DNA from: Methanoculleus methanifontis
Lineage (GTDB): Archaea; Halobacteriota; Methanomicrobia; Methanomicrobiales; Methanoculleaceae
NCBI RefSeq assembly: GCF_030464365.1
Contig: NZ_VCYI01000016.1
Location: 1 to 61,819 of the forward strand
Length of the DNA: 61,819 bases
Reading direction: 5' to 3'
Part shown: piece by piece, positions 1-61,819 of the stretch
Layout: the number at the start of each line of letters is the position of its first letter
Numbering within the stretch: the first letter of the stretch is position 1
The notes under the pieces: model-generated
What the model saw: only the letters and a program-made list of their open reading frames with translations
The model's database searches: none
Told to the model about the DNA's origin: nothing
Translations under genes and position numbers: made by a program

Positions 1-49
1 CGTTCTCCTGATCGGAAAGATAATCTTCGATTAACGCTAAGGGATCCAT
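1..49 (-). CDS. Partial gene at window edge, possible IS256-type transposase N-terminus
   Basis: Only the first 16 codons are inside the window, reading MDPLALIEDYLSDQEN from an ATG at 49. An AAGGAG ribosome binding site lies about 10 nt upstream of the ATG, so this looks like a true start. From memory, the opening resembles the N-terminus of IS256-family (mutator) transposases of methanogens, and the neighbouring sequence is another transposase relic. Sixteen residues are too few to prove the family; the reading frame is better supported than the name. Confidence 0.4.
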   Translation of the reverse strand, partial: MDPLALIEDYLSDQEN

Positions 50-102
50 GGCCCTGTTTCTCCTTTGTCCAAATCTAGGTTGGATCCAGGGCCAATTCAA
101 TT

Positions 103-1095
103 TTACAGAACTTTCGTTACGCTACCCCACTTCTCGGCAGCGATCCGGGCATCCGGTTCGCAGGCGAACTCCCGTGCCCTGAGTTTTCGCAGCGATGTTT
201 CAGCTTTCTTTTTGTCATTCTCCAGCCGTTTCTCGAACGTCTTCTCTTGCTGCCCCTGCATCGGCACCGAATGGGTAGACAACCCATTTTTGCGGGATGC
301 TCGCATACTTGGACGCATGCTCCGCATACTGGTAGTGGTCATCCGTACACGGCTGCAGGGGGAGAACTGCGGCAACGAGAACCTTCACCTCGTTCAGGGT
401 CGCCAACACCCGACCGATCCAGAAGGTATGGGTGCCAAGCGTGGCGAGGTTCTCGGCTGTATAGAACGCGGCATCGACGATGTGGTAGACTTGGTCCGGG
501 TGTTGCAAACTCTCGGTCAATTGCGTGATGATCGCCAGCATCGTCTTCTTATCGGACTCGTTCCCGGAGAAGGTCTGCAGGAAGAGCGGGATGCCGTGCC
601 GATATCCCGAGGATGAACTGCTTGAGAGCCCATCGGCCGTCCCAAGGACGGCCGTAGGTGATGGTCATATCGCGAGAGTCGAAGTCGGCGTCATACTCGC
701 CGCTGACGCTGAAGGCGGTGGTGTCGACGTGGAGGCAGTGCGTGCCGTAATCACTGGCGAGCAGGCATGCCGCGACGATCACGTTGAAGAGTTCTGTCGG
801 GCCGTACGCGGCGATCACGTCGAGCGTCCTGCCCAAGACGTCGTCATTGAGGTGGTCGATCGTCACGCCGTCGCCGAGGAGCCGGTCAACGGCGATGTCC
901 GAGAAGACTCCGGATACAGGTAAAGACGCCGTTCCACGAATCCGAGACCGTTGAGCACATGACCTTGATGATATCTCCCTAGATGAGGTAGTGCTGCCGT
1001 GTCTCGGGAATGGCACGGTCAATGACCGCGCGATGCCGAGGGGGTCGAAGGCGCTGGCGACGATCCCGCGATGACCGATCGAGATGTAGGATCCT
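103..1095 (-). pseudogene. Decayed IS1634-family transposase
   Basis: Pieces of one DDE transposase (IS4 superfamily, IS1634 type) are spread over shifted frames. Reading leftwards from about 1080 the translation gives GIVASAFDPLGIARS, NGLGFVERRLYLYPEFFSD, IDHLNDDVLGRTLD, HVDTTAFSVSGEYD (first catalytic Asp), ITYGRPWDGRWALKQF, then after a shift near 595 GIPLFLQTFSGNESDKKTM and YHIVDAAFYTAENLATLG (second catalytic Asp). Another shift near 265 leads to EQQ/EKTFEKRLEND-type sequence ending at a stop at 103. The C-terminal part with the catalytic Glu is missing, and an in-frame stop interrupts the N-terminus. The element is therefore dead. It fits a mobile-element-rich flank to the polysaccharide region. 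Confidence 0.85.
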
Positions 1096-1289
1096 TCGAT
1101 GAAGTCAGCAGAGGCTTTCCTAAAAGTACAAGGATCTTGCAGTTTGATAATTCAGTGAAGAGGAAACGATCCGGCGAAAGGTGGGGTACCAGGTCAAGGA
1201 GATCAAAAGCAAGACGATTCTCCATAACATGATGAAGGCAGGTTAAACAGTCGTGATTGTTGTTGTCTGGGAGGAATTCAACAGAGCCA

Positions 1290-2204
1290 TTAAATTTTGA
1301 GGAGGGATCGTAACCATCGAATGGGATGCACGAAGACTAATTCGGTAAAACCTAAGAGGATAGATAGCACAATTAAAGGTAGGCAGATATATGATATCTT
1401 ACCAAGATTGCTGTACTTCATGTTATAGTATAACCGCGATGTACTAACCCAGTAATAATGCTGCAATGCCTGTTTTAAATCGTGTTTCTTCTCAACATGC
1501 TTATGAATGAATATATCATTTATTGATATGGCATTAGTCAGCCCTATATCCTTTACTTTTTTTGCAAGAATCCTCTCCTCACAATATAAAAAAGTTTCCT
1601 CATCTAGAAGATCAACTTCCTTAAGTACGGTAGATCTTATGACAAAACAAGATCCTGGGATAGTATCCACATAATAGATACCTGGATTAACATGACTAAT
1701 ATTTGAGAATGTATCGTACTTCACAGGGTTGTACATGCGCCTTAATAGCCCGCTACTCAAAAAGACATCATCAAGGTTTGACGGGATTTTCCACGCTATC
1801 GATGCCACATGTAAAGTGCTGTGACGATCTAGCATGATCCCTGTTATTGCAGCAATTTTCTGATCGGCTTCCAAATATCCCATCATATTTCTGAAATAAT
1901 CTTCAGCAACCTCGACATCTGGATTCATGATGGCAATATATGGAGATTTCAGAGTCTCAAGTGCATACCTTATACCAACGTTATTTCCTGATGCGTAACC
2001 TAAATTGCACTCGTTTCGAATCAAGTAAACATTACTGCAACTCCCAAACCGAGCCATCAAATGGTTATATGAGTCATCTGGAGAGCCATTATCAACAATT
2101 ATAATCTGAACATTATCTTTGATATCGAGAAGTTGCGCAACCAAATTCTCTGTGTCATTCAACGAACAATAGTTAAGAATGATTATCGAGGTCTTTACTT
2201 GCAT
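1290..2204 (-). CDS. Family 2 glycosyltransferase
   Basis: A 304-residue GT-A fold glycosyltransferase, probably transferring a nucleotide-activated sugar (rhamnosyl or similar) to a growing surface glycan. Residues 1-100 have the GT2 core: strand SIIILNY, VDNGS at 37-41, NLGYASGNNVG near 67-77 and the metal-binding NPDVEV at 94-99. A hydrophobic segment near 270-292, followed by basic residues, suggests a C-terminal membrane anchor. It lies next to a methyltransferase and dTDP-rhamnose genes on the same strand, separated from the former by about 190 nt. The gene is visibly more AT-rich and uses more A/T-ending codons than the Rml genes, which suggests acquisition. Acceptor and donor cannot be read from sequence. 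Confidence 0.9.
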   Translation of the reverse strand: MQVKTSIIILNYCSLNDTENLVAQLLDIKDNVQIIIVDNGSPDDSYNHLMARFGSCSNVYLIRNECNLGYASGNNVGIRYALETLKSPYIAIMNPDVEVAEDYFRNMMGYLEADQKIAAITGIMLDRHSTLHVASIAWKIPSNLDDVFLSSGLLRRMYNPVKYDTFSNISHVNPGIYYVDTIPGSCFVIRSTVLKEVDLLDEETFLYCEERILAKKVKDIGLTNAISINDIFIHKHVEKKHDLKQALQHYYWVSTSRLYYNMKYSNLGKISYICLPLIVLSILLGFTELVFVHPIRWLRSLLKI

Positions 2205-2395
2205 GGAGTTTCTCCCAGGTAACGTCTCAGATCTTCTGTAATTTGTCTGAACTCCGTCTCCTTGCCTGATCGTTCCTTCTCCTGGTCAATTCAAGAAGAC
2301 TATTCCACGATACAAGATGCATGCGCAATCACTCCAAGAGTTCATTAAACTGCCACGCGTCGTTCTGATCCGGAGATATTGCGACAGCTCCATGA

Positions 2396-3079
2396 TTATA
2401 CTGTACCGTTTCTCCTTATTGCCTTGATGATATATTGAGTGGCTAAGAACGATCCTCCTGGCAAATACCTGCCCACAGAGTGATTCAGGCGCCTATCGAT
2501 GTTACCGAGGTGCCCTCCCCCAAACTTCGGTTGCACCGAGACAACACCCAGACCCGCTTTATTAAAAAGGCGATACATCTCCCTTCGCGTGAAAAACCGG
2601 AGATGCGAACGATCTAGGATCCCTGCGTCTGCATACTCAAACTTGTCGTATAACACTAAGTCAAGCAGTATCCTGTAGTTCTTAACGTTTGGAATACTGG
2701 CGATTATATATCCCGTGCTCTTGAGATATAAGGAGTACCGCTCTAAAATAGCGGCAGAGTTCACGAGATGCTCCAGAACATCAGCAAAGATAATGTAATC
2801 AAAGTAGCCTTCTTCAAAGGCCGGCTCAATCTCTTCTACGTCACCAACCAGAATGGCATCAAGTCGGTTGCAATTATCCTGTAAGATATTATAGTTTAAC
2901 TCTATCCCGATGATCTCTTGGGCTTTGTTAAGCTCTCGCAGTTTGATTAGCGTGTTTCCAGTTCCACAACCGACTTCCAGTATTCTGTGAGCTCCATCAG
3001 GGATTAGAGAGATGATATCCCATCGAACACCAGAGAAATAATGATTGCTTTTACCACGGTATAATTCGGTTTTGGACAT
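2396..3079 (-). CDS. Class I SAM-dependent methyltransferase
   Basis: A 227-residue Rossmann-fold methyltransferase of the Methyltransf_11/23 type. The SAM-binding motif ILEVGCGTGNT is at 33-43, an acidic strand-2 end (IGIELN) follows, and FADVLEHL at 99-106 is the usual post-motif. I start at MSKTELYRGK (3079), because the upstream extension to 3151 lacks homology-like sequence and would run into the preceding gene. It probably methylates a sugar or lipid intermediate of the neighbouring glycan pathway, which is inferred from context only. Like the adjacent GT2 it is AT-richer than the flanking rml genes, so the two were probably acquired together. Confidence 0.88.
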   Translation of the reverse strand: MSKTELYRGKSNHYFSGVRWDIISLIPDGAHRILEVGCGTGNTLIKLRELNKAQEIIGIELNYNILQDNCNRLDAILVGDVEEIEPAFEEGYFDYIIFADVLEHLVNSAAILERYSLYLKSTGYIIASIPNVKNYRILLDLVLYDKFEYADAGILDRSHLRFFTRREMYRLFNKAGLGVVSVQPKFGGGHLGNIDRRLNHSVGRYLPGGSFLATQYIIKAIRRNGTV

Positions 3080-3131
3080 AGTTTTCACCGAATGACGCTG
3101 CTTTCGGAACCTGCACACAGATAGGCACAGA

Positions 3132-4724
3132 TCAACTATTATTACCCCCATCGATAGCCTTTGAGGGACAGTCTGCTAATTCAGGACTGAAATTTCCAGC
3201 AGTGCCCTGCCAGACACCATGACTTTGAACCATCACACTCGCCCTTAACAAACTCTCGAACGTCCCAGCATCGCTCCAGAACCCCTCCAGCACCGAGAAC
3301 TCCATCGCGCTCCGCCGGATGTAGGCGTTGTTCACATCCGTGATCTCGAGCTCTCCCCGCCCGGACGGCTTGAGGGTCCTGATGATCTCAAAGACCCCGG
3401 CGTCGTAGAGGTAGAGCCCGGTCACCGCGAGGTTTGACTTCGGGACCTTCGGTTTCTCCTCAATCCCGATCACCCTGCTCCCTTTCACCTCGGCAACCCC
3501 GAAACGCTGGGCGTCGGGGACCTCTTTCAAGAAGATCTTCGCCCCGGACTCGAACGACTCAATGTCCTTTCTGATATCGTCCTGGAAGATGTTGTCGCCG
3601 AGGATCACCGCGACGTTGTCCGTCCCAGCCCAGGACTCTGCAAGCCCCAGCGCCTGGGCGATCCCGCCGGCGCCTTCCTGGATTTCATAGGTGAGCCGGA
3701 CCCCCAGATCTTTGCCGGAGCCCAGCAGCTCGAGGAAGTGGCCCACATGTCCCCGTCCAGAGACGATCATAATATCCTTGATGCCTGCCGCGACGAGCGT
3801 CTGGAGGGGGTAGTAGATCATCGGCTTGTCATAGACCGGGAGCAGGTGCTTGTTCGTCACCTTCGTTAGGGGATAGAGGCGGGACCCGGTCCCGCCCGCA
3901 AGAATGATGCCTTTCATGGGTACTTTCACCGTAGGGCGCAGGTAGTCTTCCAGCGCCTCCTTCCAGGGGCGCATGGGGCTTGTCTTCGTGTTCACAAGCA
4001 CCGAGTACGCGGGACGCTTCGCTTTTTGCGGGAACTCGCTGCTTTTGCAGGGAACGACGTTCGGGACGAAGGCCCGGGCAAACTCGTACCACGAGCAGAC
4101 GCCGTCGTTTGTCGCATGGTAGATCCCCCGCGGACATTCGGCGATCTCGGCCGTCTTTTGGGCCAGGTCCATCGTGTAGGTGGGCTTGCCTACCTGGTCG
4201 ATCACTATCCGGACGGTCTCGTTCGTCTGCGAGATGTGCCGGATCGTCTCGACGAAGTTCTTCCCGTGCCGGCCAAAGAGCCAGGAGGTCCGGATGATCC
4301 GGAAGTCGTCCATGTTCTCCGTAATCTTCTGCTCGCCGCGGAGCTTCGAGGCGCCGTAGACGTTGATCGGGTTCGGCTCGTCGGCCTCGACATACTCCGT
4401 CTCCGAGCCGTCGAAGACGTAGTCGGTGCTGTAGTGGACGAGCACCGCACCCACCTCGCGGCAGGCGGCGGCGATGTATCCCGGCGCGTCGCCATTGACG
4501 GCAAACGCCGTCTCGGGCTCGTCCTCGCACCCGTCGACGTTCGTGTACGCGGCCGCGTTGATAACGAGGTCGGGTTTTGCATCGCGGATATAGGCCTTCA
4601 CCGCGGCCTCGTCGGTGATATCGAGGTCCTCATGCCCGCAGAGCCGGGCGCCGGAGAAGAGCGCCGCGAGGTCGTGCCCCAGCATCCCCCCGGCGCCGAG
4701 GATCAGGACCTTCGAGAACGTCAT
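3132..4724 (-). CDS. rmlD-rmlA: Fusion of dTDP-4-dehydrorhamnose reductase (RmlD) and glucose-1-phosphate thymidylyltransferase (RmlA)
   Basis: One 530-residue reading frame holds two rhamnose-pathway enzymes. Residues 1-268 are RmlD: NAD(P)H motif GAGGMLGHD at 10-18, STDYVFDG near 99-106 and catalytic YGASK at 123-127. Residues 270-530 are RmlA: LAGGTGSRLYPLT at 275-287, LLPVYDKPMIYYPL, and ILGDNIF. They join as RPTVKV-PMKGIILAGG with no stop; the ATG for a normal free RmlA would be at 3917. RmlA makes dTDP-glucose (step 1) and RmlD performs the last reduction (step 4). The start at 4724 is fixed by an ATGA overlap with the upstream rmlB stop. Either this is a true bifunctional protein or the RmlA part is also translated from its internal ATG. 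Confidence 0.92.
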   Translation of the reverse strand: MTFSKVLILGAGGMLGHDLAALFSGARLCGHEDLDITDEAAVKAYIRDAKPDLVINAAAYTNVDGCEDEPETAFAVNGDAPGYIAAACREVGAVLVHYSTDYVFDGSETEYVEADEPNPINVYGASKLRGEQKITENMDDFRIIRTSWLFGRHGKNFVETIRHISQTNETVRIVIDQVGKPTYTMDLAQKTAEIAECPRGIYHATNDGVCSWYEFARAFVPNVVPCKSSEFPQKAKRPAYSVLVNTKTSPMRPWKEALEDYLRPTVKVPMKGIILAGGTGSRLYPLTKVTNKHLLPVYDKPMIYYPLQTLVAAGIKDIMIVSGRGHVGHFLELLGSGKDLGVRLTYEIQEGAGGIAQALGLAESWAGTDNVAVILGDNIFQDDIRKDIESFESGAKIFLKEVPDAQRFGVAEVKGSRVIGIEEKPKVPKSNLAVTGLYLYDAGVFEIIRTLKPSGRGELEITDVNNAYIRRSAMEFSVLEGFWSDAGTFESLLRASVMVQSHGVWQGTAGNFSPELADCPSKAIDGGNNS

Positions 4725-5692
4725 GGCGATCGCCCCTTCAGCGGTTGCCACCACCATTCATTCTCTGCGTACCACGCGATCGTCGCCGCGAGGGCGTCAT
4801 CGAAACTATACGCCGGCTTCCAGCCAAGATTACGAAGTTTCCCGAAGTCCAGCGAGTAGCGGAAGTCGTGCCCTTTTCGGTCGGGGACGTACGCAATCAT
4901 CGACCCGTCCTTCTCTAGGTGTTCGAGGATTTTTTCGGTGATCTCGAGGTTCGTCTTCTCCGCACCGCCGCCGATGTTGTAGACCTCCCCCGGCTCCCCG
5001 TGCCGGAGAACGAAGTCGATAGCTCGGCAGTGGTCGAGGACGTAGAGCCAGTCGCGGACGTTCTTCCCCGTGCCGTAGATCGGGACCTTCTTTCCCTCGA
5101 GGAGGTTCGTGGCAAAGAGCGGGATCAGCTTCTCTGGAAACTGGTAGGGCCCGTAGTTGTTGGTGCACCGGGTGACGATCACCGGGAGGCCGTGGGTGAT
5201 GAAGAACGAGCGGGCCAAGAGATCGGATCCGGCCTTGCTCGCGGAGTAGGGGCTGGAGGGGTTCAGGTTGTCGATCTCGCAAAACGATCCCTCAGGAGTG
5301 CTCCCATAGACCTCGTCGGTCGAGACATGGATGAACCGCCTGACACCGTGTTTTTGCGCGTGGTCGAGCAGGGTGAAGGTCCCGAGGACATTCGTCCGCA
5401 CAAAGGTGGAACCGTCGGAGATCGAACGGTCGACGTGGCTCTCCGCGGCGAAGTGGACGACGGTATCGATCGGGTGGCGAGAAAAGACGGCCGCTACCGT
5501 GCCAGGGTCGCAGATGTCGCCATGGAAGAAGGTGTAGTTCGGGTTGTCGGCGACATCCCGGAGGCTCTCCGGGTTTCCCGCGTACGTCAGCGCATCGAGG
5601 TTGACGATCGGAGTATCGGGGTGCTCCGTGAGCATGTAACGGATGAAGTTGCTACCGATGAACCCCGCGCCGCCGGTGATGAGTATGGTCAT
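4721..5692 (-). CDS. rmlB: dTDP-glucose 4,6-dehydratase
   Basis: A 323-residue extended short-chain dehydrogenase that converts dTDP-glucose to dTDP-4-keto-6-deoxyglucose, the second step of dTDP-L-rhamnose synthesis. The NAD motif GGAGFIGSNF is at 7-16, the family-specific TDE triad is in STDEVYGS (125-127), and the catalytic YSASK is at 149-153. Length and motif order match full-length RmlB. It sits between rmlC upstream and the rmlD-rmlA fusion downstream; its TGA stop overlaps the fusion's ATG, so the two are probably translationally coupled. The gap to rmlC is only 13 nt. Confidence 0.95.
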   Translation of the reverse strand: MTILITGGAGFIGSNFIRYMLTEHPDTPIVNLDALTYAGNPESLRDVADNPNYTFFHGDICDPGTVAAVFSRHPIDTVVHFAAESHVDRSISDGSTFVRTNVLGTFTLLDHAQKHGVRRFIHVSTDEVYGSTPEGSFCEIDNLNPSSPYSASKAGSDLLARSFFITHGLPVIVTRCTNNYGPYQFPEKLIPLFATNLLEGKKVPIYGTGKNVRDWLYVLDHCRAIDFVLRHGEPGEVYNIGGGAEKTNLEITEKILEHLEKDGSMIAYVPDRKGHDFRYSLDFGKLRNLGWKPAYSFDDALAATIAWYAENEWWWQPLKGRSP

Positions 5693-5705
5693 CTTTGTCG
5701 CCCCT

Positions 5706-6182
5706 TCATCCGTGTTTCAGCCCGGGTGCAAGACCCCAGTCGTAGGGGATCTCGTCGGTGTCCGGGGGCAGCCGGAACTCGTCGGGCTCGCTATAGTTGT
5801 AGGGCAGGGTCGGGATGCTCACAAAGAACGCCGTCTCGGTGCCGATGCCCTTGAACCCGTGGTAAACACCGGCCGGGACGCTGACAAGGATCGGGTTCTT
5901 CTCACCGACGAAGAGCTCCATGAGGTTCTTGTAGGTAGGGGAGTCTTCGCGGGCGTCGTAGAGCGCGACCTTCATCATCCCATGGACGCAGGTGAAGTTG
6001 TCGGTCTGCTTTTTGTGATAGTGCCACGCCTTGACAACGCCCGGGTAGGCCGTCGTGCAGTAGACCTGGCCGAACTGCTCGAAGATCTCGTCGTCACAAC
6101 GGAGGATCTCCATCAGCCAGCCGCGCTCGTCGGGAATGACGTTGAGTTTCTTGATTCTGACGCCGTTAATAGTGTCCTTCAT
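5706..6182 (-). CDS. rmlC: dTDP-4-dehydrorhamnose 3,5-epimerase-type protein
   Basis: A 158-residue cupin-fold protein in the RmlC position of the rhamnose operon. It has DERGW near 18-22 and the motif HYHKKQTDNF at 54-63, typical of the RmlC active site (catalytic His, Lys). The product is dTDP-4-keto-L-rhamnose for RmlD. I start at the ATG at 6182 because GGTGA lies 5 nt upstream; the ATG at 6194 lacks such a site. Some cupins of this shape are 3-epimerases or isomerases, so the exact stereochemistry is inferred from the operon. It is the first gene of rmlC-rmlB-rmlDA, and about 730 nt of non-coding DNA lies upstream. Confidence 0.88.
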   Translation of the reverse strand: MKDTINGVRIKKLNVIPDERGWLMEILRCDDEIFEQFGQVYCTTAYPGVVKAWHYHKKQTDNFTCVHGMMKVALYDAREDSPTYKNLMELFVGEKNPILVSVPAGVYHGFKGIGTETAFFVSIPTLPYNYSEPDEFRLPPDTDEIPYDWGLAPGLKHG

Positions 6183-6916
6183 CGTTGTCACCATGAATTT
6201 GCGGTAGTTAACCGGGACTCTACAGCAGAATGCAGCAGCAACCCAAGAAATCTATAGTCGGATCATCCCCGATTATGGTTACATTTCCGAAAATTTCTTG
6301 TCTTACACATGCTATCTGTATCCAAAGATTGCTATTAGATTTCGTTGAACTACCAGATGCGAGCAGAACTCTGATCCCGGTGTACCCCGATTGTCACCTC
6401 ACGACCCTATCAGAGGGTTTTGGGATGACCTCGATACCTGATAACTTGTTTAAAATTACTGTTACAAATACAATTTCTTTTCCTTTTGATGTCGGACTAT
6501 TATTGGTCGCTTCGATTGCCTTCAGGTCACAATGGTGGATCCTGTTGATCACATGGAGAACATAGGAGTTCTATCCGGCCAGGGAACATTTCCGACTTCC
6601 CGCGGACTTACGGGAATCGCACAGGGCCGACTAGGCGTGGCTTCATCGGAATGAAGAATTTTTGGATAGTGGACCGTGTCATCTTATTTTGGAGGTTTTG
6701 CCGTGTGCAGGAACGATCAATTATGGCCTCACACGAAGGGCGAGTGCAGGAAACTGGGCACTTTCGGCTTTGGTGAATCACCACCAAGGTGCAATCCCGG
6801 GGACACGGCTTCCCACCAAGTATCACCACGACTGCCCCCGCTCCCCCTGATGGGCGAGGAGGGGGGACGGAGCGTATCGCCTCGGTTCAGGGATACGTGA
6901 TTCTCCTCCACAAACT
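6183..6916. other. Non-coding stretch upstream of rmlC
   Basis: About 730 bases without a convincing gene. The part next to rmlC (6200-6550) is AT-rich and may carry the rml promoter, though no single TATA box stands out. The part nearer the glycosyltransferase (6560-6900) is GC-richer; a C-rich run followed by a G-rich run near 6835-6872 could pair as a hairpin behind the GT4 gene ending at 6917. Short open frames here lack ribosome binding sites and recognisable domains. Confidence 0.4.
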
Positions 6917-8101
6917 TCAGATTATACTGCCATATATCCGTAAAATCTTTTTTCCCACGCTTTCCCAGGCGTAAGGCCCGACGGCATTTGCAATTGCATC
7001 GGCATCCCACGGCATGCCGAATGCTCTGACAATACTCTCCGCAAGGCCCCTTGAATCTGCAGCATCACAGAGCAGGCCAGTTTTACCCGGCGTCACGATC
7101 TCTTCGCTTCCACCATTTTTTGTGGCAACGACAGGTTTCCCGCAGGCCATCGCCTCTACCTGGACAATCCCGAAGCTTTCCCTCAGACTTGGCAGGACAA
7201 AGAGGTCGCAGGCGTTCATCCATAACGGAATCTCGCCATGCGGTTTGCCTCCGATAAATTGCACGTATTGTTCAAGTCCTAATGATGACACCTTTTTTTC
7301 TAACCTGCGCTTTAACTCTCCTCTACCGACAATAAGACAAAGGACATCCGTTCTCTCTCGAACAACTTCGGAGATCGCATCAACCAGGTACGCGTAACCT
7401 TTGACTTCCACCAGATTTCCAACGCTAAGAAGTATCTTCCGATTGATGGGGAGGTTGAGGGCATTTCTGCAGGTCTCCGTTCGCATCGGGTAGAAGAGAT
7501 CGTGTCTGAATCCATTCGGCACGACATTCACCGGAGTGGTCACATTCAGTCTCTTCATGCATTCGCGGTTGCTGTTACTGACGGTTATAATCACATCGGC
7601 GGCGTTGAGAATGGCTTCAATTCGCCCTCTCCACTCCGCATCTCGGAATGGCAGATCGTAGATATCGTACCCATGTGCGGTGACAACAAATGGGACTTTA
7701 TGCTTCTCCTTCAGCTTCGCACCTACAAAGCCGTTCGGCCAGACAAAATGCGCATGAATGATATCTGGAGATGCTTTGGACCCCTGAAGCAAGTTTTCGA
7801 TGGCATTATAATATCGCTCTCCAACCCTTTTGAACTGATGGTCAATGGGGAGATAGAAGAGAGACACCGGATAGATGGATACATTTTTTGGCAGAGCCAT
7901 CCGATCGACAAGCGAATCCTTCCGGAAAGCCTTGAGGCGGGGAACTGGAAATATCCTGGAGATCTCGGTTGCGGGGTGGTACCTGACGTACACATCAGTA
8001 TGAGCAAATGCCCTTGCGAGCAATTCTACCTGGTCCTTGACAAACGTAAGGTAATGGTCAGACAGCACCATCAGTCTATGATCTTCCATAGGTACCGCCA
8101 T
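6917..8101 (-). CDS. Family 4 glycosyltransferase
   Basis: A GT-B fold retaining glycosyltransferase of up to 394 residues. The acceptor half includes HAHFVWPNGFVG and VVTAHGYDIYDL. The C-terminal donor half has LLSVGNLVEVKGYAYLVDA, VLPSLRESFGIVQVEAMACG and NGGSEEIVTPGKTGLL, the usual nucleotide-sugar binding signature with the E-x7-E pattern. Three starts are possible: 8101, 8089 and 8071; the last forms a TGATG overlap with the stop of the upstream PHP gene, so coupled translation is likely whichever is used. It is the last gene of the deacetylase, ATP-grasp, PHP, GT4 operon. Donor sugar unknown. Confidence 0.92.
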   Translation of the reverse strand: MAVPMEDHRLMVLSDHYLTFVKDQVELLARAFAHTDVYVRYHPATEISRIFPVPRLKAFRKDSLVDRMALPKNVSIYPVSLFYLPIDHQFKRVGERYYNAIENLLQGSKASPDIIHAHFVWPNGFVGAKLKEKHKVPFVVTAHGYDIYDLPFRDAEWRGRIEAILNAADVIITVSNSNRECMKRLNVTTPVNVVPNGFRHDLFYPMRTETCRNALNLPINRKILLSVGNLVEVKGYAYLVDAISEVVRERTDVLCLIVGRGELKRRLEKKVSSLGLEQYVQFIGGKPHGEIPLWMNACDLFVLPSLRESFGIVQVEAMACGKPVVATKNGGSEEIVTPGKTGLLCDAADSRGLAESIVRAFGMPWDADAIANAVGPYAWESVGKKILRIYGSII

Positions 8102-8736
8102 CCAGATTGTATCAGTTGCAGAAGTTCACCCCGTCTCAGGTGATGGGTTATGTGAGACCGGATAACCGCCGATCGTGAAGAGCACTCTGCACGTACAACT
8201 TTTCTTACCTCCCAGGTGCCGCAATTCACCAGCGCACTCACATTCCCGATCTCTGCGTAGGTATGCGCGTCGCTGCCATACATCCCGGGTTTCCGAAGCC
8301 TCCGGGCCAACTGCACCGCCCTCTCGTTCTGCTCTACCGTGCTTCGTGCATTCCATACTTCAATCATATCGACCGCTTTTGCCAGTTCGGAAACATTTTG
8401 ATGTTCCCGATATGGGTGAGGGAGGACGGCAACGCCTCCCTGTTCCCTGATCTCGTCAATAACCTCATCCCATCTGCGGGAGCGAATCTCCTCATTGACG
8501 AGAAGACCGATTATGTCACCGGAGTCGGTTAGAACCTCCACACCGGGGATGACGGTCACCCCGATCTCCCTCTCCAGTTTCCTGGCTTCAAGGGAACCCC
8601 GGATAGTACCATGATCGGTTATTGCGACGCCGGTCAAACCCACTTTCTTCGCCTGCTTCAGGATCCTTCCCGGCCGCATCAACGAATCGTGCGAATATTT
8701 TGAGTGGATGTGACAGTCAAAGTAGAGGTCTTCCAT
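8071..8736 (-). CDS. PHP-domain metal-dependent phosphoesterase
   Basis: A 221-residue PHP (polymerase and histidinol phosphatase) domain protein. Metal-binding motifs occur in order: CHIHSKYSHDS near the N-terminus (HxH), ITDHGTIRG, PGVEVLT, LPHPYREH and YGSDAHTY near the C-terminus, as in YciV/TrpH-like phosphatases and nucleases. The start at 8736 has a perfect GGAGG site 4 nt upstream; it overlaps the end of the ATP-grasp gene by 20 nt. The substrate is unknown. Its position inside a glycan operon suggests hydrolysis of a phosphorylated sugar or phosphodiester intermediate, an inference from context only. Confidence 0.9.
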   Translation of the reverse strand: MEDLYFDCHIHSKYSHDSLMRPGRILKQAKKVGLTGVAITDHGTIRGSLEARKLEREIGVTVIPGVEVLTDSGDIIGLLVNEEIRSRRWDEVIDEIREQGGVAVLPHPYREHQNVSELAKAVDMIEVWNARSTVEQNERAVQLARRLRKPGMYGSDAHTYAEIGNVSALVNCGTWEVRKVVRAECSSRSAVIRSHITHHLRRGELLQLIQSGWRYLWKIID

Positions 8737-9868
8737 GCGGCCTCCAGAATCTCCCCTGTTTGATGCGGAGCGCAAACTCGCCGGCCGTCATCCCCAGTTG
8801 CAGGATGTTGGGCACGATGTCGTGGGGATCGATGTCATAACAGATGGTCCTGTCCGCAAAATCGGAGATGAACTCTGGTACGGCTCCCGGTTTCGTCACG
8901 GCATGAAACACGTCCAGGGGGAAGAGCCACCTGAACTTGACGCCGATCTTATAGGAAAGAACCGGTTCGATGTCTCCTTCGCATGCCATCCTGCAGGTCA
9001 GGTACGGGAAGTCTACGCCGGATGCGATGGCGAGTTCAAGAGATCCCCAGAATTTAGGATTAATCTCCATCAGGAAGTACTTCCCGGTCCGCTCGTCCTT
9101 CTTGAACTCGACCATGGCTACGCCGTGCCACCTCAAACTGTCAAGCAGTTTCAGGCCCTGCTCCATCAACATGGGGTCGTAGATGCTCTCGGCAAGGGTG
9201 CTCGGACCACCGGTGACCGGATATTCCCGTAGCCGCCGGTGCATGAAAATTGCTCTTGCCTCCCCGTGATTGTAGAGCGCAAAAAATCCATAGCCCCCGC
9301 CAGAGATATATTCCTGGACGATTGGGGCGAACGCCGATATTTTTTGGTACTGGGATATAAGCTCCTCTGCCGAATTCGCATACCCGACATTCCCGTTCTC
9401 CCGTGCTCCCTTCACCACCACGGGATAGGAGAGGAAGTCTGCGACCCGCTCGACATCTTCAAGCGATTGCGGATAGAAGGTCTTTGGGATGGCGACGCCG
9501 ATGCTCTCTGCAAGTTGCATGGTTTTATCTTTATTCCCGGCGAGGTCGATCGAGGCCCGATCCGGCAGGGGCACCCGGACATAGGGCTCCAATCTTTCCC
9601 TAACCCGGGATATCTGGTCGACTGCCGCGTAACTGATCGGCAGGACTACGTCGAACTGCTCCCGCTTTGCCAGGTCGTACACAGACTCGGCAAACGTGGT
9701 ATCATGTTCGGGGTTGGGGGCGAGAATGCTTTTAGAGCAGTATTTTGAGTGGAATGAGACGCTCAGGCGCATATCAGAGAGCACCGTAACATCAATTCCC
9801 CTCTTTCCCAGAGACCGAACTGACGCCAGCGTGTGCTTGAAGTTTCCGTCAGTGATCAGAACCCTCAT
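8717..9868 (-). CDS. ATP-grasp ligase
   Basis: A 383-residue ATP-grasp enzyme. Residues 1-110 form a Rossmann-like N-terminal domain (MRVLITDGNFKHTLASVRSL). The middle has the nucleotide-binding elements DKTMQLAESIGVAIPKTF, YPVVVKGARENGNVGYAN and VQEYISGGGYGFFALYN, and the C-terminal metal site is in LMEINPKFWGSLELAIASG. This pattern resembles carbamoyl-phosphate-synthase-like ATP-grasp proteins that ligate a carboxylate to an amine or another nucleophile. With a deacetylase, PHP protein and glycosyltransferase in the same operon, it may attach an amino acid or similar group to a freed amino sugar; that is a hypothesis. Its ATG overlaps the deacetylase stop (ATGA). Confidence 0.9.
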   Translation of the reverse strand: MRVLITDGNFKHTLASVRSLGKRGIDVTVLSDMRLSVSFHSKYCSKSILAPNPEHDTTFAESVYDLAKREQFDVVLPISYAAVDQISRVRERLEPYVRVPLPDRASIDLAGNKDKTMQLAESIGVAIPKTFYPQSLEDVERVADFLSYPVVVKGARENGNVGYANSAEELISQYQKISAFAPIVQEYISGGGYGFFALYNHGEARAIFMHRRLREYPVTGGPSTLAESIYDPMLMEQGLKLLDSLRWHGVAMVEFKKDERTGKYFLMEINPKFWGSLELAIASGVDFPYLTCRMACEGDIEPVLSYKIGVKFRWLFPLDVFHAVTKPGAVPEFISDFADRTICYDIDPHDIVPNILQLGMTAGEFALRIKQGRFWRPHGRPLL

Positions 9869-11265
9869 GACAAAACCACGTTCACCTGTTCTCTATCGAA
9901 CCTGATATCCACATACCCGTCGCCGCAGACATACTCTGCATCGATATGCCGGACTCTCTCCGGGTCGACATGAACCCGGACACGCAACGGCGGCAATGAT
10001 CGAGCCCGCTCGAGGCCTGTAATCGTGATTTTGAAGCCGTCTTCGGTCTTCGAATAGTCCAATCTGGCATTGCGGCGCATTCTGAACCAGTCGACAATAT
10101 CAATTGCGCGCGTTACCCACGCCCCATCTGCCATGGCCCTGTTGATGATATTCGTATATACATCGCCCCAGTCGCGGGGCGCGGCCAGGCAATCACTGTG
10201 CCAGAGTATCGTGACAACACCACCGTATCGCAACGCCTGATCGAGGATCTCGTTGCAGGTCTGGTACGCCTCATCCTCGTCCAGACTCAGGCAGTCTACC
10301 CGCTTGCATCCCTCTTCTGTCGTGAGCCAGCAGTGCCTCCCGAACAGGCTGACGTCCTGGATGTGGAGAGGGAGTTCCAGCAGCCTCTCCACCCCGCGTG
10401 GCCGGTAGACCTGCAATGTCCCGGCCCGGAATCCGATATCCTCGTTGTACCCGAATGTTGAGTCGTAATCATAGCCGGCGTCATCAAGGATCTGCCATGT
10501 GCCCTCATCGAAGTGCAGCCAGTGAACCCGTGTGCCTACCCTTACTCTTGCGTCCTTCGGGAGAGACATGCGTTCATTCTCGGCGCTGGCTTTATCAACC
10601 CAGTTGTCTAGGCCATGAACCCCCACTTCCCACCCGCGGGCAGCAAGTTCATCAACCGGAGTATCATCGATTGAATAATATCCGGCACGAATCTTCGGAG
10701 ACCCGATACCCGCATAGCCGCTCTGGGGCAGGAAGTAGAACGTAGACTTCACCTGGAGCTGCTCCTCAAGTCTCCTCCAGGTCTCAAAGAGATCCCAGGG
10801 GTCCTTCGCGAGGCCGAATTTCGCGAGCACGATTCTGGTTCCCTCGACAAACCTCCGCTGGCGGAAGCAGTTGTAGGCTGCATAGAAGACCGAAAGAAAA
10901 GACCGCTCTCTGACGGAGGCGACATCCACATCGTGCGTAAGCGCAAGCGAGTAGGTGTATCCCCAGGGTATCGGCGGGATCTCGATCAGCGGGGAGAAAC
11001 GCTTGATCTGCTGGCGCAACGTGTCCAGGCACTCTTCGCAGAGCGGCCTGCGGTTACGAGGGAGCCCCTCGTTGAGCATATCGGCAATCTTTTTGATCAG
11101 GTCATTATCGGTGAGGTCAATTCGGTTACAGGTCTCTGGAATATGTCCGGTTTTTGTTATGACAACATCATACCTGGATGTCGGGGTATACCATTCCCAG
11201 GGAACCTTCAGTAACTGAAACACTTCCTCAACTGCATACTCATCGTCATGTTGCACTCCAATCAT
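9865..11265 (-). CDS. Polysaccharide deacetylase family protein with N-terminal extension
   Basis: A 466-residue protein with a NodB-like carbohydrate esterase fold after an N-terminal region of about 100 residues. Motif 1, normally TFDDG, appears as LTHDVD (109-114), and motif 2 as VGVHGLD (214-220). This is the divergent form seen in exopolysaccharide-linked deacetylases. TVLWHSD-like ILWHSDCLA near 375 gives the late His motif. A C-terminal beta-rich tail of about 70 residues follows. No signal peptide or membrane segment is visible, so action on a cytoplasmic lipid- or nucleotide-linked intermediate is more likely than on an extracellular polymer. It is the first gene of a four-gene overlapping operon. 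Confidence 0.87.
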   Translation of the reverse strand: MIGVQHDDEYAVEEVFQLLKVPWEWYTPTSRYDVVITKTGHIPETCNRIDLTDNDLIKKIADMLNEGLPRNRRPLCEECLDTLRQQIKRFSPLIEIPPIPWGYTYSLALTHDVDVASVRERSFLSVFYAAYNCFRQRRFVEGTRIVLAKFGLAKDPWDLFETWRRLEEQLQVKSTFYFLPQSGYAGIGSPKIRAGYYSIDDTPVDELAARGWEVGVHGLDNWVDKASAENERMSLPKDARVRVGTRVHWLHFDEGTWQILDDAGYDYDSTFGYNEDIGFRAGTLQVYRPRGVERLLELPLHIQDVSLFGRHCWLTTEEGCKRVDCLSLDEDEAYQTCNEILDQALRYGGVVTILWHSDCLAAPRDWGDVYTNIINRAMADGAWVTRAIDIVDWFRMRRNARLDYSKTEDGFKITITGLERARSLPPLRVRVHVDPERVRHIDAEYVCGDGYVDIRFDREQVNVVLS

Positions 11266-11645
11266 GTCTTTTTATGCCTCGTTTGAGATGTACAGTCCTT
11301 GCAGATTTCCCGCATCCTGATATGTCACAACAGATCGATTCAGACAAATCAATTTGATAGACATTAACTTATACCTTATCGAAATACGGAACTCGTGGGA
11401 TTATGGTGTAATTTATGATTTTTTTAAACCAACTATGATAGTAGATACAATTCACGGCTGTATGCACTAATATGTCCCACAATCACCCGGTACGCACCCT
11501 CTTCATCTATCCCGGGTAACACTGCCTCCTTGGCCCCCCAGTTCATTCATACAACCCCTCAAACGCTCCACCAAGCAGCCAACCGCCCATGCGACCCCAC
11601 CCAGTTCCACCAAATCGCCCTGTCCCCCAACCGTTTACTTAAACA
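11266..11645. promoter_or_regulatory. Divergent intergenic region with AT-rich promoter DNA
   Basis: About 380 bases lie between the leftward deacetylase operon and the rightward glycerol-phosphate cassette. The segment 11330-11450 is strongly AT-rich, with TTTAAA-like and TTAACTTATA-like tracts suitable as archaeal box A elements on both strands. No open frame with a ribosome binding site was seen. It probably holds the promoters of both operons; transcription starts cannot be fixed. Confidence 0.4.
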
Positions 11646-12863
11646 ATGAGAACGCGAGTATATCCCCTCGATCCAATGGTCCCTCGCAGTATCGTCAACG
11701 GCATCCGATCGCTGGCCTATGATGCAGGCACCCTTCTTTTTTCAGCGGTATCACTGCTCGTGCCGAAAGATGAGCATAAAATCCTGTTCTTCTCGGTGCC
11801 CGATTACTCCGACAACGCAAAGTACGTCTACGACAAAATGCTCGAATCCGGCCTCGATAGAACCCATCAGTTGATCTGGTGCGTCTACTCACCCATCAAT
11901 GCAAACCACGTCATCCGCCGCTCACGTGAATACCTCTACCATGCGCTGACGGCAAAGTACATCATCAGCACCCACGGCACACCAGCCTGGAAGTCCAGAA
12001 ACCAGGTAAGCATCGAACTATGGCACGGCCTCCCGCTGAAGACGATCGGGTACTTTGCCGATACCGACTTTCCGAACGCCGCCGCGAGACTCTCTGCAAC
12101 ATGGAGGCTGCGGAGGTTTGCGAACTCCGTGGACTATCTTATCACACCCTCAGAACTCGAGCGGCTGATCTTCTCTTCCGCTTTCCTGATCGATCCCGGT
12201 AAGGTTCTGGTCCTTGGACAACCCCGGTGCGATGCTCTTTACAGGCCCAGAGCTGCCGGGATAAACGTACTATGCCGTATCCTCGGCCGGGACGGCACTT
12301 CTGAAAAGAGGCTTCTACTGTATCTTCCCACCTTCCGGGAATATGATACCGGTGCGAGCCGTAAAATCCTCGAAGAGATCCTCGCAAGCGAGAAGTTTCG
12401 CCGGTTCGTGAAGGACGAGAATCTGCTTTTTGTCTGCAAACCGCACTCTCACGACGAGAATCTCTTCCAAGCGTATAACGGAGAGCATATCCACATACTC
12501 TTAAACGATGACCTGCGGAAATCAGGTGATACCATCTACGACTTCCTGAACGCCGTCGATATCCTGATCACCGACTACTCGTCGGTGTACTTCGACTTTC
12601 TTCACCTGAACCGACCGATCGTCTTCCACGTGCCCGATATTGGGGAGTACCGGGATCAAAGAGGATTTATTCTCGAACCGTTTCGCGACTGGGCACCGGG
12701 AGAGGTCTCCACCAATGTCGATGAACTGATAGAAGCGCTTACGAATGCCCTCGCCGGCCCGGACAGATGGGAACCGGAGAGGATCAGGCTACGACGGTTA
12801 TTGTTCAGGTACACCGACGAACTCGCATCTGAAAGAGTCTGCAGACTGATCGAGCAGCGTTAA
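11646..12863 (+). CDS. CDP-glycerol:poly(glycerophosphate) glycerophosphotransferase family protein (TagF/TagB-like)
   Basis: A 405-residue protein of the teichoic-acid polymerase family. Diagnostic motifs are ELWHGLPLKTIGYF at 125-137 and TDYSSVYFDFLHLNRPIVF at 309-327 followed by DIGEYRDQRGF, which in TagF/TagB bind the CDP-glycerol donor. Length matches the catalytic GT-B domain without extra modules. In bacteria this family transfers sn-glycerol-3-phosphate units, and relatives use ribitol or sugar phosphates. Here it is followed by a nucleotidyltransferase and a GpsA-type dehydrogenase that could supply the donor. Membrane association through an N-terminal basic/hydrophobic helix (about 14-40) is plausible. 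The exact polyol is inferred from neighbours. Confidence 0.9.
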   Translation: MRTRVYPLDPMVPRSIVNGIRSLAYDAGTLLFSAVSLLVPKDEHKILFFSVPDYSDNAKYVYDKMLESGLDRTHQLIWCVYSPINANHVIRRSREYLYHALTAKYIISTHGTPAWKSRNQVSIELWHGLPLKTIGYFADTDFPNAAARLSATWRLRRFANSVDYLITPSELERLIFSSAFLIDPGKVLVLGQPRCDALYRPRAAGINVLCRILGRDGTSEKRLLLYLPTFREYDTGASRKILEEILASEKFRRFVKDENLLFVCKPHSHDENLFQAYNGEHIHILLNDDLRKSGDTIYDFLNAVDILITDYSSVYFDFLHLNRPIVFHVPDIGEYRDQRGFILEPFRDWAPGEVSTNVDELIEALTNALAGPDRWEPERIRLRRLLFRYTDELASERVCRLIEQR

Positions 12864-13213
12864 TCAGATCTGGTTGGAGATGTCGCAGAATCTTTCGGGT
12901 GGACCTACCAGGAGACTTTGAGCCTTTCAAGCACCCTCCGGGTCACGGCTTGCACCTCCCGGAAGTTATGCATTCGGCGGACGCATCTCCCCACATCGCT
13001 GCCAGAATAAAAGCATGCTCATTTCAGACCATGGTACAGTCCACACGGCAGAAATCCCGCATATGATCGCTTTGTACCAGGTGCGCCAAAGGCTTGCAGG
13101 CGGTTTTGGGGAGAACCTCAGCAACACGACCGGTTGATACGCACAGTTAATAACCAAATATTGTTATAATCTACAGGCGTATATCGCACGATAAATAAGA
13201 GCGGTGTTTCACT
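12864..13213. other. Intergenic stretch with possible gene remnant
   Basis: About 350 bases between the glycerophosphotransferase and the nucleotidyltransferase. On the minus strand near 12904-12975 a short frame reads like a protein C-terminus (REVQAVTRRVLERLKVSW, then stop), which may be the tail of a lost glycosyltransferase. The last 80 bases are AT-rich and hold the TATA-like promoter described separately. Nothing intact is encoded. Confidence 0.35.
13164..13170 (+). promoter_or_regulatory. TATA-like box A for the nucleotidyltransferase/GpsA pair
   Basis: TTATAAT, preceded by A-rich bases, lies about 45 nt upstream of the TTG start at 13214. That distance allows transcription to begin near 13195 and leaves room for the GGTG ribosome binding site at 13203-13206. 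The surrounding AT-rich tract contrasts with the GC-rich coding DNA. The call rests on position and composition only. Confidence 0.35.
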
Positions 13214-13960
13214 TTGATCGGCGTAATCCTGGCAGCGGGATGTGGACGAAGATTGGGCAGAGACATCGATCTCGAGAAGATCGGCCCGAAATGCCTGCTT
13301 ACAATCGACAATTGCACGCTGCTGGAACGAATAGTCTCGGATCTGGTGTCTTCTGATGTAGACGCGGTCACCATCGTCATCGGGTACAAGGCGGATATGG
13401 TACGGAAAGCCTGCACGACACTGGAGAGAACCTATGGCGTTCGGCTCAATCTGGTTCGTAACGGTGACTACCTCTCGACGAACACAGCCTATTCCCTCAA
13501 TATCGGGCTATCTGGCATACATGACGATGTTGTCATCTTTAACGGCGACGTGCTGTACGATCGTGCCATCCTGGACAATTTATTGAAGATAGATCAGACC
13601 GCGATTGTGGTTGACAATACAAAGCCGCTCACGGAAGAATCGTTTAAAGTGAAGATAGTAAACGGCCGGATCGAAGAGATGGGAAAAACCGTCCCGATAG
13701 TAAACGCGACAGGGGAGTTCATCGGTATCTCGAAGATCGCCGGCAGGGATATCGGCGAAGCGAAACGGTTGCTGAATGCCCTGGTTTCGGGGGATCCGAA
13801 TAACTACTACGACTTCATCTACCAGTCCCTGTCAGAGAGCGGGAACCTTGCATACTCGTTCACGAACGGACTGAAATGGACGGAGATCGACGATATCCGG
13901 GACCTCAGGTATGCCGAGAGCATCGCGGGCATAGCCGCCGGTGCACGGGGGCGGTTTTGA
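13214..13960 (+). CDS. Sugar/polyol-phosphate nucleotidyltransferase (MobA/LicC-like fold)
   Basis: A 248-residue NTP transferase. The signature LAAGCGRRLG is at 6-15, the activating Lys is in GPKCLL (24-29) and the metal-binding Asp is in FNGDVLYD (109-116). The ending ATGEFIGISKIAG resembles LicC-type cytidylyltransferases and the archaeal inositol-phosphate cytidylyltransferase domain rather than TagD, which has a different fold. Start is TTG at 13214 with GGTG 7 nt upstream. Its stop overlaps the next start as TGATG, so it is coupled to the GpsA-type gene. I infer that it makes a CDP-activated donor, perhaps CDP-glycerol, for the upstream transferase. The base specificity cannot be read from sequence. 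Confidence 0.85.
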   Translation: MIGVILAAGCGRRLGRDIDLEKIGPKCLLTIDNCTLLERIVSDLVSSDVDAVTIVIGYKADMVRKACTTLERTYGVRLNLVRNGDYLSTNTAYSLNIGLSGIHDDVVIFNGDVLYDRAILDNLLKIDQTAIVVDNTKPLTEESFKVKIVNGRIEEMGKTVPIVNATGEFIGISKIAGRDIGEAKRLLNALVSGDPNNYYDFIYQSLSESGNLAYSFTNGLKWTEIDDIRDLRYAESIAGIAAGARGRF

Positions 13961-14937
13961 TGATATCGAAAGTTGGGGTCATCGGTGCCGGAAGCATGGG
14001 TACCGCCATTGCGCAGAGCATCTCCCGGAGGGCCGGAGAGGTTATCGTGTTCGGGAGGAGACAGGCGGTTGTCGATTCGATTAACCGTGACAACTGTAAT
14101 TCGCGTTATTTCCCGGGTCTGCGCTTGAACCCCAATATCCGTGCGAGACTAATGGGCGACAGATTGGATGTCGTGGACTGTGCGGCCGTGGTCATCGCTG
14201 TCCCCTCAAGTGAAGTTCGGTCTATCGTTAGCGCTGCGCACGAAGATCTTGCAGGCAAGTTCCTCGTCACGGTAGCCAAAGGACTGGAGTACCCGTCGCT
14301 CAAAACGATGAGTGAAATTATCCGCGATGAGACGGGCAACCCGAATATGGCCTGCTTCTCAGGGCCGACCTTCGCCGATGAGATTGCCTACGGTCATATC
14401 GCCGGCGCTACGATAGGTGCCGGCGGGGATCCATCGCTGAGAGCAACGATCTCGGATCTCTTCGGGGAATTCATCCTGGATTTTTCGGACGATATCAGAG
14501 CGGTCGAGTTATGCGGCGTGCTGAAGAACGTATACGCCATCGGAACGGGGATGTGGGATTCGGTTTACAGCAACCATAACGAGCACTACACCTTCCTGAA
14601 CATGTGCTACAAGGAGATGTGCACCTTTTTACGGGCTATTTCTCTTGATGAAGGGATATTCACAAAATTCTGCTGCTTTGGGGATTTCAACCTGACCGCC
14701 AACGTGGATAAAAGCCGCAACCGGACACTGGGGCTGATGGTCGGCAAAAAGATCGTAAAAACCCCCTATTTAGAGTCCGGCGTGACGTTCGAGGGGTCCA
14801 GATCGGTCAAAGGGATCATCGAACTGGCCGAGAACCATGACATCGACATGCCCATCGCACGGTTCGTCTACGACGTCCTGAGCGGGAATAATAACGTGCG
14901 GGAATCGGTCGATGGGCTCATCAGGAAAGCGCCCTGA
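13960..14937 (+). CDS. gpsA: NAD(P)-dependent glycerol-3-phosphate dehydrogenase (GpsA-like)
   Basis: A 325-residue member of the GpsA family, which interconverts dihydroxyacetone phosphate and sn-glycerol-3-phosphate. Motifs: NAD site VIGAGSMGTAIA (7-18), SGPTFADEI (134-142), ELCGVLKNVYAIGTG (183-197) with catalytic Lys189, and FGDFNLTANVDKSRN (240-254), matching the family GDLxLTC..SRN segment. The start at 13960 is fixed by the TGATG overlap. Archaeal membrane lipids use sn-glycerol-1-phosphate made by an unrelated enzyme, so this gene most likely serves the surface polymer made by the upstream glycerophosphotransferase. The segment that normally reads NxKAAL is altered (NHNEHYTFLN), so a related ketose-phosphate substrate is possible. 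Confidence 0.87.
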   Translation: MISKVGVIGAGSMGTAIAQSISRRAGEVIVFGRRQAVVDSINRDNCNSRYFPGLRLNPNIRARLMGDRLDVVDCAAVVIAVPSSEVRSIVSAAHEDLAGKFLVTVAKGLEYPSLKTMSEIIRDETGNPNMACFSGPTFADEIAYGHIAGATIGAGGDPSLRATISDLFGEFILDFSDDIRAVELCGVLKNVYAIGTGMWDSVYSNHNEHYTFLNMCYKEMCTFLRAISLDEGIFTKFCCFGDFNLTANVDKSRNRTLGLMVGKKIVKTPYLESGVTFEGSRSVKGIIELAENHDIDMPIARFVYDVLSGNNNVRESVDGLIRKAP

Positions 14938-15029
14938 ACGATCCGGGCGGACTCAAAACCTCCTGTATGGTTGGGTTCATCCCCTTCGCCGTGAAGATTC
15001 GCTCCACCGGCAAAATCCAGAGATCCGGA

Positions 15030-16037
15030 TCACACAGATCTTTCCTCGATGATATTCCGGATTTTTTGCATCCTCTCCTCAAGGGAGAACTCCCTCTCAA
15101 CCCTGGCTCTTGCCGCTTTCCCCCTGTCTGACCGTAACGCCTCCGATATCGCCGCTGCCGTCGCTTCCGCATCCCCGTACGGCACCACGAATCCCGTGTC
15201 TCCCACCACCTCCGGGAGGGCGCCCCTGTCCGTCACCACGGGGACGCACTCACAGGACATCGCTTCGGCAAGCGCAACACCGAACGACTCCCGGTAGGAG
15301 AGCTGGCAGTAGACCTTTGCCCGGCGGTACCACTGCAGGAGTCCCCCCTGAGAAGGAGACGGGACAACCTCGACGTTCGCCGGGGCATCCCGTCTCAGGT
15401 CTTCGATGCTCCCGTCAAGATCGCGGCCGATGATGGCGAACCGGAGATCCGGGAGGCGTTTCGCAGTCTCAAGGAACGTGTCGAGGCCCTTGAGCGTGAT
15501 GTTGCTCTGGTTGATCTGGCATACCGTGATGACGAGATCGTCTTTTTCCTCTCCCGGGGAGAACTGCGCGCAGTCGATCCCGTTATAGACGACTGCAACG
15601 TGACGGTGATCGCCCAGTTCCAGTATCTCCCGCCTGTTGAACTCCGATACCGCGAGGATATGGTCGGCGTTTTGGATGATGTAGTTCACCCTCTTTGCAA
15701 GTTTCGGGTCCAGCAGGGCACCATACTCAATCTCAGGCTCTCTCGCGACCTCGTACCCGCCGATGACGACGATGGTTCTCTTCCCGAGGAGATTTGCCAG
15801 CGTTACGGCGAGATACGAATGGTTGTGGGCAAACCAGGAGTAGGTGAGATCGGCCCAGAGGACTCCCCGGAGTATCTCAAACGTGATCAGGAGTGACCGC
15901 TTCAGGCCGTTTTTCCCCTGGTAGTTGCTGATGACGGCCTCCCGGACACGGTATTCCCGCCTGAGCGCCTCGAGATCGCGCTCGGTGAATGTGGATGGAG
16001 AAGGGGATACCAGGAATATCTTCGTTTGCTCCTTCAC
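15030..16037 (-). CDS. Family 4 glycosyltransferase
   Basis: A 335-residue GT-B glycosyltransferase. The C-terminal half holds SQGGLLQWYRRAKVYCQL, YRESFGVALAEAMSCECVPV with the E-x7-E motif, and TDRGALPEVVGDTGFVVPYG. The N-terminal half is short and has AHNHSYLAVTLANLLGKRT. GTG at 16037 is the start, with GGAGG 7 nt upstream. It converges on the GpsA-type gene (about 90 nt between stops) and lies about 135 nt downstream of another GT4 gene on the same strand. Donor and acceptor are unknown; context points to surface glycan assembly. Confidence 0.9.
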   Translation of the reverse strand: MKEQTKIFLVSPSPSTFTERDLEALRREYRVREAVISNYQGKNGLKRSLLITFEILRGVLWADLTYSWFAHNHSYLAVTLANLLGKRTIVVIGGYEVAREPEIEYGALLDPKLAKRVNYIIQNADHILAVSEFNRREILELGDHRHVAVVYNGIDCAQFSPGEEKDDLVITVCQINQSNITLKGLDTFLETAKRLPDLRFAIIGRDLDGSIEDLRRDAPANVEVVPSPSQGGLLQWYRRAKVYCQLSYRESFGVALAEAMSCECVPVVTDRGALPEVVGDTGFVVPYGDAEATAAAISEALRSDRGKAARARVEREFSLEERMQKIRNIIEERSV

Positions 16038-16171
16038 GTGAATTCCTCCAGACTTTGCTAAACGGGCTCATGCAACCCTGCAGCAGGCGTGTCCATGCGG
16101 GGTGATGCTGTTCGTGGGATAAACCGGGTATCCCGTATGCGAGAGATAGGAGCACTGGATAAGGCCGGAAA

Positions 16172-17329
16172 TTATCGCGCTCTGCGGCCACGGCTCCGAT
16201 CGCCCCTTCCCGCCTCCTCAACCTGCCTGTATACCCCGAGCAGCCTCTTCTCCATCTCCCCCCAGTTATACCGCTCTAGAACCGCCTTCCGCCCATTCTC
16301 CCCCATCCTCCGCGCCTCGTCCGGGTGCTCGAGCAGGTAGACGATCGCCTCCGCGATCGCATCCGGGTCGGTCGGGTCGACCAGCACCCCGCACTCTGTC
16401 TCCCCCACCACCTTCCGGATCTCCGGAAAGTCGCTCGCAACGACCGGGAGACCGCAGAGCATGTAGTCGAAGAGCTTGTTCGGGAGGCCGATGTATGCAT
16501 TGTAGTAGTCGGGTTGGAAGACGAGGAGGCCGATGCTGCCCTTACGGAGCGTTTCGTACATTTCCTGGTAAGGGAGGTAGCCAGTCAGAGTGATCTCCGG
16601 TCTCGGGTCCGTCTTCGCAGCGATCGCACCGATATCTTCGCGGATGTTCCCGACGAGGGTCAGGGTGACCCCGGGAACCGTTGCAGCCACCTTCGACATC
16701 GCCTGGATGCACTCCCTGATGCCGTGGAACAACTGCATATTTCCGGCCATGTAGACCACGTTGCGGCTGCGTCCTGCCTGCGGAGCCGGCGGCACCGGGC
16801 CAGCAACCGAATAGTTGGATACGATCACAGGCAGTGTCCCGTTCCGACCGAATCGTTCCGCGACGCTCTCGCTGACGGCGATCTTTGCATCGGCAAACCG
16901 CGAGAGCAGGATCTCTCCCCGGGAGAGCATGGGTTCAAGGACCCTCGTGAGGACCGTCGCGTTCGGGATACCGAGATCGAACGGGATCTCGCTCGGCCAG
17001 TGCTCATGGATGTCGTAAATGACCCGCTTCCCTTTGAGAAACTTCGTAAGGACCCCGATGAGGAGGGCATCGGGCTCATGGCAGTGGACGACGTCGCACT
17101 TCTGGTTCAGGCACGCCCGAAACGCCCTCCAGAGCGTCACCGGATGAAGGAGGTTTGAAGGGGGTTTCCGGACGGCGACGATCTGCACGCCTCCGTTCTC
17201 ATCGATGCTCTCGTTCTCCGAAGGGGCGATGATCGTGACATCGTGCTCCTTTGCCAGGCTCTTCGCCTCTTTCTCGAATATCCGCCCGTCGTGGGGCAGG
17301 TGGGTCGTGGTGAGCATACAGATACGCAT
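16172..17329 (-). CDS. Family 4 glycosyltransferase
   Basis: A 385-residue GT4 enzyme starting at MRICMLTTTHLPHDGRIF (17329), a classic N-terminal opening for the family; an upstream extension to 17386 is not homology-like. The donor half has FQPDYYNAYIGLPNKLFDYM and GLPVVASDFPEIRKVVGE, where a Pro-Asn-Lys-Leu-Phe-Glu/Asp-Tyr motif resembles WbpH/WbnE-like group 1 transferases. The last 15 residues are Arg/Gly-rich and probably disordered. It is separated by 284 nt from wecB upstream. Donor unknown; proximity to WecB/WecC would fit an N-acetylated or uronic sugar. Confidence 0.9.
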   Translation of the reverse strand: MRICMLTTTHLPHDGRIFEKEAKSLAKEHDVTIIAPSENESIDENGGVQIVAVRKPPSNLLHPVTLWRAFRACLNQKCDVVHCHEPDALLIGVLTKFLKGKRVIYDIHEHWPSEIPFDLGIPNATVLTRVLEPMLSRGEILLSRFADAKIAVSESVAERFGRNGTLPVIVSNYSVAGPVPPAPQAGRSRNVVYMAGNMQLFHGIRECIQAMSKVAATVPGVTLTLVGNIREDIGAIAAKTDPRPEITLTGYLPYQEMYETLRKGSIGLLVFQPDYYNAYIGLPNKLFDYMLCGLPVVASDFPEIRKVVGETECGVLVDPTDPDAIAEAIVYLLEHPDEARRMGENGRKAVLERYNWGEMEKRLLGVYRQVEEAGRGDRSRGRRAR

Positions 17330-17613
17330 AATCCGGAGTTCGTTTGCGCCTCCCTGGCCGGGACCTTCCCTGATGTCACCGGGCACAAATGAGGGGGGTA
17401 AGCGACTCCAACTGTCTTTCGGGAGACTTATACTTTATCGTAGTGGGCGGCACCGGGCAAATAAGGAGCATACCGGATCGGAGGAGAACTCCAGTCAGCT
17501 GCAAAAACAGTGAATGCGCCGGGAAGGATCAAATATTATGCAATGGTCGAAATTTCGAACGTAAGTTTACCAGCCTCAACGTTCACTCGTGTCCCGGCAC
17601 ATGCCGGGCACTG

Positions 17614-18693
17614 TTATCCAGATCGGGCATACTGAAACCGGGCAAGGATCTTCCCGATCAGAACACTGGCGTTTCCGTCACCGAATACGCTCTTCTGACG
17701 TGTTCCGGGTGAAAAATGCCGAATAGCATCGACAATCTTCTCCCTCCCCGCCCCCACGAGCACGTTCCACCCCGCCTCGACCGTCTCGACCCATTCGGTG
17801 TTCTCCCGGAGGGTGATGCAGGGCACGCCAAGCATGTAGGCCTCCTTCTGGACACCGCCGGAGTCGGTGAGGATCTTTTCCGCGTGCGCCATCAGGCGGA
17901 TCATGTCGAGGTAGCCGAGCGGTTCGACGACCCTGACGTTCTCCGGCATCTTCGTAAGAAGGCCGTATCCTGCGAGGCACTTCCGTGTCCGGGGATGAAC
18001 CGGGAAGACGACCGGTCTATCGGTCTCCCCAAGCGCGCTGAGGATGGCAGCCATGTTTTCACGATCATCGGTGTTCGACGGCCGGTGGACGGTGACGACG
18101 AGGTACTCCCCCGGCCTGACCCCGATGTCCTCGAGGATCCGGGAGCGTTCTTCCGCGATCCCGCGGTTGTAGTTCATCGCATCAAGCATCACGTCCCCGA
18201 CGAGGTGGACGCCCTTCGTGACTCCCTCGGCCGCGAGGTTTGCAACGGCGGTCTCCGTCGGGCAGAAGAGGAGGTCCGATGCGTGATCGGTGAGCACCCG
18301 GTTCACCTCCTCGGGCATACGCCTGTCGTTGCTCCGGAGCCCCGCCTCGACGTGGGCGACCGGCATGTGGAGTTTTGCCGCCGCAAGCGCGCCCGCGAGG
18401 GTGGAGTTCGTGTCGCCGTAGACTAACACGACGTCGGGCTTCTCCTTTTCGAGGACATCCTCGATCGCCCCGAGCATCGCCCCGGTCTGGCGACCGTGGG
18501 TCCCGGAGCCGATGCCGAGGTTGTAGTCGGGCTTCGGAATCGCCAGTTCCTCAAAGAAGACCTCCGACATGCCGTGGTCGTAGTGCTGGCCGGTGTGGAT
18601 GAGGATCTCCTCGTGCTCTTTCCTGAGTTCCCGGGAGACGGGAGCGCACTTGATGAACTGCGGCCGGGCGCCGACGATCGATGCGATCTTCAT
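17614..18693 (-). CDS. wecB: UDP-N-acetylglucosamine 2-epimerase (non-hydrolysing)
   Basis: A 359-residue enzyme interconverting UDP-GlcNAc and UDP-ManNAc. Family features: GARPQFIKCAPV near 8-19, HTGQHYDHGMSEVFFEEL near 33-50, GDTNSTLAGALAA, HVEAGLRSNDRRMPEEVNR, VTVHRPSNTDDRENM and LTDSGGVQKEAYMLGVP. Length matches full-length bacterial and archaeal WecB. It lies 5 nt after the WecC gene, so both are in one transcript. In methanogens such as Methanococcus, the same pair makes UDP-ManNAcA-type precursors for N-linked S-layer and archaellin glycans, a likely role here. Confidence 0.95.
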   Translation of the reverse strand: MKIASIVGARPQFIKCAPVSRELRKEHEEILIHTGQHYDHGMSEVFFEELAIPKPDYNLGIGSGTHGRQTGAMLGAIEDVLEKEKPDVVLVYGDTNSTLAGALAAAKLHMPVAHVEAGLRSNDRRMPEEVNRVLTDHASDLLFCPTETAVANLAAEGVTKGVHLVGDVMLDAMNYNRGIAEERSRILEDIGVRPGEYLVVTVHRPSNTDDRENMAAILSALGETDRPVVFPVHPRTRKCLAGYGLLTKMPENVRVVEPLGYLDMIRLMAHAEKILTDSGGVQKEAYMLGVPCITLRENTEWVETVEAGWNVLVGAGREKIVDAIRHFSPGTRQKSVFGDGNASVLIGKILARFQYARSG

Positions 18694-18698
18694 GGCTG

Positions 18699-20129
18699 CT
18701 ACCGGATCGGATGATTGTTCCTGTCGCCGCGGCCGATGCCCTTGTAGATGAAGCCCGCCTGGATGAACGCGTCCGGGTCGACGACATTCCTGCCGTCGAC
18801 AATCACGGGATGCTCCTTTCCCGAGAGTTCCTTCACCCGCGCCGGATCGAGGGAAGCATAGTGGTGGTGACCGGTGAAGATGGTGACGACGTCCGCGCCC
18901 GCGAGCGTTCCCTCGAGGTCGTGCGAAACCTCTATCCCCGGGTATTCGTCCACGAACGGGTCGTGGACCCTGACCTCGGCACCCGCCTCCTCCATCGCCG
19001 CGAGATAGGGCTCAGCGGGCGTGTTTCGGGTATCGTCGGAGTTCTGGATGAACGCCCACCCGAGCAGCGCGACCGTCGCGCCCTCTGGGAACTTATCCGC
19101 CCGTTTTAGTCCCTCAAGGGTCAGGTGGACCATGTGCCGGGGCATAAACTCGTTGAGCGCCCGTGCGACGCCGAAGATCGACTCGGCCCCGTGCGGGTAC
19201 CACAGATCGCCGCCGAGAACCTGTGCGCCCCGTTCGAGGTGCCAGGAATCCTTCGTGAGACAGTGGCCGCCGACACCGGCGCCCGGCCAGAGGATTGCCC
19301 GGGTGATCCCCTCGCCCTTGAGGGAGTCGATCCCCGCCCGGACGTCGTAGACGTTGACGCCCATCGCCTCGCAGTGCAGCGCAAGCTGGTTTGCGGCGGC
19401 GATCTGGAGGTCGCGGAAGGCGTTCTCAGCGGTCTTCGTCACCTCGGCCGCGGTCGCGGTCATCGGGATGATCTTCCCCGTCGTGAGGACCGGCCGGTAG
19501 AGTTCGATCGCCCGCGCCGTAGAGACATCGTCGATCCCGCCGACGATCCGGTCGTGCTCCCGGATGTTTCTGAGGAGCCGCCCGACCATCACCCGCTCGG
19601 GGGCGTGCGCGAGGCAGAACTCCTCGCCGGCGACGAGCCCCGACTCCTCTTCGAGAATCTCACGAGCCATGCGCTCGGTCGTGCCGGGGGTGACGGTCGA
19701 CTCGAGCACAACGAGCGTGCCCTCCGTGAGGTGCCTGCCCACCTGCCGGAGCCCTTCAGTCAGGGCCGAGAAGTCGGGGATCAGGTCTTTTGGATCCTTA
19801 AACGGCGTCTGGATGGCGAGCGTCACTGCATCACACGTCGCGATCTCGGAGAAGTCCGAGGTGCAGCGGAACTTCCCCGCACCGACGACCTTTCTGAGCA
19901 GTTCTTCCAGCCCGGGCTCCTCGCCCTTGAGCGGTGACTCACCCCGGTTGAGCATGGCTATCTTATAACCGGAAGATGGGGAGTCACGCTGGAATCCCCG
20001 GACGAACTCGAACCCGGGTGCGTCTGCAAAGAGCGCCGCGGCGGGAATGCCGACATAGCCCATTCCAATAACGCCGATATTTCTGATCGGCCCAATTCTA
20101 TCGATGATCGATTGTAACCTGGTGCTCAT
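18699..20129 (-). CDS. wecC: UDP-N-acetyl-D-mannosamine dehydrogenase
   Basis: A 476-residue nucleotide-sugar dehydrogenase oxidising UDP-ManNAc to UDP-ManNAcA with two NAD+. The NAD motif GVIGMGYVGIPAA is near 19-31, the middle has TKTAENAFRDLQIAAANQLAL-type helix sequence, and the catalytic Cys is in GVGGHCLTKDSWHL (about 285). The C-terminal UDP-binding domain follows with LLGWAFIQNSDDTRNTPAEP. It is somewhat longer than typical WecC (about 420 residues) because of insertions near 40-60. WecB follows 5 nt later, and the Gfo/Idh-type oxidoreductase gene lies 12 nt upstream, so the three form one operon. Other uronate dehydrogenases share these motifs; the WecB neighbour favours ManNAc. Confidence 0.93.
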   Translation of the reverse strand: MSTRLQSIIDRIGPIRNIGVIGMGYVGIPAAALFADAPGFEFVRGFQRDSPSSGYKIAMLNRGESPLKGEEPGLEELLRKVVGAGKFRCTSDFSEIATCDAVTLAIQTPFKDPKDLIPDFSALTEGLRQVGRHLTEGTLVVLESTVTPGTTERMAREILEEESGLVAGEEFCLAHAPERVMVGRLLRNIREHDRIVGGIDDVSTARAIELYRPVLTTGKIIPMTATAAEVTKTAENAFRDLQIAAANQLALHCEAMGVNVYDVRAGIDSLKGEGITRAILWPGAGVGGHCLTKDSWHLERGAQVLGGDLWYPHGAESIFGVARALNEFMPRHMVHLTLEGLKRADKFPEGATVALLGWAFIQNSDDTRNTPAEPYLAAMEEAGAEVRVHDPFVDEYPGIEVSHDLEGTLAGADVVTIFTGHHHYASLDPARVKELSGKEHPVIVDGRNVVDPDAFIQAGFIYKGIGRGDRNNHPIR

Positions 20130-20141
20130 GTAAAACCATCC

Positions 20142-21101
20142 TTACGCCGCAAAACACCGTGCGACATCTTCGCAGATCTCCATGTTCAGCAGCGCCTGTG
20201 CGGGGCTGACGGGGAATCCGTATCCCCGGGCCGCGCAGTCGAGGAACGTCGAGAGTTCGAGTTTCAGCGGCTCCTGCTTGTTCACAAGCACCTTCTCGAT
20301 GATGTTCTCCTGCACATAGCGCTCGTCTTCGACCGAATACTGGCCGGGTTTCCGGTGGATGTAGATCTCCTGAGCCATGAAGTCCCCCTCGACGGTGAAC
20401 TCCTCTTCCTCGATGTAGATCATCCGGATCTTCTTCGAGGACTTCCTGCTTGCCGAGAGGTAGACTGGAGTACCATCAAACGAGAAGAGGGCGCTGCAGA
20501 CATCCTCGTTCCCGCTGCCGGCGAGGTGATAGGCCCCGTCCGGGAAGAGAACGTTTCGCATGATGTCCACGTCGTGGATCATCAGGTCCTCGACGACCGA
20601 GGAGCCGCTCACCCGGGAAGAGGCCGGGTTATGCCGCTTCATCTCGATGTAGAGTGGGCGCTGGACGATCTTTTTGATCTCGGGGACAATCGGGTTGAAT
20701 CGCTCGATGTGCCCGACTCCGGCGACAAGGCCGTCGGGGATCTTCTCGATGAGCCGCCGGCTCTCTTCCGCCGTCGCGCAGATCGGCTTTTCGATGAGCA
20801 GCGGCACCCCGGCATCGAGCACCGTCTCCGCAACAGAGAAGTGGTAGGGCGTCGGGACGCAGACGCTCACGGCATCAACGTTTTCGAGCAGGCTCTCCAG
20901 GGTTGGAGAGGCCGTTGCCTCGAAGGCGCCGGCAAGGTCGCGGGCCGCCTTCTCGTTGAGGTCGAACAGGTGGAGCGAGTCCACCGCTTTCAGTTCCGAG
21001 TATACGCGGGCATGGTTCCTGCCCATAATTCCGACGCCGATCACCCCTACGTCCAATTTTTTCACCACCGGTAGTTTCGTACGTGCCCTCTTCTGGAGCA
21101 C
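20142..21101 (-). CDS. Gfo/Idh/MocA family sugar oxidoreductase
   Basis: A 319-residue NAD(P)-dependent oxidoreductase. The N-terminal Rossmann motif is GVIGVGIMGRNHARVYSEL; then SVCVPTPYHF, LIEKPICAT with the conserved Lys of EKP, and GHIERFNPIV. This pattern matches the archaeal UDP-N-acetylglucosamine 3-dehydrogenase subgroup, which starts the path to 3-amino sugars. No aminotransferase or N-acetyltransferase of that path is adjacent, so the product is uncertain. GTG at 21101 is used as start; a GTG at 21065, giving MKKLDVGVIG, is an alternative. It is the first gene of the operon with wecC and wecB. Confidence 0.88.
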   Translation of the reverse strand: MLQKRARTKLPVVKKLDVGVIGVGIMGRNHARVYSELKAVDSLHLFDLNEKAARDLAGAFEATASPTLESLLENVDAVSVCVPTPYHFSVAETVLDAGVPLLIEKPICATAEESRRLIEKIPDGLVAGVGHIERFNPIVPEIKKIVQRPLYIEMKRHNPASSRVSGSSVVEDLMIHDVDIMRNVLFPDGAYHLAGSGNEDVCSALFSFDGTPVYLSASRKSSKKIRMIYIEEEEFTVEGDFMAQEIYIHRKPGQYSVEDERYVQENIIEKVLVNKQEPLKLELSTFLDCAARGYGFPVSPAQALLNMEICEDVARCFAA

Positions 21102-21300
21102 TGAATAATGCTACTATACGTTGACGCCACTCTATACATTAGCACCGCTCCGCCATGACGTATCGCAGTTCTCGTTCCGGAGACACGTCCACCCTGCTGG
21201 ATCATAGCCATCTCCTTTCCTCTCCGGTTCAAAAGCAATAAGGCTTCTCACAGGCAAACCCTTGCCTGTGTCCCGCCCCTCCGGGTATCTTGCCCGTGTC

Positions 21301-22746
21301 ATGCGCATCGACCCCGTCCAGCGCCAGAGTGTTATCAGCCTCGCTTCAACGCTGGGCCTCACCGCGATCGGTTTTCTCGCCACGATGTTCTTCGCCCATA
21401 CCGTCGGGCCGTCGATACTGGGCGCGTACTTCATCTTCGTCGCCTACTACAGCGTATTCAACCTGCTCGGGGACGGCGGGTTCGGGGGCGCCGCAGTAAA
21501 ACGGATCAGCGAGGGCGAGGATCAGAACGCGTTCTTTACTGCGTTCGTCTTCCTCCGGGTGATGCTGGTGGTCGTCTCGGTCGGCTTCCTCTTCATCGCA
21601 CAACCATATCTTACCGACCTCACATCATCGGGAGTCTTCCCCTGGCTGGTCATCGCGCTGATCGTCAGCGTCTTCACGACCATCACCTCAAACGCCATCT
21701 ACGGCACCGGGAAGGTCGGCGTCAACCAGATCAGCGGCCTGCTCAACAACGTGATCCGGGTAGTCGTCCAGGTCGCCGCGGTTATCCTTGGCTACGGTGT
21801 TGCCGGGCTCGCCGGTGGGTTTGTCGCCGGGCTCCTTGCAGGAGGGTTTTTCGCCTTCCGTTTCCTCGACCTCTCACTCGCGCCGTTTGCCCGCTCCCAC
21901 GTCCGGAGCCTCTTTGCCTTCTCGTTCTGGACGTTCCTCGGCGCGGGTGGGTACCTCGTCTTCTCGTACGCCGATACCATCCTGATCGGCTACTTCCTGA
22001 CCGATGCCGACGTCGGCATCTACCGCGTGGCGCTCCAGCTCACCTCGGTTGCGACGTTCATTACCATAGCGCTCCGCACCACCCTCTACCCGAAGGTCAG
22101 TTTCTGGGGGAAACGGGGCGAAGTATCTTCGGTGGAGAACGCGCTCGCCCGTGCCTTCACGTATTCGCTCCTGCTCGCGGTCCCCGTCCTTGCCGGGGGC
22201 TGGCTCCTTGGCGAGCGCCTCCTCTACTTCTTCTACGGGGCGTCGTTCTCCTCCGGGGCATCGGCTCTCACGCTGCTCCTGCTCGTCCAGGTAGCCCACG
22301 TCTTCATGTTCCTCCAGACGATGTGCCTGAATGCTCTCGACCGGCCGAAAGACTCGTTCAGGGTAACGGCAATCGCGGTTGCGGTGAATATCGGCCTGAA
22401 CGTCCTTCTGATCCCGGCGTACGGCATTGTCGGCGCGTCGGCGGCCACGCTCGCCACCATGGTGCTGAACGCGGCGCTTGCCCACCGCACTCTTTCCCGG
22501 AGTATCCGTGTGCGGATAGAGCGCGGAGCCGTAGGGCACATCCTCATCGCCGCGCTCGTGATGGGCGCTATCGTTGTGGCCTACTCGCTCGTCATCCCGC
22601 TCACGAGCGTCTTCGTCGTCCTCGGGGCGGTCGCACTCGGCGGGCTGGTCTATCTCCTGGTTCTCCTCAAGATTGACCGGGGCATCCACGACGAATTAAA
22701 AGGGTTGACTACGGGTCTCGGTATCCCCTGGCCGGGTGTCCTCTGA
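21301..22746 (+). CDS. Oligosaccharide flippase (Wzx-like, MOP superfamily)
   Basis: A 481-residue integral membrane protein with about 12-14 hydrophobic segments, the size and spacing of polysaccharide flippases. Early features include LASTLGLTAIGFLATMFFA and GPSILGAYFIFVAYYSVFN; the central part has SYADTILIGYFLTDADVG, the typical sixth-seventh segment motif. It probably moves lipid-linked glycan to the outside of the membrane. I prefer the ATG at 21301; upstream GTG/TTG codons would add a non-conserved 13-residue lead. It is divergent from the Gfo/Idh-wecC-wecB operon, with about 200 nt between. It closes the polysaccharide region. Confidence 0.92.
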   Translation: MRIDPVQRQSVISLASTLGLTAIGFLATMFFAHTVGPSILGAYFIFVAYYSVFNLLGDGGFGGAAVKRISEGEDQNAFFTAFVFLRVMLVVVSVGFLFIAQPYLTDLTSSGVFPWLVIALIVSVFTTITSNAIYGTGKVGVNQISGLLNNVIRVVVQVAAVILGYGVAGLAGGFVAGLLAGGFFAFRFLDLSLAPFARSHVRSLFAFSFWTFLGAGGYLVFSYADTILIGYFLTDADVGIYRVALQLTSVATFITIALRTTLYPKVSFWGKRGEVSSVENALARAFTYSLLLAVPVLAGGWLLGERLLYFFYGASFSSGASALTLLLLVQVAHVFMFLQTMCLNALDRPKDSFRVTAIAVAVNIGLNVLLIPAYGIVGASAATLATMVLNAALAHRTLSRSIRVRIERGAVGHILIAALVMGAIVVAYSLVIPLTSVFVVLGAVALGGLVYLLVLLKIDRGIHDELKGLTTGLGIPWPGVL

Positions 22747-22816
22747 GGTCGGGCAGGACTACCCGTCCCGTTAAAATAGCAGGTGCGGCAATGTGTGGCT
22801 ACACCTGGAGAAGATG

Positions 22817-23260
22817 ATGAAGAAAGAGGTTCGCGAACTGCAGCCGGGAGAGTTCCCACTTGCAGAGACTATCTGGACGCACTACCGCGGCCAGAAGGCC
22901 GACTCGACGCGGGAGAGGATATTCGGCGTCTTTATTGGCGGAACCCTTGCGGCGACGGCCCGCTGCACCCGCCATCCCGGCGGTCTTGAGATGGACTGCG
23001 TCTTCACGCTGGACGAGCACCGCGGACATGGATACGCAAAGGAAGCCGTACAGATACTCCTCGACGAATGCGGCTCCGAGACGATCTACATCCATTCGAC
23101 CCTTCCCCTGATCGGGTTCTACGAGAGACTCGGGTTCGAACCCATCCCGGAGGCGAGGCTGCCGACAAGCATTCGGGAGCGGTTTCTCTTCTGCTTCGGG
23201 GAGATGGCGGGGTGCAACGTTGCTCCCATGATGCGGAACCCCGGGGATCGGGCACGGTAG
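22817..23260 (+). CDS. GNAT family N-acetyltransferase
   Basis: A 147-residue acetyltransferase with the GNAT fold. The strand-4 segment GLEMDCVFTLDEHRGHGYAKEAVQILL contains the acetyl-CoA pyrophosphate loop R/Q-x2-G-x-G/A (RGHGYA), and STLPLIGFYERLGFEPIPE is the conserved C-terminal element. GGAG 6 nt before the ATG at 22817 selects this start over those at 22793 and 22814. Substrate unknown. It stands apart from the flippase by about 70 nt and ends 11 nt before the converging helicase-domain-like gene. Confidence 0.85.
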   Translation: MKKEVRELQPGEFPLAETIWTHYRGQKADSTRERIFGVFIGGTLAATARCTRHPGGLEMDCVFTLDEHRGHGYAKEAVQILLDECGSETIYIHSTLPLIGFYERLGFEPIPEARLPTSIRERFLFCFGEMAGCNVAPMMRNPGDRAR

Positions 23261-23271
23261 AAAAGACAGGT

Positions 23272-23724
23272 TTAATGCTCGATCTTCTTGATGTGCTCGA
23301 TGGCGTTCTCCGCCAATTTTTCCCGTCCCTGCAGTTCGGCGACGTCCCGGATCGCCTCGAGCATGTGGACGGAGTCTTCGAGGAAACTCAGGATGTCGGC
23401 AGGGTAGAGGTCGATCCCGTATTCGTCAAGGAGGTGGGCGCTGATCTGGCGGTGATCGAGCCCCAGCTCCCGAAACTCGATGATGGTTAAGGTGAACTTC
23501 CTCTCCGGGCACCCGCAGAAAGGTGCGTTCTTGCACTTGCAGTCCATGAAGTCCCGGAAGAAGGTCAGAAGCTGCTCGTGCGTCCGGCGATCGAGGTTCT
23601 CGAAGTTGATCGCCGTCCCGACCGACTCAAGAAACGCGCCCGAGAAGGCATGGTCCGGGAGCCGGAACCCCGCTGTCCGCTCAAGTTTCCGTGCCGCCCG
23701 AAACCGGGCCTTATCCGCAATCAC
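23272..23724 (-). CDS. Cys-cluster protein resembling DUF5814 / archaeal helicase C-terminal domain
   Basis: A 150-residue protein starting with GTG at 23724, where GTGA overlaps the stop of the upstream DUF2150 gene. A four-Cys cluster CKCKNAPFCGC (about 76-86) could bind zinc or a metal cluster. The following EFRELGLDHRQISAHLLDEYGIDLYPADI resembles, from memory, the DUF5814 domain found at the C-terminus of some archaeal superfamily II helicases, but no helicase motor is present here. The family name is tentative; the gene is well supported by codon use and coupling. Its role may be linked to the DUF2150 partner. Confidence 0.7.
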   Translation of the reverse strand: MIADKARFRAARKLERTAGFRLPDHAFSGAFLESVGTAINFENLDRRTHEQLLTFFRDFMDCKCKNAPFCGCPERKFTLTIIEFRELGLDHRQISAHLLDEYGIDLYPADILSFLEDSVHMLEAIRDVAELQGREKLAENAIEHIKKIEH

Positions 23725-24347
23725 GACGACTCGCCGGGTTCCTCGTCGAACTTCGCAAGCGACTTCATGGCGTTGCTCATGGTCTCGATCTCGATGAGCC
23801 ACTCGTCGAAGAGGGTCGGGTTCTCCACGTTGTCCTTGATGTACTTCGCGCAGCAGGTGGCGCCGTCGACCACGGCGGCCCCGATATTCGCCGCAACCTC
23901 AAGTGCCTCTTCGAGGTTCTCCTCGTCGATGCCCTTGCCCTTCTTCACGAGGGTCTTGATGTCCTTGTCGAACCCGCCCTCGAGGTACTTCCGGCAGGCG
24001 GTGAAGAGCACCAGCAGCGAGAGTTGGATCGACCCGATGATATCCTCGAGTTCCCCCTCGGGGAGGCCGGTCATGACGATAATCTCCACGTCGTCGAGTT
24101 TCTCCGTGGCCTCCTCTTTCGTGAACCGGCCGTTCTGGTAGAGGCGGATGATCTTTAAGACCGAGAGGGTGATATCTTCGGTGAAACTGAAGAGCATTTG
24201 TTCGCCTTCGGAGACTTCTTCACCTTCAGCGGGCTCGAAACTTGCTTCTTGCAGCGTCTTGATCCAGTTGTCCCAGCGCTCCTGATTGTAAAAAATATAG
24301 AAGAGTTTCATGGGTTCTGCCTGCTTGGCACTTTTTTTCTTCGCCAT
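23721..24347 (-). CDS. DUF2150 family protein
   Basis: A 208-residue acidic, helical, cytoplasmic protein found in methanogens and halophiles. It has a Lys-rich N-terminus (MAKKKSAKQAEPMKLFYIF) and the segments QERWDNWIKTLQEASF and EDIIGSIQLSLLVLFTACRKYL, typical as I recall of DUF2150. Biochemical function is unknown. The start at 24347 was preferred to 24359 because the extra four residues are not conserved in character. Its TGA overlaps the GTG of the next gene, so both are probably made together. Confidence 0.85.
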   Translation of the reverse strand: MAKKKSAKQAEPMKLFYIFYNQERWDNWIKTLQEASFEPAEGEEVSEGEQMLFSFTEDITLSVLKIIRLYQNGRFTKEEATEKLDDVEIIVMTGLPEGELEDIIGSIQLSLLVLFTACRKYLEGGFDKDIKTLVKKGKGIDEENLEEALEVAANIGAAVVDGATCCAKYIKDNVENPTLFDEWLIEIETMSNAMKSLAKFDEEPGESS

Positions 24348-24461
24348 ATCAGTACACATTCGGAGTGCCTCTGTTAAAAATCATTTGCTCTTCGTGCAGA
24401 TACCGGGAATTGGCGCGATTCGCGAACATTCATCTAGGACGAACGAGCATATGAAGGGCAG

Positions 24462-25235
24462 ATGACGAGAGTTCGCGGGCTTGATGCACTCCTGAAATCG
24501 TATGAACCTGTTGCGGTCGCGCTCTCTGGTGGAACGGACAGCTCAGTTCTGCTGGTGATTGCCAGGCGTCACGGGATTCAGGCGATCGCCATCAGCGTCG
24601 ATACCAGCCTCACCCCGCCGGGGGAACTCGCGGCGGCGCGCAAACTCTCGGAGCGCCTGAGAGTCCCGCACGTTGTGATACCGCTCGATATGCTCGCTGT
24701 CCCCGCCGTCCGGGAGAACCGGCCGGAGCGGTGCTACGTCTGCAAGCGGGCGATGATGGAGGCGGTCGTGGAGGAGGCACGGCGGCGGGGATGCCGGACG
24801 GTGGTCGACGGAACCCACGCCGATGATCGTGCGGATACCCGGCCCGGGATGCAGGCGCTCTCCGAACTTGGGATCAGGAGCCCGTTTGCCGAGTGCGGTA
24901 TGGGGAAGGCGGATATCGAGGCACTTGCGAGGGAGCTCGGGGTGCCCGTCCGCCCACCGTCCGCGTGCCTCGCAACCCGCATCCCCCCCGGCGAACCGGT
25001 CACCCGGGAGTGCCTCGCGCTCGTCGCGGCGGCGGAATCCCTTCTCGCACGGGAGATCCCGGGGACGATACGCGTCCGATGCACCGGCGCCCGCCGGGCC
25101 TCCATCGAGGCCGACCCGGCGTACCGCCGGAGGCTTGAGGAACTGCGCGGTGCGGTGAAGGAACTCGGGTTTGCGGATGTAACGATTGCTTCTGGGGGTT
25201 ACCGGGAAGGAGGTGCGGATTCGTGGAAGCGGTGA
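24462..25235 (+). CDS. larE: ATP-dependent sacrificial sulfur transferase LarE-like protein
   Basis: A 257-residue PP-loop ATP pyrophosphatase. LSGGTDSS at 21-28 is the P-loop; ERCYVCKRAM (90-99) and PSACLATRIPPG (167-178) are LarE signatures. Cys169 aligns by motif with the sacrificial Cys of Lactobacillus LarE, which gives its sulfur to build the nickel-pincer cofactor of lactate racemase-type enzymes. Some LarE proteins instead use three Cys with an iron-sulfur cluster; the extra Cys91/Cys94 pair makes that plausible here. LarA, LarB and LarC are not in the window. The 3' end overlaps thiI by 13 nt. Confidence 0.88.
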   Translation: MTRVRGLDALLKSYEPVAVALSGGTDSSVLLVIARRHGIQAIAISVDTSLTPPGELAAARKLSERLRVPHVVIPLDMLAVPAVRENRPERCYVCKRAMMEAVVEEARRRGCRTVVDGTHADDRADTRPGMQALSELGIRSPFAECGMGKADIEALARELGVPVRPPSACLATRIPPGEPVTRECLALVAAAESLLAREIPGTIRVRCTGARRASIEADPAYRRRLEELRGAVKELGFADVTIASGGYREGGADSWKR

Positions 25236-26401
25236 TGATCAGGTACGGCGAGATCTTCCTCAAGAGCGAGACGGTGAAACGGCGGTACATATCGATAATG
25301 ACAAAAAACATCGGCCTTGCGCTGGAGAGCGAGGGGCTTACTCACCGTATCGAGACATACCGGGGGAGAATCATGATCTACGGAGACGAGCCCCACCGGA
25401 TCGCTACGGCGGCTGCAAAGACCTTCGGGGTGGTGAGCACCAGCGTCTGCACGGTGACCACGGCAGATATCGAGGGGCTCGCGGCAACGGCAGTCGAGCA
25501 TGCAGAGAGGCATCTTGAACCCGGGATGTCGTTTGCGGTCAGGGCGCGCCGGTCGGGTGTCGAGGGGTTCAGCAGCCAGGAACTCGCGGCGGCGGTCGGT
25601 TCGGCCGTCCTCGACCGGATACCGGAGGCGAGGGTCGACCTGACGGCGCCCGACTACGAGATATTCGTGGAAGCCCGGGAGTATGGCGGTCTCGTCTACG
25701 ATGAGAAGATCCCGGGGCCGGGCGGCCTCCCCTACGGGACACAGGGAGAGGTGATGGCCCTGCTCTCGGAAGGAATAGACTCGCCGGTCGCATCGTGGTT
25801 GATGATGCGCCGGGGCTGCCTGATGGTGCACGTCAACATGCACGGCGGTCGGTTCGGGGGTGCGGATGCGAAGAAGAACGTCCTGCAGAACCACGCCCGG
25901 CTCTCTCTCTGGATCCCGGGGCACGCCCTCGATCTCCTGGTCGTGGAGATGGAACCGTTCTTTGCGGCGATCACGGCACTGAAAGAGCCGCGCTACCGGT
26001 GTGTCCTCTGCAAGCGGTTCATGCTCAGGGTGGCGAGTATCCTTGCAAAAGAGCGTGACGCCGCCGCCCTGGTCAGCGGCGACAACCTGGGGCAGGTGGC
26101 GTCCCAGACGCTCGCGAACATGGCGGTGATTGCTCCCGCGGCGACCGTTCCGGTGCTCCGGCCGTTGATCGGCCTCGACAAGGAAGAGGTCGTCGACCGC
26201 GCACGCGCCATCGGGACGTTCGAGGCCCAGCCCGGGAAGATCGGGTGCACGGTCGCCCCCCGCTACCCGTCAACGGCGGCGCCCGCGGAGACGATTCTGA
26301 AACTCGAAGAGGAGATCGGTGCGGAGGGTCTCGCGGAACGGGCGGTGGGGACGGTGCGGCGGTACCGGGCGAAGAACGGGGTGGTTGAGAAGGTTGGGTG
26401 A
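25223..26401 (+). CDS. thiI: tRNA 4-thiouridine synthase ThiI
   Basis: A 392-residue ThiI that adenylates and thiolates U8 of tRNA, lacking the rhodanese domain of bacterial forms, as is usual in archaea. An N-terminal ferredoxin-like/THUMP region covers about 1-165 (RYGEIFLKSETVKRRY, FAVRARRSG). The PP-loop SEGIDSPVAS is at 182-191. RYRCVLCKRF places a Cys260/Cys263 pair, and Cys342 lies in GKIGCTVAPRYPST; in Methanococcus ThiI such cysteines hold an iron-sulfur cluster. Start is GTG at 25223 with GGAGGTG 8 nt upstream. It overlaps larE, so two sulfur-handling PP-loop enzymes are co-expressed. Confidence 0.92.
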   Translation: MEAVMIRYGEIFLKSETVKRRYISIMTKNIGLALESEGLTHRIETYRGRIMIYGDEPHRIATAAAKTFGVVSTSVCTVTTADIEGLAATAVEHAERHLEPGMSFAVRARRSGVEGFSSQELAAAVGSAVLDRIPEARVDLTAPDYEIFVEAREYGGLVYDEKIPGPGGLPYGTQGEVMALLSEGIDSPVASWLMMRRGCLMVHVNMHGGRFGGADAKKNVLQNHARLSLWIPGHALDLLVVEMEPFFAAITALKEPRYRCVLCKRFMLRVASILAKERDAAALVSGDNLGQVASQTLANMAVIAPAATVPVLRPLIGLDKEEVVDRARAIGTFEAQPGKIGCTVAPRYPSTAAPAETILKLEEEIGAEGLAERAVGTVRRYRAKNGVVEKVG

Positions 26402-26450
26402 GAGAGTCTTCTGGCTCTCAACAAACCTGCTCTTCTATTCTGATATCGTT

Positions 26451-26533
26451 GTCTCGCGCGAAGACGCGAAGGACGCGAAGAAGAGGAGCCAACGGTGGCT
26501 TGGACTTCGCGGCTTCGCGGCTTCGCGTGAGGC
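26451..26533. repeat. Inverted cgcgaag-type dispersed repeat, copy 1
   Basis: Left arm carries CGCGAAG three times at 8-9 nt spacing; the right arm carries the reverse, CTTCGCG, three times and ends CTTCGCGTGAG. The arms can pair into a long imperfect hairpin with about 25 nt between. A second copy with arms in the opposite order lies at 51591-51675. Similar Ser-Arg-Glu-Asp-Ala-Lys-coding repeats occur between genes in many genomes, as I recall. It lies between the converging thiI and SepCysS genes. Confidence 0.75.
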
Positions 26534-26630
26534 CGTGTACAATCTCTCGCCGTCGCACATCTCACCAGAAGGCGTCCAAACTCGCCCCGGCCCGCACGCA
26601 CCCGCTCAAAAAAGAATTCCGAGGTCTCCC

Positions 26631-27809
26631 TCAGACTATATTCAACCCGTTTTCCCGCGCAATCTCGACAAACGACTCCCCGACGTGGCGGATCTGCTTC
26701 TCCGTCAGCCCGAAAGTATTGTATTTCCAGACCCTGGTGGAACCGGGGATGACGCCGGTGATGCCCCGTTTCTTCAGCTCGCTCGAGAGGAAGTAACCGC
26801 GTTTTTTGTGCTGCTGCGCTACCGTATCGAAGGACTCGCGGGTATCGATCCGGGTCAGGGTGTGCTGCCGCGGGTTGTCGGAGAGCACCTTCGTCCCCTC
26901 GATGGAGAGGAGGGCGTCAACGACCGTCTGCGAGTGCGCCACCTCGGTATCCCAGTGCTTCACCCGCTCCTGGATGTGGGGGAACGAGGCCATCATCCCA
27001 ACGACGGTGACGCCCATCAGGGTGCAGCCCATCATCTCGACCTCTTTTATCCCGAACGTCCGGCCGGTGACGTCTCCCTTCGCCTGCGTCGTCCTGAATA
27101 CCCGCTGTGCGTGCTCGTTCGTCGTCGCGAGGAGCCCCGATGGCGCCGGGGCCGCCATACTCTTGTGGCCCGACCCGACCACGAAGTCGGCACCGAGCGC
27201 TTTGCCGTCGACGGGCATGATCCCGACCGAGTAGGCCCCATTGACGAGGACCGGGATGTCGTACTGGTGGGCGACCTTTATGATGCCCGCGACGTCGTGG
27301 ACGTTCCCGAACTGGTAGTCGACGTGGTCGATGAAGAGCAGGGGCGGCGTCTTCGAGAACTCCCGGATCACCGCCTCGATCTTCTCTGCGGCGGCGTCGG
27401 GGGTGATGTGGTTCTTCGCATCCTTCGGGATCTCACGCGGAATTCCGCCCGCTTCCTCGACCGCCACGAACTCGGTGTAGTGGGCGAGCGCCGTGACGAT
27501 GACCGGGTCGCCTTTCTCCACGTATGTGCTCGCGACCGCCTGGAACCCCCGGCGCGCTCCCGGCACCACCCGCGCAGTGTCCATATTCAGCCACGCGGCG
27601 AGGTCGGCGTGGAACTGCGCGATGGGTGGCTTCTTGATGTAGTCGAGCCTGAAGGGGCTCAGGCAGTTGTCACAGACCGAGTAACCGTCCCCGTATGCTA
27701 TCGCCGCTTTCATGGCATCGACGGTGAGCCGCCCGCCCGCCTGGATGGGATCGATGTTGATGTACATCTCCTCGACGTCGCGGGACTCGATATCGATCGC
27801 GCACTTCAC
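26631..27809 (-). CDS. pscS: O-phospho-L-seryl-tRNA:Cys-tRNA synthase (SepCysS)
   Basis: A 392-residue PLP enzyme that converts Sep-tRNA(Cys) to Cys-tRNA(Cys), the tRNA-dependent cysteine route of methanogens. The PLP Lys is Lys216 in GSGHKSM. Cys46 and Cys49 (VCDNCLSPF) and Cys262 (MMGCTLMG) match the three essential cysteines described for the Methanocaldococcus enzyme. Its sulfur donor is not encoded nearby, although ThiI and LarE are upstream on the other strand. Start is GTG at 27809, overlapping the stop of a 60-residue upstream gene as GTGA. Length equals the catalytic core without an N-terminal extension. Confidence 0.94.
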   Translation of the reverse strand: MKCAIDIESRDVEEMYINIDPIQAGGRLTVDAMKAAIAYGDGYSVCDNCLSPFRLDYIKKPPIAQFHADLAAWLNMDTARVVPGARRGFQAVASTYVEKGDPVIVTALAHYTEFVAVEEAGGIPREIPKDAKNHITPDAAAEKIEAVIREFSKTPPLLFIDHVDYQFGNVHDVAGIIKVAHQYDIPVLVNGAYSVGIMPVDGKALGADFVVGSGHKSMAAPAPSGLLATTNEHAQRVFRTTQAKGDVTGRTFGIKEVEMMGCTLMGVTVVGMMASFPHIQERVKHWDTEVAHSQTVVDALLSIEGTKVLSDNPRQHTLTRIDTRESFDTVAQQHKKRGYFLSSELKKRGITGVIPGSTRVWKYNTFGLTEKQIRHVGESFVEIARENGLNIV

Positions 27810-27988
27810 CGTACCAACTCCTCTTCGAGGATTGCAACCTGCCGTTTCACTTTTTCGAGGGTTTTTGCGGCGCGCTCCTTCTGGCCTTCGTCGAGGTCAT
27901 GCCCGGGAGCAGTCTCCCGCAGGAGGAACCGGACGTCGGAGAGGAGGAAGAGTGCCTGAAAAACTGCATCAACGGCTCTTTTTGACAT
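27806..27988 (-). CDS. Small helical protein coupled to SepCysS
   Basis: A 60-residue protein from MSKRAVDAVFQ, with a strong GGTGATC site 2 nt before the ATG at 27988. Two helices are predicted by eye: VFQALFLLSDVRFLLRET and a charged one, EGQKERAAKTLEKVKRQVAI. Its stop overlaps the SepCysS start, so it is made with that enzyme. SepCysS in some methanogens works with the bridging protein SepCysE, or has an N-terminal extension doing the same job. This small protein may be a detached equivalent; that is a hypothesis from position and size, not from a detected family match. Confidence 0.75.
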   Translation of the reverse strand: MSKRAVDAVFQALFLLSDVRFLLRETAPGHDLDEGQKERAAKTLEKVKRQVAILEEELVR

Positions 27989-28085
27989 GAGATCACCATA
28001 CAAATATCAGTGAGGATATATTAGATTACGCGTATCATGAACACCTTTTCGGTGCCGGATACATTCACACCGCGCAGATCAGGCA

Positions 28086-28093
28086 TTTATACT
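28086..28093 (+). promoter_or_regulatory. TATA-like box A for the mre11 operon
   Basis: TTTATACT lies about 26-33 nt before the mre11 ATG at 28119. This spacing fits a transcript with a very short leader. A second AT-rich tract (GATATATTAG, about 28015-28024) is farther upstream and may serve the leftward SepCysS pair instead. No operator palindrome is obvious. Confidence 0.35.
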
Positions 28094-28118
28094 CAAGCGA
28101 CACGGAGACTAATTGGGC

Positions 28119-29279
28119 ATGAAGATCGTTCACCTGGCAGACACACATCTCGGATTATCGGCTTTTAACCGGGTTGATCCGGAGACCGGGATGAACCTGC
28201 GCGAACAACTCATCTACGACAATTTCCTTGCCGCCGTCGACCGGATCATCGCCTTACGGCCCGATGCGCTCGTCCACGCGGGCGATCTCTTCCACCAGGT
28301 CAAGCCGAAGACCCGCGCCTACACGACGGCGCTCGACGCCCTCTCCCGCCTGCACGATGCGGGGATCCCGGTGCTCGTGGTCGCGGGCAACCACAGCATG
28401 GCCAAGACCCGGTACACGGCGTCGCCGTTCGAGGTGCTGGAGCGAGGCGGCTACGCTGCAGGCGACCTCTACGTCGCCCACCACAACCGCTACCGGCGGG
28501 TGGAACTCGGGGACACGGTCTTTCACCTGATACCGAATATGCTCGAGGTGGAAGGCTACCGGAGGGCGTTTGAGGGGATCGAGTTCTCCAGCGGCACGAA
28601 TGTGCTCGTCACCCACGGCCTTGCGAGCATCTTGAAGGACAAACGGCTGCACACCGTCGCCGAGCACGAGCTGGATGCGACCATCCTCTCCGACCGGTTC
28701 GACTACATCGCGCTCGGCCACTTCCACGGCCAGGTGCAGGTCGCGGACAACGCCTGGTACAGCGGGTCGCTCGAACACTGCAACTACGGGGAGATCGCGG
28801 AGGAGAAGGGGGGCCTCGCCGTGGACCTCGCGTCGGGCGAGGTCGAGCATATCGATCTTCCGCGCACGCCGATGTTCAGCCTCGGCCGGATCAACTGCGA
28901 CGGACTCTCGGCCAGAGAGGTCGTGGACGGCATCCTCGATGCCGTCGATAACCATGAAAAGAAGCTCCACCACGCGATCTGCCAGGTCACGCTCGACGGG
29001 ATACGCCGAGATACGCTCCGCGCGCTCGACCAGAAGGCGCTTCAGGATATCCGGAACCGTGCGCTGGACCTCAAGCTGCAGGTGCTGGCCGTCGACGACC
29101 CGTCCCGGATCTTTTACGAAGACTCGCTTGTCGGCATCGACTACGTCGCCGAGTTCGAGCGGTTCGTGGAGAAGGAGCACCTCGCTCCCGCCGACGAGGA
29201 GTTCGTGAAGAAGACGGGGACGGAGGTTCTCCGATCGGTCATAGCGTGCCATAAAGAGGGAGAGCGTGCTGCTGAATAA
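28119..29279 (+). CDS. mre11: DNA double-strand break repair nuclease Mre11
   Basis: A 386-residue calcineurin-like phosphoesterase, nuclease subunit of the Mre11-Rad50 complex. The five metal motifs are present in order: DTHLG (8-12), HAGDLFH, AGNHSM, VTHG and LGHFHGQ. A C-terminal capping and Rad50-binding region follows. Start is the ATG at 28119 (MKIVHLADTHLG); a TTG two codons earlier is possible. The 3' end overlaps rad50 by 14 nt. It is the first gene of mre11-rad50-nurA-herA, the archaeal end-resection operon in which all four products act together to make 3' single strands for RadA. Confidence 0.95.
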   Translation: MKIVHLADTHLGLSAFNRVDPETGMNLREQLIYDNFLAAVDRIIALRPDALVHAGDLFHQVKPKTRAYTTALDALSRLHDAGIPVLVVAGNHSMAKTRYTASPFEVLERGGYAAGDLYVAHHNRYRRVELGDTVFHLIPNMLEVEGYRRAFEGIEFSSGTNVLVTHGLASILKDKRLHTVAEHELDATILSDRFDYIALGHFHGQVQVADNAWYSGSLEHCNYGEIAEEKGGLAVDLASGEVEHIDLPRTPMFSLGRINCDGLSAREVVDGILDAVDNHEKKLHHAICQVTLDGIRRDTLRALDQKALQDIRNRALDLKLQVLAVDDPSRIFYEDSLVGIDYVAEFERFVEKEHLAPADEEFVKKTGTEVLRSVIACHKEGERAAE

Positions 29280-32200
29280 ACTCCGGATGCGCAACTTCAA
29301 ACGCTTCCGTGAGCAGGAGATTGTCTTCCAGGACGGCATCACGGGGATCGTCGGAAACAATGGAACCGGTAAGAGCAGTATCGTCTCTGCCGTTCTCTTC
29401 GCTCTTTACGGCCTGCAGGGCACCGGGCTTGACGGGGATTACATCGTCAGCTCCTTTGCGGGACCGCAGGACGTCTGTGAGGTTCGCCTGGACTTCTCGG
29501 TCGACGGCAACGAGTACGCCGTCGTCCGGAAATTCAAACGCCGCGCCTCTTCAAACCTTCACGAGGCAAACCTCTACCTGAACCAGAAACTCCTCGCAAA
29601 CAGCGTCCAGAAGGTGGGGCAGGAAGTGCAACGGGTCGTCGGCATGGGTCCGGGCGATTTCCGAAACACCATCTACGCCGGGCAGAAGGAACTCCTCGCC
29701 CTGCTCGAGAGCAGGGCCGGATCCCGGAAGGACTGGTTCATGCAGGTGCTGGGCATCGATTACCTCAAGAAGGACAGCATGGAACGTCTCAAATCGCTCA
29801 TCGATGCGCGGGAAGGGAGTTGCCGCGAGATCTCCGGCCGGCTCCAGGAACTGGATGCCGAAGGGGTTCGCGGTCGCCTTGCGACGCTCCGCGTGGAACT
29901 TGCCGGGGCGGAGGAGGAGGCAGAGAAGGCCCTGGGGAGAGAGACGGCTGCCATGGAGGGACTCGATGGTGCGCGCACGGAGCGCGACCGGCTGCTCTCT
30001 GTGCGCGAGCGTTATCTGCACCTTGCTCGGGAAGGGGGAATGCTCGCGGCTGAGATCGAGCGGCTCCGCACTGAGTGCCGGGAGACGGAAGAGGAGATCG
30101 CCGAACGGCAGCGGGTGCAGGCCGAACTCGAAGGACTCGCTCTCCTTGCCGACCGCTACGAGACCCTGAAAGCCGAGGCGGCCGCGATGGCCGAGGAGAA
30201 AGCACTCGTTGAACGCCTGACTCTCGAAGCGAACGCCGCAGAAGAGCAGATCCGGGAGTACGGCGAGCGCCGCACGAAGGTCGAGGCAGAACTCGCCGCG
30301 CTTGCAGAGGACGAAAAAGCGGTTGCGGATCTCAAGCGCGACGTCGGGGAGTGGCAGGGCCTCCGTGAGCGTATCGCTGCGATGAAAGAACTCCAGCCGG
30401 AGTACGATGCTCTCCACGAGGAACTCGCACGCATGGACGAGCGGTTTGCCCAGATCGAGCGGCGTGTCGGGGAAAACCGGACGGAGATCGAAGGGATCGA
30501 GGAGAAGGTCGGACATCTTCGCGCGCTTGAAGAAGAGATCGGGGACTACGATGCTCTCCTGACCCGTGAGGAGGTGTTCCTCCGGGCTCAGGAACTCGCC
30601 CGGCAGGAGGAGCGGTGCCTGCGGGAGGTCGACGCGGCCTCCGAAGAGATGAGTCTTCTCGAGAGCGAGATTGCCGGGCTTGCCCGGCAGCTTGCCGGGA
30701 TGGGCTCGATCGAGGATGAGATCGAATCCGCGGAGAGCCGGAAAGAGTACCTGACCTCGCGGATCAGCGCGTGCGCCGAACGGCAGGAGGGGATCCGCGA
30801 GGAGATCCGAAGGCTTGCCGAACACCGGGCGGAGATCCTTGCCGCCGGCCCGGAGGGATCGTGTCCGACGTGCCACCAGGGTCTCGGTGACCATTATGAG
30901 GAACTGGTCGGCGATCTTGCAGATACCGCCGCGGCGATGCAGAAGACGCTCGCCGATCTTGATGGCGAGTATGCAAGGGCGACCGCCGACCGCGAGAGCC
31001 TCGTTGCGGCGCTGAAGGATCTTTACGGGCAGCGCACCGTCTCCCAGCGCTTGAAAGAGCAGCACGCGCTGTATTCGTCCCGGTATGAGCAGAGCGCGAG
31101 CGTCGGAGAGCGGTGGCGGGCCGAGGCGGAGGGTCATCGTGCGGCGATGCGGGCGCTCGGCATGGAGGGGTACGACCCGGCGGCGCATGCCGCCCTCAAG
31201 GAGCGGATCCGCGCTCTCACCGAGAAACGGACGGCGTCCAATACCCTCCGGGGCGAGTGCAGCCGCCTCCCTGTCCTCCAGGAGGAGCGGCAGCGGCTCA
31301 TCATCGACGTCGAGGACTACCTCAGCCGCAAAGAGGAACTTGAAGCGAAGATCTCCCGGCTCGGGTTCGACCTGGCGGCCCTGCAGCGGCTGGAGGCCGA
31401 GGCGCGGGCACTTGAGCCGTCCTACCAGGCATACACGGAAGCAAAGGCCCGGCTTCTGCGGCGGCCGGCGCTGGAAGAGGAACTGCAGGGCGTCTCCGCA
31501 CGAGTCAACGAGTTCGAGGAGAGGCTGCAGGCTATCCGCGATGAACTCGCCCGCCTCGCGTTCGATCCTGATCGGTTTGCGCGCCTCAACGAGGAGTACG
31601 GGCGTGCCGAAGCGGCGCACCGGAGAGCGTTCGAACTCCGCGTCCGCCTCGAAGAAGTCCCGAGGCTGGTTGAGGCGCTGGAGGCGAAGCGGGTTCTCCT
31701 CGCGAAGAGGGAGGCCGAACTGCTCCGGGTCGGGGAGGCTGTCGAAGAACTTGGGTTCAAAGAGGAGGCTGTCGCAGCGGCGGAAGAGCGGGTCGCGGGC
31801 TGCGAACGGGCTCTTGCGGTGGTGCGGGAGCAGAGAACCGCCGCTATTTTCCGGATAAACGGCCTTAAACTGGATATCGAGAAAGAGGCCGGAAGGCTCT
31901 CGCGTGCGGATGACCTCCTTCGGCAGCAGGAGGTGCTCAACGAGGAAATCGGGCGGATGAAGCTGACCCGGTCGCTGATCAAAGATTACACCGACTACCT
32001 CCTCCAGGTGGTCAGGGACCAGATCGAGGAGGAGGCGGGGAGGGTGCTTGCGGAGATCACCGACGGGCGTTACGGCACGGTGATGCTGGACGACGACTTC
32101 ACCGTCCTCGTCCACGACATGGGCGACGACTATCCGGCCGACCGGTTCAGCGGCGGCGAGCAGGACGACATCGCCATCGCCCTCCGGGTGGCGCTCTCCC

Positions 32201-32439
32201 GGTTCCTCGCCGAGGTGAACGAGGTGCATGACTCCACGTTCCTGATCTTCGACGAGATCTTCGGGAGCCAGGATGAGGGGCGGCGCAACAACCTTCTCCG
32301 GGCGCTCCGGACCCAGGAAGCCCATTTCCCCCAGATCCTCCTGATATCCCACATCACCGAGGTCCAGGACGAGTTCTCGACGACGCTGATGGTCGAGATG
32401 GGCACAGACCAGGCCAGCACGGTCAGGGAGTTCGAATGA
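29266..32439 (+). CDS. rad50: DNA double-strand break repair ATPase Rad50
   Basis: A 1057-residue SMC-like ATPase. The Walker A motif GNNGTGKSS is at 30-38, long coiled coils rich in Glu/Arg/Leu heptads run from about 170 to 530 and 540 to 890, and the zinc hook CPTCHQ is near 533-538. The C-terminal lobe has the signature FSGGEQDDIAIALRVALSRF near 962 and Walker B LIFDEIFGSQDEGRR near 995. All elements are intact. Start is GTG at 29266 with GGGAG 2 nt upstream inside mre11. It holds broken ends and controls Mre11 nuclease access by ATP hydrolysis. Its stop overlaps nurA as ATGA. Confidence 0.97.
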   Translation: MLLNKLRMRNFKRFREQEIVFQDGITGIVGNNGTGKSSIVSAVLFALYGLQGTGLDGDYIVSSFAGPQDVCEVRLDFSVDGNEYAVVRKFKRRASSNLHEANLYLNQKLLANSVQKVGQEVQRVVGMGPGDFRNTIYAGQKELLALLESRAGSRKDWFMQVLGIDYLKKDSMERLKSLIDAREGSCREISGRLQELDAEGVRGRLATLRVELAGAEEEAEKALGRETAAMEGLDGARTERDRLLSVRERYLHLAREGGMLAAEIERLRTECRETEEEIAERQRVQAELEGLALLADRYETLKAEAAAMAEEKALVERLTLEANAAEEQIREYGERRTKVEAELAALAEDEKAVADLKRDVGEWQGLRERIAAMKELQPEYDALHEELARMDERFAQIERRVGENRTEIEGIEEKVGHLRALEEEIGDYDALLTREEVFLRAQELARQEERCLREVDAASEEMSLLESEIAGLARQLAGMGSIEDEIESAESRKEYLTSRISACAERQEGIREEIRRLAEHRAEILAAGPEGSCPTCHQGLGDHYEELVGDLADTAAAMQKTLADLDGEYARATADRESLVAALKDLYGQRTVSQRLKEQHALYSSRYEQSASVGERWRAEAEGHRAAMRALGMEGYDPAAHAALKERIRALTEKRTASNTLRGECSRLPVLQEERQRLIIDVEDYLSRKEELEAKISRLGFDLAALQRLEAEARALEPSYQAYTEAKARLLRRPALEEELQGVSARVNEFEERLQAIRDELARLAFDPDRFARLNEEYGRAEAAHRRAFELRVRLEEVPRLVEALEAKRVLLAKREAELLRVGEAVEELGFKEEAVAAAEERVAGCERALAVVREQRTAAIFRINGLKLDIEKEAGRLSRADDLLRQQEVLNEEIGRMKLTRSLIKDYTDYLLQVVRDQIEEEAGRVLAEITDGRYGTVMLDDDFTVLVHDMGDDYPADRFSGGEQDDIAIALRVALSRFLAEVNEVHDSTFLIFDEIFGSQDEGRRNNLLRALRTQEAHFPQILLISHITEVQDEFSTTLMVEMGTDQASTVREFE

Positions 32440-33476
32440 CCGATCCGAAAACTGTTTACCGGGACGCGATCCGACGGATCGCAGGGCGAATCCGCGAGTG
32501 CGCTCCACCTGACCTCCCCGGACGGTTCGCGGCCGCCGGCGGGTTTAATACATCATCCTACCGCCGCTGCCCGTCCAGGTTTGACGGCGCGGTCTGCGCG
32601 GTGGACGGAAGCAACACCGTCATCCTCGATGCCGGCAGTTTTGCCGTTGCCGCTATCCGGGCATCGATCAGTTCGTACGCGGGCGGTTCGCGCCTCCACC
32701 ACCGGACGACGCCTCTCCAGATCGTCACGGTCAACCCGGGAAGGGGAAACGAGGACTTCGACGAGATCTATCACGACTGTTTCCACTGCACCCCGAAGGT
32801 ACACCTTGACCACGACGACCCGGTCCGGAACACCGCCGTCATACGGGATACCCTTGAGTTCTGGGCAGCGATGGAGATGGCCGCGGAGCTCGATGCCGGC
32901 GATCTCATCGTCCTCGACGGCACGCTCCAGGTCCGCCACGCAAGCCACGACGAGGTCGTCGAGAAACTCCTGAACCTCTGCAACCTCCGTGGCGTGCTCA
33001 TCGCCGCGGTGACGAAACGGACGTCGCTTACCTGGGGCGGCGGACACCCGATTGTCCCGGCGGCGGAGGGGCTTGCACGCGACCTCGGCGTCCCCGGACC
33101 CTGGTACCTCTGCGTCTCCGCCGCCGACGGCCTGATCGACCGGCGGGAGACACGCACCTGGAAGCAGCGGGGCGAGCAGTACGTCGCCCGGCTGCACCCG
33201 CGGGCAGAGCGGGCGTTCAAGGTCGAGATCCCGACATTCTACAGCGCGGAGAAGGTCGAACGGGTCTTCTCGGCGCTCGCAGCCTACGCCGACGACGGGA
33301 GGGTCGCGGGCTACCCGTACCCGCTCCTCGACGCCCACCTCACCACCAAGATCGGGAAGGATGCGGTCGATCAGGTCCGCCAGGACATCATCCGGGACAT
33401 GGACCGGCTCGGCATGAGCCTTGTCGACTACACCGGCATCTTTGGTGACTATCATGACGAGTTTGACCGATATTGA
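32436..33476 (+). CDS. nurA: NurA-domain 5'-3' nuclease
   Basis: A 346-residue NurA nuclease, partner of HerA in DNA-end resection. The first metal-binding Asp lies in VCAVDGSNTV (53-62), the family hallmark; a second acidic site is in DLIVLDGTLQ near 154-163, and a late LDAHLTTKIG motif near 293-302. The fold is RNaseH-like and acts as a dimer beside the HerA hexamer. Its ATG overlaps the rad50 stop and its own end overlaps herA by 23 nt, so the set is tightly coupled. Length agrees with archaeal NurA. Confidence 0.9.
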   Translation: MTDPKTVYRDAIRRIAGRIRECAPPDLPGRFAAAGGFNTSSYRRCPSRFDGAVCAVDGSNTVILDAGSFAVAAIRASISSYAGGSRLHHRTTPLQIVTVNPGRGNEDFDEIYHDCFHCTPKVHLDHDDPVRNTAVIRDTLEFWAAMEMAAELDAGDLIVLDGTLQVRHASHDEVVEKLLNLCNLRGVLIAAVTKRTSLTWGGGHPIVPAAEGLARDLGVPGPWYLCVSAADGLIDRRETRTWKQRGEQYVARLHPRAERAFKVEIPTFYSAEKVERVFSALAAYADDGRVAGYPYPLLDAHLTTKIGKDAVDQVRQDIIRDMDRLGMSLVDYTGIFGDYHDEFDRY

Positions 33477-35052
33477 CGGCGACGACGCCTCGAAATACCG
33501 GCTGATCGGTGACCGGGTGCTCGGTTACCGGTTTGCCGTCCCCCACGATGCGGAACTCTATCTCGGGGACGTGCTGAAGATCACGGACAGTGTCAAAGGG
33601 CTGACGTTCTTTGCGAAGGTGAACGACCTCCTCCACGACTGCAACTTCTCCGACCCGAAGTGGGACACGCGCCCCCATACCGAGCACTTCTACGGGATCG
33701 GGGAGAATGTCTTCATCCTCGTCGAGGCAACGCCCCTCGGGTACGTCGGAGAAGACGGCACCTTCCGCAAACCCCGGACGCTCCCCGCGAAGTTCTCCCG
33801 CGTCGAGCGCCCGGAGTCGCGCGATTTCGCGTTCCTCGCGCAGGTGATGGGCGAGATCGAGGTCGGCGTGATGAAGACCGGCCAGGGCGTCTTGAAGGAC
33901 GTCAGGGTGGCGCTCCACGCGCAGGTGATGCGCCAGCACATGGGCGTCTTTGCGACGACCGGTATGGGGAAGAGCAACTTCATGAAGGTCTTCTGTGCCT
34001 CCTGCATGAGGGCACGCGAGTTCGGGCTCCTCATCGTCGACCCGCACGGAGAGTACGTGGCGGGAGGACGGTCGTCGAGCGGAGAGACTACCATGGGGCT
34101 CCTGCATTACCAGGCCGGCCGTGACGGACTCGAGGTCTTCTCCACCCGGCCGGAGGAGTTCAGGCGGAAGTACCACTTAAACCAGCTCTACCTGGACTAC
34201 GACGACTTCAGGGCGCCCGATCTCCTCCTCCTCTACGAGCACTCGCCGCCCCAGCGCGAGGTCGTGGAGATGCTCGAGAGCACGCCCGGTTCCGAAGTGA
34301 TCGACTTCTTCCAGAGCACCGACTTCGCGACCTTCGACGCCGAGACCTACACCGGCCGGCACCCCCGGATTGCGAACGACCTGAAGAACTTCTCGCCGAG
34401 CACGCTCTCGGTGATGCAGCGGCGCATCGCGGGGATGATGAACCGGAACCGGGGCTTCTTCCGGAGGCAGGGCTCCTCTATCCCGGATGTCATGAAGGCG
34501 CTCCACGAGAACAAAGTCGTCCTGATCGACATCCCGGGGATGAGCGAGCAGAGCGAACTCTTTGTCCTCTCGATTATAACGCGGAAGATCATGCGCAGCC
34601 ACCAGGGCGAGGAGGCCGGGGGCGAGGAGGAGCCCAGGCAGGTGCTGATCACCATCGAGGAGGCGCAGCGGGTGCTGGGCTCGGGGCTCGGGAACACCAG
34701 GACGTTCCGCGAGGCGGCGATGGAGGGGCGGAAGTTCGGCGTGGGGCTCTGCGTGGTCACCCAGCAGCCCAAAAACATCGACGCCCGGGTTCTTGCGCAG
34801 TTGAACACCTTTGTGGTGATGGGGCTCTCCGATCGCGGCGATCGCGACACCATAGCAAGCAGCGCAAAACAGGATCTCTCCCGCCTGGATACTGAGATTC
34901 AGACGCTCGAGCGCGGAGAGGCGGTCATCAGTACCATCGGGATACCCTTCCCGGTGAGCACCCGGATCCATCTCTTCGAGGAGTATATCGAGGAACTCAA
35001 CAGAAAACCGCGAGCAAAGCCGATAGACGACGGGCTTGAAAATACGTTTTAG
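33454..35052 (+). CDS. herA: DNA double-strand break repair helicase HerA
   Basis: A 532-residue FtsK/HerA-type hexameric ATPase that drives bidirectional DNA translocation and stimulates NurA. An N-terminal HAS beta-barrel (about 1-100) is followed by Walker A TGMGKSNFM at 169-177, VDPHGEY, and Walker B VLITIEEAQRVL near 395-406, then CVVTQQPKNID and GLSDRGDRDTIA, both typical of HerA. Start is the ATG at 33454 inside nurA; longer upstream frames belong to the nurA reading. It is the last gene of the operon and is followed by two hairpins at 35080-35136. Confidence 0.95.
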   Translation: MTSLTDIDGDDASKYRLIGDRVLGYRFAVPHDAELYLGDVLKITDSVKGLTFFAKVNDLLHDCNFSDPKWDTRPHTEHFYGIGENVFILVEATPLGYVGEDGTFRKPRTLPAKFSRVERPESRDFAFLAQVMGEIEVGVMKTGQGVLKDVRVALHAQVMRQHMGVFATTGMGKSNFMKVFCASCMRAREFGLLIVDPHGEYVAGGRSSSGETTMGLLHYQAGRDGLEVFSTRPEEFRRKYHLNQLYLDYDDFRAPDLLLLYEHSPPQREVVEMLESTPGSEVIDFFQSTDFATFDAETYTGRHPRIANDLKNFSPSTLSVMQRRIAGMMNRNRGFFRRQGSSIPDVMKALHENKVVLIDIPGMSEQSELFVLSIITRKIMRSHQGEEAGGEEEPRQVLITIEEAQRVLGSGLGNTRTFREAAMEGRKFGVGLCVVTQQPKNIDARVLAQLNTFVVMGLSDRGDRDTIASSAKQDLSRLDTEIQTLERGEAVISTIGIPFPVSTRIHLFEEYIEELNRKPRAKPIDDGLENTF

Positions 35053-35079
35053 CTACAATGCACGAAGGTGATTCGGGCA

Positions 35080-35136
35080 GGAAACATCCTGTTTCCGCCG
35101 TCCCTTCACTGAATTGCTTGACGCCCTCCGGGCGTC
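35080..35136. terminator. Two inverted repeats between converging herA and the OB-fold gene
   Basis: GGAAAC (35080-35085) pairs with GTTTCC (35091-35096) across ATCCT, and GACGCCC (35120-35126) pairs perfectly with GGGCGTC (35130-35136) across TCC. They lie between the herA stop at 35052 and the stop of a leftward gene at 35141. They could end transcription from both sides or protect 3' ends. No long T tract follows either hairpin, so archaeal termination here is inferred. Confidence 0.5.
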
Positions 35137-35140
35137 GGAA

Positions 35141-35644
35141 TTACTGATCGTTCTTGATTTTCCGTATGGAGACGCAGTTGACGACCGCTTCTCCGGTCAT
35201 GATGTAGCGTTTGACGACGGTTCCGAGCACCTCGACCACATCACCATTCTGCACGTCTTCTGCCGGCGAGGTGAACATCTTGACCGATATCTCACCTGTC
35301 CGGTCGGCGACGAGGTACTGCGGCCGGTTGAGGAACTGGAAGTAGACCCGCTCGACAACACCCTTTATGCGTATCGGTTCGCCGAGCTTGTTTAAGTTGA
35401 TCTCCCGTATCCGGACGTTCTTTGCTTCCGCTTCATACATCGGCACCAGCGATGCATACTGCTTCTGGCTCATGTAGTTGAGTGCCATGGGTATGAGAAG
35501 CAGCATGGCTGCCGCCGGAACCGTCCAAAACAGCGAGTATATCTCCCCGGTTGTGAAGACATACACAGCGATCAGGACAATAAAAAAGAGGAAGACGGCC
35601 ACGGTAACGGCCGTCACCCTCACTTTGACATCTCCGATTTGCAT
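35141..35644 (-). CDS. Two-helix membrane protein with OB-fold domain, next to fdhC
   Basis: A 167-residue protein. Two hydrophobic segments near 8-32 (VTAVTVAVFLFFIVLIAVYVF) and 36-58 anchor it, and the soluble C-terminal part (about 80-167) has the pattern of an OB-fold: EPIRIKGVVERVYFQF, QYLVADRTGEISVKMF, GDVVEVLGTVVKRY. Such domains bind nucleic acids or oligosaccharides, or act as protein adaptors. It follows fdhC by 12 nt, so it is probably in the fdhC transcript. ATG at 35644 is the start. I do not recognise a named family; a role with formate uptake is only suggested by position. Confidence 0.8.
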   Translation of the reverse strand: MQIGDVKVRVTAVTVAVFLFFIVLIAVYVFTTGEIYSLFWTVPAAAMLLLIPMALNYMSQKQYASLVPMYEAEAKNVRIREINLNKLGEPIRIKGVVERVYFQFLNRPQYLVADRTGEISVKMFTSPAEDVQNGDVVEVLGTVVKRYIMTGEAVVNCVSIRKIKNDQ

Positions 35645-35656
35645 CGTCAATCAGGT

Positions 35657-36529
35657 TTACTTAAGGGCTGCAATTTCCTTTCTGAATGCGACCCAGTAGA
35701 GAACACCGACGAAGAACAGACCGCCGACGATGTTACCAAGTGTGACCACAATGATGTTGTTGGTCCACATTGTCACCCAGTTCAGGGTCTCGACTGCTGC
35801 TGATGGGTCGATGCCTGTACAGAAGATACCTGCAGGGATAAAGTACATGTTCGCAACGCTGTGCTCAAACCCGCTGGCAACGAAAGCGAAGATCGGGAAC
35901 CAGATACCGACGATCTTGCCGATCGCGTCGTCGGCGCATATACCGAGCAGGACAGCAAGGTTGACGAGCCAGTTGCAGGCGATTCCCTTGAGGAAGAGCG
36001 ACCACAACGCCGCGGCACCGACGTAACTCGTCTTTGCAGTTGCTATGCCTACTGCTCGTAGACCAAACGCGGTGAGCGTCGCGGCTCCTGTGGCATCAAA
36101 GCTGGCGTACGGACCGTATGCCACGATATACGCGAAGAGAACCGACCCGACCAGGTTGCCGATATATACCCAGACCCAGAGGTTGAGCACACTTACCCAG
36201 CTGACCTTGTGGACGAACGCCGCCATGGGGGCGAGCATCGCGTCGCCGGTGAAGAGCTCGGCACCGGTCATGATTGTGATGATAAGCCCAACAGGGAAGA
36301 CAGCACCCAGAACGAGCTGGGAGATACCAGGACTCGCGGTACCGAACCGCATCGCGACATCGGTTGCCTGGATACCGGTCGAACAGATCGTCGCCAGGGC
36401 AGCACCCATCGCGATGAACGCTCCGGACAGGATACCACGCAGGAACATGTTCCAGGCCGGCAGTCCGACCTTGTACTTTCCTGCATCACCCGCTTTTGCT
36501 ACGATAGCAACTGGAGGATGGAATACCAT
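35657..36529 (-). CDS. fdhC: Formate transporter FdhC (FNT family)
   Basis: A 290-residue formate/nitrite transporter with six hydrophobic helices. Family features include FLRGILSGAFIAMGAAL, GAVFPVGLIITIMTGAELFTGD, and NWLVNLAVLLGIC near the two re-entrant loops, and SGFEHSVANMYFIPAGIF, the second FNT signature. It imports formate for the FdhAB dehydrogenase encoded about 3-6 kb away on the same strand. GAGGTG 9 nt before the ATG at 36529 supports the start. Codon use is less GC-biased than in neighbours, as often seen for highly expressed genes. A long AT-rich leader region lies upstream. Confidence 0.95.
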   Translation of the reverse strand: MVFHPPVAIVAKAGDAGKYKVGLPAWNMFLRGILSGAFIAMGAALATICSTGIQATDVAMRFGTASPGISQLVLGAVFPVGLIITIMTGAELFTGDAMLAPMAAFVHKVSWVSVLNLWVWVYIGNLVGSVLFAYIVAYGPYASFDATGAATLTAFGLRAVGIATAKTSYVGAAALWSLFLKGIACNWLVNLAVLLGICADDAIGKIVGIWFPIFAFVASGFEHSVANMYFIPAGIFCTGIDPSAAVETLNWVTMWTNNIIVVTLGNIVGGLFFVGVLYWVAFRKEIAALK

Positions 36530-37322
36530 TTTTCATACACCTCTCTAAACGTCCTACCTATACCATCAAGTAATTCGAATGGATAGGTCTAGTTAATCAG
36601 TAATTTGAGAGTGCTAGTAATAGGTTTCGAAATGATCGCTGTGCGCGGCGAAGATAACTCAAATTCAAGCGTTTATCCGCGCTTTAAGTTAATTCCTGTC
36701 GTTAAACACCGGATATCAATAAACGATGCTTTTGCCATTACGCACGCGTCCACGCAGAATATATGCGATTTTAAGCAGGCTTTTGGACTGGTGTGCGGAG
36801 GCGGGCGCGCAGATCCCGCGTTTTCCAAACGTATTTATGCCGGGGTACCGGACGCCCGGTAAAATCGCCGTAGATGTGTGCGCGTCGGGACATGCTTCAA
36901 TATCGGGCGTAAATGGCGGTTACATCTCGCCCTTTTTGAAAAAAAGCATATTTTTTCGATTTAATGAGTTACTCCTCTCCGGAATGTGCCTCGTTTTGAA
37001 CGGCCCTGAAGCTTCCGTGGCACTCTCCCCCCGGGGGGTGCGCCCCGCCTCTCCGGGGTCCGGGTCCGACAGTTTCCCGGAGACGGGTGCCCCCGATTAC
37101 GGCTGACCGCAAACCGCCGTCCGGTGTCATGCTCCTCCCGGTGATACGGATATACCGCCCCTCTACCGGTTGCGGCTGCGGCCCTGCTGTTAGGGTTCCT
37201 CTCGCCGGACATCGCGTGCTATAGGGGCGTTGTCGGGCTTCTGGTGGTGGTCGGTGCCTGAGTGCCGTCGCACGAGAACCTTTTTGCGTATACTCCTGAA
37301 TGCAGTTAATCAAATCACATAA
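36530..37322. promoter_or_regulatory. Long divergent region between fdhC and the ClC gene
   Basis: About 790 bases. The first 400 next to fdhC are AT-rich, with several TTAA/TATA-like tracts, and probably hold the fdhC promoter and control sites. The stretch 37000-37260 is GC-rich; one short frame near 37165-37261 reads like a membrane-protein tail (PVAAAALLLGFLSPDIACY and a hydrophobic end, then stop), perhaps a gene remnant. The final 60 bases are AT-rich and lead into the ClC gene. No clear operator palindrome was found. Confidence 0.4.
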
Positions 37323-39242
37323 ATGTTGGACAGACAAACCTCCATGCATTCCATGCAGATCGAGGAAACCGTCACTCCCTATAGAAGGATCGTACTTATC
37401 GCCATCGTCGTCGGGCTCATATCCGGCCTCGGCGCTCTGTTCTTTTTCGAAGGACTGAAACTGGGAACTGCATTTTTCATGGAAGGCATCGTCGGGTTCC
37501 ACCTCCCGAAGGAGGGGCAAACTCTCCAGGATATCGCTCAATGGGCTCCTCCCGATCATCTCTGGATGATCCTCCCCGTCATATGTTTCGGAGGGCTCCT
37601 CTCCGGCCTCCTGGTCTACACCCTTGCCCCAGAAGCGGAAGGCCACGGGACGGATGCAGCAATAAAGGCGTTTCATGGAGAGGGACGGGTACGCTGGCGC
37701 GTTCCCCTCGTCAAAGCGGTCACTGCCGTCCTGACCATCTCGACGGGGGGGAGTGCCGGGCGTGAAGGGCCGACTGCACAGATGTCTGCCGGTTTCGGTT
37801 CGATCGCTGCCGATCTTTTAGGCCTCTCCGCCCGTGAGCGGAGGCTTGCTATCGCCACCGGCGTGGGTGCGGGAATCGGCACGATCTTCATGGCGCCTCT
37901 CGGGGGAGCAATCCTCGCTGCGGAGATCCTCTACAAACAGGATTTCGAGACCGAAGCAATCGTTCCCGCATTTCTGGCTTCGGTCATCGGATACGCCATC
38001 TTCGGCCTGATTGAAGGGTTTGAACCGGTCTTTGGTTCCGGAGTGACCTCCTGGAATATTTCTCAGATCCCACTCTTCCTCCTCCTCGGCGTGGTCTCGA
38101 CTGCGGTCGGCCTGATTTACATTAACACGTTTTATGGGACAAACCGGGTGTTTAAAAGGGTATTCAGCCACCTGAAGATCCCAAATCACTTCAAACCCCT
38201 CACCGGGGCATTTCTCACCGGCACGTTCGTTCTTGCTCTTGCGGCTCTCTCCCCCGAAGCGGCACTCGTCGGGATCGGCAGCCTCGGAACCGGATACGGC
38301 TTTGCACAACTCGCGTTGTATAACATGCTCCCTGTCGGGGTGCTGCTCTTCCTCCCGTTTGCGAAGATCCTGACGACGTCGCTCACCATCGGTTCCGGGG
38401 GGAGCGGCGGCGTCTTCGCACCGGGACTGGTTATCGGCGGGGCGACGGGAGGTGCCGTCGGATCGCTGCTGCACCTCGCGCTCCCCGGGGTTGTGCCTGC
38501 CGAATCCGTGCCGGTCTTCTTCGTCGTCGGGATGATCGCCTTCTTCGGTGCGATCTCACACGCACCGATCGCGGTCATGATCATGGTCGTAGAAATGACC
38601 GGCGACTTCTCCCTGCTCGTGCCGGCGATGGGTGCCGTCTCAGTAGCGGTTCTTCTCATCGGACAGTCCACCATCTTCTGTGAGCAGGTGCTGAACCGAT
38701 CCCAATCGGCTGCTCACCGGGACGAGTATATGATAGAGATGCTTCAGGATATTCGTGTGAGGGATGTTATGGTGCCCCGCGACCGGATCGTCGCCGTATC
38801 GCCCGATGATACCACCGGGAAGGTGCTCTGCCTGATCGACGAGACGCTACATACCGGGTTTCCGGTGCTCGATAGAGAAGGGAAGCTCGTCGGCATGATC
38901 GCTCTCGATGATGTCAGGGATAACCGGATGAATGACGAGTACGACGTACCGGTGGAAAATGTCATGAGTTCACGGGTGTTCACCGTGCATCATGCCTGTA
39001 CGCTACGCGAGGCTCTGGATCTGATGACCGAGCACGATATCCATCACCTGCCCGTCGTCCCGGAGAAAGACCCGAGGACACTCTCGGGTTTTGTCACTCG
39101 AACGGACGTCATGAAAGCGTACGTCAGAAAAACGTCACAATCCGGGGGAAAATACCGTTCTGCGAACAGCACTCTGATCGAACCGGATACGGTTTCGGGG
39201 AGCAGTCCCGACGGGAAAAAAGGGTCGGTAATGGAGGGTTGA
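37323..39242 (+). CDS. ClC-family chloride channel/antiporter with CBS domains
   Basis: A 639-residue membrane protein. The ClC selectivity motifs are present: GSAGREGPTAQMSAGFGS (GREGP with the gating Glu near 148), a central helix region, and GSGGSGGVFAPGLVIGGATG near 355-374. The retained external Glu is typical of both channels and H+/Cl- exchangers. Two CBS domains follow (about 475-530 and 540-600), starting IRVRDVMVPRDRIVAV and VENVMSSRVFTVHHACTL, which usually bind adenine nucleotides. It converges on fdhB with only 7 nt between stops, and separates fdhC from fdhAB. It may set ion or pH balance; a direct link to formate transport is unproven. Confidence 0.92.
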   Translation: MLDRQTSMHSMQIEETVTPYRRIVLIAIVVGLISGLGALFFFEGLKLGTAFFMEGIVGFHLPKEGQTLQDIAQWAPPDHLWMILPVICFGGLLSGLLVYTLAPEAEGHGTDAAIKAFHGEGRVRWRVPLVKAVTAVLTISTGGSAGREGPTAQMSAGFGSIAADLLGLSARERRLAIATGVGAGIGTIFMAPLGGAILAAEILYKQDFETEAIVPAFLASVIGYAIFGLIEGFEPVFGSGVTSWNISQIPLFLLLGVVSTAVGLIYINTFYGTNRVFKRVFSHLKIPNHFKPLTGAFLTGTFVLALAALSPEAALVGIGSLGTGYGFAQLALYNMLPVGVLLFLPFAKILTTSLTIGSGGSGGVFAPGLVIGGATGGAVGSLLHLALPGVVPAESVPVFFVVGMIAFFGAISHAPIAVMIMVVEMTGDFSLLVPAMGAVSVAVLLIGQSTIFCEQVLNRSQSAAHRDEYMIEMLQDIRVRDVMVPRDRIVAVSPDDTTGKVLCLIDETLHTGFPVLDREGKLVGMIALDDVRDNRMNDEYDVPVENVMSSRVFTVHHACTLREALDLMTEHDIHHLPVVPEKDPRTLSGFVTRTDVMKAYVRKTSQSGGKYRSANSTLIEPDTVSGSSPDGKKGSVMEG

Positions 39243-39249
39243 ACCGCAG

Positions 39250-40521
39250 TCAGCGGAAGACATCGAAGATCTGGTCGCTCCCGGTGGCGATGAGCCGGTC
39301 GCGCTCTGCACTCTCTTCTACGAGCGCGAGCACCGGCGGGGTCATGTCCTCGCCCGGGTGGAACCCGAAGAGTTCTTCGAGATCGGTCTGGATGGCGTGC
39401 ATGAAGACCGAGTTCGAGATCTCCACGGGGCAGAGTTCCTCGCACTGGCCGCAGTTGACGCAGGAATCGGAGATGTGCGCGAACCGGATCAGGTGGAACA
39501 TGAACGGCGGCGGGATGACGCCGGGCTCGACCAGGTAGTCTTTCCTTGTGCTGCACTCGACGCAGTAGCAGATCGGGCAGTTCTCGATGCAGGAGTAGCA
39601 CTTGATGCACCGGGAGGTCTGCTCCCGGATCTTGTTCAGGCGCTCCGTGCCCTCGCCGAGCGCCCCAAAGTAGCGTTCCCGCCACTTGTCGCCGAGTTTC
39701 AGCATCGCGTTCTCGACCTTGCCGCGGATCTCGATCCCTTTCGGGTTCGCGGGCTCGGTGGCGACCGCCCCGGTCTTCACGGCGGCGTTGAGGAGGTTTG
39801 CACCCTTCTCGGAGCAGACCTCGACGAACGTGGCGTTCCCGGCTTTCTCCCCAATAACGCCCCAGTTGCCGCAGGCGAGGTCCACCTGGCGCGGGATCTT
39901 GATCTTGCACCGGCGGCAGTTCGAGCGGCGGCCGAGGCCCTGATCCCCGAGAAGATCCTCCGATCCTTCTTCGAGTTCATCGATCGAGATCGAGGCGTGC
40001 TCGCCGTCCTTTGTGATGACGATGAACTTTCCTTTGTCGATCTCTTCCTTGACGACATCGTCGGGGTCAAGCCCGAGCTTCTCCCGGACGATGATCCGGG
40101 CCGTCTCCGGCCGGATGGTGCCACCGCAGTTGAGGCCGATGATGATGATGTTGTCCAGGTTGACCTGGTTGCGCTTCGCCATCTCGTAGATCGCCTTGAC
40201 GTCGCAGCCTTTGAGGACGGTTGCGATCTTCATGTTTGGATCGGTGGAGAGAAGGCAGCGCCGCATCTGCTTGGGGAGCAGCAGGGTGCCGCAGTGGAGC
40301 GATCCCGCAATCCCCCCGATCTCGGCGGGATCGGTGATCATGGCCGGCATCGCGTCGTAGACGTCCGCGCCTTTCCTCACCGCAAAGACCGCGTCGACCA
40401 TGCCGCTCTCGAGGGCGTGGCGCAGCAGCGCGGTGACCGCCCCGCCGGTCTCCGCTTTCTCCCTGAGTTCGTCGTTCGTCGTCCATGCGTAGAGTAAATC
40501 ACCTTTTCCTGCCATTTTCAA
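39250..40521 (-). CDS. fdhB: F420-dependent formate dehydrogenase beta subunit
   Basis: A 423-residue FrhB/FdhB-type subunit that passes electrons from FdhA to coenzyme F420 or to a heterodisulfide reductase complex through FAD and iron-sulfur clusters. N-terminal FdhB domain features are followed by CDVKAIYEMAKRNQVNL and GLNCGGTI. Two ferredoxin-like motifs near the C-terminus, CIKCYSCIENCPICYCVEC and CVNCGQCEELCPVEI, bind 4Fe-4S clusters. Its ATG overlaps the fdhA stop as ATGA, so the two subunits are coupled. Length is normal for the family. Confidence 0.95.
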   Translation of the reverse strand: MKMAGKGDLLYAWTTNDELREKAETGGAVTALLRHALESGMVDAVFAVRKGADVYDAMPAMITDPAEIGGIAGSLHCGTLLLPKQMRRCLLSTDPNMKIATVLKGCDVKAIYEMAKRNQVNLDNIIIIGLNCGGTIRPETARIIVREKLGLDPDDVVKEEIDKGKFIVITKDGEHASISIDELEEGSEDLLGDQGLGRRSNCRRCKIKIPRQVDLACGNWGVIGEKAGNATFVEVCSEKGANLLNAAVKTGAVATEPANPKGIEIRGKVENAMLKLGDKWRERYFGALGEGTERLNKIREQTSRCIKCYSCIENCPICYCVECSTRKDYLVEPGVIPPPFMFHLIRFAHISDSCVNCGQCEELCPVEISNSVFMHAIQTDLEELFGFHPGEDMTPPVLALVEESAERDRLIATGSDQIFDVFR

Positions 40522-42581
40522 GCCTCCTCGGTGATCTTCTCAACCTTCACGGCACAGGCCTTGTACTCGGGGATCTTCGCTACGGGATCAAGCGCGTTGT
40601 GGGTCAGCCTGTTTGCCGGATGCTCTTTGTAGTGGAACGGGATGAACATGACGCCCTTGATGATCTCCGGGGTGACCCGTGCGGGGATCTCGACCGAGCC
40701 CCGCCGGGTGCTCGCCCGGACGACCTCGTCGTCCTCGATCCCGAGTTCTTTTGCATCCTCGGAGTTGATCTCGATCCAGCCGATGGGCGCCTCCATCTCA
40801 AGGCTCCACGACCGGCGGGTCATGGTGCCGGTGTGCCACTGCCAGATCGTGCGACCGGTCGTGAGGACGTAGGGGTACTCATCGTCCGGCACCTCTGCGG
40901 GCGGCTTCCACTCGATTGGGGAGAAGACCCCGAGCCCGTCGGGCATGGCGAACGTCTCCCGATGAAGGATCGGGGTTCCCGGGTGCTCCTCGGTCGGACA
41001 GGGCCAGTGCAGGCCGTCGGGATCGAGGCGGGCGTAGGACATGCCGTGATAGGACGGCGTGACGGCGGCGACTTCGTCGAAGACCGCTTCGGGGCTCTCG
41101 AACGTAAACTGCTCCGGGTAGCCCATTTTGCTCCCGAGTTCGCAGAGGATCTTCCAGTCTTCTTTCGCCTCGCCCGGGGGCTCCTGCGCCTTCTTCCAGC
41201 GCTGGACCCGCCGTTCGGTGTTCGTCTGGGTGCCGTCCTTCTCCGCGTAGCATGCCGCAGGCAGAACGACGTCGGCGAGTTCAGCGGTCTCACTCATGAA
41301 GATGTCCTGGACGACCAGAAACTCGAGGTTCCTGAGCCCTTCCTCGACGTGGGTGAGGTCCGGGTCGGAGAGCATCGGGTTCTCGCCCATGATGTACATC
41401 GCTTTGAGTTCGCCGGGGCTCTCGGCGAGGACGTTGACCATCTCGGTGACGGTGTAGCCTACTTTGCCCTCGGCAAGCTCGTCAACGCCCCACATCTCCT
41501 TCATCTTCTTCTGCGCCGCCTCGTCGGTGACCTTCTGGTAGCCGGAGTAGACGTTCGGGAGGGCTCCCATGTCGCAGGCGCCCTGGACATTGTTCTGGCC
41601 GCGGAGCGGGTTGACACCGCCACCGGGCTTGCCCATGTTGCCGGTGAGCATCATCAGGTTGGCGGTCGATTTGACGTTGTCGACGCCGACGGTGTGCTGG
41701 GTGATACCCATCGAGTAGATGAGCGCGGCGACGTCGGCGGTTGCGATCCACTCGGCCGCAGTCCTGAGGCTCTCGACCGGGATGCCGGAGACCTTCGAGA
41801 CGTTCTCAAGGCTGTAGTCATCCTTCATGACGGCCTCCTTGAGTTTCTCGAAGTCTTTCGTACGCCTCTCGATGAACTCTTTATCCTCCCGGCCGTTTCT
41901 GATGATCTCCTGCATCAGTCCGTTCAGGATAGCGACGTCGGTGCCGGAGACGAACGGCATGTAGAGGTCGGCCTGCTTCGCGGTGGGGGTGAGGCGCGGG
42001 TCGGCCACGATCAGCTTTCCACCCCCCTCTTTCGCACGGATGATGCTCCGCCCGATCAGCGGGTGCTGCTCGAAGGTGTTGGACCCGAGGACGAAGACGC
42101 ACTTCGACTCGGCGATGTCCTTGATCGAGTTGGTCATCGCCCCCGACCCGAAGACTGCTGCGAGGCCCGCGACGGTGGACGCGTGGCAGAGCCGGGCGCA
42201 GTGGTCGACGTGGAGGGTCTTGAGCGCCACCCGGGCGAACTTCTGCATCAGGTAGTTCTCCTCGTTTGATGTCCGGGCGGAGGAGAGGCAGGCTACCTCG
42301 TCGGGTTTATAGGATTTGAACTTCTCCGCGATCAGGTCGTAGGCTTCGTCCCAGGTCGCCTCGACAAACTCGCCGTCCTTCTTGATCAGCGGTTTCGTGA
42401 GGCGATCGGGGCTGTTGACAAATTCGTGGGCGTAGCGCCCTTTAGGGCAGAGTTTGCCCCCGTTGACGGGCGCGCGCTGCCAGTGCGCCACGTCAAAGAC
42501 CTTGCCGTCCCGGACGACAAGGTTGAACCCGCACCCGGTGCCACAGTACGGGCATGTCGTCGATACGTACTTTATTTCCAT
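40518..42581 (-). CDS. fdhA: F420-dependent formate dehydrogenase alpha subunit (molybdopterin)
   Basis: A 687-residue molybdopterin oxidoreductase oxidising formate to CO2. The N-terminal 4Fe-4S site is TCPYCGTGCGF with a fourth Cys in KLCPKGRYAHEF. The active-site residue that is selenocysteine in some methanogens is Cys (about 132) in DHCARLCHASTVAG; no in-frame TGA is needed. VLGSNTFEQHP, MNVLAESPG-type segments and the C-terminal MopB domain (VLTTGRTIWQWHTGTMTRRS) bind the pyranopterin guanine dinucleotides. The second of two adjacent ATGs (42581) sits 4 nt after a GGGAG site and is preferred to 42584. It heads the fdhAB transcript. Confidence 0.95.
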   Translation of the reverse strand: MEIKYVSTTCPYCGTGCGFNLVVRDGKVFDVAHWQRAPVNGGKLCPKGRYAHEFVNSPDRLTKPLIKKDGEFVEATWDEAYDLIAEKFKSYKPDEVACLSSARTSNEENYLMQKFARVALKTLHVDHCARLCHASTVAGLAAVFGSGAMTNSIKDIAESKCVFVLGSNTFEQHPLIGRSIIRAKEGGGKLIVADPRLTPTAKQADLYMPFVSGTDVAILNGLMQEIIRNGREDKEFIERRTKDFEKLKEAVMKDDYSLENVSKVSGIPVESLRTAAEWIATADVAALIYSMGITQHTVGVDNVKSTANLMMLTGNMGKPGGGVNPLRGQNNVQGACDMGALPNVYSGYQKVTDEAAQKKMKEMWGVDELAEGKVGYTVTEMVNVLAESPGELKAMYIMGENPMLSDPDLTHVEEGLRNLEFLVVQDIFMSETAELADVVLPAACYAEKDGTQTNTERRVQRWKKAQEPPGEAKEDWKILCELGSKMGYPEQFTFESPEAVFDEVAAVTPSYHGMSYARLDPDGLHWPCPTEEHPGTPILHRETFAMPDGLGVFSPIEWKPPAEVPDDEYPYVLTTGRTIWQWHTGTMTRRSWSLEMEAPIGWIEINSEDAKELGIEDDEVVRASTRRGSVEIPARVTPEIIKGVMFIPFHYKEHPANRLTHNALDPVAKIPEYKACAVKVEKITEEA

Positions 42582-42616
42582 CATTCTCCCTCTGGCAGGG
42601 ACTACATACCGCCTGG

Positions 42617-42629
42617 ATTATATAATAGG
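42617..42629 (-). promoter_or_regulatory. TATA-box promoter of fdhAB
   Basis: Read on the minus strand, CTATTATATAATCC forms a strong archaeal box A centred about 40 nt upstream of the fdhA start. This would place the transcript start near 42597 and leave a leader of about 15 nt that still contains the GAGGGAG ribosome binding site. No repressor-like palindrome is visible beside it. Confidence 0.55.
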
Positions 42630-42684
42630 CATGGTCGTGACCAAATTTTTGATTAATATTGGTGGGAAGAGGTGGGGGATTCCG

Positions 42685-43917
42685 TCACAGAACGGCCTGG
42701 ACGACCAGTGCCGCCGCGAGCGTGACGATCCCTGCCGCCGAGAGCGGCAGGGTGTAGTTTCGCACGACCGCGGAGAAGTCGTCGCCGGTCGTCCGTTTGA
42801 GCAGCCAGAAGAAAGGGTCGCTGACGTAGGAGAACATGAGCGCTCCCGCGGAGACCATGAGCACCAGGGCGAGCGGGTTGATCGCCGTGATGGCCGGGGT
42901 CGTGGCGAGGATGGCGCCGGTGACGGCCGCGGTCACGACCCTTGAGCCCTGCGCCGCCTGCACCAGGGCGGCGATGACGAACGGGAGGATGATCAGGGGA
43001 AGATGGGCCGCGACCAGCACGGTCACGTCCGCGGGGAAGGAGCTTGCGGCGATGACGCCGCCGAGCGCCCCGGCACCGGCGAGGTCGAAGATGATGATCC
43101 CGGCGTTCTTCGTTCCCTTATGAAGCGCTTTCTCCCGGACGTCGCCCGGAACGGTGGCAAGGGCTGCAAAGAGGCCGGCGAGGAGCGCAAGGTTGATGTT
43201 TGCGAGAGCGTGGAGGTGCGGGACGAACGACCCGATTGCGAGCATCCCGAGGATAACGATGAACGGCAGCCAGGCACGATGGTTCCGCCTGGTCGCCGGT
43301 TCTTCCGCCTCTTCGGCCGGCGGCATCCGTCCTCGCATGGCGAGGAGGAGCCCGGCGAGGAGAAGGAGGGAGAGGGGGAGGGCGACGAGGTCGATATCCC
43401 AGGGGCGGCCGGAGAGGCCGAGGGCCGTTATGGTCGAGTAGACGACGGGAGCGGGGTAGAGGAGCACGTAGGATATCATCCCGGCGACGCCGGCGCAGTA
43501 GAGGAGGGTCCTGGATGCCCGGCCGTCGAAAGAGAGGTGCGTGATGATGGGGGCGAGGATGACGAACGAGGTGATGCCGCACATCAGCGGGACGGAGAGG
43601 AGATAGCCGGCCGCTCCCGCCGTGACGAGGGGGCGGCGCACCAGCCCCCGGATATCGGCGACGATATCCGCGATCCGGCCGCTCTCGCGGAGAACCTGGG
43701 CAATGCCGACCCCGCAGAAGATGACGATCCCGAGGAGGGTGAAGATCCGGCCGGCGCCGGTCGTGGCAACCGTAACGATCGTCTCCGCCGGCATGCGGGA
43801 GAGGAGGCCGAAGAGGATGGATGCCCCTACGAGTGTCAGGAACGGCGGGAGGCGGTACCTGAGCGACGCGACGGTTATTGCCGCGAGGGTGACGGCGAAG
43901 GCGATGAGGGTCTCCAT
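42685..43917 (-). CDS. GntP-like permease
   Basis: A 410-residue membrane protein with about 11-12 hydrophobic helices. LPLIILPFVIAALVQAAQGSR and VSDPFFWLLKRTTG resemble the GntP family motifs around the substrate path (AQGS and a late D-x-FW), and GIVIFCGVGIAQVLRESG matches the first half. GntP proteins take up gluconate or related hydroxy acids with protons; a methanogen substrate is unknown, and the relation to the DUF401/Na+-permease groups should be kept in mind. GAGAG a few bases before the ATG at 43917 supports the start. Downstream lies the fdh promoter region; upstream, 42 nt away, is the DNA methyltransferase gene. Confidence 0.8.
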   Translation of the reverse strand: METLIAFAVTLAAITVASLRYRLPPFLTLVGASILFGLLSRMPAETIVTVATTGAGRIFTLLGIVIFCGVGIAQVLRESGRIADIVADIRGLVRRPLVTAGAAGYLLSVPLMCGITSFVILAPIITHLSFDGRASRTLLYCAGVAGMISYVLLYPAPVVYSTITALGLSGRPWDIDLVALPLSLLLLAGLLLAMRGRMPPAEEAEEPATRRNHRAWLPFIVILGMLAIGSFVPHLHALANINLALLAGLFAALATVPGDVREKALHKGTKNAGIIIFDLAGAGALGGVIAASSFPADVTVLVAAHLPLIILPFVIAALVQAAQGSRVVTAAVTGAILATTPAITAINPLALVLMVSAGALMFSYVSDPFFWLLKRTTGDDFSAVVRNYTLPLSAAGIVTLAAALVVQAVL

Positions 43918-43959
43918 CAGTCTCTCGTTGGGGTTTTGGGGATAAAATATCCGCCAGGT

Positions 43960-44814
43960 TCAGTCCTGTTCTCGTTCGCGGCGCGCTTCGGCGATCCGGC
44001 TCTGTGCGATCTCCCGGTATTCGAGGTCGATCTCGAACCCGATGTAGTCCGCACCGAGGGCGATGGCCGCAAGCGCCGTGCTCCCGATACCCATGAACGG
44101 ATCCATGACGAGCATCCCGGGCCGGCAGCCGTGGAGCCGGATACACATCTCGGGGAGTTTCTCCGGGAAACTGGTCGGGTGCGGCCGGGAGGAGCGGATC
44201 GTCCGGTAGGGGATGAACCAGGTGTTCCCCCGGTCCCGGAGGTCGCGCTCCGCCGCCTTCCACCGGCCGATGTTGCTCTTGTCCTGGTAGGGTACGCCGA
44301 CCGCCAGTTTATCGAGCGCCACGTCCCCTTTCTTCGTGAAATGGAAGATGTGCTCGTGGCACTGGCTCAGGTAGCGAGCGCTGTTCACCGGCTGGTAGTG
44401 GCCGACGGCGATATCCCCGGCGATCTTCTCGTAGTCGCCGACGTCCTCCTTCTCGATCGCGATCGACTTGACCCAGTGGATGACGTTCTGCAGTTCGAAG
44501 TGGGGGCGGAACCGCTGGACGACGTCGAAGGGGATCCAGGGGTCGCGGGGTTTGCCGCCGATGTTGAGGAAGAACGAACCGTCGTCGGCAAGGATCCGCG
44601 CCGTTCCGGCGGCGATCTCTCCGATCCAGTCGAGGTAGTCCTCGCGGGGTTGTTTGTCGTCGTAGGAGTTGTAGTCCTTCCCGATGTTGTAGGGCGGCGA
44701 CGTGACGATGACGTCGACGGAGCCCGCCGTCAGGCGCCGCATGCCCTCGATGCAGTCCATGGTATGGATGGTGTTGGCGGCGAGCCCGCACACCCCTCTC
44801 TCCTTGTTTGTCAC
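43960..44814 (-). CDS. Site-specific DNA methyltransferase (beta class, N4/N6 type)
   Basis: A 284-residue amino-DNA methyltransferase. The catalytic motif [14 protein letters not shown] is near 38-49, before the SAM-binding motif I, seen as [18 protein letters not shown] near 243-260; this order defines the beta class. Target recognition lies between them. Start is uncertain: GTG at 44814 gives MTNKERGV, and GTG at 44823 is possible. No cognate restriction enzyme is adjacent, so it acts as an orphan unless the AT-rich nuclease-like gene at 49475 is its partner. SPPY favours N4-cytosine or N6-adenine methylation; sequence does not decide. Confidence 0.9.
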
Positions 44815-44868
44815 TCCGATCACGTATCGGTTCGCGGTCCAGGGCAAAAAGGTGAACGAAACACGACG

Positions 44869-45216
44869 TCAGGCGCTGTCGTCGCCGGCGACCACCTTCT
44901 GCCGCGTCCGCTCGAGCGCGTCGACGAAGTCCTCGACCTCGTAGGGGTTGAGCCCGGAGCCCCCGGAGGCCTCGCGGTCGAGGTGGACGACCTGGAGAAG
45001 CGCGTCCTTGAGGATCTCAAGGCGGCTGTTAGGAGGGAGGATGATCTCGAACCGGCGGAAGATGCGGTCGGAGATGCAGACGAAGTTCCCGTGAACGGAG
45101 GCGAACGTCAGGATCTCGTCTGCAGAGGGGACGTCCGCCTGGTCGACCTCGACTTCCAGGACCGCAGGCGTATCGGCGCTCTCCTCTGCAAAACAATGGG
45201 TGACCCTGATCTTCGT
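44869..45216 (-). CDS. Hypothetical protein apparently starting with ACG
   Basis: A 115-residue frame with strong GC-rich third positions and no stop. It opens (ACG)KIRVTHCFAEESADT and ends RTRQKVVAGDDSA. There is no in-frame ATG, GTG or TTG between the upstream TAA at 45270 and the last few codons. A strong GGGGAGG site (45224-45230) sits 7 nt before ACG at 45216, exactly where ATG is expected, and a TATA-like tract lies farther upstream near 45256-45266. The protein is acidic and soluble, with an alternating strand/helix pattern; I do not recognise it. Possible readings: a rare ACG start, a recent ATG-to-ACG mutation, or a sequence error. Confidence 0.7.
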   Translation of the reverse strand, partial: TKIRVTHCFAEESADTPAVLEVEVDQADVPSADEILTFASVHGNFVCISDRIFRRFEIILPPNSRLEILKDALLQVVHLDREASGGSGLNPYEVEDFVDALERTRQKVVAGDDSA

Positions 45217-45338
45217 GGTGACTCCTCCCCGGTTCTGGCCGATATTCTCCCGGAGAATAATATAGTTTTATGCCGGGGAAAGGGAGGTGTTCATTGCGGG
45301 CGGAGTTCCCCCCTTCACCCAAAAAATTGCGGGGATGC

Positions 45339-46151
45339 TTATTTCCCGAAGTAATCGACGATGTTACGGAAGAGCTGCATGTTCATCGACTCGGTGGGCA
45401 GGGGTTTTTTCTCGCGCTTCAGCCGCTCTTTTCTCACCGGCCAGTCATAGAGGTTCACGAACTCCATCGCCCTCTCGGGGTGCGGCATCAGCCCGAGAAC
45501 CTTGCCGTCCGCCGAGGTTATCCCGGCGATGTCCGCAACCGACCCGTTCGGGTTGTAGGGGTACTCCCCTCCCGCGGGGGAGAGGTCGTCGCGCGAGTAG
45601 CGGAACGCGACCATCCCTTCCCGCTCGATCCGCTTCAGGGTCTCCTCCGAACAGGAGAAGTTCCCCTCACCGTGGGAGACGGGGCAGTAGATGTGCGAGA
45701 TGCCCTTTGTCCAGAGGTTATCCGCGGCAGGCTTCAGGGTGACGAACCGGCACTCCAGCACGCCCTTCCTGTTCGGCATCAGGGCGATCTCGCGGGGGTA
45801 GTCCCGGTCGAACGCCGGGACCAGGCCGAGGTTCGCGAGGATCTGGAACCCGTTGCAGATCCCGAGCACCAGGTTGTCGCCCGCGAGGAACTCCTTTACG
45901 TCGCTCCAGAGGTTGTTCCGGACGCGGTTCGCGTAGGCGTTGCCGGCGCCCGTGTCGTCGCCGTAGGAGAACCCGCCGGGGAAGACCATCAGCCGGTAGT
46001 CGGAGAGGGTCTTCTCCCCCGCGATGAGGTCGTTGATGTGGACGATATCGGACGCCATGCCCGCCCGCATCAGGACTTCCGCTGTCTCCATCTCGGAGTT
46101 GATCCCGTAGCCGCTCATGATGAGGGCTCTCGGATTGTTTGCGCGAGCCAT
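45339..46151 (-). CDS. purQ: Phosphoribosylformylglycinamidine synthase, glutaminase subunit PurQ
   Basis: A 270-residue class I glutamine amidotransferase supplying ammonia to PurL in purine synthesis. The oxyanion/nucleophile region is GICNGFQIL (97-105) with Cys99. MVFPGGFSYGDDTGAG (55-70) is the PurQ hallmark, and the catalytic His-x-Glu is in LGLMPHPERAMEF near 240-252. It starts 2 nt after the purL stop, so the two subunits are co-translated. Length is within the usual 220-280. No separate purS gene is nearby; that role is fused into PurL here. Confidence 0.95.
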   Translation of the reverse strand: MARANNPRALIMSGYGINSEMETAEVLMRAGMASDIVHINDLIAGEKTLSDYRLMVFPGGFSYGDDTGAGNAYANRVRNNLWSDVKEFLAGDNLVLGICNGFQILANLGLVPAFDRDYPREIALMPNRKGVLECRFVTLKPAADNLWTKGISHIYCPVSHGEGNFSCSEETLKRIEREGMVAFRYSRDDLSPAGGEYPYNPNGSVADIAGITSADGKVLGLMPHPERAMEFVNLYDWPVRKERLKREKKPLPTESMNMQLFRNIVDYFGK

Positions 46152-46153
46152 GC

Positions 46154-49099
46154 TCAGTACCCCCCGAAAGGTGCTTTGTACGCAGTTTCCATTGTCGTCA
46201 CCGGCTGTTCTATGAGGGTTTTTTCTCCTGCCGATACCCGGAACGTTTTGCCGCCGACATGGCCGAGGAGGTGTGCGTCGCTGCCGAAGATCTCCTCGAA
46301 GGCTTCGCGGTCGGAGGGGGCGACCGTGATGACGAATCGCCCGAGCGACTCCGAGAAGAGGTAGGTGTCCGGGCGCATCCCGCCGGGTACGGCGAGGTTC
46401 ATGCCGGCTCTCCCGGCGATCGCGACTTTGGCGAGGGCGACGAGGAGCCCCCCGTGGGTCACGGGGAAGGCGGAGGCGAGAAGTTGTTTCTCGATCGCGT
46501 CGGTCATCCGGCCGTAGCGCACCTTTGCGGTCTGGATATCGAGGGACGGAACCGAACCCCCCTTGATACCGAGGTGCGCGAGGTACTCCGACCCGCCGAG
46601 TTCTTCCCCGGTCTCCCCCACGACGTAGACGAGGTCGCCGTCGAACTTCGCGTCCATCGATACCGCGGCCGTGACGTCGGGATGGACGCCGATCGAGGTG
46701 ATGAGGAGCGTCGGCGGCACGGAGACCTTCACGGGGTTCGAGTCGGCGTCGAACCCGGAGAAGTCGTTATACATGCTGTCTTTCCCGGAGATGTACGGTG
46801 TCGCGAACTCGACCGCACCGTCATAGCACCCGAACGCGGCGCGCTTGAGCTGCCAGAGCCTCGCCGGCTCGTCGGAGGAGCACCAGCAGAAGTTGTCGAG
46901 GAGCGCGATGGTCGCGAGCGGAACGCCGATCGCGATCAAACCCCGGACCGCTGCATCGATCGCGGCGAGCGCCATCCGGTAGGGGTCGAGCTCCGAGTAG
47001 GACGGGAAGAGGCCCTGCGAGAGCCCGACACCCTTCATCGAGCCGGGGACGACTTTCGTCAGGGTGGCCGTGGTCTGGACCCGCCCGGCTCCCTGCACCG
47101 GCCCGAGGACGTGCCCGCCCTGGACGGTGTGGTCGTACCGGGTCGAGATGAACTCTTTGGAGCAGATGTTCTTCCTTCCGAGCATCGCGAGGAGGAGGTC
47201 GTCGAGCCGGTCGGGGCACGGGACTTCGGGCTCGGGATAGGCCGTCTCTACGGGCTCTGTTATGAGGTGCTCCTTCGGGAGGCCGTCGTGGAGGAAGTCG
47301 AGATCGACGTCCATGACGGTCTCTCCGCCGTACTCCACGACGCATCTTCCCGTATCGGTGAACGTCCCGATGACGGTCGCCTCGACCTCCCTCCTCTTCA
47401 TCAGGTCCATGAACGCCTCGATCTTCTCCTCCGGGACGGCGAGGGTCATCCGCTCCTGCGACTCGGAGATCCAGATCTCCCACGGCGCCATGCCGGGGTA
47501 CTTCAGCGGGACGCGGTCGAGGAGGACATGGCACCCGCCCGACTCCCTCGCCATCTCCGCGACGGAGCAGGAGATTCCTCCTGCCCCGTTGTCGGTGATG
47601 CTCCGGTAGAGGTCGAGGTCGCGGGCCTCCTTGACGATGACGTCGGAGAACTTCTTCTGGGTGATCGGGTCGCCGATCTGGACCGCGGTCACGGGGCTCG
47701 CGGGGTCGAGGGCCTCCGAGGAGAAGGTGGCGCCGTGGATCCCGTCCTTGCCGACCCTGCCGCCGACCATGACGACGAGGTCGCCGGGCAGGGCCTGCTT
47801 CTCGTGGAGCAGTCTTCCGTTGTTGGCGCGCGGCATCACGCCGACGGTGCCGGCGAAGACGAGTGGTTTACCGACGTAGCGGTCGTGGAAGTAGCACCAC
47901 CCCTGCGGCGTCGGGATGCCCGAGCAGTTGCCGCCGACGTCGATGCCGCGGACGACGCCCTCGAAGATTCTCCGGGGAGGGAGGATGGGGTTCGTCCGGT
48001 TCTTGCCGCGGAAGAGGACCGGTTCGGTATCGGGGTCGCCGACGCAGTAGCCGTAGATGTTGATGCAGGGCTTGGCGCCGAGGCCGAACCCGATGGTGTC
48101 GCGGTTCACCCCGACGATCCCGGTGAGGGCGCCGCCGAAGGGGTCGAGGGCGGAGGGGGAGTTGTGCGTCTCGACCTTGCAGGTCACCAGGTGCTCGTCG
48201 TCGAAGACAATGGCGCCGGAGTTGTCGGTGAAGACCGAGACGCAGATGTCGTCGTCGCCCTTTGCCTCGCGGATGGTGTTGGTGGCGGCCTGGATGCACG
48301 ACTTGTAGAGCCCCCGCGGGACGTCGTCGTCCATGGCCGAGGCAAAGATCGTGTGCTTGCAGTGCTCGCTCCAGGTCTGGGCGAGCGACTCGAGTTCGAC
48401 ATCCGTCGGCTTTCGCCCGAGCCCCCGGAAGTAGTCGCGGATTGCGTGGAGCTGGGCGAGGTCGAGGGCGAGCGGCCCGCGCCGCTCCCCTGTCCCGGGG
48501 TCCGTGATGCCCTCTTTTCCGATCCGGGCGAGTTCCGCGTCGGGGAGGTCGAGATCAACGGTCCCGGCGGTCTGGAGTTCGTGGAGGTGGACGAAGGGGG
48601 TGATCGCGTCCATTCCCTTCCCGGCGTACTCCTCGCGGCTCCTGACGTGCACCCGGTTGACGAGCGGGTTTGCGAGGGCGGCGGTGAGCCGCTCCAGGGA
48701 TTCGGGCGTGAGGTCGCCGGCGACAAGGTAGAGTTGCGACGAGAAGACCGCCTCCCCTTCGCCGAACCGGAACCCGAAGTAGTCCTCGATGGTCTGCTTT
48801 GCCGTCGTCCCGGCATTGTCGGTGACCCCGGGCAGGAACCCGACCTCGATCGCGTAGTCGAAGTCGGCCTCGGTCGGCCGGTCTACGGAGTACCGCTGGA
48901 CGACGGGGTTGCTGAGCTGCGCGCCGATCTGCGAGAGCTCATCGGGGGAGAAGTCCCTCCGGGCGGTCGCTATGGTATAGACGTCGACGAGGTGCAGCTC
49001 GCGCAGGGGGAAACCCAGCGAGCGGAACCTCTCGGTACGCGTCGGCAGCCGTGGATCGCGGGTATATTGTACCTCTATCCGGTGGACGTACGAGGCCAT
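46154..49099 (-). CDS. purL: Phosphoribosylformylglycinamidine synthase PurL with fused N-terminal PurS-like region
   Basis: A 981-residue FGAM synthase. Residues 1-170 look like two PurS-type halves (YVHRIEVQYTRDPRL; SQLYLVAGDLTPESLERL). Then comes the linker helix ALDLAQLHAIRDYFRGLG, the PurL hallmark LAQTWSEHCKHTIF, and two PurM-like ATP-binding halves with KVETHNSPSALDPFGGALTG and later GISCSVAEMARESGG, ISGKDSMYNDFSG. Most archaeal PurL proteins are about 720-770 residues with free PurS; this one is longer yet keeps PurQ separate. Start at 49099 (MASYVHRIEV) is chosen by homology-like sequence; TATATATA directly precedes it, and upstream frame extension is not protein-like. Confidence 0.95.
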   Translation of the reverse strand: MASYVHRIEVQYTRDPRLPTRTERFRSLGFPLRELHLVDVYTIATARRDFSPDELSQIGAQLSNPVVQRYSVDRPTEADFDYAIEVGFLPGVTDNAGTTAKQTIEDYFGFRFGEGEAVFSSQLYLVAGDLTPESLERLTAALANPLVNRVHVRSREEYAGKGMDAITPFVHLHELQTAGTVDLDLPDAELARIGKEGITDPGTGERRGPLALDLAQLHAIRDYFRGLGRKPTDVELESLAQTWSEHCKHTIFASAMDDDVPRGLYKSCIQAATNTIREAKGDDDICVSVFTDNSGAIVFDDEHLVTCKVETHNSPSALDPFGGALTGIVGVNRDTIGFGLGAKPCINIYGYCVGDPDTEPVLFRGKNRTNPILPPRRIFEGVVRGIDVGGNCSGIPTPQGWCYFHDRYVGKPLVFAGTVGVMPRANNGRLLHEKQALPGDLVVMVGGRVGKDGIHGATFSSEALDPASPVTAVQIGDPITQKKFSDVIVKEARDLDLYRSITDNGAGGISCSVAEMARESGGCHVLLDRVPLKYPGMAPWEIWISESQERMTLAVPEEKIEAFMDLMKRREVEATVIGTFTDTGRCVVEYGGETVMDVDLDFLHDGLPKEHLITEPVETAYPEPEVPCPDRLDDLLLAMLGRKNICSKEFISTRYDHTVQGGHVLGPVQGAGRVQTTATLTKVVPGSMKGVGLSQGLFPSYSELDPYRMALAAIDAAVRGLIAIGVPLATIALLDNFCWCSSDEPARLWQLKRAAFGCYDGAVEFATPYISGKDSMYNDFSGFDADSNPVKVSVPPTLLITSIGVHPDVTAAVSMDAKFDGDLVYVVGETGEELGGSEYLAHLGIKGGSVPSLDIQTAKVRYGRMTDAIEKQLLASAFPVTHGGLLVALAKVAIAGRAGMNLAVPGGMRPDTYLFSESLGRFVITVAPSDREAFEEIFGSDAHLLGHVGGKTFRVSAGEKTLIEQPVTTMETAYKAPFGGY

Positions 49100-49474
49100 G
49101 TATATATATGGGTTGGATCTGGTGAAAAGGACTGCGATGAAAAAAAATGGTGAACCAATTTTCATCAAAACTGGAAAATGATGCGTGCGCCTGAGTGTCA
49201 AGAGTAATGCAGCCCGTGCGAGTGGATTGCGGGGATGGTCGGCGTTCCCCTGTGTCATGCCGGCATCGACGTGCCGATGCTCGAGAAACCCGAGCATCTA
49301 TAGTGCTGTGTGGCTGTGGCGCATCTGCGACAGGTCGGGTGGACCGACGCTGTTAAGGTGGAGGAGCGTTGGGCATACTTTGTAGGGACACCTCTCAAGG
49401 AGCAGCGACATGCTCTTCTTCGTGGATGCTTTTAAGGGTGCGGGTATTAATGCTTCAGTATTGCAGGTGGTTCT
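49100..49474. other. Intergenic region with perfect inverted repeat
   Basis: About 375 bases between purL and a divergent AT-rich gene. It contains a perfect 8-bp hairpin, GATGCTCG (49276-49283) with CGAGCATC (49291-49298) around a 7-nt loop. The AT-rich tract 49100-49170 next to purL includes TATATATA and A8 and probably holds its promoter. No gene is seen, although low-grade frames read through part of it on the plus strand. Confidence 0.45.
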
Positions 49475-50158
49475 GTGAAACATATCACTTTTGATCAACT
49501 CTCGCGGGTTGCGCTCGGAGATGTTGGAAAATCTATCGCGAAAGCCGTCACACGAGACTACTATCTACCTGATGCAATCTACGATATCTATCCAAAGTAC
49601 AACGGAAAACCGTATAAAACCCGGGCGATACATTTCACTCCTCGCGGGTGGATGCCCGATTTTGAATACGGAATACAATTCCCCGGACTCGGGGACAGTT
49701 GCTACGACAATATTTACCTTATGGCAGAAGTGAAGACAAATAACTCCAAACTGATGCGAGATCAAGAAAAATCGATGGCAAGAATCTCCTATGGAAAGGT
49801 GACGATCCGGGAATATTTCCGAGAACTTTACGACAAATATGGCAATCTTAGAAACGATCCTGAGATACTTCAAGATCCTCCCCCATGTTGCAAACCAACT
49901 GATGATACTTACCAATTATCTCCGAGCATCCGACAAATCAGGCTTGAAAAACTGGCAGAATACAAACGACTAGTAAACTCAAATCCAGATGGCGATATGG
50001 GAATGGTACCCCGTTGTCATACAAATTATCTAGTAATCATGTGTCACGTGAAAATCGAAAAGAACCAATTTGTCACCGAAATAGGGCGCGTTTGTAGTAA
50101 TGATGGTGAGAAAATCGGTGGCCTTGACCACAGAAGAGAATATGTGCTTTCCATATGA
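49475..50158 (+). CDS. AT-rich gene for a possible PD-(D/E)XK nuclease
   Basis: A 227-residue protein unlike its neighbours in base use: many A/T-ending codons in a GC-rich genome. GWMPDFEYG (59-66) followed 22 residues later by MAEVKTNNSK (83-92) gives the PD...E-V-K arrangement (Asp62, Glu85, Lys87) of PD-(D/E)XK restriction-type nucleases. No membrane segment or signal is present. Start is GTG at 49475 with AGGTGG 4 nt upstream. It is followed by insertion-sequence relics and tRNA-Thr, typical of a horizontally acquired patch. It could be a restriction enzyme for the orphan methyltransferase 5 kb away, or an unrelated nuclease. No named family was recognised. Confidence 0.7.
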   Translation: MKHITFDQLSRVALGDVGKSIAKAVTRDYYLPDAIYDIYPKYNGKPYKTRAIHFTPRGWMPDFEYGIQFPGLGDSCYDNIYLMAEVKTNNSKLMRDQEKSMARISYGKVTIREYFRELYDKYGNLRNDPEILQDPPPCCKPTDDTYQLSPSIRQIRLEKLAEYKRLVNSNPDGDMGMVPRCHTNYLVIMCHVKIEKNQFVTEIGRVCSNDGEKIGGLDHRREYVLSI

Positions 50159-50370
50159 ACTGCCACCATTTGATAACCAAGGGTGTCCATGTGGTAAAAC
50201 CATATTGGCGCAGGCCGCCCTCATAGAGGAGGCTTGCCATTTCTTTGAGTACCGCCGGCATCTCCAAACGCATTACGGGTTTACCGACTCAACGATCAAG
50301 CGTACCTAGATTCAGTCTGTGTGAGGGAATCATATCCCCTACCCTTCTCACAGAGTATGAGAAGATGAGG
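50159..50370. other. AT-rich debris after the nuclease-like gene
   Basis: About 210 bases with broken frames on both strands and no ribosome binding sites. Composition and position, next to an IS5 relic, suggest the remains of an insertion. No family could be named from the fragments. Confidence 0.35.
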
Positions 50371-50683
50371 TCATCCCAATACTCTCGCGTTCATGATGCT
50401 GCATGCTAGATGAATCAGTCCTAGGAATGAGTGTTCATACCGCTCGTATCGTGGAAAAATCTTCTTAAACGCTTCAATTCCGTTGAAGAACCGATCTACT
50501 GCATTGCGCCTCTTATAGTTCGCTGGAACATCGAGCCAGGTGCATCTAGTAGTGAGAACTTACAGAATACCGTTGAACAGCACGCGGGGGGTCACACCGC
50601 GGTTGGCCAATGTGCGACTTCGTTGGCGGGAGGTATTTTTGGACAATACCCCAGAGATCGTCGTCAATTTCCCGGAATACCAT
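50371..50683 (-). pseudogene. IS5-family transposase relic
   Basis: On the minus strand from ATG at 50683 the frame gives IDDDLWGIVQKYLPPTK then HIGQPRCDP, the N-terminus of an IS5-type (DUF4096-like) transposase. A C insertion in a C6 run shifts the frame; RVLFNGIL follows, then a TAA where Tyr is expected, then CTWLDVPANY. The DDE core is deleted: the sequence jumps to KRRNAVDRFFNGIEAFKKI and YEHSFLGLIHLACSIMNARV, the usual C-terminus, and stops at 50371. Three independent lesions make it clearly dead. Confidence 0.85.
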
Positions 50684-50910
50684 GATCCCAAATTTTATCT
50701 GAGGGGGTCTTATAATTTTAGGATCACCTCGATCTTATTTGTCCCAAGGGGACCGATCTCTTGGGAGGTCTGAGTACTATAACAAACTCACTTGCGAGGT
50801 TGAAGCCATCAGGATCAACTTTTTAAAAGTGCTTTGAACAAAGCGTCAGCGTAAACAGTCATAACGAAGTGAAAACTGCATTCCGTTTGAGCGCGGAATC
50901 AAAAACAGAA
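50684..50910. other. Flank between the IS5 relic and tRNA-Thr
   Basis: About 230 mixed bases. The part beyond the IS5 relic may contain its left end, with an imperfect G-rich/T-rich boundary near 50700-50760. AT-rich sequence near 50815-50905 lies 3' of the tRNA-Thr gene, which is read leftwards, and could include its terminator (TTTTAAAAG near 50821). No gene was found. Confidence 0.35.
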
Positions 50911-50983
50911 AGCCCCAGCCGAGATTTGAACTCGGGACCTGCTGATTACAAGTCAGCCGCTCTGCCAGCTAAGCCACTGGGGC
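50911..50983 (-). tRNA. tRNA-Thr (UGU)
   Basis: Read on the minus strand it folds as a normal cloverleaf of 73 nt. The acceptor stem is GCCCCAG with CTGGGGC, the discriminator is U, the D arm holds TAGCTGG, and the anticodon stem GCTGA/TCAGC encloses CTTGTAA with anticodon TGT. The T arm carries GTTCAAATC. No intron and no encoded CCA are seen. It borders the AT-rich insertion on one side, a common integration setting, though no attachment-site duplicate was found. Confidence 0.95.
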
Positions 50984-51042
50984 ATACCTTATATTGTAGG
51001 CGGTCTGCGGTAAAAAAGGTGGCGCCGGTTCTCTTCACACTC

Positions 51043-51058
51043 CGCTCCTGACGGAGCG
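51043..51058. repeat. Short hairpin repeat, copy 1
   Basis: CGCTCC-TGAC-GGAGCG is a perfect 6-bp stem with a 4-nt loop. A near-identical hairpin lies at 51149-51164 and differs only in the loop. Sequence around both copies (TCGCACC, CTCGCG, CTTCGGGCTTCTC) looks like a dispersed intergenic module. Confidence 0.65.
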
Positions 51059-51121
51059 TCGTCACTCGCACCTAGCGGTGCTCGCGCTCCTGCCGCTCGC
51101 TGCGCTCGCGCCAGTCGCGAT

Positions 51122-51406
51122 TCAAAACCCTTCGGGCTTCTCACGCTCCGCTCCTGTTGGAGCGTCGCGTTCCCAAACAACCTCACCATCATAGAGAATC
51201 CGCCGGACCCGATGGTAGGGAATACACGCCACGTGCGTCCCGGCGTCCACCTCCAGGTACTGCGCATCGAGCGCGACGACCCGGTCGCCGTGAACCGTCG
51301 AGCGATCGCCGGGCGCTCCCCGGTCGACGTACTCGACCTCGACCCGGGAGAAGTCGTAGCCCGGATCGTGATAGAACCGGAGCAGCAGCCGGTGGCTCGT
51401 CCGCAT
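51122..51406 (-). CDS. DUF504 family protein
   Basis: A 94-residue protein. The family signature is clear: SHRLLLRFYHDPGYDFSRV at the start, then VHGDRVVALDAQYLEVD, and IPYHRVRRILYDGEVVWER near 60-78. DUF504 (MJ0443-like) proteins are small archaeal RNA/nucleotide-processing candidates of unknown chemistry. I start at MRTSHRLLLR (51406), since the longer frame is Arg/Gly-rich and not conserved in type. The last dozen codons overlap a dispersed hairpin repeat (51149-51164), so the C-terminal tail was probably added or changed by that repeat. Confidence 0.85.
   Translation of the reverse strand: MRTSHRLLLRFYHDPGYDFSRVEVEYVDRGAPGDRSTVHGDRVVALDAQYLEVDAGTHVACIPYHRVRRILYDGEVVWERDAPTGAEREKPEGF
51149..51164. 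repeat. Short hairpin repeat, copy 2, inside the DUF504 3' end
   Basis: CGCTCC-TGTT-GGAGCG repeats the 51043-51058 hairpin. It falls inside the last codons of the DUF504 gene, where it encodes residues after the conserved GEVVWERD motif. Confidence 0.6.
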
Positions 51407-51910
51407 ACCGCGACTCCGTCGCTCCGGCGTGGCATAAAGGTGCCGCCGCCCGCCCGGAGCAGCCGCCACGGCGTGCCCGGCACTTCACTATTGTGTGGCA
51501 TCCGGTATCGAGCAATGCAACCTCGCGCGAGAACTAAAAAGAAATTAGCAACACCCAGAAACACCGGAGCTCGCACCTCTGGTGCTCACGTTCGCGGCTT
51601 CGCGGCTTCGCGTGAGACAACGGGTGCAGATTACGATCCAGTCCCACGCGAAGCCGCGAAGAACGCGAAGGACGACTTTTCCCGCAGGGTGCGACGTTCC
51701 GTAGGAACGGAGTCTGAGCAACCGTTAGCCTGCGAAGAAGGAGTTGGAGCACCGAAGGTGCAAAAGGAAGTCAATGGTTTGACCTCCTGGGGTCCGTCTC
51801 AAACATTTCAGCGTAATCCTGCACCCGGAGCAGCGCCCGTTCTCCCCGCGAACCCGCGCCGGGAGAGGTCTGCAACGTTCATAACAGAGGAGCACAGAAG
51901 TACCATCAGA
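51407..51910. other. Intergenic stretch before mmp10, with a dispersed repeat
   Basis: About 500 bases between divergent DUF504 and mmp10. Its centre is the cgcgaag-type inverted repeat at 51591-51675. Arg/Ala-rich frames here come from repeat sequence and lack ribosome binding sites. The AT-richer part 51500-51560 may serve the DUF504 promoter; a clear TATA box for mmp10 was not seen. Confidence 0.4.
51591..51675. repeat. Inverted cgcgaag-type dispersed repeat, copy 2
   Basis: Left arm TTCGCGGCTTCGCGGCTTCG is followed by CGTGAGA; the right arm CACGCGAAGCCGCGAAG is followed by AACGCGAAGGAC. About 30 unrelated bases lie between. The arms match copy 1 (26451-26533) but in opposite order. The unit may be a short hairpin element that spreads by an unknown route. 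Confidence 0.75.
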
Positions 51911-53137
51911 ATGTCGCATCTCACCGTCGATCTCGGAGGCCGGCCCGGCCTCGACTGCCGGGGATTCTGTTCGTACTGCTACTTCAAACACGTCGAGGGG
52001 ACGACGGCGTTCGGCTGCAAATACTGCCTCCCCTTCCAGAAGGGGTGCGACTACTGCACCCGGGGGGTGCGGGAAGGGTATGAGGCGTTCAAGAGCCTCA
52101 GGACGGTCGCCGACGAGACGCTCGCGAACCTCCAGGTGATGAGCGACGACGTCGACCGGATCACCATCAGCGGCGGCGGCGACCCGAGCTGCTACCCGGA
52201 GTTTCGCGACCTCATCGAACTCCTCGGCAGCATGGAGGTGCCGCTCCACATCGGCTACACCAGCGGCAAGGGGTTCGATGACCCGGGGCTGGCCGACCAC
52301 CTCATCGAGAACGGCCTCGCCGAGGTCTCCTACACGGTCTTCGCCGCCGACCCCGAACTCCGGCGGCAGTGGATGCACGACCCGACGCCGGAAGCCTCGC
52401 TCGCGGTCCTCGGCCGGCTCTGCGGCGCAATCGACGTTTACGCCGCAACAGTCGTCATCCCCGGCGTCAACGATGGCAAAACCCTCGAAGATACCTGCGC
52501 GTGGCTGGAGGAGCGCGGCGCAAAAGGGCTTATCCTGATGCGGTTTGCAAACCGGACCGACCAGGGGCTGATCCTCGGCAACGCTCCTCTCCTCGAGGGG
52601 CAGCGGGTTCACACTGTCGACGAGTTCCACGACATCGTCACCGACCTCAACGACCGGTTCTCGATGAAGATCAGCGGGACGCCGCTCGGCGACCCCTCGA
52701 TCGGGTCGCCGTTCGCGATCCTCCACGAGCCCGACCTCCTGAAGAAACTCCCGCGCGTCCGGAAGCGCGCGACGGTGATCACCGGGAGCATCGCGGCCCC
52801 ATTCCTCCAGCGGGCCCTCTCGATCCGCGGCTCGATCTCGAGGGTCGTTCCGGTCAAGAAGGAGATCGCCTGCCTCATCACCGCCGATGACCTCGCCGGG
52901 GTGAACCTAAAGAGGCTCGAAGACGTCGTTATCCTCCCCGGCCGGGCGTTCGTCCACGACGCCGAAGCAAGGACGATCCTCTCCGCCGACGGCGTCGACC
53001 GCGAGGTGGTGCGCGGCCCCGAGTCGCTGACCGCCGACGCGGAGACGAGCATGGGCATGACCCGGATGGAAGTCCTCGATAAGGAGATGGAAGGGTTCGC
53101 GGCCCTGATAAACACGATCAACCGCTACGGGCTCTGA
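51911..53137 (+). CDS. mmp10: Methyl-coenzyme M reductase arginine methyltransferase Mmp10
   Basis: A 408-residue cobalamin-dependent radical SAM enzyme that C-methylates an arginine in the McrA active site. The radical SAM triad is CRGFCSYCYF (Cys16, 20, 23), and a second Cys group FGCKYCLPFQKGCDYC (36-49) follows, as in known Mmp10. ISGGGDPSCYPEF and GYTSGKGFD help bind SAM. MSHLTVDLGGRPGLDCRG is the typical N-terminus, so the ATG at 51911 is used although a longer upstream frame exists. The mcr operon is not in the window. Confidence 0.93.
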   Translation: MSHLTVDLGGRPGLDCRGFCSYCYFKHVEGTTAFGCKYCLPFQKGCDYCTRGVREGYEAFKSLRTVADETLANLQVMSDDVDRITISGGGDPSCYPEFRDLIELLGSMEVPLHIGYTSGKGFDDPGLADHLIENGLAEVSYTVFAADPELRRQWMHDPTPEASLAVLGRLCGAIDVYAATVVIPGVNDGKTLEDTCAWLEERGAKGLILMRFANRTDQGLILGNAPLLEGQRVHTVDEFHDIVTDLNDRFSMKISGTPLGDPSIGSPFAILHEPDLLKKLPRVRKRATVITGSIAAPFLQRALSIRGSISRVVPVKKEIACLITADDLAGVNLKRLEDVVILPGRAFVHDAEARTILSADGVDREVVRGPESLTADAETSMGMTRMEVLDKEMEGFAALINTINRYGL

Positions 53138-53694
53138 CGGGCGGCCAGCCCGAGGAACCGCTCGACGATCCACTCGTTCCTGACCTCGGGGTAAAAGAGG
53201 AGCCCGTAGAGGGGAAGCGAGCGGTGCCGGATCGCCTGGACGCACCGGTCCGAGGCGGCGAGTGCTACGAACTCCCCGGGCACCCGCACGGCATGCTCGT
53301 GCACCTCGTAGGCGGGAAAGACCTCCTGCCCGGCAAAGAGTGGGTCGGGCGCGAGAACGTTTACGTCGACCATGCCGATCTCGCAGCACGGCTCAGTGCC
53401 GCCGCCGAACGCCGCCGCGAGCGCCAGCATGCCGGAGGATATCCCGAGCACCGGGCGCTCGAACGAGAGAAGCCACCGGAACAGTTCCGGCTGTTCCATG
53501 TATCCGGTATCCATCAGCGCCGTGCCGCAGAGGATCGCTGCATCCGCGCTCTTAAGGTCCGGTGCGCCGACGGCGGTGTAGTGGCGGGTGAGGAACGGTG
53601 TTTCGGCCCTGCAAAGAATTCGTTCAACCGGCGCGACGAACTCGTCGCGGGAGAGCGAGCCGTCCCGGTAGCAGAGGTCGACGACCAGGATCAT
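53125..53694 (-). CDS. Class I glutamine amidotransferase-like protein lacking the catalytic residues
   Basis: A 189-residue GATase1-fold protein. The nucleophile elbow reads LGISSGMLALAA (83-94), with Ser86 where GxCxG has Cys, and the usual FHPE reads LLFYPE (165-170), with Tyr168 replacing His; only Glu170 is retained. It therefore cannot act as a normal glutaminase and may bind a ligand or serve as a regulatory subunit. Start at 53694 forms an ATGA overlap with the upstream Dph6 gene, so the two are coupled. The 3' end overlaps convergent mmp10 by 13 nt. Confidence 0.85.
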   Translation of the reverse strand: MILVVDLCYRDGSLSRDEFVAPVERILCRAETPFLTRHYTAVGAPDLKSADAAILCGTALMDTGYMEQPELFRWLLSFERPVLGISSGMLALAAAFGGGTEPCCEIGMVDVNVLAPDPLFAGQEVFPAYEVHEHAVRVPGEFVALAASDRCVQAIRHRSLPLYGLLFYPEVRNEWIVERFLGLAARQSP

Positions 53695-54371
53695 TTCGCC
53701 ACCAGCCCCGCCCGCTCGATCCGCAGAACGCCGTTGTAGTTCCGGTAGACCTTCGACGCCTCCTCGATCGCGATCTTCTGAGCGAAGAAGGGGGCGTCGA
53801 CGACGAACGTCTCGAGTTCCCCTCCTTCGCCGGTGAGGGTGACCTGATATTTTTGGGCGATTGCCCGGAGCTCGTCGAGTGTGCGGCGGTCGATCTCCCG
53901 CCCGAGCCAGGACTCGTCGAAGGGAGCGGAGAAGACACCCGCGATGACGACCGTAAACCCGGCACCGATGAGTTCTTCCATGTAGGCTTCCTGGTCGGCG
54001 AGCCAGAGCGGGTTGAAGCACCAGAGCCCCAGTTCCCGGCATATCCGTTGAACCCTCGCCGCCTGGTAGACCGAGAGGATCGCCCCGGTGACGACCCCCT
54101 CGATCCCGTACCGTTCCCTGGCGGCGAGGAGAGCCCGTTTCAGGTCGAGGAGTTCTTCCTCCTTCTCCCCGGCCGTCTCCACCTCCACGAGCGGGAACCC
54201 CGCCGCTTCGGCCTGCAGTGCGGCAAGGCGGATGTTCGGGGTGTGGAACATGTAACTCTCCGGGTTTTGGGAGACGACCGTGATCAGACAGGCAACCTCC
54301 TCCTTCTGGATCGCCTGCCAGCAGGCGAAGAGGGAGTCTTTCCCGCCGGAGAAGAGCACGCCGAGTTTCAT
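53691..54371 (-). CDS. dph6: Diphthine-ammonia ligase Dph6
   Basis: A 226-residue PP-loop ATPase for the last step of diphthamide synthesis on elongation factor 2, amidating diphthine with ammonia and ATP. VLFSGGKDSLFACW at 5-18 is the P-loop, and the DUF71-type features SYMFHTPNIRL, GVVTGAILSVYQAARVQRIC, and LTGEGGELETFV near 181-192 are intact. Archaeal Dph6 uses free ammonia and lacks a glutaminase domain; the coupled GATase-like protein might have been such a partner but has lost its active site. ATG at 54371 is the first Met of the conserved sequence. Confidence 0.92.
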   Translation of the reverse strand: MKLGVLFSGGKDSLFACWQAIQKEEVACLITVVSQNPESYMFHTPNIRLAALQAEAAGFPLVEVETAGEKEEELLDLKRALLAARERYGIEGVVTGAILSVYQAARVQRICRELGLWCFNPLWLADQEAYMEELIGAGFTVVIAGVFSAPFDESWLGREIDRRTLDELRAIAQKYQVTLTGEGGELETFVVDAPFFAQKIAIEEASKVYRNYNGVLRIERAGLVAK

Positions 54372-54578
54372 GGTTCTTCCCGTATTGTTCTCCTCCATGG
54401 CACGATAACCCCTGCGGCGGCGGTGCCGGAAGCGGCCGGGAGGCAAAAGGCCGGATCCGGCATACCGTCCGGGAAAATCGGAGGATTTGCGACCGCCACC
54501 GCCCGGGGAGGATCAGGATTATATGCTGTCGAATCTTCACCGGATGTGAGCACCGGGGGTGTATCAGGAGGGCTCACT

Positions 54579-54770
54579 ATGGCAGAAAACAGCCAGCATC
54601 CGGAAGAACAGATCGAAGTGGTGGTAAATTGCGTCCTGGTAGACTACCGGGGGGATCCCGAGTCGCGGGGCCGGATTGTCCACGCGATCCTTGAGTGGGC
54701 AGAGGAGCACCCGGACGAGTGGAACGAACTCCAGGAACGCTGCCAGCAGCGTCACGAAGTGCTGGCATAA
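54579..54770 (+). CDS. Small acidic protein of unknown function
   Basis: A 63-residue protein preceded by a strong AGGAGGG site about 6 nt before the ATG at 54579. It begins MAENSQHPEEQIEVVVNCVL and contains GRIVHAILEWAEEHPDEWNE, a helix rich in Glu and Trp, with no membrane segment. GC-rich third positions support real coding. I do not recognise a family. It is divergent from dph6 and about 150 nt before the sensor kinase on the same strand, so regulation with the kinase is possible but not shown. Confidence 0.7.
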   Translation: MAENSQHPEEQIEVVVNCVLVDYRGDPESRGRIVHAILEWAEEHPDEWNELQERCQQRHEVLA

Positions 54771-54918
54771 GCCCCCTGGACAGGATATAACATCTCTTCT
54801 CTCCTTCCATCTCCGGGGTAAGACCGCGGGAAGTCGTCGGGTCCAGGGTTTCTGACGGTATGTTCAATACCCGGTGTTAATGTAGTACGAAAAACAAGCC
54901 TATAATCAGGCAACTTGT

Positions 54919-56793
54919 ATGGTTTCAGCGGACAGCAGCACCGGACTCGTGAATCAGGGGCCCAACTGGCAGCTGCTTGCCGCCGCGCCCGTCCTTCTAC
55001 TGGCACTGGTCGTTGCGGTCCAGTCTTTCATGAATGTTCCGTTTGATTTCGTTGCTCCCTTCCAGGCAGCACTCAATATCCTCCCGAACATGGGTTCCGT
55101 GCTCCTGGCCGTTCTCGTGGCATGGGCCGCGATGAAGACCGGGCGGCTGCAGCTTGTCTGGATGGGGTCCGGCATTCTCGTGCTGGGCCTGGCCATTCTG
55201 CTGGCGAACCTGGTCGGGACCCCGATCAGCCTGAACAACGGAGTGCAGATCCAGAATCTCGGTGCCGTTCTCGCCGGTGCCCTGCATCTTGCCGGCGCTC
55301 TGATCGCCGTCTTCTCGATCGGGCTCGCCAGGCCCGATCCGCGACAACGGGCGGTTGCACTCGCAGTGGGTTACGGCGGCAGCATAGCGGCGGTCACCCT
55401 GATCGTCATCGCGAGCACGGCCGGGGCGATTCCCGAATTCTTCATCCCGGGAGAGGGAGGAACCCCGATCCGGCAGGTGGTCATCACCCTCGCTGCGGGT
55501 CTCTTTGCCGCTGCTGCGCTGGTGGTATTTATAAACTATATTCGTTCGCGTTCGTCGTTCCAGTATCTATACGGTCTGGCGCTGGCTCTCCTCGCCCTCG
55601 GCCAGATCGCGTACCTGCTAACCCTGTCCCGCGGCGACCTCATGGCCTGGGCAGGCAGGGCAGGGCAGTGGGGTGCCTCCCTGTACTTCCTGCTGGCCCT
55701 GCTCCTGATCCTCCGCCTTTCAGGCAGCCGCATGGCGAACGTTCATTACGTGCTGGACTACATCTTTCCTCCCTCCAGCAAAGGCTACAGGTTTCTGATC
55801 GAGTCGTCCCCCGACGCAATCATCGGCCTGGATGCGGGGGGAAACGTGCTGGTATGGAATGCTGCCGCCGAGAGCATACTCGGCTACAGCAGCAGGGAGG
55901 TCGTAGGGAGGCCTATCGGGGATCTGGAAAGCAACCCGGTCCCGGAAGGTTCCGGCATGCAGGAGCCAGGGGAGATATTCTTCCGGCGCCGGGACGGCAG
56001 AGAGATGTGGCTTGAGGTCTCGGTGGCGCACTGCACCGTCCGCGGGAGTCCGATCACCACCGTCAATATCAGGGACATCACCGATCGGAAGCGGGCGGAA
56101 GAAGAACGAGCACAACTACACAAAAGACTTGAAGATGCGCACCGTGAGGCGAACCTGTATCTCGACATCATGACCCACGACATCAGGAACGCCAACACCG
56201 TCACGACGATGTACGCGGATCTCATGGTCGAGATGCTGGAGGGCGAGCCGGGTGCGTATGCAGAGAAACTGCGCGGCAGTGTCGAGAAGAGCAATGAAAT
56301 TCTCCGGAATGTCGCCACCATCAGGCGGCTTCAGGAGGAGCCGTCCCTGCTTGCTCCGGTGAACCTCGATACCGTCGTCCGAAAGGAGATCGAGACCTTC
56401 CCCGGGGCATCGATCCACTACGAGGACGCGCCGGTCGAGGTGAGGGCGGACGGACTCCTCTCCGAGGTCTTTGCGAACCTCATCGGCAACGCTGTCAAGT
56501 TCGGTGGACCGGACGTTGAGGTAACCATCCGGGTCAGGGAGCTGGACGGGGAGGTCGAGGTCTCGGTCGAGGACACCGGCCCCGGTGTTCCGGACGACGT
56601 GAAGGAGAGACTCTTCCGCCGGCTGGAGCGCGGAAAAGCCAGAGGTCCGGGCAAGGGGATCGGACTCTTCATCTCCCGGATGCTCATCGAGCGCTACGGC
56701 GGCCGGATATGGGTCGAGGACCGGGTGCCCGGCCGTCCTGATGAGGGAGCGGCGTTCTGGTTCACACTCTGGAAAAGCGCGCAGGATGGGTGA
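54919..56793 (+). CDS. Membrane PAS-domain sensor histidine kinase
   Basis: A 624-residue kinase. The first 275 residues contain about eight hydrophobic helices, an integral membrane sensing module resembling MASE-type domains. A PAS domain follows (about 292-400; FLIESSPDAIIGLDAGGNVL, NIRDITDRKRAEEE). The phosphoacceptor His420 is in IMTHDIRNANTV, a variant H-box common in methanogens, and the ATPase part has the N-box NLIGNAVKFG, EDTGPGVPDD and GKGIGLFISRM. No response regulator is next to it. Methanogen kinases of this type often act with distant or CheY-like partners. Ligand unknown. Confidence 0.92.
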   Translation: MVSADSSTGLVNQGPNWQLLAAAPVLLLALVVAVQSFMNVPFDFVAPFQAALNILPNMGSVLLAVLVAWAAMKTGRLQLVWMGSGILVLGLAILLANLVGTPISLNNGVQIQNLGAVLAGALHLAGALIAVFSIGLARPDPRQRAVALAVGYGGSIAAVTLIVIASTAGAIPEFFIPGEGGTPIRQVVITLAAGLFAAAALVVFINYIRSRSSFQYLYGLALALLALGQIAYLLTLSRGDLMAWAGRAGQWGASLYFLLALLLILRLSGSRMANVHYVLDYIFPPSSKGYRFLIESSPDAIIGLDAGGNVLVWNAAAESILGYSSREVVGRPIGDLESNPVPEGSGMQEPGEIFFRRRDGREMWLEVSVAHCTVRGSPITTVNIRDITDRKRAEEERAQLHKRLEDAHREANLYLDIMTHDIRNANTVTTMYADLMVEMLEGEPGAYAEKLRGSVEKSNEILRNVATIRRLQEEPSLLAPVNLDTVVRKEIETFPGASIHYEDAPVEVRADGLLSEVFANLIGNAVKFGGPDVEVTIRVRELDGEVEVSVEDTGPGVPDDVKERLFRRLERGKARGPGKGIGLFISRMLIERYGGRIWVEDRVPGRPDEGAAFWFTLWKSAQDG

Positions 56794-56799
56794 GCGATC

Positions 56800-56987
56800 T
56801 TCTGCAGGCGAGCAGGTGTACACCCCCGGGGAGTGTGACGCCGCCGTTATCGGGAGTGCCGTGTATATGGAGCACTGGATGAAGGATGCGGCGGAACCGG
56901 GCGGCTCTTCCCGAGGGCGACTTTCGCAACCGGGACGATATCGAGGCCTGGACCGGCGGTATTGCGCGGGCGCTGGAGGCTCCTTAG
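56800..56987 (+). pseudogene. Flavodoxin-domain remnant
   Basis: Two pieces of a flavodoxin-like protein, as in HemG-type or archaeal flavodoxins, remain in different frames. The first reads ECDAAVIGSAVYMEHWMKDA (about 56830-56890), the loop that binds FMN in this family; after a deletion and shift the second reads LPEGDFRNRDDIEAWTGGIA followed by RALEAP and a TAG at 56985. The middle, of some 80 residues, and the N-terminus are lost. It follows the sensor kinase and precedes tRNA-Leu, with a possible rubredoxin remnant beyond. Confidence 0.65.
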
Positions 56988-57029
56988 CAGCAATGAATGG
57001 CGTAAATAATTTAATCCCGTAAAACCGAA

Positions 57030-57114
57030 TGCGAGGGGTGAGATTCGAACTCACGAACTCCTACGAGACTAGGCCCTCAACCTAGCGCCTTTGACCTGGC
57101 TTGGCAACCCTCGC
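57030..57114 (-). tRNA. tRNA-Leu (GAG)
   Basis: An 85-nt class II tRNA on the minus strand. The acceptor stem is GCGAGGG with CCCTCGC-type complement and discriminator A. The anticodon arm CTAGG/CCTAG encloses TTGAGGG, giving anticodon GAG for CTC/CTT codons. A long variable arm (TCTCGTAGGA) and the T arm GTTCGAATC are present. No intron and no encoded CCA are seen. Confidence 0.95.
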
Positions 57115-57493
57115 CCGAATCGCCCGAACGGAAACAGAAGATGCATCGATTGCACTTTCATGCCCCGTTTACCTCATTTAATCTGTTGTCATACATAAAA
57201 TACCTTTGTGCGGAGGGTGCGATGAGGGGGGCGCACCGGCCGGGAGGCGGTGCGGGGGGGTCGCCTGTGCACGCCCCCCTCACACCCCTTCAGTGCGGGG
57301 CATGCGGTCACGTCTACAAACCCGGAAAGACCCCAAACCGCCAGCAGATACGATCCCGGTCATCGCGTACGAAGCCACATCAGCTCGGTACGCCGGCGTA
57401 AACGGTGCTCTCTCTGGGTTCAATCCTATCTCTTATTGGTGCAGGAGAAACAAACGCTCGAATACCTGACGAAATCCGGAGGGGTCCCTGTTT
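57115..57493. other. Region with possible rubredoxin remnant before cobO
   Basis: About 380 bases. On the plus strand near 57285-57395 the translation gives LQCGACGHVYKPGK, the first CxxC knuckle of rubredoxins, and after a +1 shift KDPKPPADTIP, as in the following loop; the second CxxC is absent. The remainder near 57400-57470 has no clear gene. Together with the flavodoxin remnant beyond tRNA-Leu it looks like a decayed redox cluster. Identification of the rubredoxin part is tentative. Confidence 0.4.
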
Positions 57494-58009
57494 ATGGAAC
57501 GAGGATATATTCACGTTTACACGGGCAACGGCAAAGGAAAGACGACTGCGGCGCTGGGTTTGTCGCTCCGGTGTGTCTGCGCCGGCAAAGGGGTGTTTTT
57601 CGGCCAGTTCATCAAAGACGGAGATTGCAGCGAACTTAGCGCAGGAAAACTCCTTCCAGATTTCGAGATCGTCCAGTTCGGGCGCGGATGTTTTATCGAC
57701 CGCAATCCCGATGAGAAAGACCGCACGACCGCCCGCGAAGGACTTGCACGGTGCGACAGGGTTCTGCAGTCGGGCGAATACGACCTGGTGGTGCTCGATG
57801 AGGTCAACGTGGCGCTCTTCTACGGCCTCTTCGGGGTGGTCGACGTCGTCGAGGCGCTGGAGAGGAGAGATCCCCGTGTAGAGGTCGTGCTCACCGGGAG
57901 GTATGCTCCGCAGGAGATAATCGATGCCGCGGACCTGGTTACCGAGATGAGAGAGGTCAAACACTATTATCATGAAGGGGTGGAGGCCCGCCCGGGTATC
58001 GAGCGCTGA
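57494..58009 (+). CDS. cobO: Cob(I)yrinic acid a,c-diamide adenosyltransferase (CobO/BtuR type)
   Basis: A 171-residue P-loop adenosyltransferase adding the 5'-deoxyadenosyl group to cobalt corrinoids. HVYTGNGKGKTTAALG at 7-22 is the unusual CobA/CobO P-loop; VVLDEVNVALFYGLF is the Walker B region, and EVVLTGRYAPQEIIDAADLVTEM the C-terminal motif. Length fits the family. It lies about 300 nt before a coupled methyltransferase/radical SAM pair on the same strand. Methanogens need B12-type cofactors for methyl transfer; a cobalamin link to the downstream genes is only suggested by proximity. Confidence 0.93.
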   Translation: MERGYIHVYTGNGKGKTTAALGLSLRCVCAGKGVFFGQFIKDGDCSELSAGKLLPDFEIVQFGRGCFIDRNPDEKDRTTAREGLARCDRVLQSGEYDLVVLDEVNVALFYGLFGVVDVVEALERRDPRVEVVLTGRYAPQEIIDAADLVTEMREVKHYYHEGVEARPGIER

Positions 58010-58313
58010 AGGGCTGCCGGGCCCCTCTGCCTCGTGGGTATCGTCCTGAAGGTGTCTGGACCGAAGAGCGCCCCGGAGACCTGTGCAGCAAACTGACGAC
58101 CGGGCTCCTTCTCCGGTGCCGGCACCAGGCTATGGTCAACCGGGCCCCCATCGCCGGCGATCGGGATCCCGGTGCCGCTCCGCCCGTCGCGGGCTGCCAC
58201 CTGTTCGGGCGACCTATCAATGGAATTCTTTTTCCTTTTTGACGATGTTAACTTCATTGTGCCAGGTGCAGACGCATCTTTCGTCTACACCAAACCGAGC
58301 GAAGGTCACACCC
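58010..58313. other. Intergenic region between cobO and the methyltransferase
   Basis: About 300 bases. The first 200 are GC-rich with possible pairing (CCGGG/CCCGG-type) and read-through frames that lack starts. The segment 58215-58260 is AT-rich (CTTTTTCCTTTTTGACG) and may include the cobO terminator and a promoter for the next operon. A GGAGACCTG near 58074 resembles part of a B12-box but without the other riboswitch elements. Confidence 0.4.
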
Positions 58314-58973
58314 ATGCATGAGAAAAAGGACAAATTCGACAAAAAAGGCGCCGGCGGTATGGACGAGATCGCAAAGACCCTCTTTGCCCCGATATACCCG
58401 GTGATCGCACAGAACATCATCGATCGCTTCGGCATCACCGAAGGCACCTGCATCGACATCGGCAGCGGGCCGGCATCGCTGGCGATCGCCATTGCAGAGC
58501 GGTCCAGCCTCTCGGTCATCGCCCTGGACTCCTCAGGCGACATGCACGAGGCTGCATCGAAAAATATTGCAAACGCAGGCCTATCCGGCCGTATACGGCT
58601 CCTGCAGGGGGATGTTCACGATATCCCGCTCGCCGACGACACCGCGGACCTGATCGTCAGCAGGGGTTCGATGTTCTTCTGGGACGACATCCACACCGCC
58701 TTCCGCGAGATCTACCGGATTCTCAAACCGGGTGGAAAGACCTGCATCGGCGGGGGATTCGGCAACAAAGAACTGCGCGACGCGATCTCGGCGGAGATGA
58801 TCCGCCGCAACCCCGACTGGAAGGAGTTCAACAGGAAGAACATTTCACCGGAGAACGTGGAGCGGTTCCGGACCATGTTAAACGAGATCGGCGTCCCTTC
58901 GTTCGAGATCCTCTACGGGGACAAAGGGTTCTGGATCGTCATTTCCAAGACAGCTGGCGGTGCACTCCCATGA
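58314..58973 (+). CDS. SAM-dependent methyltransferase coupled to the radical SAM gene
   Basis: A 219-residue class I methyltransferase. CIDIGSGPASLAIAIA (46-61) is the SAM-binding loop; VIALDSSGDMHE gives the acidic strand-2 end, and LLQGDVHDIPLADDTADLIV the typical motif II-III stretch. WDDIHTAFREIYRILKPGG is the usual conserved helix. Start is ATG at 58314 (MHEKKDKFDK). Its TGA overlaps the next ATG (ATGA), so it is made with the radical SAM/binding-protein fusion. The substrate is unknown. Related methyltransferases are often tied to small-molecule or metallophore pathways; no such pathway is proven here. Confidence 0.9.
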   Translation: MHEKKDKFDKKGAGGMDEIAKTLFAPIYPVIAQNIIDRFGITEGTCIDIGSGPASLAIAIAERSSLSVIALDSSGDMHEAASKNIANAGLSGRIRLLQGDVHDIPLADDTADLIVSRGSMFFWDDIHTAFREIYRILKPGGKTCIGGGFGNKELRDAISAEMIRRNPDWKEFNRKNISPENVERFRTMLNEIGVPSFEILYGDKGFWIVISKTAGGALP

Positions 58974-60733
58974 AGTGCCCTGTCTGCGAGATCGGGTGCG
59001 ACATCGCCGAGGGGCGCTCCGGCCGGTGCAGGATGTACGTGAACCGGAACGGCACGATCGTCGAGCGGTTCCCCGGATCCTACCTGACCATGCTCCCCAT
59101 CACGATAGAAACGATGCCGATGGTTCATTTCGCCCCGAAGAGCAAATTTCTCCAGGTCAGCACCGTCGGGTGCAACTTCGCCTGCCCGGGGTGCATCTCG
59201 GAGACCCTGACCGTGCACGCCGACGCGGTGGCCGGCGCTCTCACGACCGCGTCACCGGAGGAGGTCGTGAGGCGGGCACAGGTGGAAGACTGCACCGGCA
59301 TCGTCTTCTGCCTCAACGATCCCGCCGCTTCGTATTTCACCTTCCTCGCCCTCGCGAGGGAGGCAAAAGCGGCCGGTCTCCGGGTAGGGTGCTCGACGAA
59401 CGGTTACTTCACGGAGCACGCACTCGCCGCCCTCACCCCCTTCCTCGATTTCGTCAATATCGGCCTGAAAGGGTCGTCCGACGAGCGCTACCGCGAGTGC
59501 GGGGCGAAGTCCGCCGACCCGGTCTTTCGAAACATCCGGACGCTGCACGAGAAGGGAGTGCACGTGGAGGTCTCGGCAATGTACATCCACGGCGCCGAGG
59601 ACGAGGTCCTCAACGCCGCACGGCGGGTGGCGGGGATCTCCCCCGACATCCCGCTACAGGTGATGCGGTTCGTGCCCTTCGGTGAAGCGGCTCCCGGCCT
59701 CGAACCGACGATCCGGGAATCGGAGCACGTTACAGACCGCCTGCGCACATTCCTCCGCTACGTCTACCTCTTCAACTCGCCCGGCACGGGCTACCTCAAC
59801 ACCGTCTGCCCGGTCTGCGGCACTACGGTCCTCGAACGGGAGTTCTACGGGCCCATGGGCTGCCGCACCTCCGCCGCCCTCGAGGGCGGCAGGTGCCCCT
59901 GCGGATGGCAGGCTCCCGTTCGAGGGGAGATCTGCGCAGAGCAGTATACGGAATACGGCATGCTCGGTGGTTACCGGACCACCCGGGCCATCGAGATGGC
60001 CCATGCCATACTGGTCACCCTCGGCATCCGGGACGACAAGGAGCTCGGCGCCGTTCTCGGCGATATCGTCAGGGAAGACTTCATCCGGGGCATGCACGAC
60101 CGCATTCATCAGGTTGACTCCTGGCTCGGCCTGATCGCGGAGCTCGCAGCGCGTGCGGGGCGCGAAGAGGAAGGCCGGGAACTGATCTCGTTCCTCCGGG
60201 AGCGCACCGATCGCATCGTAGCCGGCAGCGCTCTCGCCGAAACCCGTCCCCGCGTCTACTACTCGATGGGCTACCCGCTCTTTGCCCTGAACGCGGAGCG
60301 ATTCGAGAGCAACCTGGTGGAGGCAGCGGGAGGGACCTGCGTCAACAAGCGCCTCAAGCGGAAGGGAAAGCCCGGGGTCAACATCACCGTCGACGAATTG
60401 AACGAGCTAAACCCCGAATACATGTTCATCTCGGGGTTCCTCTCCTCACCGGCGTCCGACTATCTCCACTACTGCACCGAGCACGGGGTTGAGAGCGACG
60501 CCGTCGGGGCAGGGAAGGTCTACAATGTGCCTGCAGGATGGGATTTCGGCAGCCCGCGGTGGATCCTGGGGTTCATGTTTCTCGCAAACACTATCCACCC
60601 GGAGATCTTTTCCTTCGACCTGGAGCACGAGCAGCGTGAATTTTACAGGAGGTTCTACGGTATTACCGGCGATAAGTTCGTCGCGAACCGCGACTTTTCC
60701 CGGCCGGTGATCGGTGCGCCGGGGGATGAGTGA
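58970..60733 (+). CDS. Radical SAM protein fused to a periplasmic-binding-protein-like domain
   Basis: A 587-residue two-part protein. The N-terminal part has a Cys-rich start (Cys3, 6, 10, 20) and the radical SAM triad VGCNFACPGC (Cys68, 72, 75), with CSTNGYFTEHAL and FVNIGLKGSSDERY typical of pyruvate-formate-lyase-activase-like and AmmeMemoRadiSam enzymes. A second Cys group lies near 280-310 (CPVCG, then CRTS and CPCG). From about 400 to 587 the sequence changes to a binding-protein fold like BtuF/siderophore proteins (VYYSMGYPLFALNAERFESN, VDELNELNPEYMFISGF) but with no signal peptide, so it is cytoplasmic. The first gene of the pair is a methyltransferase. Function not known; the domain pairing is unusual. 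Confidence 0.85.
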   Translation: MKCPVCEIGCDIAEGRSGRCRMYVNRNGTIVERFPGSYLTMLPITIETMPMVHFAPKSKFLQVSTVGCNFACPGCISETLTVHADAVAGALTTASPEEVVRRAQVEDCTGIVFCLNDPAASYFTFLALAREAKAAGLRVGCSTNGYFTEHALAALTPFLDFVNIGLKGSSDERYRECGAKSADPVFRNIRTLHEKGVHVEVSAMYIHGAEDEVLNAARRVAGISPDIPLQVMRFVPFGEAAPGLEPTIRESEHVTDRLRTFLRYVYLFNSPGTGYLNTVCPVCGTTVLEREFYGPMGCRTSAALEGGRCPCGWQAPVRGEICAEQYTEYGMLGGYRTTRAIEMAHAILVTLGIRDDKELGAVLGDIVREDFIRGMHDRIHQVDSWLGLIAELAARAGREEEGRELISFLRERTDRIVAGSALAETRPRVYYSMGYPLFALNAERFESNLVEAAGGTCVNKRLKRKGKPGVNITVDELNELNPEYMFISGFLSSPASDYLHYCTEHGVESDAVGAGKVYNVPAGWDFGSPRWILGFMFLANTIHPEIFSFDLEHEQREFYRRFYGITGDKFVANRDFSRPVIGAPGDE

Positions 60734-60762
60734 TCGGCTGTTTCGCCCACCTCTGAAAGGAT

Positions 60763-60792
60763 GAGGGGTAAACCCCTCTCTATAGTTTTTCA
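60763..60792 (+). terminator. Hairpin with T tract after the radical SAM gene
   Basis: GAGGGG (60763-60768) pairs with CCCCTC (60773-60778) across a TAAA loop, and TCTATAGTTTTT follows. It lies 30 nt after the stop at 60733 and resembles an intrinsic terminator or a T-rich archaeal termination site. Confidence 0.6.
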
Positions 60793-60927
60793 CGGCACGT
60801 CGCTTTGCACCGGGGTCTGTTGAAGTAGGCATGAATCCGGATTCGTGCATGATGAAAAACAGTGATACGAATCAGAATGGGCGGCGCAGAAGCGGGAACT
60901 CTTGTGTGCGGGGAAAATGCCCCCCGG

Positions 60928-61257
60928 CTAATGCGTCCATTCGATGATCCTGATCTCCGGGCCGACGGCCTTGATGACACAATCTCTCATGTCGGCATAA
61001 TGGGGGCAGGGGTACCCGATTGGATTGCCTCTAGTGATACACGATGCGAACACGATTGCTTCTGCTCCTCGTTCGACCAGCATCTTTGCCCGCGGTATTG
61101 CCCTCTTCCCGGGGCATCCGCCGCATGTCACAAACCCGACAATGTCGACAGGCCCGGTCTCCTGGAACGCACCTTTCCCCTCTTTAGTTACGAGGAAATC
61201 CGCGGTCCCCGGACACATATCCTCCGTCATCATACAGCGGATAATGCCTACTTTCAT
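60928..61257 (-). CDS. CGGC domain protein
   Basis: A 109-residue putative metal-binding protein. MKVGIIRCMMTEDMCPGTAD is the family-like start, TCGGCPG places the name-giving CGGC at 45-48, and FASCITRGNPIGYPCPHYADM gives further Cys and His. The CGGC family is common in methanogens and anaerobes and is assumed to bind a metal or cluster; its role is unknown. I start at ATG 61257; a longer frame to 61329 is less conserved in type. It lies on the opposite strand to the neighbouring genes and is followed by the terminator hairpin region. Confidence 0.85.
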   Translation of the reverse strand: MKVGIIRCMMTEDMCPGTADFLVTKEGKGAFQETGPVDIVGFVTCGGCPGKRAIPRAKMLVERGAEAIVFASCITRGNPIGYPCPHYADMRDCVIKAVGPEIRIIEWTH

Positions 61258-61584
61258 ACGAATGAATTCTCCTGGTATCTGATAGTCCTTCCGATAGTGG
61301 ACATCTCCGATCTCCGTCGAATGCCTCATTCTAAAGGTTGCTTATGCTCGGCAGGAGAAGACCTATAAAAACCGGAGATCAACCGCCGGCACGGACATGG
61401 TTCTTACGGCATCCGGAGTTGTTTTTCGTAGCCTCTCCGGGGTTTCGGTTGATCCTCTGTTCTGTGGCGAGTTCCGGTCGGCGCCCGAAGAGACCTTAAA
61501 GACTTCGTTTACCTCATTGCAATGCTCCTTCCATTATCCGACAGCGACACAGCCTTCATTAACCACCGGGATCAATACGCCACT
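61258..61584. other. Intergenic region upstream of the truncated lipoprotein gene
   Basis: About 330 bases between the divergent CGGC gene and the lipoprotein gene. TATAAAAACC near 61364-61373 is a good box A-like element, but no convincing gene follows it directly; a low-quality frame from 61397 to 61588 lacks a ribosome binding site. No repeats or hairpins stand out. Confidence 0.4.
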
Positions 61585-61704
61585 ATGAAGGCTCCGTCAC
61601 CGACCGCATGTCTCTGCGGTGCGCTGATTGTTATTCTCATTTCCTGCGGCTGCATAACCCATACCGGAGACAGGGCAGGATTTATGGAAAACGGGCTCTG
61701 TTGA
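61585..61704 (+). pseudogene. Lipoprotein gene truncated by a probable insertion sequence
   Basis: The frame begins MKAPSPTACLCGALIVILIS with a lipobox LISC (Cys21) and a short mature start GCITHTGDRAGFMENG, as in archaeal surface lipoproteins. It stops at 61704, inside GGGCTCTGTTGAAACCCTC, which looks like the terminal repeat of an insertion sequence starting near 61693. The mature domain is therefore lost or displaced beyond the window edge. Confidence 0.6.
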
Positions 61705-61746
61705 AACCCTCTAGTCGAGGGTCGGCTCCATCTGAGGGGAAAGATC

Positions 61747-61796
61747 TATAAAACCGTTGCTCCTTGTGTTAATGACGAAACCAACAACAAGGAGCA
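61747..61796 (+). promoter_or_regulatory. TATA box and start-codon hairpin of the edge gene
   Basis: CTATAAAA lies about 25 nt before the ATG at 61772, so the mRNA may be nearly leaderless. TGCTCCTTG (61758-61766) and CAAGGAGCA (61788-61796) are perfect 9-bp arms enclosing the start codon. A transcript entering from upstream would fold this hairpin and hide the ATG, while one starting at the internal promoter would lack the left arm. Confidence 0.5.
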
Positions 61797-61819
61797 GAGT
61801 TAGTGTCGACGAATGGCTA
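61772..61819 (+). CDS. Partial gene at window edge, probable transposase
   Basis: The first 16 codons read MTKPTTRSRVSVDEWL and run off the window. No ribosome binding site is present; the TATA box 25 nt upstream suggests leaderless expression. The basic N-terminus and the IS-like end just upstream suggest a transposase, which is an inference from position. Confidence 0.4.
   Translation, partial: MTKPTTRSRVSVDEWL

Follow-up and report, generated by a model that had tools for sequence, protein, structure and literature searches.

A candidate CDP-glycerol module for surface glycans in the methanogen Methanoculleus methanifontis

Why should a methanogen carry a GpsA-type dehydrogenase beside a nucleotidyltransferase and a TagF-family transferase, when sn-glycerol-3-phosphate (G3P) is the bacterial isomer of the 'lipid divide' and archaeal lipids use sn-glycerol-1-phosphate (G1P)? 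TagF annotations and sporadic GpsA proteins are already known from archaea, the latter so far unexplained, and in our literature search neither a coupled GpsA-nucleotidyltransferase-TagF module nor a glycerol-phosphate cytidylyltransferase of LicC fold turned out to have been reported. The present study analysed a window of 61,819 nt, the whole stretch of DNA considered here, from Methanoculleus methanifontis (contig NZ_VCYI01000016.1, assembly GCF_030464365.1), in which sequence and ORF analysis delimited a cassette of three rightward genes (Table 1) that is probably a CDP-glycerol module devoted to surface glycans. The ORF and Pfam analyses bore out the three genes, positions, families, and TGATG overlap given by an earlier sequence-only reading, and all of its motifs were located in the translations (WHGLPLK, TDYSSVYFDF, LKNVYAIGTG with K189, and NHNEHY at residues 205-210).

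Table 1. Features of the three-gene cassette in the M. methanifontis window
Feature	Position	Strand	Basis
TagF-family (CDP-glycerol) glycerophosphotransferase, 405 aa, single catalytic domain	11646..12863	+	PF04464, E 7e-77
Gap of 350 bp, transferase gene to nucleotidyltransferase gene	12864..13213	+	sequence
LicC/IPCT-like predicted CTP:polyol-phosphate cytidylyltransferase, proposed CTP:glycerol-3-phosphate cytidylyltransferase (GCT), 248 aa, TTG start	13214..13960	+	PF12804/PF00483
GpsA-type, predicted NAD(P)H-dependent glycerol-3-phosphate dehydrogenase of a cassette-specific archaeal clade, ATG at 13960	13960..14937	+	PF01210/PF07479

The nucleotidyltransferase and dehydrogenase ORFs share one base in their TGATG overlap, and only these last two genes form a tight operon, since the intergenic gap parts them from the transferase gene; the same gap suggests that the pair may have its own promoter. 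The nearest annotated neighbours of the cassette are glycan genes (GT4 glycosyltransferases, deacetylase-like, ATP-grasp, and PHP genes), among which no TagA/TagO/TagGH set was recognised, and a gene for a Wzx-type flippase-like protein was found by inspection at 21262.

The transferase scored 259 bits against a curated PF04464 cut-off of 22.1, and its catalytic residues, H127 (WHG), H267 (KPH), and D310/S312/S313 (TDYSS), are kept in 23/23 related cassette TagFs. The best PDB match, Staphylococcus epidermidis TagF (3l7i, E 6e-25), covers the C-terminal domain only, and the best NCBIfam model, TarF, gave 104 bits, far under its cut-off of 550. Neither element of a polymerase architecture (an N-terminal membrane-targeting domain or a second GT domain) is present in the protein, and because it has a single catalytic domain, it does not by itself establish the teichoic-acid-like polymer that was one of the options raised earlier.

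The nucleotidyltransferase matched the MobA-like family NTP_transf_3 (PF12804, E 1.8e-11) and PF00483 in Pfam, rather than the TagD-type fold (HxGH ... RTxGISTT, PF01467). PntC, LicC, and IPCT were the best matches both in a profile search of the PDB and in a Foldseek search with the AlphaFold model (pLDDT 93.4; TM by query about 0.7-0.84), and these closest relatives of known structure act as cytidylyltransferases on phospho-alcohols and phosphonates, all of them with CTP. With LicC, the PntC nucleotidyltransferase domain, and IPCT the cassette enzyme shares the fold, the signature GxGxRL...PK, and the metal Asp positions, whereas identity is about 20% and the GpsA partner implies a different phospho-alcohol. 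L6, A8, G9, G11, R13, L14, P25, K26, D112, and D226 are invariant in the alignment, the two metal-binding Asp positions in 22/22 sequences. Use of CTP and of a specific phospho-alcohol is predicted; the family is broad and does not alone fix the substrate, because relatives at 27-43% identity adjoin SDRs, CDP-alcohol phosphatidyltransferases, or aminotransferases. The novelty earlier attached to polyol-phosphate activation by a MobA fold was overstated, as TarI and Bcs1 are MobA/IspD-fold enzymes that activate ribitol phosphate. In those CDP-ribitol systems (TarI-TarJ-TarL/TarK and Haemophilus Bcs1-Bcs3), as in the cassette, a MobA/IspD-type cytidylyltransferase adjoins a polyol-phosphate dehydrogenase and feeds a TagF-family transferase, but the dehydrogenase is an MDR or SDR rather than GpsA-type, and the nucleotidyltransferase is IspD-like rather than LicC/IPCT-like.

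The dehydrogenase contains both GPDH domains (NAD_Gly3P_dh_N, PF01210, E 3.8e-32; NAD_Gly3P_dh_C, PF07479, E 3.5e-31) and is by sequence a divergent GpsA member, reaching 211 bits with the best NCBIfam GpsA subfamily (NF000942, cut-off 257). K107, K189, D242, T246, R253, and N254, which we take from human and Leishmania GPDH to be the DHAP-binding and catalytic set, are invariant in 41/41 clade sequences, and the top matches of the structural model are GpsA 3k96 and the DHAP-containing Leishmania GPDH 1n1e. Fold, family, and these presumed catalytic residues together predict DHAP/G3P activity. The NHNEHY segment had been read as a hint of a different polyol phosphate, a suggestion that we reject because sister dehydrogenases with the same gene partners carry near-canonical NARY in its place and the presumed catalytic set does not vary. 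This enzyme is the sole PF07479 protein of the M. methanifontis genome, in which no glycerol kinase was found and the G1P dehydrogenase family is present. The cassette GpsA is likewise the sole PF07479 protein in 6/7 other archaeal cassette genomes tested, and a Gastranaerophilales bacterium with the cassette has a separate housekeeping GpsA copy besides.

In a quick tree with long outgroup branches, the dehydrogenase fell in an almost exclusively archaeal clade set apart from the sampled bacterial housekeeping and Archaeoglobi GpsAs (SH-aLRT 99, the deeper rooting being unsure), on which ground bacterial contamination or recent bacterial transfer was rejected; a viral origin was also rejected, as tblastn against IMG/VR returned no relative. 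The contig scan, whose counts rest on the best 80 of 138 matches, added Methanobrevibacter, a bog archaeon, a Methanobacteriaceae archaeon, Baldrarchaeota, and the Gastranaerophilales bacterium to the clade. Archaea beyond M. methanifontis share the gene partnership, Methanobrevibacter and an Asgard archaeon among them. A nucleotidyltransferase lies within 141 bp of GpsA in 33/41 clade loci and a TagF-family gene within 9 kb in 27/41, the Methanobrevibacter share of these counts resting on the best 80 of 138 matches. The linkage is far beyond chance, given that none of 39 sampled bacterial housekeeping gpsA loci shows the nucleotidyltransferase adjacency, and it is not mere synteny, since gene order differs between loci (nucleotidyltransferase-GpsA versus GpsA-nucleotidyltransferase-TagF). 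Co-occurrence in other archaeal genomes, the check proposed with the sequence-only reading, was thereby confirmed, and the conserved linkage supports grouping as one module a TagF-family transferase, a dedicated supply of G3P, and a cytidylyltransferase whose fold is not that of TagD. GpsA is present in 15/199 genomes of the order Methanomicrobiales, and on every one of their contigs that extends far enough the nucleotidyltransferase gene is its direct neighbour. Three of the eight clade loci without the adjacency end at contig edges, and four, all from Methanobrevibacter (L155, L156, L158, and L166), carry a TagD-type domain as the GpsA partner; the best PDB match of the L158 domain, for which this search was run, is Bacillus subtilis glycerol-3-phosphate cytidylyltransferase (1.2e-32). 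Because the TagD-type domain takes the exact place of the LicC-type enzyme, the earlier proposal of a non-homologous replacement of TagD gains support.

We propose that the GpsA-type enzyme would reduce DHAP to G3P, the enantiomer foreign to archaeal lipids; that the LicC/IPCT-fold enzyme would convert G3P and CTP to CDP-glycerol and PPi, the role of TagD in bacteria; and that the TagF-family enzyme would transfer glycerol phosphate from CDP-glycerol to a lipid-linked glycan. This acceptor would be built by the surrounding glycosyltransferases, would probably receive a single unit or a few of them and not an extended chain, and would leave the cell via the Wzx-type flippase. The genes themselves show the fold, family, and catalytic residues as well as the linkage and the exchange of partners; substrates, stereochemistry, acceptor, and export are predicted. 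The CDP-glycerol module is favoured because a TagD-type G3P cytidylyltransferase substitutes beside the same GpsA clade, the presumed DHAP set is universal and the fold matches DHAP-bound GPDH, the nucleotidyltransferase is nearest to CTP-using enzymes of phospho-alcohols and phosphonates, and the genome has this one GpsA, no detected glycerol kinase, and a G1P dehydrogenase family.

The predicted steps follow those of the Bacillus poly(glycerol phosphate) wall teichoic acid pathway (GpsA, TagD, TagB/TagF), in which DHAP is likewise converted through G3P and CDP-glycerol to the substrate of a TagF-family transferase with the same catalytic His and TDYSS motifs. In Bacillus, however, the cytidylyltransferase is TagD, of the HxGH fold, GpsA is a lipid enzyme rather than a member of a cassette-specific archaeal clade, and TagF has an N-terminal domain that the cassette transferase lacks. 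The capsule polymerases Cps3B/Cps3D and App3/7 also pair a TagF-family transferase with CDP-glycerol, predicted for the cassette, within a locus for surface polysaccharide, but with a TagD-type GCT and multidomain polymerases in place of a LicC-fold enzyme and a single-domain transferase (PMC8262930). A TagF-family protein of Methanobrevibacter ruminantium, mru_1079, has been annotated under 'teichoic acid biosynthesis' with no donor pathway described (PMC5816558), for which GpsA plus a LicC- or TagD-type enzyme is now proposed. If the module is real, archaea gain teichoic-acid-like chemistry, and a single cell makes both glycerol phosphate isomers, with enzyme specificity keeping them separate. 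The sporadic gpsA genes would then, in methanogens with the cassette, serve surface glycans rather than lipids, and Methanobrevibacter from gut and rumen would be expected to display phosphoglycerol on the cell surface. We regard as evenly balanced the broader proposition that several unrelated archaea run such a G3P/CDP-glycerol surface-glycan pathway parallel to G1P lipids, that LicC-fold glycerol-phosphate cytidylyltransferases are an unrecognised enzyme class interchangeable with TagD, and that their family may include the missing glycerophosphoinositol enzyme of Archaeoglobus fulgidus.

It is unlikely that the same three steps handle another polyol phosphate. Candidates would be glycerol-2-phosphate, ribitol-5-phosphate, and other short polyols, and the GpsA-type enzyme would in that case take a related ketose phosphate as its substrate. 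The clade has pocket residues of its own (Y210 in 39/41, mostly A in bacteria, and EYPSL in 41/41), the nucleotidyltransferase is fused in two loci (L138 and L140) to a HAD-IIA phosphatase that would have no role in a simple GpsA-GCT route, which counts against the CDP-glycerol module, and a divergent sister GpsA (L211) adjoins a TarI/IspD-type ribitol-5-phosphate cytidylyltransferase. We also counted against the module this L211 partner and the different, 38% identical TagF of three Methanomicrobiales loci. Activation of glycerol-2-phosphate reportedly has a precedent in the pneumococcal CDP-2-glycerol route attributed to Wang in 2010, and MobA/IspD-fold activation of polyol phosphates is established for TarI and Bcs1. 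CDP-6-glucitol is a further instance (PMC10918830). Opposing this alternative are the invariance of all six presumed DHAP-binding and catalytic residues, the TagD-type partner of the same clade in four loci, and the SDR or MDR dehydrogenases of known ribitol routes, SDR versions of the cassette occurring separately (L091 and L094).

Two further alternatives are improbable. In one, the nucleotidyltransferase would activate a phosphonate or phospho-amine (2-aminoethylphosphonate or phosphocholine) for transfer by the TagF-like enzyme, GpsA being incidental or serving another supply; PntC (aminoethylphosphonate) and LicC (phosphocholine) are the nearest folds, and a cytidylyltransferase-PEP mutase fusion occurs together with a LicD gene in a phosphonate locus of the same genome (L126). 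That locus, however, lies on another contig and encodes a cytidylyltransferase domain of its own, and GpsA stays the partner in lineages whose nucleotidyltransferases show only about 30% identity. In the other, native G1P would be activated and displayed, with GpsA serving redox balance or glycerol metabolism. According to the passage of PMC8262930 that cites Rodrigues 2017, A. fulgidus lysates have a glycerol-phosphate cytidylyltransferase activity that prefers G1P and has no assigned gene, for which the LicC-type family would, if the CDP-glycerol module is correct, offer candidates; Archaeoglobi-like genomes carry a nucleotidyltransferase of the same family, and TagD-type enzymes can accept either enantiomer (PMC8262930). 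If native G1P were enough, however, there would be no point in a GpsA that co-occurs so tightly and has no second copy in the genome. That GpsA, the bacterial lipid G3P source with a sporadic occurrence among archaea (PMC6431249), serves mixed-stereochemistry lipids and lies in a glycan locus by coincidence is highly improbable, as nucleotidyltransferase and TagF adjoin it in unrelated archaea, its window neighbours are glycan genes, and bacterial-type lipid synthesis in archaea has been judged unlikely from their patchy acyltransferases (PMC6431249).

Matches to Pfam and NCBIfam models bore out the three assignments of the sequence-only reading, a TagF-type transferase, a LicC/MobA-fold nucleotidyltransferase (NTase), and a GpsA-type dehydrogenase, of which the latter two genes overlap as TGATG. 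The carrying genome is a 2.6-Mb member of the Methanomicrobiales most closely related to Methanoculleus, and the cassette is flanked on both sides by glycan genes, including GT4 glycosyltransferases, a VimE-like deacetylase, and WecB/WecC-like genes and a Wzx-like protein named by inspection.

Coordinates of the cassette genes (window) and of related features (locus:positions)
Feature	Location	Strand	Match
TagF-family gene	11646-12863	+	PF04464, E 7e-77
Intergenic gap, 350 bp	between TagF-family and NTase genes	+	
MobA/LicC-fold NTase gene, TTG start	13214-13960	+	PF12804, E 1.8e-11
GpsA-type gene	13960-14937	+	PF01210/PF07479, E 4e-32/4e-31
Broken TagF orthologue	L096:2844-4016 (G115:C20)		
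TagD-type fusion	L155:6718-8022		
TagD-type fusion	L156		
TagD-type fusion	L158:5021-6334		
TagD-type fusion	L166:3626-4939		
Second TagF-family gene, own genome	G000:C7:74431-76000 (L019:17812-19381)		
NTase-HAD-IIA fusion, methanogen	L138:3583-5085		
NTase-HAD-IIA fusion, Gastranaerophilales bacterium	L140:7478-8986		
NTase-aminotransferase-like fusion	L098:9971-11755		
NTase near TagF	L092:8567-13463		
NTase near TagF	L093:8325-10676		
NTase + SDR gene	L091:9454-10880		
NTase + SDR gene	L094:8828-11525		
NTase + SDR gene	L100:9149-10335		

Across 199 genomes of the order, GpsA was present in 15 and a TagF-family gene in 23, and close NTase orthologues occurred in the same 15 genomes as GpsA except G160, where a more distant NTase (30% identity) carrying a fused HAD-IIA phosphatase replaces the usual one (L033/L138). 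The NTase abuts GpsA in every neighbourhood whose contig reaches far enough, and a TagF orthologue adjoins the pair in most; in three genomes (G080, G008, and G022) another TagF, ~38% identical, lies close by in its place. Because the glycan locus around it is variable though otherwise conserved, the cassette is inferred to act as an exchangeable glycan-modification block. The TagF orthologue of L096, ~82% identical to the window's and broken by one stop codon, lies on a 5.5-kb contig without the GpsA pair in a genome from another family of the order, and is possibly a decayed transfer.

Beyond the order, a GpsA profile scan of one genome per species, from which the best 80 of 138 matches were kept (absolute counts being lower bounds), placed the cassette-specific GpsA clade in many Methanobrevibacter, a Methanobacteriaceae archaeon, a bog archaeon, a Baldrarchaeota (Asgard) archaeon, and one Gastranaerophilales bacterium. 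Among these best 80, an NTase lies on the same strand within 141 bp of GpsA at 33 of 41 clade loci, three loci run out at contig edges, and a TagF-family gene lies within 9 kb at 27; an NTase or TagF neighbour was found at none of the 39 bacterial GpsA loci. The order is NTase-GpsA in Methanoculleus, the bog archaeon, and Baldrarchaeota and GpsA-NTase-TagF in Methanobrevibacter, and identity to the window is ~41-43% (NTase) and ~34-39% (GpsA) in Methanobrevibacter and 33% and 47%, respectively, in the bog archaeon. Since gene order and per-gene identities vary among lineages, the parts appear to have been reshuffled yet kept together.

In the dehydrogenase (M1 = base 13960), K107, K189, D242, T246, R253, and N254 correspond to the DHAP-binding and reducing residues of human and Leishmania GPDH. 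All six are invariant throughout the clade (41/41, or 40/41 for N254 because of a gap in one sequence) and nearly so in the sampled bacterial set. The AlphaFold model (pLDDT 91.5) matches both a GpsA structure (3k96) and the GPDH complex with DHAP and NAD (1n1e). The NHNEHY segment, previously read as a hint of another polyol, loses that meaning, as it marks one sub-branch, and Methanobrevibacter enzymes that have these partners carry N-A-R-Y. Two features are particular to the clade: EYPSL at 110-114, present in 41/41 members, and Y210, present in 39/41, a position at which A predominates in bacteria. In the tree, these enzymes form a monophyletic group (SH-aLRT 99) distinct from the sampled bacterial housekeeping and Archaeoglobi GpsA, with rooting unsure owing to long outgroup branches. 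The cassette GpsA is the sole PF07479 protein of its genome; of eight further cassette genomes, six archaeal ones carry a single copy and one carries two clade members, while the Gastranaerophilales bacterium has a housekeeping and a cassette copy. The window's genome also encodes the iron-ADH family, which includes G1P dehydrogenase, and no glycerol kinase was found in it.

Profile and fold searches placed the NTase nearest to PntC, LicC, and inositol-1-phosphate cytidylyltransferase, all of which take CTP and a phospho-alcohol or phosphonate, and neither its signature residues nor the two metal-binding Asp positions vary among 22 members. The family is too broad to settle the substrate by itself, so most of the assignment would come from the GpsA partner. 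The strongest evidence that the LicC-type NTase may perform TagD's role is a partner swap: at four Methanobrevibacter loci (L155, L156, L158, and L166), a 433-437-aa protein with a TagD-type N-terminal domain lies directly 3' of clade GpsA. Its best PDB match (L158 searched) was 1coz, the B. subtilis glycerol-3-phosphate cytidylyltransferase (1.2e-32), and the best NCBIfam model was TIGR01518 at 110-113 bits, under the 165 cut-off. The TagD-type domain is fused to a Gfo/Idh/MocA oxidoreductase, followed at some of these loci by large LicD-family proteins. A divergent sister GpsA (L211) has LicD genes and a TarI/IspD-type enzyme as neighbours, the latter scoring 285 bits to NF001183 (cut-off 166), so ribitol is possible for that sub-branch.

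Both His and the TDYSS residues, catalytic in TagF, are kept in 23/23 cassette TagFs. The window's transferase aligns to the catalytic half of TagF only, so it is more likely to add one unit or a few than to build a long polymer. In Methanobrevibacter, where the loci also have 730-1160-aa TagF-family fusions, a polymer is plausible. A phosphonate locus of the window's genome was recognized by inspection on C15 (L126); it combines a LicD gene and a phosphonopyruvate decarboxylase-like gene with a 435-aa cytidylyltransferase-PEP mutase fusion. The second TagF-family gene of this genome, 26% identical, lies directly 3' of a truncated version of the same cytidylyltransferase domain, in what looks like a disrupted phosphonate or CDP-alcohol locus.

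The M. ruminantium TagF is already annotated "teichoic acid biosynthesis" (PMC5816558), archaeal GpsA is known and sporadic (PMC6431249), known glycerol-phosphate cytidylyltransferases are mostly TagD-type, the archaeal activity of A. fulgidus having been reported without a gene (PMC8262930), and MobA-fold enzymes activate sugar or polyol phosphates with CTP, e.g., CDP-6-glucitol (PMC10918830). No account of a GpsA, LicC-type, and TagF module was found in the open-access literature, which is weak evidence of absence.

Related NTases occur in other arrangements. The HAD-IIA (NagD/PGP-type) fusions of L138 and L140, whose NTase domains are 54% identical, adjoin clade GpsA. The HAD-IIA family takes in glycerol-3-phosphate and phosphoglycolate phosphatases, and the fusion could reflect glycerol-2-phosphate, proof-reading, or another substrate. 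The L098 fusion is PntC-AEPT-like by inspection. The NTases of L092 and L093 are 61% identical to one another, and GpsA is absent from both loci. In other Methanomicrobiales (L091, L094, and L100), a related NTase accompanies an SDR gene, resembling a Bcs1/TarIJ-like CDP-polyol form of the cassette; Pfam backs the SDR assignment in L091 and L094, where a TagF gene lies alongside. Six Archaeoglobi-like genomes (G219, G242, G327, G236, G354, and G339; L220-L225) encode a stand-alone ~245-aa NTase scoring 189-204 bits to the family profile A5, neighboured in opposite orientation by a CDP-alcohol phosphatidyltransferase-like gene of ~170-210 aa, which a PF01066 match supports in L220 and L221. This NTase is a candidate for the A. 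fulgidus glycerol-phosphate cytidylyltransferase.

Follow-up and report, generated by a model that had tools for sequence, protein, structure and literature searches.

The question addressed here is why an archaeon should keep part of a solute-binding protein inside the cell, attached to a radical SAM enzyme and encoded next to a methyltransferase. The gene pair concerned is from Methanoculleus methanifontis and lies in a stretch of 61,819 nucleotides, referred to as the window. The first gene (58314..58973, + strand) encodes a SAM-dependent class I methyltransferase (MT) of 219 aa, assigned from Pfam Methyltransf_11 and its neighbourhood; the second (58970..60733, + strand) encodes a 587 aa fusion of a radical SAM domain and half a binding protein. 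The MT gene starts with the ATG at 58314 and its stop codon ends at 58973, and the ATG of the fusion is at 58970, which gives the ATGA overlap already described in the original prediction. The sequence at this point reads ...cccATGAagtgc....

Purifying selection acts on both genes (pN/pS 0.07-0.21), and the ATGA overlap is present in 13 of 32 MT/fusion pairs. Evolutionary distances of MT and fusion are correlated (r = 0.90 across 33 pairs), a value which common ancestry alone could also yield. MT belongs to the class I SAM-dependent methyltransferases, with a Methyltransf_11/25 domain above cutoff (Methyltransf_11, 76.5 bits against a cutoff of 21.2); its single-sequence structure model was unusable (pLDDT 45).

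Domains of the fusion protein

The radical SAM half matches the Pfam Radical_SAM model at residues 64-212 (E 1.4e-16, 61.5 bits against a cutoff of 29.5) and contains the CxxxCxxC cluster motif (C68, C72 and C75; 59171..59194, + strand), which is invariant in all 39 full-length homologues. It is flanked by two further cysteine groups, an N-terminal one (C3, C6, C10 and C20; 58976..59029, + strand), invariant in 39/39 and common with the AmmeMemoRadiSam enzyme, and a C-terminal one (C280, C283, C309 and C311; 59807..59902, + strand), invariant in 38-39 of 39. Altogether 13 cysteines of the fusion are invariant in 39/39 homologues, and C311 and C502 are found in 38/39. In structure comparisons, the radical SAM half of the AlphaFold2 (AF2) model matched pyruvate formate-lyase activating enzyme (Z 16.7) and NifB (Z 15.0). 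These results bear out the predicted radical SAM core with extra cysteine groups and place the protein in the radical SAM superfamily, with the CxxxCxxC motif in a partial TIM barrel. Two cysteines are not shared with AmmeMemoRadiSam enzymes: C141, which stands three residues before the TNG motif, and the lobe residue C502. C108 and C177 were also considered as family-specific barrel cysteines and were rejected, as both have counterparts in AmrS and only C141 differs. The window fusion scores 114.2 bits with TIGR04337, below the cutoff of 220, and by its sequence the radical SAM half is placed as a sister of the AmmeMemoRadiSam enzymes, not as a member. Memo and AMMECR1 proteins, the expected partners in an AmmeMemoRadiSam system, did not appear among the annotated conserved neighbours.

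The C-terminal part was originally predicted to be a BtuF-like binding domain without a signal peptide. The BtuF/TroA-type fold and the missing signal peptide were confirmed (the fusion begins with MKCPVC, carrying a Cys motif), but what is present corresponds only to the second lobe of a class III (FecCD-linked) binding protein together with its inter-lobe helix (about residues 385-566; 60122..60667, + strand). In the hhalign comparison with the binding proteins of related operons (99.8 %, E 2.6e-28) the C-terminus covered columns 156 to 349 of 362, and as the alignments start only at column 156, the first lobe is absent. phmmer aligned the same part to residues 153-333 of 4hn9; hmmsearch with a profile matched 4pag, 4hn9, 4ovk, IsdE and MolA. 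At the place where the first lobe would sit, in front of the inter-lobe helix at which the alignments begin, there is a short stretch of about 50 residues which is all helical according to DSSP of the model (residues 335-384; 59972..60121, + strand). The fusion thus shares the second lobe and inter-lobe helix with class III solute-binding proteins and lacks their two-lobed structure and export signal.

The structure prediction proposed as a check of the C-terminus agreed with a binding-protein fold, as the AF2 model matched 4hn9 with Z 20.3 over 216 residues; the model was built from seven sequences, with a mean pLDDT of 65.6 and a pTM of 0.46, and its domain arrangement is not reliable. The Peripla_BP_2 match of the fusion (20.2 bits) is under the Pfam cutoff of 27.5. 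The closest likeness is not to BtuF, as had been suggested: the nearest solved relatives are 4pag, 4hn9, 4ovk and MolA, and the fused lobe is nearer to 4pag and 4hn9 (ligand unknown) and to IsdE (heme) than to MolA. Conservation within the lobe is highest in three ligand-side loops (residues 431-441, 486-494 and 520-531, together spanning 60260..60562, + strand), with 3.31 versus 2.35 bits per column; the block permutation p of 0.007 is a guide only, the loops having been picked by eye from the binding-protein alignment.

Operon company and distribution

The proposed genome-context search for the MT/radical SAM pair revealed a conserved operon. In relatives the usual gene order is binding protein, MT, fusion, FecCD permease and ATPase, and neighbourhood clustering of 46 loci, which are partly redundant, found MT in 40, binding proteins in 33, FecCD permeases in 28 and ATPases in 27. 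The importer encoded along with the pair in these relatives is a type II ABC importer of the FecCD type, and MolA is a relative of its binding proteins. TonB-dependent receptors are often added at the loci of Gram-negative bacteria, and DUF364, FmdE and a HypB/CobW-like GTPase at scattered loci. Of 294 genomes sampled from the phylum, 34 gave matches with E < 1e-60 (a few of them radical-SAM-only), as did 9 of 345 genomes of a bacterial phylum around Pelobacter, eight of these with the fusion. The MT/fusion pair is an old family. No relative of the fusion was found in viral contigs, and plasmids gave AmrS-like and binding-protein matches only. As anticipated in the original prediction, no description of a gene set with MT, fusion and importer was found in the literature, subscription papers lying outside the search.

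Some loci depart from the common arrangement. In two genomes, G033 and G153 (L053 9332-10393; L070 8690-9715), a break close to the domain boundary divides the fusion, by natural fission or decay, and frameshifted, broken or TAG-interrupted copies occur in single genomes (L014 8001-9747; L018 8001-8461; L100 9640-12030). At two loci radical-SAM-only relatives lie by importer genes (L071 7721-9882; L101 8920-11060) and are followed by a protein (c54) whose family has no match in Pfam. This protein was considered as a detached lobe and rejected, as it has no visible resemblance to the lobe.

The window pair has no importer of its own and represents an importer-free branch of the same family. A copy with a full importer, 56 % identical, is present on another contig (C12) of the same genome. 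In Methanoculleus sp. MH98A, which is 99 % identical to the window (L012), the window-type fusion is present, and the C12-type cluster has lost its fusion and kept MT and the importer (L107 4768-7514); from this arrangement it follows that the window pair may serve the C12-type importer. Methanogenium marinum (L015) has a pair of the window type in divergent orientation to an importer cluster.

The CobO gene just upstream, on which a lead to corrinoids or tetrapyrroles had been built, adjoins the pair only in relatives that are at least 99 % identical (L011, L012) and is already absent beside the 94 % identical pair of L013. A link to CobO or corrinoids was rejected because this adjacency is not conserved, and the operator, RNA-motif and neighbour evidence from relatives (see below) points to molybdenum or tungsten (Mo/W) instead. 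The pair accordingly does not share the conserved link to corrinoid genes expected of corrinoid salvage with BtuF. A CGGC-domain protein encoded downstream of the pair on the opposite strand (window 60928-61329) is retained beside it in L011-L013. Other genes of the window include that of another radical SAM enzyme, the methyl-coenzyme M reductase arginine methylase Mmp10 (51917-53137; TIGR03278, 587 bits), and, on the minus strand (53125-54446), the archaeal diphthine-ammonia ligase Dph6 beside a class I glutamine-amidotransferase-like protein.

Operators, RNA motifs and neighbouring genes

The palindrome TTATGTT-N6-AACATAA was found upstream of the operon in Methanosarcinaceae. Ten genomes of this family (29.5 Mb) contain 14 exact copies, against 0.34 expected from dinucleotide composition, and all 14 are located immediately upstream of genes: five before this operon, three before modA-type transporters, two before formylmethanofuran dehydrogenase operons and four before S-layer genes. 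At this operon the site is present with at most two mismatches in 10/10 genomes and with at most one in nine. Taking into account that the layout (20 bp) is the same as that of the ModE site before E. coli modA (read from NC_000913), and that ModE was reported to control modABC in Methanosarcinales (PMC9765008), we read the palindrome as a putative Mo/W (ModE-type) operator. By this reading the family would belong to a Mo/W (ModE) regulon in its Methanosarcinaceae operons only. The S-layer genes with the same palindrome upstream are of the PF07752 family (sites at L130 5973-5992, L131 5968-5987, L133 6002-6021 and L064 12843-12862); in L064 the gene follows directly after the importer operon. 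These S-layer proteins may take part in Mo/W uptake at the cell surface.

The Pelobacter operon is headed by two tandem Moco-II motifs (L016 314-433), and the other two Moco-II motifs of this genome precede an operon for a molybdopterin-binding protein and a Mo-hydroxylase and a gene for a FeMo-co-domain protein. The strict inverted repeat in the tandem motifs could be a protein-binding DNA site, not an RNA element. As to neighbouring genes, in L050, which belongs to the window clade (support 1.0), modABC immediately precedes the MT-fusion pair, and in L095 modABC is divergent to it; two MoeA genes together with formylmethanofuran dehydrogenase genes were found in L051, and in L062 both FmdE and a modA/wtpA-like gene lie within 8 kb. 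Such Mo/W neighbours occur at only about five of the 46 loci, not far above chance proximity, so that neighbour evidence alone would be weak, and the Mo/W argument is carried by the operator. Among relatives with a characterised ligand, MolA (3psa) is the best match to the operon binding proteins, clearly for one of them and tied with YiuA (iron-catecholate) for another; MolA binds molybdate and tungstate (PMC4031551).

In the window's own genome, the surroundings of the window pair and of the C12 copy showed neither an operator nor a Mo/W gene. The best ModE-type site at the window pair has four mismatches, and the pattern is not enriched in Methanoculleus. A search for a window-specific operator yielded none; a Methanoculleus palindrome seen at L007 occurs once per genome and was uninformative. 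As the window pair has neither importer nor operator of its own, we infer its Mo/W role from its homologues.

Proposed function, alternatives and known systems

The ModE-shaped operator, the Moco-II motifs and the modABC genes before a close relative of the window pair suggest that the system most likely serves Mo/W uptake, and we put the probability that the operon family functions in Mo/W acquisition at about 80 per cent. In the envisaged mechanism the importer, with the TonB receptor in Gram-negatives, would bring the metal, Mo or W, into the cell within an organic complex and not as a bare oxyanion. The cytoplasmic half binding protein would recognise the same complex and close it against the radical SAM barrel like half a clamshell; the 5'-deoxyadenosyl radical and the partner MT would then alter the organic ligand, and the metal thus freed would pass to Mo/W-pterin enzymes such as formylmethanofuran dehydrogenase. 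An organic cargo is assumed because free cytoplasmic oxyanions would need neither TonB receptors nor a binding-protein lobe. The TonB receptors at bacterial loci argue for a bulky chelate, and they are equally typical of iron siderophores. Of the earlier view that a bound cofactor or metallophore is presented for modification, the cytoplasmic binding-protein part beside a radical enzyme and its tie to metal-complex uptake were upheld, with half a domain in place of a whole one; that the bound ligand would be presented to the radical active site is what we infer. That the pair forms the cytoplasmic enzymatic part of a Mo/W acquisition system, with all details of this mechanism, is in our estimate not quite an even bet. 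The fuller proposal of a dedicated anaerobic Mo/W-metallophore pathway, in which an organic complex is imported and then opened or remodelled by MT and a radical SAM enzyme with a half-binding-protein clamp, is offered tentatively, and the odds are against it.

The main rival, in our estimate rather unlikely, is that MT and the fusion do not degrade but build a small-molecule Mo/W chelator, metallophore biosynthesis being co-encoded with the importer and the lobe holding the precursor or product. Metallophore synthesis genes often adjoin uptake genes, and several methyltransferases and DUF364 cluster with the fusion in L007, L058, L060 and L067. DUF364 was predicted to act in siderophore- or pterin-like synthesis (PMC2954201). 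However, a binding-protein lobe is suited to a metal-loaded complex rather than to a free chelator, and the neighbours include no conserved exporter, which is mildly against synthesis; an ABC-2 type transporter is nearby in the Methanoculleus loci only.

It is also conceivable, though unlikely, that an iron(III)-siderophore, heme or corrinoid is imported and processed and that Mo/W control is secondary or limited to some lineages. The FecCD permease would fit such a cargo, as would the TonB receptors (84.5 bits with the TonB-siderophore model, below its cutoff of 223.5), the tie of YiuA with MolA for one binding protein, the position of IsdE as the next relative of the fused lobe and CobO beside the window pair. 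A precedent is known in the radical SAM methylases of the ChuW type, which break down heme anaerobically. The operator and Moco-II evidence speaks against this explanation, as does the lack of any heme or corrinoid gene conserved beside the family; CobO adjoins the pair in the closest strains only. The cobalamin riboswitch in L100 was rejected as a clue to the ligand, as it lies downstream of the fusion, before cbiK, and it likewise counts against a corrinoid. We regard as very improbable that the fusion is a regulator or sensor, its lobe sensing a metal ligand, or that it modifies a protein such as a Mo/W enzyme or a subunit of the importer. Its nearest relatives among radical SAM enzymes, AmmeMemoRadiSam and glycyl-radical activases, do act on proteins or are uncharacterised, but the conserved neighbours include no gene for a glycyl-radical enzyme or a peptide substrate.

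Methane formation requires formylmethanofuran dehydrogenases with Mo or W, two metals that are scarce in sulfidic habitats. If Mo/W acquisition is the true function, an uptake operon that is regulated and brings radical chemistry of its own would represent an unrecognised route to these metals and an undescribed step in their acquisition by anaerobes. A widespread group of enzymes, sister to the uncharacterised AmmeMemoRadiSam enzymes, would thereby gain a function, and the fusion would be an enzyme that borrowed half a transport protein as substrate holder. Many Methanosarcinaceae are cultivable and some are genetically tractable, which makes the idea testable.

Among known systems, the MolBC-A importer of Haemophilus influenzae (PMC4031551), a molybdate/tungstate importer, resembles that of the MT/fusion operons in being a type II ABC importer with a related binding protein and in its link to Mo/W; as described, it includes neither a radical SAM enzyme nor a methyltransferase or TonB receptor. 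With the class III FecCD-type binding proteins (MolA HI1472, CeuE HP1561, YiuA, BtuF; 4pag, 4hn9, 4ovk) the fusion shares the second lobe, the inter-lobe helix and conserved ligand-side loops, whereas it has no first lobe and no signal peptide, is cytoplasmic and carries the lobe behind an enzyme. The AmmeMemoRadiSam enzyme (TIGR04337, AmrS) has in common with it the radical SAM fold, the N- and C-terminal cysteine groups and C108, but the fusions score 89-129 bits with this model (cutoff 220), in contrast to 346 for the true AmrS of the same genome (contig C2), and differ by C141, by CxC in place of CxxC and by the lobe. Pyruvate formate-lyase activating enzyme and NifB resemble the fusion in the radical SAM barrel and differ from it in their cysteine groups and partner genes, with no close sequence relation.
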